Virus record (IMG/VR): IMGVR_UViG_3300035670_000942
Location: 1 to 30,566 of that record
Strand: one strand, 5' to 3'
DNA length: 30,566 nucleotides
DNA from: a virus
Part shown: positions 1-30,566 of the stretch, one piece after another
How positions within the stretch are numbered: the first letter of the stretch is position 1
Layout of the letters: each line of letters opens with the position of its first letter
Program-made: the position numbers and the translations under genes
The notes under the pieces: generated by a model
Seen by the model: the letters and a program-made list of their open reading frames with translations, nothing else
Databases searched by the model: none
Told to the model about the DNA's origin: nothing

Positions 1-87
1 TTAAGAAAATTGGTTTTTACGATTCCTAACTGATGAAGAAGTATTACACCACATTCCAATGTAAGTGAATATTATATTAAAAATTAT

Positions 88-100
88 TTACATATATTTA
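88..100 (+). promoter_or_regulatory. early-type promoter core, copy 1
   Basis: TTAC-A-TATATTTA core 16 nt before the ATG at 117. It is the first of 14 near-identical copies. TATATTTA fits the Bacteroidota -7 element TAnnTTTG except for the last base. Promoter function is inferred from recurrence and position. Confidence 0.7.
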
Positions 101-116
101 AATAAAAATAAGAGTT

Positions 117-356
117 ATGGAAAGAAAAATTGATTTTGGTTATGTAATGGAAGTGTTAAATAATAATGGTATAGATCAAGATTATTTAAATGATAATGAT
201 AATTATATTGAGGCGGGAACTGAAGAGTGGATGGATGTGTTAGGTGATATAATAGGAAAGAACGCTTATGAAGTTGATGAGATAGAAGATGAGGACCATG
301 AGTTAGTAATGGAATTTATTAAAGTGATGGAGGAGAATGGTATTGAGTTATTTTAA
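117..356 (+). CDS. small acidic hypothetical protein (79 aa)
   Basis: A 79-residue, strongly acidic protein. Asp and Glu dominate the middle (about residues 20-65), there is no cysteine, and no transmembrane segment is visible. I do not recognise the family. The ATG lies 16 nt after a repeated promoter core and is preceded by GTT, the context shared by most genes of this array, which decides the start. No Shine-Dalgarno sequence is seen. It is the first complete gene of a run of monocistronic small early-type genes. Phage early proteins of this size and charge often bind or mimic nucleic-acid partners, but nothing in this sequence shows such a role. Confidence 0.75.
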   Translation: MERKIDFGYVMEVLNNNGIDQDYLNDNDNYIEAGTEEWMDVLGDIIGKNAYEVDEIEDEDHELVMEFIKVMEENGIELF

Positions 357-379
357 AGGAATAAAAGATTAAAATAATG

Positions 380-392
380 TTACGTATATTTA
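380..392 (+). promoter_or_regulatory. early-type promoter core, copy 2
   Basis: TTAC-G-TATATTTA core followed by an A/T-rich leader (ATAAATTAAAAAA), 23 nt before the ATG at 416. Confidence 0.75.
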
Positions 393-415
393 TATAAATT
401 AAAAAATAGAAAGTT

Positions 416-571
416 ATGTATAGTTTAGATTGTAGTTATTTTAAAGAAGAATTTAATTCATTACAAGAATTAATTGATCGTGTAATGTATAGTGGAATGG
501 ATCCGAGTTATGAAATAACTAAGAACGGAAAAGGAACAGGTGAATATTTAGAGGATTTTATAGTATTTTAA
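416..571 (+). CDS. small hypothetical protein (51 aa)
   Basis: A 51-codon reading frame beginning MYSLDCSYFKEEF and ending in EDFIVF. The start is supported by the promoter core 23 nt upstream and the GTTATG context. The protein is acidic and soluble, with one cysteine, and its family is not recognised. The stop codon lies 2 nt before the next start (574), so the two genes are probably co-transcribed. Function unknown. Confidence 0.65.
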   Translation: MYSLDCSYFKEEFNSLQELIDRVMYSGMDPSYEITKNGKGTGEYLEDFIVF

Positions 572-573
572 TT

Positions 574-750
574 ATGATGACACAGGAAACAATTACGTTA
601 GGGATTGTGAAAGCAGCCATAACAGGAAAAATTAAAGGTTATAGAACAGTACTAGAAAGTATGGGGGAGAATGAATATTCAGAACTACAAAGAAAATATA
701 ACCGTGTGATAGAGGAATTAGAAGATATATTAAAAATAATTGATGAATAA
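574..750 (+). CDS. small hypothetical protein (58 aa), helical
   Basis: A 58-residue frame starting MMTQETITLG, 2 nt after the preceding stop. Two adjacent ATG codons (574 and 577) are possible starts. The C-terminal half (about residues 33-58) has a heptad-like Leu/Ile pattern (ELQRKYNRVIEELEDILKII) consistent with a coiled coil. No promoter copy precedes it, so it is probably the second gene of a two-gene unit starting at 416. Not recognised. Confidence 0.6.
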   Translation: MMTQETITLGIVKAAITGKIKGYRTVLESMGENEYSELQRKYNRVIEELEDILKIIDE

Positions 751-762
751 ATAATAGTGGTT

Positions 763-858
763 ATGAGAGATAATGTTGTGTTTTATGCGGCAGTTGTGTT
801 AGGAGTGGTAGTGATATCATTACATTTTATTACAATTATATTACGAGTAATTAATTAA
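763..858 (+). CDS. single-span membrane micropeptide (31 aa)
   Basis: A 31-residue peptide that is nearly all one hydrophobic segment (about residues 6-28, AAVVLGVVVISLHFITIIL) with a basic C-terminal end. The start has the GTTATG context seen throughout the region and lies 12 nt after the previous stop. It could be a small inner-membrane protein of the holin, spanin-helper or superinfection-exclusion type, but the sequence does not discriminate between these. Reality is supported by the start context and co-directionality only. Confidence 0.5.
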   Translation: MRDNVVFYAAVVLGVVVISLHFITIILRVIN

Positions 859-873
859 TATAACGTGAATAGA

Positions 874-966
874 ATGAGAACACCATTAAAATATAAAATA
901 TATCATAAGTGTTGTAGAGGTGTTTTATACACGATGAATTTGATTAGAATATTTATGAATGTGTGA
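874..966 (+). CDS. possible micropeptide (30 aa)
   Basis: A 30-codon frame (MRTPLKYKIYHKCCRGVLY...), basic, with a CC pair. It follows the previous gene by 15 nt but has neither a promoter copy nor the GTT context at its start. It may be a chance frame. Retained because the neighbouring genes are similarly tiny and tightly packed. Confidence 0.3.
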   Translation: MRTPLKYKIYHKCCRGVLYTMNLIRIFMNV

Positions 967-1193
967 CAAACAGGATTAAAAGTGTATAAAAAGATTAGAA
1001 GTAGATGTGGGTATGTGGAAAATAAGAAATGGTGAGGGTGATATAATAAAGGGTAGTATCGGACCCCTTCATGGTTAGAACATTACCCCTCTAAAAAGGA
1101 ACAAAAGTATATACAACCCCCACACTCCCCGCGGGGAAACGGGGGAGAATAACAAGAAAATCATTAAAAGAGGATAAAAATTATTAGAAGTTA
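967..1193 (+). other. non-coding stretch with GC-rich hairpins
   Basis: No convincing gene lies between the stop at 966 and the promoter at 1194. The stretch holds GC-rich blocks that stand out in a very AT-rich background. AGGGTAGT (1050-1057) can pair with ATTACCCCT (1083-1091, one bulge) or, alternatively, AAGGGT with ACCCCTT (1063-1069). A separate strong hairpin is at 1125-1147. Candidate small RNA, structured leader or processing site; function unknown. Confidence 0.4.
1125..1147 (+). other. GC-rich stem-loop
   Basis: CTCCCCG (1125-1131) can pair with CGGGGGAG (1140-1147), with one bulged G. CCCCG/CGGGG (1127-1136) is also self-complementary. No T-tract follows (GAATAACAAG), so it is not a classical terminator. 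Confidence 0.5.
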
Positions 1194-1206
1194 TTACGTA
1201 TATTTA
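1194..1206 (+). promoter_or_regulatory. early-type promoter core, copy 3
   Basis: TTAC-G-TATATTTA core, 21 nt before the ATG at 1228. The preceding 20 nt (ATAAAAATTATTAGAAG plus GTTAC-like end) are almost identical to those before copy 5. Confidence 0.75.
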
Positions 1207-1227
1207 AATAAATTAAAAGAAAGGGTA

Positions 1228-1344
1228 ATGAAGGCAATAATAGTAACACAACACGAGTTAAACCAGGCCACTAGGCCGAATGTGTATAGAAATAAAAAGA
1301 AATACACACGTAAAGAAAAACATAAGGGGAATAAATTTGATTAA
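1228..1344 (+). CDS. small basic hypothetical protein (38 aa)
   Basis: A 38-residue frame, MKAIIVTQHELNQATRP..., with a highly basic C-terminal half (KKKYTRKEKHKGNK) that could contact nucleic acid. A promoter core lies 21 nt upstream. This start has GTAATG rather than GTTATG. It is an independent cassette, followed 5 nt later by the next promoter region. Family not recognised. Confidence 0.6.
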   Translation: MKAIIVTQHELNQATRPNVYRNKKKYTRKEKHKGNKFD

Positions 1345-1349
1345 AAAGG

Positions 1350-1362
1350 TTTCGTATATTTA
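1350..1362 (+). promoter_or_regulatory. early-type promoter core, copy 4 (TTTC variant)
   Basis: TTTC-G-TATATTTA, 14 nt before the ATG at 1377. It shares the TTTCG variant and short leader with the copy at 5025. Confidence 0.65.
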
Positions 1363-1376
1363 AAGAAAAAAAGGTT

Positions 1377-1523
1377 ATGAGTTTAAAAGAAGAAAAATGG
1401 AAAGTATCTAAGGAATTAATTAATACTCTAATTAAAGACCTGGATAATGAAGAAAAATTAACATATGAGATGTTAATGGAATTGAGAGATAAAATAAATG
1501 AAATGATTAAAAATGATTTTTAG
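1377..1523 (+). CDS. small hypothetical helical protein (48 aa)
   Basis: A 48-residue Lys/Glu-rich protein (MSLKEEKWKVSKELI...) predicted by eye to be mostly alpha-helical, with heptad-like Leu/Ile/Met positions. The start is fixed by the GTTATG context and the promoter 14 nt upstream. It is a stand-alone cassette. Family not recognised. Confidence 0.65.
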   Translation: MSLKEEKWKVSKELINTLIKDLDNEEKLTYEMLMELRDKINEMIKNDF

Positions 1524-1545
1524 GGATAAAAATTATTAGAAGTTG

Positions 1546-1558
1546 TTACGTATATTTA
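1546..1558 (+). promoter_or_regulatory. early-type promoter core, copy 5
   Basis: TTAC-G-TATATTTA, 22 nt before the ATG at 1581. Its upstream flank is nearly identical to that of copy 3, suggesting duplication of the promoter cassette. Confidence 0.75.
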
Positions 1559-1580
1559 GTTAAATTAAAAATTAAAAGTT

Positions 1581-1808
1581 ATGACAGTAAAAGAATTAAT
1601 TGAAGAACTACAACAAATCGAAAACCAAGACATTGAAATAGTAATTAGAGGGACTGGACCAGATAGTTGGGTGTATATGAATGATATTGAGTATACAGAA
1701 CAAGTTTATTGTGTAATGATTGAAGGTGAAGGGTTGATTGAAGTAGATGAGGATGAGGATGATGATGATATAATTAAAGTGTTTGTTATTGATGGGGGAA
1801 TGTTTTGA
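1581..1808 (+). CDS. small acidic hypothetical protein (75 aa)
   Basis: 75 residues, MTVKELIEELQQIENQDIEIVIRG..., with an acidic Asp/Glu run (about residues 53-64, EVDEDEDDDD) near the C terminus. The first half resembles small phage proteins with an alpha-helix followed by an IEIVI strand (V-K-E-L-I-E-x-L start), a pattern common in unnamed phage early proteins. The GTTATG context and the promoter 22 nt upstream support the start. It is a single-gene cassette. No catalytic motif is visible and the function is unknown. Confidence 0.75.
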   Translation: MTVKELIEELQQIENQDIEIVIRGTGPDSWVYMNDIEYTEQVYCVMIEGEGLIEVDEDEDDDDIIKVFVIDGGMF

Positions 1809-1818
1809 TTAAAAATTA

Positions 1819-1831
1819 TTATGTATATTTA
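1819..1831 (+). promoter_or_regulatory. early-type promoter core, copy 6 (TTAT variant)
   Basis: TTAT-G-TATATTTA followed by AAGTAAATTAAAAA, 23 nt before the ATG at 1855. Confidence 0.7.
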
Positions 1832-1854
1832 AGTAAATTAAAAAGATAAATGTT

Positions 1855-2175
1855 ATGAAGAAAGTAGAAATTATTGAAGTAAAAAGATTAGGAAGACCAG
1901 TTAATCCTAATAGTGTAAGACAAAACAGGATTAAAGAATTAGAAGAAAGAAGATTAAATGGGGAGGTTAAAAAAGGAAGGCCTATTAAAGAAGATAGTGT
2001 TAGACAGATGAGGTTGAAGGAATTAGAAGAGAAGAGAAAAAATGGAGAGTTGAAGAAGGGAAGACCAGTTAATGGGGAGAGTAAGAGACAAATGAGGATG
2101 AAGGAAATAGAAGAAAGAAAATTAAATGGAACTTTTAAATTAGGGAGACCAAAAATGGTTAAAAGTGAAGAGTAA
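1855..2175 (+). CDS. AT-hook-like 28-residue repeat protein (106 aa)
   Basis: Built almost entirely of a 28-residue repeat. The core Gly-Arg-Pro recurs at residues 13-15, 41-43, 69-71 and 97-99, exactly 28 apart, each flanked by basic residues (RLGRP, KKGRP, KKGRP, KLGRP). Between cores, each unit reads roughly V-N-x-x-S-x-R-Q-x-R-x-K-E-L-E-E-x-R-x-N-G-E, a short charged helix. The KGRP core resembles AT-hook minor-groove-binding motifs, so I infer binding to AT-rich DNA. The genome itself is AT-rich, which fits binding to phage or host DNA. It has a paralogue at 3482. It is a single cassette with a promoter upstream and a strong terminator downstream. The target is unknown. Confidence 0.8.
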   Translation: MKKVEIIEVKRLGRPVNPNSVRQNRIKELEERRLNGEVKKGRPIKEDSVRQMRLKELEEKRKNGELKKGRPVNGESKRQMRMKEIEERKLNGTFKLGRPKMVKSEE

Positions 2176-2196
2176 AAAATAAAAATAGAAAGTAAT

Positions 2197-2220
2197 GGGG
2201 GAGTAAAATCCCCCTTTTTT
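2197..2220 (+). terminator. rho-independent terminator
   Basis: Perfect 6-bp stem GGGGGA/TCCCCC (2197-2202 and 2209-2214) with loop GTAAAA, followed by six T residues. The T-tract merges into the next promoter core at 2222. Confidence 0.9.
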
Positions 2221-2221
2221 A

Positions 2222-2234
2222 TTACTTATATTTA
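2222..2234 (+). promoter_or_regulatory. early-type promoter core, copy 7
   Basis: TTAC-T-TATATTTA directly after a terminator T-tract, 35 nt before the ATG at 2270. This is the longest leader of the set, with a duplicated ATATTTAAAATTAAA segment. Confidence 0.75.
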
Positions 2235-2269
2235 AATAAATTAAAAAATAATATTTAAAATTAAAGGTT

Positions 2270-2542
2270 ATGGAAAGAGAAAATGTAATAAAAAAATTAG
2301 AGGAGTTAAAGGTGATGTTTAATAATTGTGGGAATGGTTTAAAATTATGTTATATGGGATTGTATGGTGGTAAAGAAAGTTTTAGGATTTATAGGGATTA
2401 TAATATTGGAAGTAGAGTGAATTGGGTAAAGTGTAAAAATATATTAAGTAAGAATAATATTGAGTTTGTTGAGGGACATAGTGGTTGGGGGATGAGAATG
2501 AGTAGAAATATTGATATGTATTTTGATGTAAGTGGGGAGTAA
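2270..2542 (+). CDS. small hypothetical protein (90 aa)
   Basis: A 90-residue protein, MERENVIKKLEELKVMFNNCGNGLK..., rich in Gly, Tyr, Arg and Asn, with three cysteines and no obvious metal-binding spacing. No transmembrane helix or known motif is seen. The start has the GTTATG context after a promoter copy. The stop codon (2540-2542) lies inside the loop of the downstream terminator hairpin. Several TGG and GGG codons give it a higher purine/G bias than its neighbours. Function unknown. Confidence 0.75.
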   Translation: MERENVIKKLEELKVMFNNCGNGLKLCYMGLYGGKESFRIYRDYNIGSRVNWVKCKNILSKNNIEFVEGHSGWGMRMSRNIDMYFDVSGE

Positions 2543-2556
2543 GAACCCCCCTTTTT
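2534..2556 (+). terminator. terminator overlapping a stop codon
   Basis: GGGG (2534-2537) pairs with CCCC (2546-2549), followed by CC and TTTTT. The TAA stop of the upstream gene (2540-2542) sits in the loop. The AGTAAGAA loop sequence resembles the AGTAAAA loops of the terminators at 2197 and 3160. Confidence 0.75.
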
Positions 2557-2557
2557 G

Positions 2558-2570
2558 TTACTTATATTTA
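2558..2570 (+). promoter_or_regulatory. early-type promoter core, copy 8
   Basis: TTAC-T-TATATTTA beginning 2 nt after the terminator T-run, 21 nt before the ATG at 2592. Confidence 0.75.
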
Positions 2571-2591
2571 AATAAATTAAAAATAAAAGTT

Positions 2592-2654
2592 ATGGAAAAT
2601 TTTGATGGAATAATTAATTGGGAAAAATTAGAATATTACTTTAATGAGGAGTAA
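2592..2654 (+). CDS. promoter-driven microprotein (20 aa)
   Basis: A 20-residue frame (MENFDGIINWEKLEYYFNEE) that would be ignored on length alone. It sits at the exact distance (21 nt) and in the exact GTTATG context that define the genes around it. It is flanked by its own promoter core upstream and the next cassette's promoter 15 nt after its stop. The product is acidic and aromatic. Either it is a genuine microprotein or the start region of a gene shortened by deletion. Confidence 0.5.
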   Translation: MENFDGIINWEKLEYYFNEE

Positions 2655-2669
2655 TATTAATTAAAATTG

Positions 2670-2682
2670 TTACATATATTTA
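2670..2682 (+). promoter_or_regulatory. early-type promoter core, copy 9
   Basis: TTAC-A-TATATTTA with flank TTAAAATTG upstream and AAGTATAAT downstream, 24 nt before the ATG at 2707. Nearly identical to copy 10. Confidence 0.75.
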
Positions 2683-2706
2683 AGTATAATTTAAAATTAA
2701 AAGGTT

Positions 2707-2919
2707 ATGAAAAGAAATGATTTAATGAAGGAAGTATTGTTTGATATTGATTTGAATGATAATATTGAGGATTATAAAATGAGAATGAAAAATATTATTC
2801 AACAAATGAATAATTTAATTGGAAGTACTGGTTTTGAGATAGTGAGTGGTGAGATAAATAGTGAAAAGGATTGTGATAATATATTTTTAACTTTAATGAT
2901 TAAATTAGATAAGGAATAA
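2707..2919 (+). CDS. small hypothetical protein (70 aa)
   Basis: 70 residues, MKRNDLMKEVLFDIDLNDNIEDYKM..., an N-terminal mostly helical part followed by a likely beta-strand end (about residues 57-67, NIFLTLMIKL). One cysteine, no known motif. The GTTATG start and a promoter 24 nt upstream support it. It is an independent cassette; the stop is followed 15 nt later by the next promoter. Family and function not recognised. Confidence 0.7.
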   Translation: MKRNDLMKEVLFDIDLNDNIEDYKMRMKNIIQQMNNLIGSTGFEIVSGEINSEKDCDNIFLTLMIKLDKE

Positions 2920-2934
2920 ATTTGGTTAAAATTG

Positions 2935-2947
2935 TTACATATATTTA
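2935..2947 (+). promoter_or_regulatory. early-type promoter core, copy 10
   Basis: TTAC-A-TATATTTA, 23 nt before the ATG at 2971. It shares TTAAAATTG upstream and AAGTATAATT downstream with copy 9. Confidence 0.75.
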
Positions 2948-2970
2948 AGTATAATTAAAAAATAAAGGTT

Positions 2971-3159
2971 ATGAATGAGATTAAATTAGGGAGCAGGTAC
3001 AAACTTGCTATTAAAAGAGCAATGGTAGGGGAAATGTCAGGACAAGACTTAATAGCTATTGTAGAGTATCAATTAAGGGAGTATGTTGGTGAAGGGGAAG
3101 AGCCATTTAATGCTATGGAATTGGCTTTATTAACAAATAGAATGGTAATGTTTAATTAA
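2971..3159 (+). CDS. small hypothetical protein (62 aa)
   Basis: 62 residues, MNEIKLGSRYKLAIKRAMVGEMSGQDL..., amphipathic and probably helical, with a basic N-terminal half and an acidic, hydrophobic C-terminal half. No cysteine and no recognisable motif. The GTTATG start and promoter 23 nt upstream support it. A terminator begins directly at its stop, so it is transcribed alone. Function unknown. Confidence 0.7.
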   Translation: MNEIKLGSRYKLAIKRAMVGEMSGQDLIAIVEYQLREYVGEGEEPFNAMELALLTNRMVMFN

Positions 3160-3184
3160 TGGGGGAGTAAAACACCCCATTTTT
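3160..3184 (+). terminator. rho-independent terminator
   Basis: TGGGG (3160-3164) pairs with CCCCA (3175-3179), loop GAGTAAAACA, followed by a five-T run that reaches the next promoter core. It has the same GGGGGAGTAAAA start as the terminator at 2197. Confidence 0.85.
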
Positions 3185-3185
3185 G

Positions 3186-3198
3186 TTACGTATATTTA
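3186..3198 (+). promoter_or_regulatory. early-type promoter core, copy 11
   Basis: TTAC-G-TATATTTA starting 2 nt after the terminator T-run, 24 nt before the ATG at 3223. Confidence 0.75.
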
Positions 3199-3222
3199 AG
3201 TATAATTAAAAATAGATAAGTT

Positions 3223-3435
3223 ATGAAAAAGGTACACATTAATGAATTAGGAGCAAATTACTCAATTTTTGGAAATTGGGGTAATGTTTGGAGTAACACG
3301 GCACACGCTTACAAATCAGGTGTAGGTAATTTATGTGGGACACCAGCATTAAGTACTAACCATGCTAGACGTGAAGGTATAGAAGAGGTTGGTTGTGAAG
3401 AGTGTTTAAAGAAATTAGCTGAGGAAGCAGAATAA
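3223..3435 (+). CDS. conserved small Cys-containing phage protein (70 aa)
   Basis: 70 residues. The C-terminal half has the pattern L-C38-G-T-P-A-L-S-x-N-x-A-R and then G-C58-x-x-C61, which I recall from unnamed small proteins of many tailed phages. The three cysteines plus a His (47) could bind one zinc, but this is inferred. The N terminus contains a Trp/Asn-rich stretch (FGNWGNVW). The start has the GTTATG context with a promoter 24 nt upstream, as a single-gene cassette. Codons are less A/T-biased than those of the genes at 2270-2919. Function not known. Confidence 0.75.
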   Translation: MKKVHINELGANYSIFGNWGNVWSNTAHAYKSGVGNLCGTPALSTNHARREGIEEVGCEECLKKLAEEAE

Positions 3436-3444
3436 TAAATTTAG

Positions 3445-3457
3445 TTACGTATATTTA
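3445..3457 (+). promoter_or_regulatory. early-type promoter core, copy 12
   Basis: TTAC-G-TATATTTA followed by AATAAATTAAAAA, 24 nt before the ATG at 3482. Confidence 0.75.
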
Positions 3458-3481
3458 AATAAATTAAAAAGATAAATAGTT

Positions 3482-3904
3482 ATGGAAAGAAAAGAATTAG
3501 TAGCAACAGCTACACAAGCAGGAATCAAAGGTGCTCACACAATGAAAAGCACAGTATTGGAAGAAATATTGGCTAACATGAGTAAATCAGAAACAACAGG
3601 TAAACGAGGCCGACCAGTGAATCCAAACAGTACTAGACAAGTAAGGATAGCTGAATTAGCAGAGAAGAGAGCGAATGGTGAATTGAAGAAGGGCCGACCA
3701 ATCAAAGCAGATAGTGCTAGACAAATGAGGTTAGTTGAGTTAGAAACTAAAAGAGCAAATGGTGAGTTGAGAAAAGGCAGACCAGTGAGTAATGAGAGTG
3801 CTAGACAGAAACGGATAGCAGAGTTAGAAGCTAAAAAAGCAGCTAATGGAGGTGTGATGCCGCTTGGTAGACCAAAAGTAGTAATTAACGAGACCGCTTC
3901 ATAA
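3482..3904 (+). CDS. Rho_N/SAP-like head plus AT-hook-like repeat protein (140 aa)
   Basis: Residues about 4-33 (KELVATATQAGIKGAHTMKS...) match by eye the helix-extended-helix pattern of Rho_N/SAP-type nucleic-acid-binding domains. Residues 41-131 carry Gly-Arg-Pro cores at 43, 71, 99 and 129, so spacing is 28, 28 and 30. The inter-core helices (x-S-x-R-Q-x-R-x-x-E-L-x-x-K-R-A-N-G-E-L) match the repeat protein at 1855. It is a paralogue of that gene with an added head and richer Ala content and GC. A double nucleic-acid-binding architecture is inferred; a role in DNA compaction or transcription is possible. The stop overlaps a 12-bp palindrome. The opposite strand is open here only because of the repeat's composition. 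Confidence 0.8.
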   Translation: MERKELVATATQAGIKGAHTMKSTVLEEILANMSKSETTGKRGRPVNPNSTRQVRIAELAEKRANGELKKGRPIKADSARQMRLVELETKRANGELRKGRPVSNESARQKRIAELEAKKAANGGVMPLGRPKVVINETAS

Positions 3905-3912
3905 CCGGTTAT
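3901..3912. repeat. perfect 12-bp palindrome
   Basis: ATAACCGGTTAT reads the same on both strands. It overlaps the TAA stop (3902-3904) of the upstream gene. Possible operator or part of a structured RNA. Confidence 0.7.
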
Positions 3913-3928
3913 CTTAAATATACACTCC

Positions 3929-3952
3929 GTGAGCTCACAATAGTGGGCTTTT
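3929..3952 (+). terminator. palindrome/terminator-like hairpin
   Basis: AGCTCAC (3932-3938) pairs with GTGGGCT (3943-3949, one G-U pair), loop AATA, followed by TTTT. The 5' arm is shared with a perfect 10-bp palindrome GTGAGCTCAC (3929-3938), so two mutually exclusive folds exist. Confidence 0.55.
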
Positions 3953-3959
3953 GGGGTAC

Positions 3960-4118
3960 ATGAGCACATATGAATTTATACAACAACACAAACAGGTTAT
4001 TCAAAATATAGATGGTAACTTAGACCAAGCAATAATAACAATCCAACTTGAAGATAGGCGATTAGCATTTTATTGGTTTGATAATGGAACGTATGTTAAA
4101 CATATTATAAAGGATTAA
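3960..4118 (+). CDS. small hypothetical protein (52 aa)
   Basis: 52 codons, MSTYEFIQQHKQVIQNIDGNL..., ending in HIIKD. The composition is coherent (aromatic FYWF cluster at about residues 38-41). A short GGGG run lies 4 nt before the ATG (TTGGGGTACATG), which could act as a weak ribosome site, unusual here. It lacks a copy of the repeated promoter and follows a terminator-like hairpin, so it may depend on read-through. Not recognised. Confidence 0.55.
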   Translation: MSTYEFIQQHKQVIQNIDGNLDQAIITIQLEDRRLAFYWFDNGTYVKHIIKD

Positions 4119-4133
4119 TTCTAATAAAAATTA

Positions 4134-4146
4134 TTACTTATATTTA
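4134..4146 (+). promoter_or_regulatory. early-type promoter core, copy 13
   Basis: TTAC-T-TATATTTA, 21 nt before the ATG at 4168, with AATAAAAATTA upstream as in copies 3, 5 and 6. Confidence 0.7.
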
Positions 4147-4167
4147 ACCAAATTAAAAATAACGGTT

Positions 4168-4374
4168 ATGAAAATGAATTTAAAAGTAGTAAAGGAAGTA
4201 AGTGCAATAGATCAATTCTTAGCAGTAATGGATCTATTAAAGGCATTAGGTTATGAGACAGATAAATTAACCATAATGGATGTAACATATCTAAAATCTG
4301 ATATTATTAAAGCAATTGAGGAGTCGGATTTGGACCCATATTCAGAGCTTATGAATAACAAAATGGTGATATAA
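4168..4374 (+). CDS. small hypothetical protein (68 aa)
   Basis: 68 residues, MKMNLKVVKEVSAIDQFLAVMDLLKAL..., predominantly helical with an acidic C-terminal part (EESDLDPYSELM). GTTATG start with promoter 21 nt upstream. The second ATG, two codons in, is an alternative start. It is followed by the longest non-coding stretch of the window. No motif is recognised. Confidence 0.7.
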   Translation: MKMNLKVVKEVSAIDQFLAVMDLLKALGYETDKLTIMDVTYLKSDIIKAIEESDLDPYSELMNNKMVI

Positions 4375-4477
4375 GATTTATCACTTCTAATAGAGGTGGG
4401 TCCGGTAGGGCTCACCTTCGTGGTGTAGCGGTATACGGTATATAGTATATATATGGTACGTATAAGGTATAGATATC

Positions 4478-4507
4478 CCCCGTACGCGTTACGGTCAATG
4501 TACGGGG
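4478..4507 (+). other. strong stem-loop, 8-bp perfect stem
   Basis: CCCCGTAC (4478-4485) and GTACGGGG (4500-4507) are exact reverse complements around a 14-nt loop. No T-tract follows, so simple termination is unlikely. Confidence 0.6.
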
Positions 4508-4653
4508 TACGGTGGTGTGGGAAGAAATGTGATGAGTTTATAACTCGAAAACAACTTTTACCCATCGACTAATATATAATTATATACCACAATTTCCAAA
4601 ATGCCAAATTGGCCAAAAGCCCAAAAACCACAAAAAAGAGATCTTTAAAAAAA

Positions 4654-4690
4654 TTTGCATATCGACCAAATATATTTAGATATACTTTAC
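4654..4690 (+). promoter_or_regulatory. host-like promoter region
   Basis: TTTG (4654-4657) followed by two candidate -7 elements: TATATTTA (4671-4678), the same core as the repeated promoters, and TATACTTT (4681-4688), which is 23 nt from TTTG and close to the Bacteroidota TTTG/TAnnTTTG arrangement. It lies upstream of the gene at 4731. Confidence 0.5.
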
Positions 4691-4730
4691 TTTTCACCAT
4701 ATGTATTATCAAACACTAAAATAAAAACAT

Positions 4731-4973
4731 ATGAGTGATATTAGAGAAGAAATGGATAAAGTTATCCAAGAACTAGAACAAAAAGGAGTAGACTTTAATA
4801 CATCACAAGATGAAATCCAGAGACGCGGATTAGGTGATGTAGTTGAATCCACACTTACTAAATTTGGTATTACCCAAGAGCGTTATAAAAGTTGGTTTGG
4901 TTTACAAGAATGTAATTGTACCAAACGTAAAAAATGGCTTAACGGTTTATTTAGTTGGAATGTAAAAAAGTAA
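4731..4973 (+). CDS. conserved small phage protein with Cys-x-Cys motif (80 aa)
   Basis: 80 residues. A helical N-terminal part (DIREEMDKVIQELEQKGVDF) is followed by a C-terminal module F-G-I-T-x-E-R-Y-K-S-W-F, then E-C-N-C-T-K-R-K-K-W-L-N. I recall this Cys-x-Cys-(T/A)-K-R plus W/Y-L-N arrangement from small unnamed proteins of T4-type and other tailed phages. The two closely spaced cysteines could help coordinate a metal in a multimer. The ATG lies within ACATATGAG, without the GTT context. A host-like promoter lies upstream and a good terminator directly downstream, so it is monocistronic. Function unknown. Confidence 0.7.
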   Translation: MSDIREEMDKVIQELEQKGVDFNTSQDEIQRRGLGDVVESTLTKFGITQERYKSWFGLQECNCTKRKKWLNGLFSWNVKK

Positions 4974-4978
4974 AATAG

Positions 4979-5008
4979 TAGCCTCATAAAGAGGCTATTT
5001 CTTTCTTT
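4979..5008 (+). terminator. rho-independent terminator
   Basis: TAGCCTC (4979-4985) pairs perfectly with GAGGCTA (4991-4997), loop ATAAA, followed by the T-rich TTTCTTTCTTT. Confidence 0.85.
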
Positions 5009-5024
5009 GGCTACATAATTTTAT

Positions 5025-5037
5025 TTTCGTATATTTA
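5025..5037 (+). promoter_or_regulatory. early-type promoter core, copy 14 (TTTC variant)
   Basis: TTTC-G-TATATTTA, 17 nt before the ATG at 5055. The downstream AAAGAAAAAA matches copy 4. Confidence 0.65.
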
Positions 5038-5054
5038 AAGAAAAAATAAAGGTC

Positions 5055-5318
5055 ATGAGAGCAGAAATTAAAGAAGTACTAAAAAACGAACTCAAAGCAG
5101 TTCAAAAATCTAAAACATCAATTCTAATAGGCATTGCTATGGTAGCACTAGATATAATACTAGTAATCACTAGTATATTTTCAGTGTATACTTTAATTGC
5201 TATGTTACCATTAGTTTTCATAATTAGGAAACAAATCTACGAATATCGAATAAACCGAATGGTACTTATTTTCATGCGGTGTTTAGTTGATGATGAATAT
5301 AAGATTAATCTTGACTAA
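5055..5318 (+). CDS. small membrane protein, two hydrophobic segments (87 aa)
   Basis: 87 residues. An amphipathic, charged N terminus (residues 1-21) is followed by two adjacent hydrophobic segments (about 23-40, SILIGIAMVALDIILVIT, and 44-57, YTLIAMLPLVFII) and a basic loop (RKQIYEYRINR). This suggests a hairpin in the inner membrane. No holin-specific feature is certain, but holin, lysis-timing or exclusion proteins fit the size. The start is preceded by GGTC rather than GTT. The stop lies 6 nt before the next gene, so the two are probably co-transcribed. Confidence 0.65.
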   Translation: MRAEIKEVLKNELKAVQKSKTSILIGIAMVALDIILVITSIFSVYTLIAMLPLVFIIRKQIYEYRINRMVLIFMRCLVDDEYKINLD

Positions 5319-5324
5319 AAAGTT

Positions 5325-5789
5325 ATGAAACGTATCAGCGAATCCGAAGCCCACAACTATATCCCAGTGTCTGAAGACTTTACAGGATCAGAACCAGTGT
5401 TCTTTACTTTGACCCAATGTGAAGAAGACCCAGAATGGGATAACGTAACTTATTATACAGCCCGAAAAAAAGACCTATACCAAAATAGAGAAGGTGAAGG
5501 TGATTCATGGATTTATATTTTAACAAATAAAACAATGCCTAATTTGATTAAAATAGGATTTACTGATAAAACGCCTGATAAACGTGCTAAACAGATTTCT
5601 CGATCAACTGGCGTGCCTTTAGAGTTTAGTGTTGAATATGCGTTTAAATGTTTTAATGCTCACGCTTTAGAGATTGAGTTACATAGGTATTTAAAGGGTT
5701 ATAGGATAAATAATGATAGAGAATTTTTTCAAATGTCTGTGGAGGATGCTAAAACAGCCATTACATTATTAGGACAAAGATACTTATAA
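5325..5789 (+). CDS. T5orf172/MUG113-type GIY-YIG domain protein
   Basis: 154 residues. Residues about 61-140 match the T5orf172/MUG113 branch of the GIY-YIG superfamily: W-I-Y-I-L (62-66), M-P-N-L-I-K-I-G-F-T (71-80), R87-A-K-Q-I-S-x-S-T-G-V-P (to 98), then A-L-E-I-E-L-H-R-Y-L (114-123) with the candidate catalytic Glu, and N-x-D-R-E-F-F (129-135). Residues 1-55 are extra and unrecognised. Family members are putative nucleases whose biological roles are mostly unknown; a homing, exclusion or DNA-processing role is possible. The GTTATG start lies 6 nt after the membrane-protein gene. Confidence 0.85.
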   Translation: MKRISESEAHNYIPVSEDFTGSEPVFFTLTQCEEDPEWDNVTYYTARKKDLYQNREGEGDSWIYILTNKTMPNLIKIGFTDKTPDKRAKQISRSTGVPLEFSVEYAFKCFNAHALEIELHRYLKGYRINNDREFFQMSVEDAKTAITLLGQRYL

Positions 5790-5865
5790 TATTTATCAAC
5801 AAACTTATACACACTAAGTCGTATATACGGATATTAGGAGTGGGGTAAGGGTATATAAGCAGCTT

Positions 5866-6078
5866 ATGGGTGAAAAAAGGAAATTAGAAGATGAGCTAAT
5901 AGATTTACAAAACCAACTATTTGCTCTCTCAAATATAAGAGATGAAGTTTGGGCTTATCATCCCTCAAATCCTGATTTTATTAATCCTATTAAGTTATAT
6001 GAAGAATTAAAGGTTAATATATCTGATGTTGAGCGTAAAATTAAGGAAATAGAATGGAGATTAAACTCTTTAAATTAA
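5866..6078 (+). CDS. small coiled-coil phage protein (70 aa)
   Basis: 70 residues, two heptad-rich helices (about 5-25 and 45-68) joined by a loop with the signature W-A-Y-H-P-x-N-P-x-F-I-N-P. The same helix / YHPxNP / helix layout is, to my recollection, common among unnamed tailed-phage proteins. The start has CTT before ATG. The 76-nt gap upstream contains CGTATATACGGATATT, a weak promoter candidate. It is followed 10 nt later by the gene at 6089. Function unknown; oligomerisation is likely. Confidence 0.65.
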   Translation: MGEKRKLEDELIDLQNQLFALSNIRDEVWAYHPSNPDFINPIKLYEELKVNISDVERKIKEIEWRLNSLN

Positions 6079-6088
6079 TTTCAATGTA

Positions 6089-6520
6089 ATGGATTTAAGT
6101 AGATTTTTTAATTATTTTAACTCCACTTCTGATGGAGGGGTTAGTTTGGAAGATTTAGCTAGACATAAAGATAGTCCTTTATATAAAATTAAAGTTTTTG
6201 AAAGACTTGTTATTAATGGCTCATTATTTAAAAAATCTATAGTAAATTTTTTTAGTAGGGCTGATGAAGATTTAGATGTTGGTCAAATTGACTTAGCAGG
6301 AGAATTTATGATGTACCATAGAGCTTGGTTTTGGATAAGGCAGTTTAATTGGGATGATGAAAAATGGGTTAAAGATTTAAAAATAGCGTCTAATGAAAAG
6401 CTTTTAACAGCAATTAAATTATGTATACATTACTTTGAAGAGCAAGAAGAATATGAAAAATGTGCTTTTTTAAAAAAAATTCAAGATTATATTCAAAATT
6501 GTTTGGCTATTGAAGATTAA
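6089..6520 (+). CDS. hypothetical protein with UVR-like C-terminal helix pair (143 aa)
   Basis: 143 residues. N-terminal part (1-50) not recognised; middle rich in Trp/Asp (WFWIRQFNWDDEKW, about residues 76-89). The C-terminal 37 residues (LLTAIKLCIHYFEEQEEYEKCAFLKKI) resemble the UVR-type helical hairpin of UvrB/UvrC-like proteins (A-I-x(n)-E-E-Y-E-x-x-A-x-L-x-x-I), a weak, eye-level match. It lies between two small coiled-coil genes on the same transcript. Possible adaptor or structural assembly factor; function not established. Confidence 0.65.
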   Translation: MDLSRFFNYFNSTSDGGVSLEDLARHKDSPLYKIKVFERLVINGSLFKKSIVNFFSRADEDLDVGQIDLAGEFMMYHRAWFWIRQFNWDDEKWVKDLKIASNEKLLTAIKLCIHYFEEQEEYEKCAFLKKIQDYIQNCLAIED

Positions 6521-6601
6521 ATCACGTATATTAGCTATACGGGTTAGAAAGGAAGACAAGTAGTAAGACATAAAGAAAGACAGTTAGTAGAAAGTGGGGT
6601 A

Positions 6602-6799
6602 ATGAATACCTCTGTTATAATAAATAATCATATGAGAAATAAAGAATTAGCCTTAAGAAGGATTCAATCCTTACAAGCACGCCTTAGAGTTTTAAGACAA
6701 ACTATGGGCACTGGAACAAAAGAAGAAATTTCTGATGCTATGAAACAGCTTCATGAGTTATTAGATGATCTTCAAAATATTGTTGAAAGAGAAAATTAA
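6602..6799 (+). CDS. small coiled-coil protein (65 aa)
   Basis: 65 residues, helical with heptad-like Leu/Ile spacing (ALRRIQSLQARLRVLRQTM and MKQLHELLDDLQNI). The N terminus is basic and the C terminus acidic. The 81-nt gap upstream holds a degenerate promoter core (CGTATATTAG, about 6525-6534) and an imperfect direct repeat (GACAAGTAGTA / GACAGTTAGTA). A short GGGGTA stretch precedes the ATG. Function not recognised. Confidence 0.6.
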   Translation: MNTSVIINNHMRNKELALRRIQSLQARLRVLRQTMGTGTKEEISDAMKQLHELLDDLQNIVEREN

Positions 6800-6817
6800 T
6801 CCAAAAATAAATAAGTT

Positions 6818-7612
6818 ATGAATCTAACAGCAGAACAAATCCAAGAGAATTGGGATGATTTGATGTCTTATATTAATGAGTACATTTCATCTCCACGTAA
6901 AGAAAAACTTTTAGAATTTTATGATCAATACTCTGATCGTTTAATGTTGATGCCCGCATCACATAAAAAAGAATATCATAATGCATTCCCAGGCGGATAT
7001 GTAGAACATGTTTTAAGAGTCATTAGATGTGCTATTCATCAATCAGCATTATGGGAAAATGAAGGGGCAGATATGACTACTTTTACAGCTGAAGAGTTAG
7101 TATTTTCAGCTTTAAACCATGATTTAGGTAAAATTGGGTCAGAGAATGAAGAATCTTATTTACCCCAAACGGATCAATGGCGCCGAGATAAACTAGGAGA
7201 AGATTATATGTTCAATGAACGTGTACCATTTGCATCAGTACCAGATAGAGGTTTATATTTACTTCAATCTCATGGGATACAATATACATTTAATGAAATG
7301 ATTGCTATCCAAACACATGATGGTTTATATGATGAAGCAAATAAAAAATATTTAACAGGTTTTATCCCAGGACAAAAACCAAGAACATCTTTACCTTATA
7401 TTTTACATCAAGCAGATTTAATGGCTGCGCGTATTGAATTTGAACGTGAATGGTTACCTAAATTAAAAGTAGGTAAAAAATCCGTGGATAATAAAAAAGA
7501 AAATTTTACCTTAGGGACACAACCAAATACTTCAAAAAAGACTTCAACTAAAGTTAAAGCATTAGGTTCAATTAAAAGTGATAGTTTAAAAAATATGTTA
7601 AATAGTTTATAA
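6818..7612 (+). CDS. HD-domain metal-dependent phosphohydrolase
   Basis: 264 residues with the HD-superfamily signature in order: H64 in G-G-Y-V-E-H-V, the H101-D102 doublet in N-H-D-L-G-K-I-G, H167-D168 in I-Q-T-H-D-G, and D200 in H-Q-A-D-L-M-A-A. These residues coordinate a divalent metal in the family, which hydrolyses phosphoester bonds in nucleotides, cyclic nucleotides or RNA. The substrate here is unknown. Residues 220-264 form a Lys/Ser/Thr-rich tail. GTTATG start, 18 nt after the previous gene. It heads a block that runs into the membrane protein and the late sigma factor; a role in nucleotide metabolism or signalling during infection is inferred. Confidence 0.85.
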   Translation: MNLTAEQIQENWDDLMSYINEYISSPRKEKLLEFYDQYSDRLMLMPASHKKEYHNAFPGGYVEHVLRVIRCAIHQSALWENEGADMTTFTAEELVFSALNHDLGKIGSENEESYLPQTDQWRRDKLGEDYMFNERVPFASVPDRGLYLLQSHGIQYTFNEMIAIQTHDGLYDEANKKYLTGFIPGQKPRTSLPYILHQADLMAARIEFEREWLPKLKVGKKSVDNKKENFTLGTQPNTSKKTSTKVKALGSIKSDSLKNMLNSL

Positions 7613-7614
7613 GT

Positions 7615-7899
7615 ATGTTAATAGCTATAATATGTATATTGTCGATATTAGTTGTAATTTTAGGATTTACAACTTTTAATCTTATGAGGAAACAAGAAAA
7701 AGCAGAAGATGTTTTAATGGAATACCTTGCATATCTAGACAGACTATCCAGAGTAATTGAAGCGTCAGATAAAAAACTTAAAGAAATTGATGATAAAGGA
7801 ACTTTTAAATCTGATGATGAGGTAGGTTTTTTCTTTAAGTCTGTTCAACAAATACAAGATATACTAAATGAATTCAAAGTAATTCGAATAAAACAATAA
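7615..7899 (+). CDS. single-pass membrane protein with coiled-coil tail (94 aa)
   Basis: 94 residues. The N terminus is one strong transmembrane helix (residues 1-23, MLIAIICILSILVVILGFTTF) followed by a basic R-K-Q-E-K, then a charged helical tail with the motif F-K-S-D-D-E-V-G-F-F-F-K-S-V-Q-x-I-Q-D-I-L-N. I recall this SDDEVGFFF motif from small proteins of T4-type marine phages. A cytoplasm-facing tail is implied by the positive-inside rule. The start is 2 nt after the HD gene and the end overlaps the next start as TAATG. Function unknown. Confidence 0.75.
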   Translation: MLIAIICILSILVVILGFTTFNLMRKQEKAEDVLMEYLAYLDRLSRVIEASDKKLKEIDDKGTFKSDDEVGFFFKSVQQIQDILNEFKVIRIKQ

Positions 7900-8606
7900 T
7901 GAAAAAAAAACGAGAGAAAAGAAGATACTTTACTCAAGAAACTGAAGATGCTATTGTTAAATACAATAGCACTTCTGATGTGGTAGAGAAAAACAAGATA
8001 TATGAAGAAGAAATACATTATGCTTTCTTTAAATTAACCCAAAATATAATTCATACATTTAAATTTTACCACACTGAAGTAGAAGACCTAGAACATCTTC
8101 AACATGAAATAATTATTTTCTTACTCTCTAAAATTCATTTATTTAACCCACAGAATGGGGCTAAAGCTTATTCTTATTTTGGAACTATAGTTAAACGTTG
8201 GTTAATTCTTTACAATGATAAAAATTATAATAAAAAAATAACTTCATCACCTGTTGAAGATTTAATTCATGATGAGAAGCATTCTTATGTTCTTGAAAGC
8301 GGAAATCAAAAAGATAAATTATCTGATTTTATAGACTCATATGTAGAATATGTATCTGATAACCTTTATAAGATATTCCCCAAAGAATTCGATGCTAAAA
8401 TAGCTGACTCAGTTTTAGAATTATTTAGAAAAAGAGATAAAATAGACATTTTTAATAAAAAAGCTCTTTATATCTATATCCATGAAATGACTCCAGAAGT
8501 TAAAACTCCTAAAATCACAAAAATAGTAAATGTTCTTTATGATATCTTTAAAAAGAATTATTTATTTTATTTGGAACAAGAATATATAAAATTTCAAGTC
8601 TTGTAA
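7899..8606 (+). CDS. gp55-like late transcription sigma factor
   Basis: 235 residues. The layout resembles phage late sigma factors of the T4 gp55 family. A charged N terminus is followed by a sigma region-2-like segment, about residues 56-105: F-Y-H-T-E-V-E-D-L-x-H-x-Q-H-E-I-I-x-F-L-L-S-K-I-x-x-F-N-P-x-x-G-x-K-A-Y-S-Y-F-G-T-I-V-K-R-W. The NP-x-NGAKAYSYF...KRW motif corresponds to the conserved region-2 helix of sigma-70-type proteins. T4 gp55 is 185 residues, so this is longer. It would direct host RNA polymerase to late promoters; TATTTATA motifs begin immediately downstream of the gene. Start overlaps the previous stop (TAATG). Confidence 0.8.
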   Translation: MKKKREKRRYFTQETEDAIVKYNSTSDVVEKNKIYEEEIHYAFFKLTQNIIHTFKFYHTEVEDLEHLQHEIIIFLLSKIHLFNPQNGAKAYSYFGTIVKRWLILYNDKNYNKKITSSPVEDLIHDEKHSYVLESGNQKDKLSDFIDSYVEYVSDNLYKIFPKEFDAKIADSVLELFRKRDKIDIFNKKALYIYIHEMTPEVKTPKITKIVNVLYDIFKKNYLFYLEQEYIKFQVL

Positions 8607-8613
8607 TTCTTCA

Positions 8614-8621
8614 TATTTATA
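8614..8621 (+). promoter_or_regulatory. candidate late promoter, copy 1
   Basis: TATTTATA 13 nt before the ATG at 8635. It follows directly after the sigma-factor gene and opens the baseplate block. TATTTATA is the reverse complement of the T4 late motif TATAAATA. Confidence 0.6.
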
Positions 8622-8634
8622 AAAAAATATAATT

Positions 8635-8973
8635 ATGGGAAGTCTAGATAAAAATATATTTGGAAAGAAAAAACTTTCAGATATCTTCCAAGAAATATAC
8701 CAAAATCAAAAAAAGAAAGAAGAACAAATATCTGCTCTTATAAGTGAACTTAAACCACTTATTAATGATATAGGTGATGCTACTTTAATTGTTCCTTTAA
8801 TAAAAGAATATATGGAGTTAGGTATCAAAAATGATGAACAGCTTATTAAAATGGCAACTATTGTTCAAAGAGCTTTAAATTCTGAAACTTCTGATGATAG
8901 TAATTTTGGGATGACTGAAGAAGAAAAAGCTCAATTATTAGCCGAAGTTAAAAACTTTAATTCTAAAGATTAA
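8635..8973 (+). CDS. small helical protein at head of baseplate block (112 aa)
   Basis: 112 residues, helical throughout, with a Lys/Gln-rich N-terminal coil (KKLSDIFQEIYQNQKKKEEQI) and an acidic C terminus. The gene follows a candidate late promoter by 13 nt and its stop overlaps the spike gene start (TAATG), so it is translated with it. By position it may be a baseplate assembly or chaperone protein, but no family is recognised. Confidence 0.65.
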   Translation: MGSLDKNIFGKKKLSDIFQEIYQNQKKKEEQISALISELKPLINDIGDATLIVPLIKEYMELGIKNDEQLIKMATIVQRALNSETSDDSNFGMTEEEKAQLLAEVKNFNSKD

Positions 8974-10256
8974 TGGCTATTTATAAAACAGGTGTAACTA
9001 ATTCTACTAAAGGAGTATCCGCATCCTCTACTTCGCCTAGTTTTCAATCCCAAATAGATACTTTAAAAGGGCAAATGGCAGCTGCTAGAGTATTAGATAT
9101 TGTTTTAGATGAAAACCACCCTAAATTCAATGATGTAGGGCAATGGAACGGGATAGGAGCCATTTTTTTTGAAATTGTAAACCAATCAGGAACACCTAAT
9201 TTTTCTTATGCTTTACCTTATGATTCTCAATTAAAAACTTATCCTTTAATTAATGAAATAGTTTTACTTTTTTCATTACCTAACCAATTAATAGGTACTA
9301 ATACAGCTAGTAAATCTTATTTTTATTTAAAACCTTTAGGGTTATGGAATCACCCCCATCATGATGCTTACCCTAATCCAGCTGTAGCCTCTTCTAATCC
9401 TCAAAACCAAGATTATAGAGCAACTGGTAATGGAGTTGTAAGACAAGTCACAGACGGGTCTACAGAAATTGAATTAAATAGCCCTATTAACCCTAGCCAG
9501 AATACTTTTGTTGAAAAAACAAATATACATCCTTTATTACCTTATATGGGGGATACTCTAATAGAAGGAAGGTATGGACAAAGTTTAAGATTTGGAAGCA
9601 CAGCTAAATCTCAAAGTACAATTAAAAATCAATGGTCAACTGTAGGTAATAATGGTGATCCTATAACAATTTTAAGAAATGGTCAACCAACAAAAGTAGA
9701 TGATAGAGGTTGGATCCCAATAACTGAAAATATTAGGAATGATTTATCTTCAATTTATTTAACTTCATTCCAACGTTTACAAGATTTTAAAGTAGCAAGT
9801 GAGTTATATACATCATACACTACTCCTCCAATTACGCCTAGTTTATTTGCTCAACCCCAAGTAGTACTTAATTCAAATAGGATTGTTATTAACGCTAAAA
9901 CTGATAGTATTTTATTAAGTGCTCAAAAATCTGTTGGTATATCTACTAATGAAAGTACTAATATTGATTCTCCCTCGTTTTATATTAGTTCAAATGACAT
10001 AAAATTAGGATCTAAAAATGCTACTGAACCAGTATTAAAAGGGGATACTACAGTTGAATTATTAAAACAATTAACTAAAGCTGTTAAAGATTTAGCTACA
10101 ATACTAGAAGTAGAAAAGAATTGGCCTGGGGGAGCTTTACAAACAGGATATAATGCTGTAGCAGGAAATGTCCTTTTAACTCTTACAGCTGCTGATGGAG
10201 TTATAGCTCAATTAGAAAATGGAAGTCTTAAATCTCAAACTACAAAAGTACAATAA
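8973..10256 (+). CDS. baseplate central spike protein, gp5-like (no lysozyme domain)
   Basis: 427 residues. Residues about 38-70 (A-R-V-L-D-I-V-L-D-E-N-H-P-K-F-x-x-x-G-x-W-x-G-I-G-A-I-F-F) match the N-terminal OB-fold of gp5/VgrG-type spikes in T4-type marine phages. E-G-R-Y-G-Q-S-L-R-F-G (about 198-208) follows. The C-terminal part has the repeated strand pattern of a triple beta-helix needle (about 300-350, N-A-K-T-D-S-I-L-L-S-A-Q-K-S-V-G-I) and ends in a helix after L-G-S-K-N-A-T-E-P-V-L-K-G-D. The lysozyme domain found in T4 gp5 is absent. It forms the membrane-piercing tip of the tail. Coupled by TAATG on both sides. Confidence 0.85.
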   Translation: MAIYKTGVTNSTKGVSASSTSPSFQSQIDTLKGQMAAARVLDIVLDENHPKFNDVGQWNGIGAIFFEIVNQSGTPNFSYALPYDSQLKTYPLINEIVLLFSLPNQLIGTNTASKSYFYLKPLGLWNHPHHDAYPNPAVASSNPQNQDYRATGNGVVRQVTDGSTEIELNSPINPSQNTFVEKTNIHPLLPYMGDTLIEGRYGQSLRFGSTAKSQSTIKNQWSTVGNNGDPITILRNGQPTKVDDRGWIPITENIRNDLSSIYLTSFQRLQDFKVASELYTSYTTPPITPSLFAQPQVVLNSNRIVINAKTDSILLSAQKSVGISTNESTNIDSPSFYISSNDIKLGSKNATEPVLKGDTTVELLKQLTKAVKDLATILEVEKNWPGGALQTGYNAVAGNVLLTLTAADGVIAQLENGSLKSQTTKVQ

Positions 10257-11470
10257 TGAGTGTTCTTTTAAATACTACTTCAAGCATGTCATCAGTTACA
10301 GGTACTGTAGTTGATAGTACTACTAATGAACCTTTAAAAGGAATTAAAGTAACTGACAGTTCAGGTAAGTCTAAAAGAGGTAATAATAAAGGAGTATTTG
10401 AAATTGAAATACCTGTATTATCAGATACAACATTAGATCCTTTAAATTATGCTTTAACAATCACTAAATCAAAATACGCTCAACAAATAATTATTCCTTA
10501 CACTTCAACTAAAGATGTAAAATCTAATTTAGGAATAATTTCACTTACCCCTTTAGAATCTAATTTAAAACAAGAAACTAGTGATTTACTTTCATTAAAT
10601 GATTCTGAAATAGAAGAATATTCTTTAAAAGATGCCACTATTGAATTCCGAATCCAAAAAAATTTTAATACTAATATTAATGATTTAAAAAAAGCAGTTA
10701 TCCCATTAGTGTTATCTTTAATTTCTGAGTATGGGTTAACTAAAGTTCAAGAATTATTAGAGGAAGTAAAATTAAATGGAGGATCTTTAACTGAAAATAT
10801 TAAACAACAAATTACTTGTCCTCCACAAGAAAAAATTTCTCAAATAATAGCTCGTAAAAATAAATTAGTACAACAAATAAATAATGTTTTAAATAGTATA
10901 AATAACACATCAAATATTATTCAATCAACAGAAATTAGTATTGGGAGTATAGGTGATGCTTATCAAATTTTAAAAAATTTACCTACACCATCTGCTGTAG
11001 CTGGAGTAGGTTTACCTATTTCTATAATTAATAATATTCAAGATGTAAAAACTTTTTTACTTAATTTTATAGAAAAATCTAAAATAAATATAGGAGGTTT
11101 ATCTTCTATTTTACAACTTTTAGTTCGGGTTTTAAATCAAGTAATAGGTTTTTTAAATTTTTTAGATTTAATTACCCAATTTTGTTTCCAAGAATTAGAC
11201 CTCCCACAAGAACAAATCGCAAAAGAACTAACAGCCTTAACCCAACAACAATCTAACCAGTTATCTCCTGTAGTTACAAATGTGAATGGATTCAAAATGG
11301 GAGTTGAGACTGAAAATACAACTCAAAATATAAAAAGAAGAAGAGCCACAGCCCAAAACAAACAAGGAGTAGTAATGTTACAAGGAGAATGGTCATTCTC
11401 ATCTATTGACCAGATATTAATAGACGAACTTGTATTTTATATACAACAAAATAATTTAAAAGCTGATTAA
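10256..11470 (+). CDS. baseplate-associated protein with CarboxypepD_reg-like domain
   Basis: 404 residues. Residues about 13-97 (S-S-V-T-G-T-V-V-D-S-T-T-N-E-P-L-K-G-I-K-V-T-D, then G-N-N-K-G-V-F-E-I-E-I-P) match the carboxypeptidase-regulatory-like beta-sandwich domain, very frequent in Bacteroidota surface proteins. The rest is long helical segments (about 125-330) rich in Asn, Gln and Ile, ending with a Lys/Arg patch (K-R-R-R) and a beta-rich tail. It lies between spike and gp25 genes with TAATG coupling, so a baseplate or hub component is inferred. The N-terminal domain may bind the host outer surface or stabilise the tail. No exact T4 counterpart is assigned. Confidence 0.7.
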   Translation: MSVLLNTTSSMSSVTGTVVDSTTNEPLKGIKVTDSSGKSKRGNNKGVFEIEIPVLSDTTLDPLNYALTITKSKYAQQIIIPYTSTKDVKSNLGIISLTPLESNLKQETSDLLSLNDSEIEEYSLKDATIEFRIQKNFNTNINDLKKAVIPLVLSLISEYGLTKVQELLEEVKLNGGSLTENIKQQITCPPQEKISQIIARKNKLVQQINNVLNSINNTSNIIQSTEISIGSIGDAYQILKNLPTPSAVAGVGLPISIINNIQDVKTFLLNFIEKSKINIGGLSSILQLLVRVLNQVIGFLNFLDLITQFCFQELDLPQEQIAKELTALTQQQSNQLSPVVTNVNGFKMGVETENTTQNIKRRRATAQNKQGVVMLQGEWSFSSIDQILIDELVFYIQQNNLKAD

Positions 11471-11475
11471 CCAAA

Positions 11476-11483
11476 TATTTATA
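11476..11483 (+). promoter_or_regulatory. candidate late promoter, copy 2
   Basis: TATTTATA followed by ATTATATG; only 5 nt separate the motif from the ATG at 11489, so the transcript might be nearly leaderless. Confidence 0.5.
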
Positions 11484-11488
11484 ATTAT

Positions 11489-11833
11489 ATGAAAAGTGTA
11501 GATTTTAAAAAAATAATTAAAGAAGCTGTTAAGGAAGCAATTCAAGAAGAATTAAAAGATATCTTATTGGAAGCAGTTAAAACACCTAAAACAGTTGTTA
11601 GAGAATCATACTCATCAACAACTAATCCAATTCAACCATCTCAACCTATGTTTAATTCAAATATAGATTTAAGATCAAAATATGCTGATGTTTTAGGAGA
11701 AACAGCTTTAAGCTTTACTTCAAATGATGTTCAAGTTCCATTTAGGCCCCAAGTTAGTGATCCTATAAATGGTAATTTAGGAATAGGAGAAGTAGGAATG
11801 GATCAAATTATGGGACTATTAAATAATAAATAA
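11489..11833 (+). CDS. small baseplate-region protein (114 aa)
   Basis: 114 residues. An N-terminal amphipathic Lys/Glu-rich helix (residues 5-30, DFKKIIKEAVKEAIQEELKD) is followed by a Ser/Pro/Gln-rich linker and a C-terminal part with G-N-L-G-I-G-E-V-G-M-D-Q-I-M. Proteins of this design occur beside baseplate genes in T4-type phages, where they may be small structural or capping proteins; I recall no name. It sits after candidate late promoter copy 2 and is coupled (TAATG) to the gp25 gene. Confidence 0.65.
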   Translation: MKSVDFKKIIKEAVKEAIQEELKDILLEAVKTPKTVVRESYSSTTNPIQPSQPMFNSNIDLRSKYADVLGETALSFTSNDVQVPFRPQVSDPINGNLGIGEVGMDQIMGLLNNK

Positions 11834-12237
11834 TGCCTTTTAACCCTCAAATAATAAATCCTATAGATTTAAACCCTAACATTGCTGTTGGAGTAAATTT
11901 ACCTTTTAATGGACCTGCTGTTTTTATTTCTAATTATTTAACTTCTCAAGCTATTAAAAATAATTTAATAAATTTTTTTTTAGTAAATCCTGGAGAATTA
12001 CCTTTAAACCCAAATTTTGGTGGGGGGTTAAGAGCTTTTGTTTTTGAACAAATCTCTGAAGGAACTTTAGAGGGGATAGAAAATAAAATTAATTTTAGCC
12101 TAAAAACATTCTTCCCAGATGTTATAGTAAATTCTTTAGAAATATTAAAAAATGATGATACTAATACTATTACTATTAATCTTAAGTATTCTATAACTAA
12201 TTCTAATATTAGAGATACTTTAAATATTCAATTATAA
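11833..12237 (+). CDS. baseplate wedge protein gp25-like (GPW/gp25 family)
   Basis: 134 residues, the usual size for gp25. Central motif: N-P-G-E-L-P-L-N-P-N-F-G-G-G-L-R-A-F-V-F-E (residues 52-72), the conserved E-P-R-type core that in T4-type sheath-initiator proteins seats the wedge against the tail tube and sheath. The C-terminal half has alternating strands (V-N-S-L-E-I-L, T-I-T-I-N-L-K-Y). It lies just before the gp6 gene, the standard gp25-gp6 order of contractile-tailed phages. Stop is followed after 3 nt (an extra TAA) by the next start. Confidence 0.9.
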   Translation: MPFNPQIINPIDLNPNIAVGVNLPFNGPAVFISNYLTSQAIKNNLINFFLVNPGELPLNPNFGGGLRAFVFEQISEGTLEGIENKINFSLKTFFPDVIVNSLEILKNDDTNTITINLKYSITNSNIRDTLNIQL

Positions 12238-12240
12238 TAA

Positions 12241-14085
12241 ATGGCTACTTTAAATAGAGATATAAGATACATTAATCGTGATTTTTCTGAGTTTAGAGCT
12301 CGATTAATAGAATACACTAGAACCTACTTCCCTAACACATACACAGACTTTTCTCCTGCCTCCCCAGGGATGATGTTTATGGAACAAGCAGCATATGTAG
12401 GTGATGTTTTAAGTTTCTATTTGGATAACCAATTTCAAGAAACCTTTACACAATACGCTCAACAAACAAATAATGTATTTGAATTAGCATACATGTTTGG
12501 GTATAAACCTAAAACTACAGGAGCTGCCCAAGTTGTAGTAGATTTTTACCAACAAATCCCTTCTAAACTTTCAGGGTCAGAATATATACCTGATTTTGAT
12601 TATGCTTTAACTATAGGTGAAAATTCAACAGTAAATTCTCAAAATGGAACAACATTTTTAATACAAGATAAAGTAGATTTTTCTGTATCTAGTTCCCAAG
12701 ATCCAACTGAAATTTCTATATACCAAATAGCTGGTAATATACCTCAATATTACTTACTAAAAAAGAGCAGAAAAGCTATTTCAGCGGCTATCAGTAGCCA
12801 AACATTCTCATTTGGTATCCCAGCACCTTTTCAAACTGTCAATATACAAGCTCCAAATATTATTAAAATCTTAGATGTCTTTGATACCCAAGGAAATAAA
12901 TGGTATGAAGTAGATCATTTGGGTCAAGAAATGGTGTTAGATCCTATTAAAAACACTAATATAAATGACCCTAATAAAATAAATGATACTCCTTATTTAT
13001 TAAGACTTAAAAAAATACAAAGACGTTTTGCTACCCGTTTTACTTCATTATCAAACCTCCAATTACAGTTTGGTGCTGGTTCTCCATATGATACTGATGA
13101 AGAAATTACTCCTAATCCAAATAATGTAGGTATAGGATTACCATTTGAACAAGATAAATTAACAGTAGCTTATTCACCTGTGAATTTTCTTTACACTGGG
13201 ACTTATGGGATTTCTCCTTCAAATACTACATTAACAGTAAGATATCTTACTGGTGGGGGTGTAGGGTCTAACATAGCAGCTAATACTTTAACAGGCGTAA
13301 ATAATATAACCCCTAGATTTAATCAAATCAATCTAAACCCTGTTACCTCCAATTATATATTTAACTCTCTCTCTTCTAACAACCCAGAAGCAGCATCTGG
13401 AGGTAGAGGAGGAGATACATTAGAAGAAATTAGGCAAAATACTTTATCACTTATTGCATCTCAAAAACGATCAGTTACTGCTGATGATTATTTAATTAGA
13501 GCTTTAAGTATGCCATCTGATTATGGGGTTATTTCTAAAGCTTACATTGAACAACCTAAACTAACAGATAATCAAGTTTCAACTATTGAGACTTTAAATT
13601 TATATATTTTATCTTTAAATTCTCAAGGAACTTTAGATTATGCTACTCAAACATTAAAAGATAATTTAAGAACATATCTAGCCCAATATAGAATGATTGG
13701 TGATAACATTGAAATTAGAGATGCTTACATTATTAATATTGGAGTAGATTTTGAAATTATAGTATTACCTGAATATAATAATAACGAAGTATTATTAAGT
13801 TGCATTGGGGCTTTACAAACTTACTTTAATACAAATAGATGGCAACTAAACCAGCCTATACTACTTAAAGATTTATACATCTTACTAGACCGAGTTTCAG
13901 GAGTTCAAACTGTTAAAAATATTTTTATAAACAATAAAGCCGGAACAAACTCAGGATATTCCAAATATGCATACGACATAGCAGGAGCTACTCAAAATCA
14001 AGTAGTATACCCATCATTAGACCCTAGCATTTTTGAAGTAAAATATCCTAATCAAGATATAAAAGGTAAAGTAGTTCCTTTATAA
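12241..14085 (+). CDS. baseplate wedge protein gp6-like (baseplate J family)
   Basis: 614 residues (T4 gp6 is 660). The N terminus (residues 1-70) has the typical D-x-x-Y-I-N-R-D-F-S-E-F-R-A-R-L-I-E-Y and F-S-P-A-S-P-G-M-M-F-M-E-Q-A-A-Y-V-G-D-V-L-S-F-Y-L-D arrangement of gp6 proteins. Residues about 385-425 carry G-G-R-G-G-D-T-L-E-E-I-R-Q-N and S-V-T-A-D-D-Y-L-I-R-A-L, the baseplate J/gp6 hallmark. The C-terminal part resembles the wedge dimerisation and tail-sheath-contacting region. It sits directly after gp25. It forms the inner baseplate ring, which opens during sheath contraction. Confidence 0.92.
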   Translation: MATLNRDIRYINRDFSEFRARLIEYTRTYFPNTYTDFSPASPGMMFMEQAAYVGDVLSFYLDNQFQETFTQYAQQTNNVFELAYMFGYKPKTTGAAQVVVDFYQQIPSKLSGSEYIPDFDYALTIGENSTVNSQNGTTFLIQDKVDFSVSSSQDPTEISIYQIAGNIPQYYLLKKSRKAISAAISSQTFSFGIPAPFQTVNIQAPNIIKILDVFDTQGNKWYEVDHLGQEMVLDPIKNTNINDPNKINDTPYLLRLKKIQRRFATRFTSLSNLQLQFGAGSPYDTDEEITPNPNNVGIGLPFEQDKLTVAYSPVNFLYTGTYGISPSNTTLTVRYLTGGGVGSNIAANTLTGVNNITPRFNQINLNPVTSNYIFNSLSSNNPEAASGGRGGDTLEEIRQNTLSLIASQKRSVTADDYLIRALSMPSDYGVISKAYIEQPKLTDNQVSTIETLNLYILSLNSQGTLDYATQTLKDNLRTYLAQYRMIGDNIEIRDAYIINIGVDFEIIVLPEYNNNEVLLSCIGALQTYFNTNRWQLNQPILLKDLYILLDRVSGVQTVKNIFINNKAGTNSGYSKYAYDIAGATQNQVVYPSLDPSIFEVKYPNQDIKGKVVPL

Positions 14086-14090
14086 TGCCG

Positions 14091-14098
14091 TATTTATA
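14091..14098 (+). promoter_or_regulatory. candidate late promoter, copy 3
   Basis: TATTTATAATAAAATA begins here, identical over 16 nt to copies 4 and 5; 13 nt separate TATTTATA from the ATG at 14112. Confidence 0.7.
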
Positions 14099-14111
14099 AT
14101 AAAATACATTA

Positions 14112-15311
14112 ATGGCTGTATATAAAATATTTCCAACTCAAGATGCTACTTTATATTGTTCTGCTCCTACAACTAACACTGGGCTAGATGCTATTTTAGA
14201 AGTTTCTAATACAATAGGACAAAATGGTGCTCCTCAAGTAGCTAGATATTTAATCCAATTTGATCAAGATGAAATTTTGGATATATATTCTAATAAAATA
14301 GGGAGTAGTTCTTTTGATGTTTATTTTAAAAATTTTATAGCTGAAGTTCAAGGGATTAATCAAAATACATTTTTAGAATTACTCCCTTTAGCCCAACAGT
14401 GGAATAATGGAACAGGATATAATCTAGATAACCCTGCTACTGAAGATGGAGTTTCATGGAAATTTGCTAATTACAGCGGATCAGGAGCTTGGAATCTTTC
14501 TGGCTCATATTTTGGACTTAGTGGAGACGCATTTTACACTAGCTCATTTAGTAATGTGTGTGGAGGCGCTGGTGGTGGTAATTGGTTTTATGACGCATCT
14601 GGAAGTTTTTATGTAGTAATAGGATATGTTGAGCCTGGGTATATAGCTTTAGGATACTCTACAGGATCAGTGAATATATCTTTTGGTTTAAGAAGCCCTA
14701 AAGATATTGAGGCTAATGTGAGTAATATAGTAAATGCTTGGATAGGGGAAGCTATTCCAAATTATGGGTTTATAGTTAAATTAACAGGATCTCAAGAATT
14801 TAACCCAAGCGAATATGTACAACCTATATTTAAATATTATAGTGTTGATACTAATACTATATACCCTCCATACTTAGAATTTAAATGGAGAGACTACTCT
14901 ACAGTATTAAACAGCCCACTTTCAGGAAGTATAGTTACTACTTCTAACATTAAAATGGCTTTAGCTGAAAACCCAGGAACTTTTTTCCCTGAAAGTGTAA
15001 ATAGATTTAGAATAAATGTTAGCCCCTTATACCCCCCTAGAGTATACCAAACATCATCATTGTATACTAACTTATATTTCCTCCCAGAAAATTCATATTA
15101 TGCTATAAAAGACTTGGATACTAATGAATATGTTGTTAACTTTGATGAACAATATACTCAAATAAGCTCTGATGCTGAAAGTAATTATTTTGACGTTTAT
15201 ATGAGCGGACTTGAACCTGAAAGGTATTACCAAATTTTAATTAAGACTAATATTAATGGTTCAACTATAGTATTTGATGATCATTATTATTTTAAAGTAA
15301 TTAATGGATGA
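14112..15311 (+). CDS. tail/baseplate structural protein with DNRLRE-like fold
   Basis: 399 residues. The first 60 residues (V-Y-K-I-F-P-T-Q-D-A-T-L-Y-x-x-x-P-T-T-N-T-G-L-D-A-I-L-E-V-S) match by eye the DNRLRE-type beta-sandwich start. The middle is Gly/Ser/Tyr-rich (about 110-185). The C-terminal 110 residues look like a second beta-sandwich (P-P-R-V-Y-Q-T-S-S-L-Y-T-N through Y-Y-F-K-V-I-N-G). It is in the position held by gp7/gp8 wedge genes in T4-type phages, so a wedge or fibre-attachment role is inferred. It begins a new late block after promoter copy 3 and overlaps the next gene as ATGA. Confidence 0.7.
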   Translation: MAVYKIFPTQDATLYCSAPTTNTGLDAILEVSNTIGQNGAPQVARYLIQFDQDEILDIYSNKIGSSSFDVYFKNFIAEVQGINQNTFLELLPLAQQWNNGTGYNLDNPATEDGVSWKFANYSGSGAWNLSGSYFGLSGDAFYTSSFSNVCGGAGGGNWFYDASGSFYVVIGYVEPGYIALGYSTGSVNISFGLRSPKDIEANVSNIVNAWIGEAIPNYGFIVKLTGSQEFNPSEYVQPIFKYYSVDTNTIYPPYLEFKWRDYSTVLNSPLSGSIVTTSNIKMALAENPGTFFPESVNRFRINVSPLYPPRVYQTSSLYTNLYFLPENSYYAIKDLDTNEYVVNFDEQYTQISSDAESNYFDVYMSGLEPERYYQILIKTNINGSTIVFDDHYYFKVING

Positions 15312-15670
15312 GTGAAAAAGTAAATTTTAATAAACAAGTATATAATAAAAGTCAATATACTAAAATCATAGATACTTCTTTTAAAGAATTAGGTGTTCAA
15401 ACTGTTCAAGAACAGATAAACCAACAACCTAATATTAATGGTTTTTTTTCAATGTATAATGAATTATTTTATGATATACCTGAATTAGGAGCTACAAATT
15501 CACATGAATATTTAATTAAAACAAGTAGTGAATATATAAATTTTACTACTAATCAAGAGTTAATAAATGCATTGCAAGCTGAAATAAATCAATTAAGAAT
15601 TGAATTACTTGAAACCCAAAAACAACTTGCACAATCACAAACTGGAACTACTTTAGCTAACCCACAATAA
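15308..15670 (+). CDS. small baseplate-region protein with C-terminal coiled coil (120 aa)
   Basis: 120 residues. N-terminal part V-N-F-N-K-Q-V-Y-N-K-S-Q-Y-T-K-I-I-D-T-S-F and a central S-H-E-Y-L-I-K-T-S-S-E-Y-I. The C terminus (about 83-112) has heptads of a coiled coil (L-I-N-A-L-Q-A-E-I-N-Q-L-R-I-E-L). By recollection it belongs to an unnamed group next to the giant tail protein in T4-type phages of Bacteroidota. It overlaps both neighbours (ATGA upstream, TAATG downstream) and is probably an assembly partner of the giant protein. Confidence 0.65.
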   Translation: MSEKVNFNKQVYNKSQYTKIIDTSFKELGVQTVQEQINQQPNINGFFSMYNELFYDIPELGATNSHEYLIKTSSEYINFTTNQELINALQAEINQLRIELLETQKQLAQSQTGTTLANPQ

Positions 15671-18600
15671 TGGCAGCAGAAATCATTCAAATAGACCCAA
15701 CAAGTTTTGAATCCCAAATATATGCGGTTCAAGATACTAATTTAATATCATCATTTGATATAAATACTCTTTTAACTTCTGGTAGTTATATAGAATTATT
15801 TATATATGATAATAATCAAAATATACTATCTTCCAACTATAACTTTATCCAATACACAATACAAAACAACGGATCTTCAGCAGCAAATGGAAATGAGGTT
15901 TTTGAGATTATTTTAGATCCTGAAAATATATTAGTAAATGAGGGTTTAGATGTAGGGATATATATTACATATTTTAATTTTTTAAATAAAAAAATAGGTT
16001 CTAATTTTGAAAACCTATATATAACTGAAATATCATCAGACAGGACAGAATTAAGACTAGATAGTACATTATTATCAAACCTTGATATAACTGAAAAAAC
16101 TTTAGAATTTGTACAAGAAAGAGAAACTAGTACTTATTTTTTAGATTTTTATTTAAATTTTGGGGATAATCAACTTATTATAGCTAATAATATTTCATTA
16201 GATAATACTGATGTTGATAACCCAACTATATTAATTAAACTTTATGAACCTCTCCCTGCTGAGTTTGATTTAAATTCTACATTATGGATTGTTACTTCTA
16301 TAGAAGAGCCTACAGTATACCAAGTAACATTTGAAGAACCCATTATCATAATATCAGATACTGTTAATTTAAATGGGCCTAATTTTAATTTAGATGTTAA
16401 AGATAGAGTAAACAATTCAACTTTAAACCTCTCATATTCAGACTTAATTAACACTACATTAACTAGTTCACAACAACAAATAAATAGTCTCCTAGAAGAA
16501 AAAGAACTAGACATAAATATAGATTATACTAATTTTTCAGATTTTACCCATTTTAGTTCAGTCAAAACAAGAATTGAAAATTTTTATTATAAGGTTGGAT
16601 TAATAGAGCAATATTCTGCATCTATAGCTACTTTAAATAATACTATAAGTAATAATCCTAGTGGAAGTATAACTATATTTCAAAATAAAATAGATAATAT
16701 TATAACTAATTTTGATGGTTATGATTACTATTTATACTACTCAAGCGGTTCTTGGGCATACCCAAAAATTAACACAGAACCCCCATACCAATTATATCCT
16801 ACAGGCTCATTAACTGTTTTATCTTGGTTAGGAAGTGATGATGTTAATAACCTAAACTACGGAGGAATCCTACTATCAGCCTCAATATATGATCAAAATA
16901 ATAAAGATAATTTGCATTTTGTTATCCCTGAATATATAAGAGAAGATTCAAGTAATGACCCATACTTACTTTTTATAGATATGGTAGGGCAACATTATGA
17001 TAATATTTGGATTTATTATAAAGATGTCACCCAAAAATACAATGCAGATAATCGTTTAGAATCTGGTGTTTCAAAAGATATAGTAGCAGATGCTATTCGT
17101 GACTTTGGAGTTAAATTATACCAAAATAATTTTTCTAATCAAGATTTATACACAGCATTTTTAGGCTTAACCCCTGATGGTGCTTTATTCCCATTCCCTG
17201 AGATTACAGGCTCTTTACCTACACCAACAGGGTTTGAATATGTTGACACTTTAATATCTGCTTCTAATGATTATTTACCGTTAGATGATGTAAATAAATC
17301 GTTATATAAACGCATTTATCATAACTTACCATACCTGCTTAAAGCAAAAGGTACTTTACCTGGTTTACGCGCCCTTATTACTTCATATGGTATTCCTGAT
17401 ACAATATTAAGAATTAATGAATATGGAGGTAAAGATAAAATAAATTCAAATGATTGGGATTACTGGCAAAATGAATTTAACTATGCGTTTTACCGTGATG
17501 AAACTAATTATGTAACCACTGAATGGGTCCTAAACTCAAACTGGAACTCCCCAGATAATGTCCCTTCAACTTTAACTTTTAGATTTAAAACTGATGGTTT
17601 ACCCCAAACCAATATCCCTTACTCCCAAAGCTTATGGTCTACTGATGGAAGATCAGCCCTTACTTTAACTTACACAGGTTCAGGATATATTAGTAGTTCT
17701 TATAGTGGTTCTATAATAGACCCTTATTACCAATATGCTACTTTAACTCTTTACCCTGATTCTGTTAACTATCCTAACTCAACAGCAAGTGTTTATTTAC
17801 CATTTTTTGATGGTGGGTGGTGGTCAACTATGGTAACTAGGAATAATGATGAATTTGAATTATTTGCTAGTAATAAAATATATGAGGGAGGAGATAATGG
17901 AACTTTATTAGGATTTTTTTCTAAAGACAAAATCCAAGAAAACCCAGATGCTTGGACTTCAAGTGTATCATCCCAATTTGGCCGAGAAAATGTTTTCCCT
18001 CCCGGAGGCCCATATAATCATTTTTCAGGATCATTTCAAGAAATTAGATATTACAACACTATATTAAGTGAAAGTATATTTAAAGATTATGTAATGAATC
18101 CTTACTTAATTGAAGGAAATTCATTAAATAGTGGACCAAATGAACTTGCTTTTAGAGCTACTTTAGGAGGTGAATTATACACTGGATCTATCTCAACCCA
18201 CCCTAAAATTACAGGATCATGGGCTATAACTAATTCATTTACTTCCGACAGTAATTTTTATTTTCCCTTTACCCCTACATTTTTACCTAATATAGAATAT
18301 TTCTTTTATGATCAACCTATAGCAGGTATAAAAAATACTGTTAGTGATAAAATTAGATTAGAAAATGATTCTTTACCTTCTGGAAGTGTATTATCACCTT
18401 TAAGAGCATTATCTCAAACAACTGCTGCTAGTGCAAGTTACACTGCGAATATAAATTATCTTGAAGTAGCATTTTCTCCTCAAAATGAAATTAATGAGGA
18501 TATAATGAGCCAATTAGGATTTTTTAACATAGGGGATTATATAGGTGATCCTGCTTTTAGATTTTCTCCACTTCAGTCATATCCTAATTTAGATAATTTA

Positions 18601-21600
18601 AGAAATGCTTATTTTGAAAAATATACTAAAAATTATGACTTAGTTGATTTTATACGTTTAATAAAATTCTTTGACAATTCATTATTTAAAATGATAAAAG
18701 ACTTTGTACCTGCTCGTACAAGTCTTGCTTCTGGAGTTGTTATTAAACAACACTTACTTGAAAGAAATAGATATCCACAACCACAAGTTGATTCTTACTC
18801 TACTATAGCTTACACTACTAGTGGGTCTACTAATAACACCCCATTTATTTACCAAGATATATCTGTATCGGGCACTTTAAAACCTCAATGGAATGATTAT
18901 AACCCTGGAACAGTAGAAAATTTTAGTGGAGGTACTGGAGGCTCATTTGAAATGTTTAATGGAACCTTTACCTCCCCTTCTGGGTCAGAAGGTTTAGGGC
19001 CTAATAATATATTTGGAATTACCCAAAGTTGGTATGAAACTTACCAAACAATTTCTGGATCTGTAACAGTATTACACAACTCCCAAGATGAATTTTATGA
19101 CGGCGAATTCAGCGGGTCTGTTATTTTAGTTACTACTCAAAATTTAAACACTCCTTACCCATTAGAAAATGCTTCTTTTGAATACAGACAAGTATACTAC
19201 TACGGAACAAGCTCAGCTGAAAGTGATACTTATGAAAACCTATTTTTAGCTAACATTACATCCCCAGGAAGTGGAGAAATATTATTTTTTGAAGATTTTT
19301 TATCAACATCTATTTATGGAATAGCTGGTATTCCTACATATTTAAAAGTAGCTAAAATAGATTGTAATGGAAATGATAATAGTTTACCCTTAGGACAAGT
19401 TACATCATTACTAATCAACACATACATATCCCTTTATGCTAGCAATGTTTGGATAGAATATGGAGTCACTATACTAAATGAACAACCAGATTATTATTTG
19501 TATAAAATAAACTCATACAAACTTTCAGGACAAAATATATTTTATATATCTAATGTATATGAAAATCAAGTACTAGATTATTATACTTTTGCTTCTAGAT
19601 CTGGAACATTTTCAAATTTTCTCCCTATTGTTTCTACTTTAACTAATTATGATGCTGGAGAGGTAGGAGATATTTTAGGATACTTTGAAACAGGATCTGG
19701 CGTATATACCTTAGGAAATACCCCTAACACCCCATTACAAATAACAGCCTCTATTCCTATTACAGCATCTGCCTCAACTACAGGAATTGTAAAAATGGGT
19801 ATTGTGTCTGAAAGAAATGGGGTAAAAACATTATTACATGATACTTCTTTTGATGCGTCTTTAGTCCCACTTACATTAACGTTAACAGCATCATTTTATC
19901 CTTTAGAAGGAGATCAAATATATGTCCAAAAAGGATCATATGGAGGGGCTGTAACATTAGCTGTTACCACAGCTAGTATATTAATCACTCAAAGTAGAGC
20001 TATTAGTTCTTCTACTTGTTATCCTGTAATAATCGAACCATACATTACTACACCTAATTATTATAATAGTGATCAAAATGCTATAATTAATAATGTTGAT
20101 CTTGAGCGATTAAGTACTGTTTATCAAGATGTTGATTATACTCCTGGTATATTAACTCCAACAAACTTTGATCTTATAATTAGTGGTAATGCAACTAAAG
20201 CAGCAGTTCAAGACTCAAACTATTCTTCAAAGCGTAATACTATACCTAGATATGAAGGAAGCAAATCTACCTCACAAAAATTAAACCAATGGACTCTTGG
20301 AGACTCAGGAACATATGGAAAAATTCCAACAATAAATTCTACTAAAGCATATGTAGCTTATTGTGATTATATAGAAGGATGGCCACCTGAAAAAATGAAT
20401 TCATCCGCGGCACATATTATTTACCTAATAAAAGATGATGGTACTATTGTTATACCTGGAGTATCTGAAAACTCATTAATAATAAATAAAGGAACATTCG
20501 AGTCAGGAGAAAAAATTACAATTTCTTCTAAAAATATCCCCACAGGAGAAAAACTTCCTTATAGAACAATTACTAGAGGGGGTACTAGAATTGAACCTAT
20601 ATTATATACACAATCTGGTAGTGCTCCAAGTGTACAGTGGAATACTACAATGAGTTTTCAAGATATTGTATTAACCGCTTCTGGCTCTGTTGGAAATTAT
20701 TTAGCATCATACAATAAAACAACCCTCCAACCAATCCCAGGAGATAACACCCCTACTACAGTTATATTTAATAATACAGTAAATGGTATTCCTGTAGTAA
20801 GTAATGGATATCAAGTTCCTTTAAATGCTGTAAGTGATGGTGTTAGTATTACTTTAACAGCTAATGTTAGAGTAGCAGCTGTTAATAGTCTTTATTCAAG
20901 TAATGCTTCAACAAGCACTACCCTTCAATTTGCTAAAAATGGGGTTGCTATACCTAACAGTGCCCAATCATTTACAACCCAACCAAACACTACAGACTCA
21001 AGTAATCCTTATGTTTTTATTGAATCTATAAGTTATACTATACCTAATGCTGAATTGTTTGTGGGGGATACATATACTTTAATAATTCAAAGGGACAACC
21101 CAAATGTAACTACTTATAACATTCAAGTAGCTGGCACTAATTTCCAAATCAACCAACAACCAATCCCAACTTCCCCTGTTACTTCTTCAGGATACAATTC
21201 AATTTGGGGATATGCTGATGTAGCAAATTATCCCAATGTTATAACTTCATCCCAATCTACTTTAGTAAATTTATATGGAGATCCTAATGCTAAACAAACA
21301 GACATAGCTGGGTCAGGCTTTAACTCTATTGTTTTACCTTGGTCTATAAAATACGCTGATGAATTTAGATTTGAAGGGAGAGAAGATTTTGTTTACCAAG
21401 TAGGAAAAATATTTGCTCCATGGTATAGCGGTTCAGACCGTATCACTCAAACTGGCTCTATTGAAGTTCACTTCAACGCAAATCTCCCAGTCTCAGCATC
21501 ATCATCAATATTTAATTTAGACCATTTTTTAATTAGAAGATATGTTGATGACCCTAGTTTAATATTATTTGAAGGATTTAAACCAATAGGATCAGAAGGC

Positions 21601-21693
21601 CCCTTCATTATTAAACCAGAATTTGTAAACCAAGAATTAAATAAATCAATTGATGAGTATATTACTGATCTTACACAGAAAGGTTTGCTTTAG
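15670..21693 (+). CDS. giant tail/baseplate structural protein with LamG-like domain (2007 aa)
   Basis: 2007 residues, a fifth of the window. The N-terminal 250 residues are beta-rich. Residues about 540-590 carry Y-K-R-I-Y-H-N-L-P-Y-L-L-K-A-K-G-T-L-P-G-L-R-A-L-I and Y-G-I-P-D-T-I-L-R-I-N-E-Y-G-G, a motif I recall from large proteins of T4-type phages infecting Bacteroidota. Residues about 640-810 look like a LamG/concanavalin-type jelly roll, including W-W-S-T-M-V-T-R and G-S-F-Q-E-I-R-Y-Y-N-T. The remaining 1200 residues are Ser/Thr/Asn-rich beta domains with many G-S and T-A-S-G-S strings. It may be a wedge gp7-like scaffold fused to a receptor-binding or fibre part. No cleavage site or chaperone domain is seen. 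Confidence 0.8.
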   Translation: MAAEIIQIDPTSFESQIYAVQDTNLISSFDINTLLTSGSYIELFIYDNNQNILSSNYNFIQYTIQNNGSSAANGNEVFEIILDPENILVNEGLDVGIYITYFNFLNKKIGSNFENLYITEISSDRTELRLDSTLLSNLDITEKTLEFVQERETSTYFLDFYLNFGDNQLIIANNISLDNTDVDNPTILIKLYEPLPAEFDLNSTLWIVTSIEEPTVYQVTFEEPIIIISDTVNLNGPNFNLDVKDRVNNSTLNLSYSDLINTTLTSSQQQINSLLEEKELDINIDYTNFSDFTHFSSVKTRIENFYYKVGLIEQYSASIATLNNTISNNPSGSITIFQNKIDNIITNFDGYDYYLYYSSGSWAYPKINTEPPYQLYPTGSLTVLSWLGSDDVNNLNYGGILLSASIYDQNNKDNLHFVIPEYIREDSSNDPYLLFIDMVGQHYDNIWIYYKDVTQKYNADNRLESGVSKDIVADAIRDFGVKLYQNNFSNQDLYTAFLGLTPDGALFPFPEITGSLPTPTGFEYVDTLISASNDYLPLDDVNKSLYKRIYHNLPYLLKAKGTLPGLRALITSYGIPDTILRINEYGGKDKINSNDWDYWQNEFNYAFYRDETNYVTTEWVLNSNWNSPDNVPSTLTFRFKTDGLPQTNIPYSQSLWSTDGRSALTLTYTGSGYISSSYSGSIIDPYYQYATLTLYPDSVNYPNSTASVYLPFFDGGWWSTMVTRNNDEFELFASNKIYEGGDNGTLLGFFSKDKIQENPDAWTSSVSSQFGRENVFPPGGPYNHFSGSFQEIRYYNTILSESIFKDYVMNPYLIEGNSLNSGPNELAFRATLGGELYTGSISTHPKITGSWAITNSFTSDSNFYFPFTPTFLPNIEYFFYDQPIAGIKNTVSDKIRLENDSLPSGSVLSPLRALSQTTAASASYTANINYLEVAFSPQNEINEDIMSQLGFFNIGDYIGDPAFRFSPLQSYPNLDNLRNAYFEKYTKNYDLVDFIRLIKFFDNSLFKMIKDFVPARTSLASGVVIKQHLLERNRYPQPQVDSYSTIAYTTSGSTNNTPFIYQDISVSGTLKPQWNDYNPGTVENFSGGTGGSFEMFNGTFTSPSGSEGLGPNNIFGITQSWYETYQTISGSVTVLHNSQDEFYDGEFSGSVILVTTQNLNTPYPLENASFEYRQVYYYGTSSAESDTYENLFLANITSPGSGEILFFEDFLSTSIYGIAGIPTYLKVAKIDCNGNDNSLPLGQVTSLLINTYISLYASNVWIEYGVTILNEQPDYYLYKINSYKLSGQNIFYISNVYENQVLDYYTFASRSGTFSNFLPIVSTLTNYDAGEVGDILGYFETGSGVYTLGNTPNTPLQITASIPITASASTTGIVKMGIVSERNGVKTLLHDTSFDASLVPLTLTLTASFYPLEGDQIYVQKGSYGGAVTLAVTTASILITQSRAISSSTCYPVIIEPYITTPNYYNSDQNAIINNVDLERLSTVYQDVDYTPGILTPTNFDLIISGNATKAAVQDSNYSSKRNTIPRYEGSKSTSQKLNQWTLGDSGTYGKIPTINSTKAYVAYCDYIEGWPPEKMNSSAAHIIYLIKDDGTIVIPGVSENSLIINKGTFESGEKITISSKNIPTGEKLPYRTITRGGTRIEPILYTQSGSAPSVQWNTTMSFQDIVLTASGSVGNYLASYNKTTLQPIPGDNTPTTVIFNNTVNGIPVVSNGYQVPLNAVSDGVSITLTANVRVAAVNSLYSSNASTSTTLQFAKNGVAIPNSAQSFTTQPNTTDSSNPYVFIESISYTIPNAELFVGDTYTLIIQRDNPNVTTYNIQVAGTNFQINQQPIPTSPVTSSGYNSIWGYADVANYPNVITSSQSTLVNLYGDPNAKQTDIAGSGFNSIVLPWSIKYADEFRFEGREDFVYQVGKIFAPWYSGSDRITQTGSIEVHFNANLPVSASSSIFNLDHFLIRRYVDDPSLILFEGFKPIGSEGPFIIKPEFVNQELNKSIDEYITDLTQKGLL

Positions 21694-21713
21694 TAATATT
21701 TATTAGTATAATA

Positions 21714-21721
21714 TATTTATA
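21714..21721 (+). promoter_or_regulatory. candidate late promoter, copy 4
   Basis: TATTTATAATAAAATA from here, identical to copies 3 and 5; 12 nt from TATTTATA to the ATG at 21734. A degenerate extra copy (ATATTTATTA) lies at about 21696-21705. Confidence 0.7.
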
Positions 21722-21733
21722 ATAAAATAAAAT

Positions 21734-22396
21734 ATGGGATATTTAAATAACCAAGTAGTAACAGTAGATGCTATTCTAACAAATAAAGGTAGAGAATTAT
21801 TAGCAAAAAATGATGGTTCTTTTAGAATTACACAATTTGCTTTAGCCGATGATGAAATAGATTACACCTTATATAACCCAACACACCCATCAGGTTCTTC
21901 ATTTTATGGTGAAGCAATCCAGAATATGCCTTTGTTAGAAGCATTTCCTATTGAAACCCAAATTATGAAATACAAATTAGCTACTCTACCTCGTGGAACA
22001 GCTAAATTGCCTGTACTTGATTTAGGGTATAGTGCTATTACTTTAAAACAAGGAGCTTCATTAGCTATTACTCCTCAAACTTTAAATTATTTAGGTAATA
22101 CTCAAGCGTTTGAAACTAGTGGTTATTCTTGTACTATTTCTGATGTTCGTTTAATGAATACATTTACTGGAATAGGTATCAATACAGCAGCTGCTCAAAA
22201 TGCTAATTCTACTTCAACTACTACATTAGGAACTAATGTATCTCAAACAGTAATAGGTTCTCAAATTAATTTAAGAGCTACTACTGTAAATACTTTATTT
22301 GGTTCTAGTACTCAAATATCCGCTACATTAACTTTTGTAGGTTTAGATAGTGGGGCTAGATTAACTATTCCTGTTACAATTACACAAACAATTTAA
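21734..22396 (+). CDS. conserved tail structural protein (220 aa)
   Basis: 220 residues. The N terminus (residues 10-55) reads V-T-V-D-A-I-L-T-N-K-G-R-E-L-L-A-K-N-D-G-S-F-R-I-T-Q-F-A-L-A-D-D-E-I-D-Y-T-L, a motif I recall from unnamed tail proteins of marine phages. Residues about 125-220 form an Ig-like, Thr/Ser-rich beta domain. It follows a late promoter copy and is the first of three structural genes closing the tail block. It is probably displayed on the baseplate or fibre. Confidence 0.7.
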   Translation: MGYLNNQVVTVDAILTNKGRELLAKNDGSFRITQFALADDEIDYTLYNPTHPSGSSFYGEAIQNMPLLEAFPIETQIMKYKLATLPRGTAKLPVLDLGYSAITLKQGASLAITPQTLNYLGNTQAFETSGYSCTISDVRLMNTFTGIGINTAAAQNANSTSTTTLGTNVSQTVIGSQINLRATTVNTLFGSSTQISATLTFVGLDSGARLTIPVTITQTI

Positions 22397-22406
22397 AATA
22401 TAAATA

Positions 22407-23414
22407 ATGGCATTTAAAAGACTTGATCCTGAAGATTTTGTAGTAAGTAGTGATTCTATTACTGCCACATTATGGTCAACAGGTGATCCTACTCTAACAG
22501 AGTTTTACACTAGTTCTATCCAACAAGCCGGATCATCTGGTAATTACTATTTAAGTATTTATCAAACAGCTTCTGCCTTAGACAATGCTCAAGTACAATT
22601 TGATATTGTATATGCTGATGCTTTAGGAAGTGGGAGTACGTGGTACAACCCAATAGTCCCTGGTAACTCATACACCAAAACAATGTATGGCCAGTATAGA
22701 TCATTAATATTAGAAGATGAAAATTCTAATTTTATTTTTGGAACTGGAAATAATATAATAACAGGAGACCATTTTTGGGTACTTTCAATTGAAAGAGCTA
22801 GATACAAACAATCACTATTCCCTGGTTCTCTTAACCTCCAACTTTCAGGATCAACTGGGATAATAAATCTTACAGATAACTCTAGAGATGTTCTTGTAAA
22901 TACATTTATTGGTACTTCTAGAGTATTCCAATTAGTCTCAGGATCAAACGGATCAGGAATTTCAGGTGGAGGGTATGTAGCAGGGTCAGGTTCATATGGT
23001 TTAGTATTCCCTGATTTAGGAACTATATTATTAAACCCATATGCTATAAGCCAATCTATAAATGTTTCCCCAAGTAGATCAAATAACTCTCCAGGTTTAA
23101 ATAATGAAACTTTATTTACCGCTATAGACTTAGGCGATTCATTTGCTTTAAATTCCCAAGAAACAATTACTTCAGATTATGTATTTGTTAGAGCTAGAAA
23201 TGCTGAATTTAATTACTCTGAAAACCCAAGCTTTATTTCAGGTTCAACAGGTGAAGTAATATATGATGATTTTGTTAATAATCCTCAAGTTTATATTACA
23301 ACTGTAGGGATGTATAATGATCAAAATGATCTTTTAGCAGTAGCTAAATTATCAAGACCATTAATAAAAGACTTTACAAAAGAAGCTTTAATTAGAGTAA
23401 AACTAGATTTCTAA
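22407..23414 (+). CDS. tail/fibre structural protein, paralogue A (335 aa)
   Basis: 335 residues, beta-rich and Ser/Gly-rich (a GSGSYG-like patch at about 190-205). The C-terminal 80 residues (about 256-335) contain N-A-E-F-N-Y-S-E-N-P-S-F-I-S-G-S, I-T-T-V-G-M-Y-N-D-Q-N-D-L-L-A-V-A-K-L-S-R-P and end R-V-K-L-D-F. The same module ends the next gene, so the two share a C-terminal domain, probably an attachment or multimerisation unit. N-terminal parts differ, as expected for variable surface modules. The start follows 10 nt after the previous gene without a promoter. Confidence 0.75.
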   Translation: MAFKRLDPEDFVVSSDSITATLWSTGDPTLTEFYTSSIQQAGSSGNYYLSIYQTASALDNAQVQFDIVYADALGSGSTWYNPIVPGNSYTKTMYGQYRSLILEDENSNFIFGTGNNIITGDHFWVLSIERARYKQSLFPGSLNLQLSGSTGIINLTDNSRDVLVNTFIGTSRVFQLVSGSNGSGISGGGYVAGSGSYGLVFPDLGTILLNPYAISQSINVSPSRSNNSPGLNNETLFTAIDLGDSFALNSQETITSDYVFVRARNAEFNYSENPSFISGSTGEVIYDDFVNNPQVYITTVGMYNDQNDLLAVAKLSRPLIKDFTKEALIRVKLDF

Positions 23415-23420
23415 GAATGA

Positions 23421-24374
23421 ATGAGCGTCTTCAAACCATTCATAACTTCAGACGTTGTCGTCTCGCCATTCAAAGTAAATAAACTATTTACATTTGACGG
23501 AACCGCCCTACTAACAGGGTCTGGTATAGACATATTTGAAGGAGAAAACACAGACCCTATTCTATGGACCTCAGGTTCAAATCCTACAGGATATATTACA
23601 ACTCAAGATAAATTTTTAATTTATCGCTCTATTAGAGATCTATATTACTATAATTACCTCTTTGGTAATGATGGTTCCCCAGCAACAACCGCATCATTTA
23701 ATTTAGATGGAACTATAACTACTAATACAGCATATACTCCAAATGCTTATAATTATTTATGTAATACTCTTTTAGCAAATAGATATTTTCCTACTGGTTC
23801 AAATGAAATAATAGGTGTTATATCAATTCCTTCTAATATATATGGTGAATATATTAAACCTGGAACTTTTACTTTATTGTATGAAAGTGGCTCTATTACA
23901 GATGATGGTGAGGGTAGTTTAATATACAATGCTGAAAAAATAGGGGATATAATTTATGAACATGGGATGATCATTGTAACAAGTGATGGCACCCCTGCAG
24001 GAAATGGATATGGGTCTGTAAACTACGGATCAGCCTTATATGGAGTTAATACCGCTAATTTTATACAAGAATTAATAACTTCTCAAAACTTAACCTGCTC
24101 ATTTGAAAGCACTATTACAATATATGAATCGCAATATAAGTGTAATATTAGAGAAAACGAATTTAACTTCTCCCAAAACCCAACTTTAATCTCAGGAAGT
24201 TCAAACAGTGGAGTTATATATGACTATGCAACAGGTTCTTATTTTAATCCTTTTGTTACAACAGTAGGACTATATAATAATAATTATGATTTAGTAGCAG
24301 TAGCTAAACTTTCACAACCACTCCCATTATCTGCTGTGACAGATATGAATATATTAGTTAATTTAGATTTATAA
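23421..24374 (+). CDS. tail/fibre structural protein, paralogue B (317 aa)
   Basis: 317 residues. The N-terminal 230 residues are Tyr/Ser/Gly-rich and share little with paralogue A beyond a V-V-V-S start pattern. The C-terminal part (about 246-317) has N-E-F-N-F-S-Q-N-P-T-L-I-S-G-S, V-T-T-V-G-L-Y-N-N-N-Y-D-L-V-A-V-A-K-L-S-Q-P and ends L-V-N-L-D-L, matching paralogue A. It starts 6 nt after its neighbour and is the last structural gene before the DNA-processing genes. Likely a paired tail component. Confidence 0.75.
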   Translation: MSVFKPFITSDVVVSPFKVNKLFTFDGTALLTGSGIDIFEGENTDPILWTSGSNPTGYITTQDKFLIYRSIRDLYYYNYLFGNDGSPATTASFNLDGTITTNTAYTPNAYNYLCNTLLANRYFPTGSNEIIGVISIPSNIYGEYIKPGTFTLLYESGSITDDGEGSLIYNAEKIGDIIYEHGMIIVTSDGTPAGNGYGSVNYGSALYGVNTANFIQELITSQNLTCSFESTITIYESQYKCNIRENEFNFSQNPTLISGSSNSGVIYDYATGSYFNPFVTTVGLYNNNYDLVAVAKLSQPLPLSAVTDMNILVNLDL

Positions 24375-24380
24375 AATTTT

Positions 24381-24836
24381 ATGGAAAATTGGTTATATGG
24401 TGATAAAAGAATAGAATCTTTAAAAGACTTCCCCGAAGGAACATATGGGTTCATTTACCTCACAATACATGAACCTTCAGGTAAAGCATATTTAGGTAAA
24501 AAATCTTTATATCACAATGTAAAGAAAAAACTTACTAAGAAAGAATTAGCTGAACAAACTGGTAGAGGTCGAAAATCTTTAACAACCACTATACAAAAAG
24601 AATCTGACTGGAAAACTTATTATGGCTCGGCTAAACCTATAGTTGAATTGATTAAACAAGGTAAACAAAAAGATTTTATACGTAAAATTTTATATTTAGC
24701 TCCTAACAAAAAACTTTTAACATATTATGAATGTAAATATTTATTTCAATTGGGTGTATTAGAAAAACCTGATGAATGGATAAATGATAACATTCTTGGA
24801 AAATTTTATTCTAAAGATTTTGTTTCTATAGATTAA
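24381..24836 (+). CDS. SegE-like GIY-YIG domain endonuclease
   Basis: 151 residues. A divergent GIY-YIG core: G23-F-I-Y26 for the first motif, A-Y38-L-G-K-K for the second, S-D-W-K-x-Y-Y-G-S (75-83), and Y-Y-E117 with the candidate metal-binding Glu. The S-D-W-K-x-Y-Y-G-S block is typical of phage SegE/Seg-like GIY-YIG proteins. It may be a homing enzyme or a DNA-processing nuclease, and it lies at the junction between tail and replication genes where a mobile or exported nuclease would be expected. No intron or interrupted gene is seen beside it. Confidence 0.8.
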   Translation: MENWLYGDKRIESLKDFPEGTYGFIYLTIHEPSGKAYLGKKSLYHNVKKKLTKKELAEQTGRGRKSLTTTIQKESDWKTYYGSAKPIVELIKQGKQKDFIRKILYLAPNKKLLTYYECKYLFQLGVLEKPDEWINDNILGKFYSKDFVSID

Positions 24837-24853
24837 GTTCATACCTTTAATAT

Positions 24854-25774
24854 ATGGTAAATGAACTTCTAGTTAATCTAGTAAATTCTGTTTTAGGAGC
24901 AGGCAAACGTACTGCTCGGGGTAATCAAGCATATACTTGCCCATTTTGTCACCACCATAAGCCTAAACTAGAAGTTAATTTTACAGAAAATAAAGAAGGT
25001 AATAATCCTTGGCAATGTTGGGTATGCGGTAAAAAAGGTAAAACCATAAGAAGCCTCCTTAAACAAATTGATACACCTTCAGAAATAATATCTCAACTTG
25101 GAGCCTTAGTTAAATCAAAATACCCAATAGAAAATATAACAGTACCTAATTTAGTTGAATTACCTAAAGAATTTAAACAATTTGATGATACTATTATTTC
25201 AAAACATGCATTAGCTTATCTTAAAAAAAGAAATGTTACTAAATATGATATTTTAAAATATAATATTGGTTATTGTGAATATGGGTTATACAATAAAATG
25301 ATCATTATACCTTCATATAATGGTGAAGGTAAATTAAATTACTTTACAGCTAGATCATTTGAAAAAGACCCATATGTTAAATATCGTAATCCTGAAGTAT
25401 CACGTGATATAATACCTTTTGAGCTGTTTATTAATTGGGATTTACCTATTATATTATGTGAGGGCCCATTTGATGCTATAGCTATAAAACGAAATGTTAT
25501 TCCTTTATTTGGTAAAAATCTTCAACCGTCATTAATGAAAAAAATTGTAACATCTAAAGTACAAAAAATATATATTGCTTTAGACAATGATGCTATTAAA
25601 AAAGCTTTAGAATTTTGTGAAATGTTGCTTAATGAAGGTAAAGAAGTATATTTAGTGGAACTTAAAGGAAAAGACCCAAGTGAAATGGGTTTTGAAAATT
25701 TTACAAAACTAATACAAACAGTTTCTCCTCTAACATCCTATAAACTAATGGAGAAAAAATTATCTATAATATGA
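24854..25774 (+). CDS. DNA primase (gp61/DnaG-type)
   Basis: 306 residues (T4 gp61 is about 340). A zinc-binding head has C29-P-F-C32-H-H-H and C55-W-V-C58-G-K-K-G-K-T. A TOPRIM domain follows, with the E203-G-P-F-D motif, A-L-D244-N-D246, and K-D-P-S-E-M-G (273-279) with acidic metal-binding residues. It makes RNA primers for lagging-strand synthesis, with the phage helicase as usual partner (not in this window). The start is at an ATG after TATATGG with no clear ribosome site, and the end overlaps the next gene as ATGA. Isolated from other replication genes, which must lie outside. Confidence 0.9.
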   Translation: MVNELLVNLVNSVLGAGKRTARGNQAYTCPFCHHHKPKLEVNFTENKEGNNPWQCWVCGKKGKTIRSLLKQIDTPSEIISQLGALVKSKYPIENITVPNLVELPKEFKQFDDTIISKHALAYLKKRNVTKYDILKYNIGYCEYGLYNKMIIIPSYNGEGKLNYFTARSFEKDPYVKYRNPEVSRDIIPFELFINWDLPIILCEGPFDAIAIKRNVIPLFGKNLQPSLMKKIVTSKVQKIYIALDNDAIKKALEFCEMLLNEGKEVYLVELKGKDPSEMGFENFTKLIQTVSPLTSYKLMEKKLSII

Positions 25775-26535
25775 ATATAAAAACATCACACAATCGTATT
25801 CTTCAAATATCTGAAGACGCACAACAAATTACAATGCCTGATTCAAGGTATTACCTTAGAAATGGAGAATATTATCCTTCAATTACTTATGTTTTACAAT
25901 GTTACCCTAAAGGAAAACATTTTGAAGATTGGTTAAAACAAATGGGAAACAATGCTGATTACGTAATGAGAAAATCAGCTGAAGATGGAACTAAAGTACA
26001 TAATATGATTGAGGATTATTTAAATGGGAAAGAATTAAACTTTCTTTCTAAAGATAATACCCCATTATATGAAGCAGATATATGGCAGATGTTCCTTAAA
26101 TTTGTTGAATTTTGGGAAACATACAAACCTGAACTAATAGGAACTGAAATACACTTATTTTCAGATAAATTAAAAATAGCAGGTACTTGTGATTTAGTTT
26201 GTAAAATAGAAGATCAAGTATGGATAATAGATTACAAAACATCTAACCACTTACATACAATATATGAATTCCAATTAGCAGCTTATGATGCATGCTATGA
26301 AGAATGTTTCGGAATAAAACCAGATAGACGTGGTATATTATGGTTAAAATCATCTAAACGTAAAGCAGCTAAAGATAAAATGCAAGGTAAAGGGTGGGAA
26401 GTATTTGAATCAAGTAGAACTCAAGATGAAAATTTAAATTTATTTAAAACAGTAAAAACTGTATTTGATATAGAAAATCCTAACCATGCTCCATCATTTA
26501 CTGAATTTAAAACGAGTGCTAAACGAGAAGTGTGA
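25771..26535 (+). CDS. PD-(D/E)XK nuclease, RecB/Cas4-like
   Basis: 254 residues. The nuclease core is complete: H77 in G-T-K-V-H-N, E126 in I-G-T-E-I-H, D141 in A-G-T-C-D-L-V, D154-x-K156 in I-I-D-Y-K-T-S, and Q168 in F-Q-L-A-A-Y. These are the family's metal-binding and lysine residues. It probably acts as an exonuclease in recombination or DNA degradation. The Cas4-type four-cysteine iron-sulphur cluster is not evident (cysteines are at scattered positions). It overlaps the primase stop (ATGA) and may share its transcript, suggesting a replication or recombination role. Confidence 0.85.
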   Translation: MNIKTSHNRILQISEDAQQITMPDSRYYLRNGEYYPSITYVLQCYPKGKHFEDWLKQMGNNADYVMRKSAEDGTKVHNMIEDYLNGKELNFLSKDNTPLYEADIWQMFLKFVEFWETYKPELIGTEIHLFSDKLKIAGTCDLVCKIEDQVWIIDYKTSNHLHTIYEFQLAAYDACYEECFGIKPDRRGILWLKSSKRKAAKDKMQGKGWEVFESSRTQDENLNLFKTVKTVFDIENPNHAPSFTEFKTSAKREV

Positions 26536-26546
26536 TATGTATAATC

Positions 26547-26969
26547 ATGACGAAATTAACTCATCTATTAAACGAGATGTACGCTGAACCTAGTAAGTTT
26601 AGTTATCCACCGTTAATTAAATCTCTTACTGAGTTCATGTTAAACAAAGGAATGAATATTCGCCCTTTACCTAAAGTAAAATTTATAGATAATGATACTG
26701 AAAATGCTGAAAACTTTTTTGGCAGAACAGCTCATTATGACCCAACAAATAAAGTAATTGTACTTTATACAATGGGACGCCACCCAAAAGACATCATGCG
26801 TTCCTTTTCACATGAAATGGTTCACCATATGCAAAATTGCGAAAACAGACTAAACAATATACCCACTACTAATATTACAGAAGATGATTATCTATATGAA
26901 TTAGAAAAAGAAGCTAATACTTTAGGAACTATGACATTTAGAGAGTGGACAGATACTTTAACAAAATAA
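26547..26969 (+). CDS. HExxH zinc metallopeptidase-like protein (140 aa)
   Basis: Starting at ATG 26547, 140 residues; a GTG at 26532 overlapping the previous stop would add 5 residues. Residues 89-93 (H-E-M-V-H-H-M-Q) are a classical zinc HExxH motif, with Y-E118-L-E120-K-E-A-N following as candidate third ligand, as in gluzincin-type peptidases. The N-terminal 60 residues are not assigned. The HExxH core plus E-x-E-x-E-A arrangement resembles small phage-encoded metallopeptidases. A substrate such as a phage prohead or host protein is inferred only. It is in the same operon as nuclease and zinc-ribbon genes. Confidence 0.8.
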   Translation: MTKLTHLLNEMYAEPSKFSYPPLIKSLTEFMLNKGMNIRPLPKVKFIDNDTENAENFFGRTAHYDPTNKVIVLYTMGRHPKDIMRSFSHEMVHHMQNCENRLNNIPTTNITEDDYLYELEKEANTLGTMTFREWTDTLTK

Positions 26970-26972
26970 GTT

Positions 26973-27542
26973 ATGAAAGAAAACGTTTTAAAAAAACAAT
27001 TTGCTGAAAAAGACATACAACGCATCAGAAACCTTGTTAAAGGTAAAGGTGGAGAAAAAATAACCCATGGTGTAGGTTATATTGAAGAATCTAAAGATTA
27101 TAATGAAGGTGATATATGGCAAGAAAATGGTCGTACCTGGACTATTAAAGAAGGTATCAAACAAAACATTACCAAACTAGACAAATTTAAAAAAGTATCA
27201 GTACCTATATTTTGTCCTGGGTGTAAACAAGTTATGGATAAGCAATTAGATCCATTCTATTACAAATCATACGGTTCATGTTTAGATTGTAGAACTAAAT
27301 TTGAAACCCAACTTAAAATCCAAGGCAAGTGGGATGATTATGTTAAAGAAACTTATAATAAAGAGATAGATCAAACAATAAAAGAATACAAAGCGTTTTT
27401 TAAAGAAAGACTTGAAGAAAGTAATCAAGGAACAGTTACGGAAAGTGGTGAAATAGAAAGATGGTTTGGCTCTATAGATAAAGAACGAGCTCAAGAATCA
27501 CTAGATGAAGTAATTAAATATTTAGAAAGCCTTAAAAAATGA
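26973..27542 (+). CDS. zinc-ribbon phage protein (189 aa)
   Basis: 189 residues. A four-cysteine zinc ribbon, C81-x2-C84 and C103-x2-C106, sits in the middle with K/R-rich flanks. The N terminus carries I-T-H-G-V-G-Y-I-E-E-S-K-D-Y-N-E-G-D-I-W-x-E-N-G-R-T-W-T-I-K, and residues 120-189 are charged and helical with a coiled-coil look. It is a conserved-looking phage protein with no family name known to me; nucleic-acid or protein contact through the zinc ribbon is likely. GTTATG start; the stop overlaps the next start (AATGATG). Confidence 0.75.
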   Translation: MKENVLKKQFAEKDIQRIRNLVKGKGGEKITHGVGYIEESKDYNEGDIWQENGRTWTIKEGIKQNITKLDKFKKVSVPIFCPGCKQVMDKQLDPFYYKSYGSCLDCRTKFETQLKIQGKWDDYVKETYNKEIDQTIKEYKAFFKERLEESNQGTVTESGEIERWFGSIDKERAQESLDEVIKYLESLKK

Positions 27543-28168
27543 TGGAACCCCTTACTGTATTTACAACTATAACCGTAGCATTAATTACAGCTGTTTTAGG
27601 CCCTATTATAGTTAATTGGGTAAAATTAAAAATGGAAAAAAAAGATGTATCTGCCCCAATGTATGATGCTCTTGAAACTTCTAATTTAATTTCAACTCAA
27701 TTAGAACAAATAATAGAAGAATTAGAATGTGATAGAGTATTTGTAGCTCAATTCCATAACGGAGGCCATTTTTATCCCACAGGTCGTTCAATTCAAAAAT
27801 TTTCTGTTTTTTACGAAATTACATCTCCTGAAACACCTCCATTTCAAACAACATTTCAAAATATTCCTGTATCTTTATTCCCTAAAGCTTTATCTAAAGT
27901 GTATAAAGATGGAGAGTTATCTGTATTTGATACTACTTTAACAGGTGAATGTTTTGGTTTAGAAGCTTTAACTACACAATTTAACACAAAATCTTTATGT
28001 TTAGTTAGTTTAAAAAGTTTAGATGATCATGTAATTGGTGTACTAGGAATATCCTTTACCGAAGCCCACCATTTTGAAAAACATGAATGGATTTACATCA
28101 GACAAAAAGTAGGAGTTGTAGGAACACTACTCTCTGAATATTTATACCAGACCAATAAGAAAAAATAA
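27539..28168 (+). CDS. membrane-anchored GAF-like domain protein (209 aa)
   Basis: 209 residues. One hydrophobic segment (about residues 6-27, VFTTITVALITAVLGPIIVNWV) at the N terminus anchors the protein. The rest reads like a GAF-type ligand-binding domain: C-D-R-V-F-V-A-Q-F-H-N-G-G (about 65-77) and S-L-C-L-V-S-L-K-S-L-D-D-H-V-I-G-V-L-G-I-S-F (about 155-176). GAF domains bind cyclic nucleotides and other small molecules, so a sensor in the host membrane is conceivable; the ligand is unknown. Two adjacent ATG codons are possible starts. Transcribed with the zinc-ribbon gene upstream, and followed by a late promoter. Confidence 0.7.
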   Translation: MMEPLTVFTTITVALITAVLGPIIVNWVKLKMEKKDVSAPMYDALETSNLISTQLEQIIEELECDRVFVAQFHNGGHFYPTGRSIQKFSVFYEITSPETPPFQTTFQNIPVSLFPKALSKVYKDGELSVFDTTLTGECFGLEALTTQFNTKSLCLVSLKSLDDHVIGVLGISFTEAHHFEKHEWIYIRQKVGVVGTLLSEYLYQTNKKK

Positions 28169-28176
28169 TATTTATA
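28169..28176 (+). promoter_or_regulatory. candidate late promoter, copy 5
   Basis: TATTTATAATAAAATA from here, identical to copies 3 and 4; 11 nt from TATTTATA to the ATG at 28188. Confidence 0.7.
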
Positions 28177-28187
28177 ATAAAATAAAA

Positions 28188-28643
28188 ATGGCAGATAATT
28201 TTGATTTAAAAAAATTCTTAACAGAAAGCAAAGCTTTAGAGAATTTAAACCCAGTAATAGCTAAAGAAAATCTTTCTGAAAATAGCCTTCGAGACAAAAT
28301 TCGTGAAATGGTTATAGCTGAACTTTCTACAGAAGAACTTGAAGAAGCTAAAAAGAAAAAAGACGAAGAAGCAGAAGATGTTGAATCTGAAGATGTATCA
28401 ATTGAAGACATCCCAACAGCAGATGAAATGCCTGCTGATGATGAAATGCCCGCAGAAGATACTTCAACTGATACTGGTTTAGAAAGCGTAGCTGCTAATT
28501 TAGAAGGTACAGAAAGTGAAGTTATGGACCACTTAATGAGTGCTCTTAAAATAGCTAAAGGAATGAATAACGAAAAACTTACAACACAAATAGGAAACAC
28601 ACTAAAATTCTTTGTTAGTGAGTATATTGGTGGAGGTGAGTAA
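28188..28643 (+). CDS. acidic structural/core-like protein (151 aa)
   Basis: 151 residues, very acidic. The N terminus N-F-D-L-K-K-F-L-T-E-S and K-I-R-E-M-V-I-A-E-L-S resembles start segments of small prohead-core or internal proteins of T4-type marine phages. Residues about 60-100 form an Asp/Glu/Pro low-complexity run with repeated A-D-E-M-P/A-D-D-E-M-P units. The C-terminal helix (V-M-D-H-L-M-S-A-L-K-I-A-K-G-M) may pack in an assembly. It is the first gene after late promoter copy 5, which fits a virion or scaffold protein. The opposite frame is open only because of the repeats. Confidence 0.6.
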   Translation: MADNFDLKKFLTESKALENLNPVIAKENLSENSLRDKIREMVIAELSTEELEEAKKKKDEEAEDVESEDVSIEDIPTADEMPADDEMPAEDTSTDTGLESVAANLEGTESEVMDHLMSALKIAKGMNNEKLTTQIGNTLKFFVSEYIGGGE

Positions 28644-28670
28644 TAATTAAATCTATAACAAATAAAATCT

Positions 28671-28841
28671 ATGAACACACAAGAATTAATTACAACAATG
28701 GAGACATTGTTAGAGACAGTAAAAATTGAAAATGAAAAAACATCTAAAGCAGCTCATGGACGTGCTCGTAAAGCCGCTAGCGAATTAAAAAAATTAGCTG
28801 GTGAATTTAAGAAAGTGTCTTCTGCTGAAGATAAAGCTTAA
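28671..28841 (+). CDS. histone H1-like (Hc1-type) small protein (56 aa)
   Basis: 56 residues in a frame too short for usual thresholds. The helix at 1-22 (M-N-T-Q-E-L-I-T-T-M-E-T-L-L-E-T-V) is followed by K-T-S-K-A-A-H-G-R-A-R-K-A-A-S-E-L-K-K-L-A-G-E-F-K-K-V. The A-A-x-x-R-x-R-K-x-x-x-E-L-K-x-L-A pattern is that of the Bacteroidota histone H1-like Hc1 proteins, which bind DNA. It probably helps condense or organise phage or host DNA, and it supports a Bacteroidota host. It sits between two genes of a late block, so it could be packaged in the virion. No Lys/Ala-rich tail follows. Confidence 0.7.
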   Translation: MNTQELITTMETLLETVKIENEKTSKAAHGRARKAASELKKLAGEFKKVSSAEDKA

Positions 28842-28852
28842 TTTATTGTATT

Positions 28853-29638
28853 ATGATTTCTGAAAACGAACTTACTCCTGACCAAAAATATAAGATGGAG
28901 CAAGTTCTTTTTGGAATGAAAAAGAATAAAAGAAACTTTGTAAAAAAATACGGAATGAAAGCTGAAGCTCTTATGAAAAAAAGAGCTTTAAAAATTGCTA
29001 AACAATATACACCTGAACCAACTATTGAAGAAATGGAACATGATCGATTAAAAAAATTAGTACAAGATGTATTATCTAAACCATTAGAAGAAAAATCATC
29101 ATTTACCTCAAAATATGATGATAAATTTAATGATAAACGTAAAAATTTACCTGATGGTTTGCAAAAAGCTATCTTAAAAAAACAAGGTGGATTAGATGAA
29201 GATCTTGATTTAGGTCATGAAGATGATGAACCACATATGGTTAAAGGTGAATTATATAAAATAGCTCAAAATGCTATGGCATTATATAAAATGCTAGAAC
29301 CATTTGATAAAATAGAACAAGAAGTAGATTTACCTGCTTGGTGGCAATCTAAAATTACAAAAGCATGTACTATGTTAGGTAGTGCAAAAAGTTACCTTGA
29401 ATTTGAATTAAAAGAACCTCAAATTGATGCTATGACAGATGTTATGTCTCAAGAAGATGTAATTGATGAAGGTAAACTTACTAAAAAAGAAGAAAAAATA
29501 GTTAAAGCTCTTAAAAAAACTGGAGATTTTAAAAAAGATGATCCTCAAATGTATGCTATAGCTAAAAAACAAGCTAAAAAATCAAAAGCAAAAAAATTAG
29601 CTGAAACTATACTACAACGTCTTAAAGATAAAAAATAA
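28853..29638 (+). CDS. virion/core-like protein, highly charged (261 aa)
   Basis: 261 residues, very Lys/Glu-rich. Residues about 5-45 form a basic helical region, and the central M-V-K-G-E-L-Y-K-I-A-Q-N-A-M-A-L-Y-K-M-L-E and V-D-L-P-A-W-W-Q-S-K-I-T-K-A-C-T-M-L-G-S-A-K-S-Y-L-E-F-E-L block (about 130-190) is a domain I recall from unnamed proteins of marine T4-type phages. The Lys-rich C terminus (K-K-Q-A-K-K-S-K-A-K-K-L-A) could contact DNA. It is the third gene of the last late block and ends in TAATG overlap with the next gene. An internal or core virion protein is a reasonable inference. Confidence 0.65.
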   Translation: MISENELTPDQKYKMEQVLFGMKKNKRNFVKKYGMKAEALMKKRALKIAKQYTPEPTIEEMEHDRLKKLVQDVLSKPLEEKSSFTSKYDDKFNDKRKNLPDGLQKAILKKQGGLDEDLDLGHEDDEPHMVKGELYKIAQNAMALYKMLEPFDKIEQEVDLPAWWQSKITKACTMLGSAKSYLEFELKEPQIDAMTDVMSQEDVIDEGKLTKKEEKIVKALKKTGDFKKDDPQMYAIAKKQAKKSKAKKLAETILQRLKDKK

Positions 29639-30132
29639 TGACTAGGGAAGAACTCATAGCACGTATTAAAAGACTTGCTCCTCAAGTAATTAAAAGACAG
29701 GAGAAAATAGAAACTATTGCTGTTGAGTATGATGAATTAACTAAATTCCCTGAGTTAAAACATGTCATTGTAGATTTACTAACTAGTGATTTTAATAAAT
29801 TTATCTCATCTATAGATTGGGTAGCTCCTCGTCCTACTACATTTCGTATTAATTTAAAAAATAACCAAGAATTTTATCTTATATATGGCAAACGTAGTTG
29901 GATAGCCCAAATTGAAGGTAAAAAATATTACTTACTTAACTTACCAGAAGAAGAAAGAGCAGCAGAAGCTATCTCCCGTATTTTAAGATACGGAGCTAAA
30001 TCAGAAGACACTATACCTACTGATGAAGAACTAGCAGCAAGCCCATCACCACTACCAGGAGAAACACCACCAGCTGGAGGAGAAACACCAGCAGAAGAAA
30101 CCCCACCTACAGAAGAAACACCTCCGATATAA
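29638..30132 (+). CDS. hypothetical protein with Pro/Glu/Thr tail (164 aa)
   Basis: 164 residues. A compact N-terminal domain (1-120) has mixed alpha/beta composition and the strand-rich R-P-T-T-F-R-I-N-L-K-N-N-Q-E-F-Y-L-I-Y-G-K-R-S-W-I-A-Q-I-E-G-K-K-Y-Y-L-L-N-L. It is followed by a repetitive Pro/Glu/Thr/Gly tail (about 130-164, repeated E-T-P-P and E-E-T-P-P units) that is probably disordered. Not recognised. Coupled to its upstream neighbour by TAATG. Confidence 0.65.
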   Translation: MTREELIARIKRLAPQVIKRQEKIETIAVEYDELTKFPELKHVIVDLLTSDFNKFISSIDWVAPRPTTFRINLKNNQEFYLIYGKRSWIAQIEGKKYYLLNLPEEERAAEAISRILRYGAKSEDTIPTDEELAASPSPLPGETPPAGGETPAEETPPTEETPPI

Positions 30133-30141
30133 AAACTAATT

Positions 30142-30566
30142 ATGACTAAAGAACATATTATATATACTTTAGGCATTAATGTCCCTACATTAACTGAGTC
30201 TTTAAACGGTAATAAAAATTCCCTTCAATTAATATTAGAGGAACAGATGTTGTATGAATCTTTTTTAGATTCAGTTAAAGCATACGCTAAAGAAAAATGG
30301 AATAAAGTTGTCACTACTATTAAAGACTGGAAGGATGTAGCCGCAGCCATCGGAAAATTTATTTCCTCAGAAAACATTGATGGGATATTAGGAGCAATAT
30401 GGAGATATGGCGTACAACAACCTTTAAAATCATTAAAAACTTTACTTGATAAAGTTAAATTAGGTGATTTTTATACAAACAAAATACTACCTACTATAAA
30501 AAAAATAAGCCAATTAAAAGGATGGAAGGGATTTATAGTTATATTAAGTATTGGCTCTATTATAAA
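30142..30566 (+). CDS. partial gene, hypothetical protein running off the window
   Basis: Open from the ATG at 30142 to the window end, at least 141 residues, no stop seen. The protein begins MTKEHIIYTLGINVPTL, then contains M-L-Y-E-S-F-L-D-S-V-K-A-Y-A-K-E-K-W-N-K-V-V-T-T-I-K and hydrophobic stretches near the end (F-I-V-I-L-S-I-G-S-I-I) that may start a membrane segment. The helical, Lys-rich middle could be amphipathic. The start has ATT before ATG. Function not assigned from this fragment. Confidence 0.65.
   Translation, partial: MTKEHIIYTLGINVPTLTESLNGNKNSLQLILEEQMLYESFLDSVKAYAKEKWNKVVTTIKDWKDVAAAIGKFISSENIDGILGAIWRYGVQQPLKSLKTLLDKVKLGDFYTNKILPTIKKISQLKGWKGFIVILSIGSII

Follow-up and report, generated by a model that had tools for sequence, protein, structure and literature searches.

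The window, as we call the whole 30,566-nucleotide stretch of viral DNA analyzed here, carries a gene for a 56-aa protein of the histone H1-like Hc1 family (PF07432), and relatives of this gene are near-constant in a widespread phage lineage, where they are tied to late virion genes. Phage-encoded Hc1 is already known from the moraphages (PMC12619734, 2025), and the earlier record of it consisted of a few metagenomic jumbo phages. In the reading that we favor, and to which we give about an even chance, Hc1 is made late by a large contractile-tailed Bacteroidota phage and would bind phage DNA in the late phase. The main genes of the window all lie on the plus strand, and the features needed below are as follows.

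28671..28841, plus strand: gene for the Hc1-family (PF07432) protein, 56 aa (evidence from Pfam, AlphaFold2, relatives and dN/dS)
28746..28799, plus strand: codons of the Hc1 core motif, KAAHGRARKAASELKKLA, residues 26-43 in basic helix 2
12241..14085, plus strand: baseplate wedge protein, part of the structural module that lies upstream in this late block (44.6% identity to the counterpart in Flavobacterium phage immuto)
28188..28643, plus strand: acidic 151-aa protein, upstream neighbor, in the same order in most close relatives and without a Pfam match
28853..29638, plus strand: 261-aa protein (g261), downstream neighbor, located after Hc1 in 46 of the 80 viral loci and for which Pfam and profile searches gave no convincing family
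29638..30132, plus strand: 164-aa protein, next in the late block

The open reading frame at 28671-28841 begins with ATG, ends with TAA and encodes MNTQELITTMETLLETVKIENEKTSKAAHGRARKAASELKKLAGEFKKVSSAEDKA; it is separated by 27 nt from the stop of the upstream gene and by 11 nt from the start of the downstream gene. An earlier note on this DNA had assigned the product to Hc1 from the motif K-A-A-x-x-R-x-R-K-x-x-x-E-L-K-x-L-A. This motif is present exactly at residues 26-43 of the 56-aa protein, where the core K-A-A-x-x-R-x-R-K followed by E-(L/I)-x-K aligns with Bacteroidota Hc1. The profile search that the note had proposed also supported membership in the family, as PF07432 matched with 28.3 bits (E 1.6e-6; cut-off 23.5) and the alignment of residues 5-55 with profile positions 2-56 of 57 spanned the whole domain. 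A six-frame search of the record at the DNA level returned only one Hc1 place, 28671-28841, with 26.9 bits.

A short, Lys/Ala-rich, helical protein with a modest score could match Hc1 through its composition and be an unrelated helical hairpin, and it fits such an artefact that sequence and fold searches of the PDB with the window protein gave nothing informative, Foldseek returning no significant match. Nevertheless, we consider this explanation very improbable. Eight residue shuffles and the reversed window protein gave no Hc1 match at E 10, and thus composition does not account for the call. The window motif aligns residue by residue with the bacterial Hc1 sequence NKAAGTRARKxxLExxKL, a profile built from viral copies only retrieves bacterial Hc1 at 3.6e-12 and 1.8e-9 (that is, it reaches the order of 1e-12), and the intermediates immuto, LR745206 and Lak bridge the phage and bacterial groups. 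Comparison at the sequence level therefore confirmed the gene product as a true Hc1-family protein. Searches with the window protein gave zero matches in NCBIfam, a best E of only 0.12 in PHROGs, and zero matches by tblastn against INPHARED phages even at E 1; the named phages with Hc1 described below were found by profile search or with a bacterial or immuto query.

AlphaFold2, run with 22 phage sequences, predicted with confidence a two-helix hairpin for the protein, consisting of helix 3-21, a short turn and helix 26-55 (mean pLDDT 97.2, pTM 0.78). Helix 2 (residues 26-49) has a net charge of +6 and helix 1 of -3, which leaves +2 for the whole protein; the last seven residues have a net charge of -1 and the chain ends at residue 56. 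Among viral structures, the best match was to 'Histone H1 [uncultured virus]' (TM 0.91; E 0.31, not significant), which fits the Hc1 identity. At about twice the length, chlamydial Hc1 has a lysine-rich C-terminal tail, to which its nucleic-acid binding has been assigned. The window protein, in contrast, is the short domain alone and lacks such a tail, although it belongs under the same Pfam family name as this chlamydial protein (HctA), a late-expressed DNA-condensing protein (PMC8343073).

In IMG/VR, 152 stretches encode an Hc1 relative, with a best identity of 96%, and 77 distinct Hc1 sequences were read from the loci of three separate searches. Eight positions (M1, E5, K26, R31, A32, R33, A35, and S50) are invariant in the 22-sequence phage alignment, K40, K41, and L42 are at least 90% conserved in it, and the conserved basic residues are K26, R31, R33, K40, K41, and K48. 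The gene is under purifying selection, as pairwise comparisons with the examined close relatives give a dN/dS of about 0.10-0.26, similar to that of neighboring genes. When relatives were picked by the neighboring primase-like gene, 24 of the 26 loci that reached far enough contained Hc1. The gap between the usual neighbors was closed in the remaining two (L112 and L134), and the gene is thus not strictly required at the locus. All of six large contigs picked independently of Hc1 matched the profile, five of them just under the cut-off, which is what a diverged branch should show.

In a maximum-likelihood tree built on 60 columns, a well-supported split (99/96) separates the window's phages together with immuto and LR745206 from Lak, S-SRM01, LR756500, and the bacterial copies. 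Hc1 of the phages on the window side, to which most of the sampled phage copies belong, has four residues fewer between the helices than bacterial Hc1, and the phage clade has KAAHGRARKA where Bacteroidota Hc1 has NKAAGTRARK. The tree, which is weak at this length, is compatible with one old, vertically kept phage branch of Hc1, and the copies of Lak, S-SRM01, and other phages outside the clade are probably separate acquisitions. The bacterial copies were drawn from plasmid-collection records and some are possibly chromosomal fragments; Bacteroidota plasmid records do contain genes annotated as 'histone H1'. Bacteroidota Hc1 proteins, such as those of Chryseobacterium (WP_066749871.1) and Bacteroides (WP_007750534.1), resemble the window protein in being single-domain proteins of 56-58 aa with the K-A-A-x-x-R-x-R-K core and a full-length profile match, whereas these two score 76-81 bits against 28 for the window protein.

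The window's clade includes QQO91992.1 of the cultured Flavobacterium phage vB_FspM_immuto (Immutovirus), a 57-aa protein that is 39% identical to the window protein and scores at the Pfam Hc1 cut-off. Immuto shares a related tail/baseplate block with the window, but its Hc1 gene follows GroEL and does not occupy the head/tail-block position seen in the window. Although annotated as a 'hypothetical protein', this relative belongs to a cultured phage-host pair, immuto and Flavobacterium sp. LMO8, so that phage use of histone-like DNA organisers is directly testable. Hc1 was also found in 15 Prevotella Lak megaphage records, in two huge uncultured phages (634 and 462 kb), in the larger of which the gene follows a UvsX-like recombinase, and in Synechococcus phage S-SRM01, where it is annotated as 'histone H1'. 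The Lak and S-SRM01 proteins are phage-encoded like that of the window but group with bacterial-type Hc1. PF07432 has been reported in four complete moraphage genomes, of a lineage whose predicted hosts are mostly Bacteroidota, and genome compaction was proposed as its role (PMC12619734). By that description the moraphages are similar to the window's phage, being large aquatic phages with PF07432 and predicted Bacteroidota hosts; they measure 200-307 kb, whereas the largest window relatives used are contigs of 131-174 kb that are perhaps incomplete. A search of a literature library did not find an experimental paper on phage Hc1.

Longer relatives bear out the placement of the gene in a late block, which the earlier note had also claimed, because baseplate, terminase, portal, protease, and major capsid genes lie nearby. 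In the closest long relative, a 131-kb contig (L002), the order runs from baseplate genes through Hc1 to terminase, portal, head maturation protease, major head protein, and tail sheath. Among 80 viral Hc1 loci, 79 have the gene in one of three late-block slots on the coding strand of the block, and L079 is the sole unclassified one. The commonest slot (49 of 80) is that of the window, after the acidic protein and/or before g261. In 26 loci, some of which show one flank only, Hc1 lies between g293 and an FAD-type oxidoreductase just upstream of terminase, and in four it stands 15 nt after the prohead protease and 186 nt before the scaffold gene, which is followed by the major capsid gene. The confinement of these repeated moves to one block suggests that Hc1 is co-expressed with virion genes. 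A scan of the window for a Bacteroidota-type promoter motif gave a single match, which was on the wrong strand, where chance alone would give 0.48, and sigma-70-like sites were at or under the shuffled expectation.

A Bacteroidota host, to which the motif had been taken to point, is likely. Besides the 'histone H1' relatives on plasmid records, the window's gene order tracks that of immuto closely, and its baseplate wedge protein shares 44.6% identity with the immuto counterpart and 44.3% with the one in Microcystis phage Mel-JY01. None of 27 window genes is preceded by a Shine-Dalgarno-like motif, compared with 2 of 33 genes in immuto and 11 of 33 in the Microcystis phage, and such sequences are usually absent in Bacteroidota (PMC9723584). 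The presence of Hc1 is by itself no proof of host, since the cyanophage S-SRM01 carries one. In further support of Bacteroidota, Hc1 is rare in another phylum, that of a 'Candidatus Pelagibacter' metagenome-assembled genome (MAG), where 2 of 200 genomes have it, one being that MAG. This MAG gave the sole match in a scan of genome contigs, for which a bacterial origin was rejected, as the gene has g261 and g164 of the phage as its neighbors. In addition to the contig with g261 and g164 (CAJQJC010000016.1), the MAG contains a second Hc1 contig that looks phage-like, and the two (L245, L256) are probably misbinned. In one genome of the same phylum, a single 1.7-Mb contig carries two Hc1 genes (L266 and L267; 43.6 and 42.1 bits), one of which adjoins a dUTPase-like gene.

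As to function, the earlier note had suggested that Hc1 might condense the genome, mark packaged DNA or interfere with the host nucleoid. Gene order is our reason for proposing late expression, and the family together with the conserved basic helix suggests DNA binding; the head genes nearby make phage DNA a more probable target than the host nucleoid. In this reading Hc1, a predicted two-helix hairpin with a conserved basic helix 2, is probably made late alongside virion proteins and would most likely bind phage DNA at that stage, either compacting the pre-packaging pool or entering the head with the DNA. Several findings count against this reading. The overall charge is just +2 with an acidic helix 1, and the lysine-rich C-terminal tail is absent. 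In immuto and the 634-kb phage, outside the lineage, Hc1 is not beside head genes, and in two of 26 relatives the gene is missing at the locus. We hold it doubtful, if conceivable, that the old phage branch is a virion chromatin protein, a captured H1-like protein that packages or pre-compacts large Bacteroidota phage genomes; if true, it would parallel the histones of giant eukaryotic viruses.

The main rivals are a head-protein role and host takeover. Small core proteins are encoded in the prohead protease-scaffold region of T4-like phages, and the four loci with Hc1 directly between these two genes would suit a role in the prohead core or inside the head, in which Hc1 would be a minor capsid component, either structural or associated with the scaffold, and DNA binding would be secondary. 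This slot accounts for just four of 80 loci, however, the N-terminus of Hc1 lacks a leader like those of several neighboring proteins, and the best-conserved part, the basic residues of helix 2, points to nucleic acid; we therefore rate such a role as rather unlikely. Host takeover, in which phage Hc1 would bind or displace host Hc1 or the nucleoid and in this way repress transcription or condense the DNA of the host, is in our judgment unlikely. It would be in keeping with the homologous 'histone H1' genes of Bacteroidota, with the shortened, diverged Hc1 of the phage clade, as for mixed oligomers or competition with the host protein, and with the position of Hc1 near replication/recombination genes in immuto and a huge phage. 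Hc1 expressed in E. coli is likewise reported, in work cited in PMC12619734, to lower protein and DNA synthesis. Takeover is usually an early function, yet Hc1 of the lineage sits among late virion genes in all three slots, which counts against this rival.

Some other features of the window and its relatives were also observed. A recurrent short N-terminal peptide of the form LxxLIKEVL occurs on otherwise unrelated late-block proteins, namely those at 11489-11833, 26532-26969, and 28188-28643 in the window and in L250, L252, and L253; examples of this type are MKSVDFKKIIKEAV, MTKLTHLLNEM, MADNFDLKKFLTES, MERLHKLIKEVL, and MSRLRDLIKEVL. In one relative 6 of 22 genes carry it, and in another 6 of 23, against 0.2-0.3 expected. 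Because the T4-type protease cuts after [LI]xE, the peptide might be a capsid-targeting leader. The protein at 26532-26969 also has an HExxH motif (SHEMVHHMQ) and is a putative zinc metallopeptidase, for which profile matches were only weak. The genes at 1855-2175 and 3482-3904 encode paralogous proteins with three to four repeats of about 28 residues, each with K-x-GRP; these repeats resemble AT-hooks, and the proteins are possibly DNA-binding repeat proteins. Finally, SegE-type GIY-YIG proteins are encoded at 24381-24836 in the window and in L242 and L257; the label 'NAD synthetase', which PHROGs (phrog_447) and phage records give to such proteins, is apparently an annotation error that has spread.
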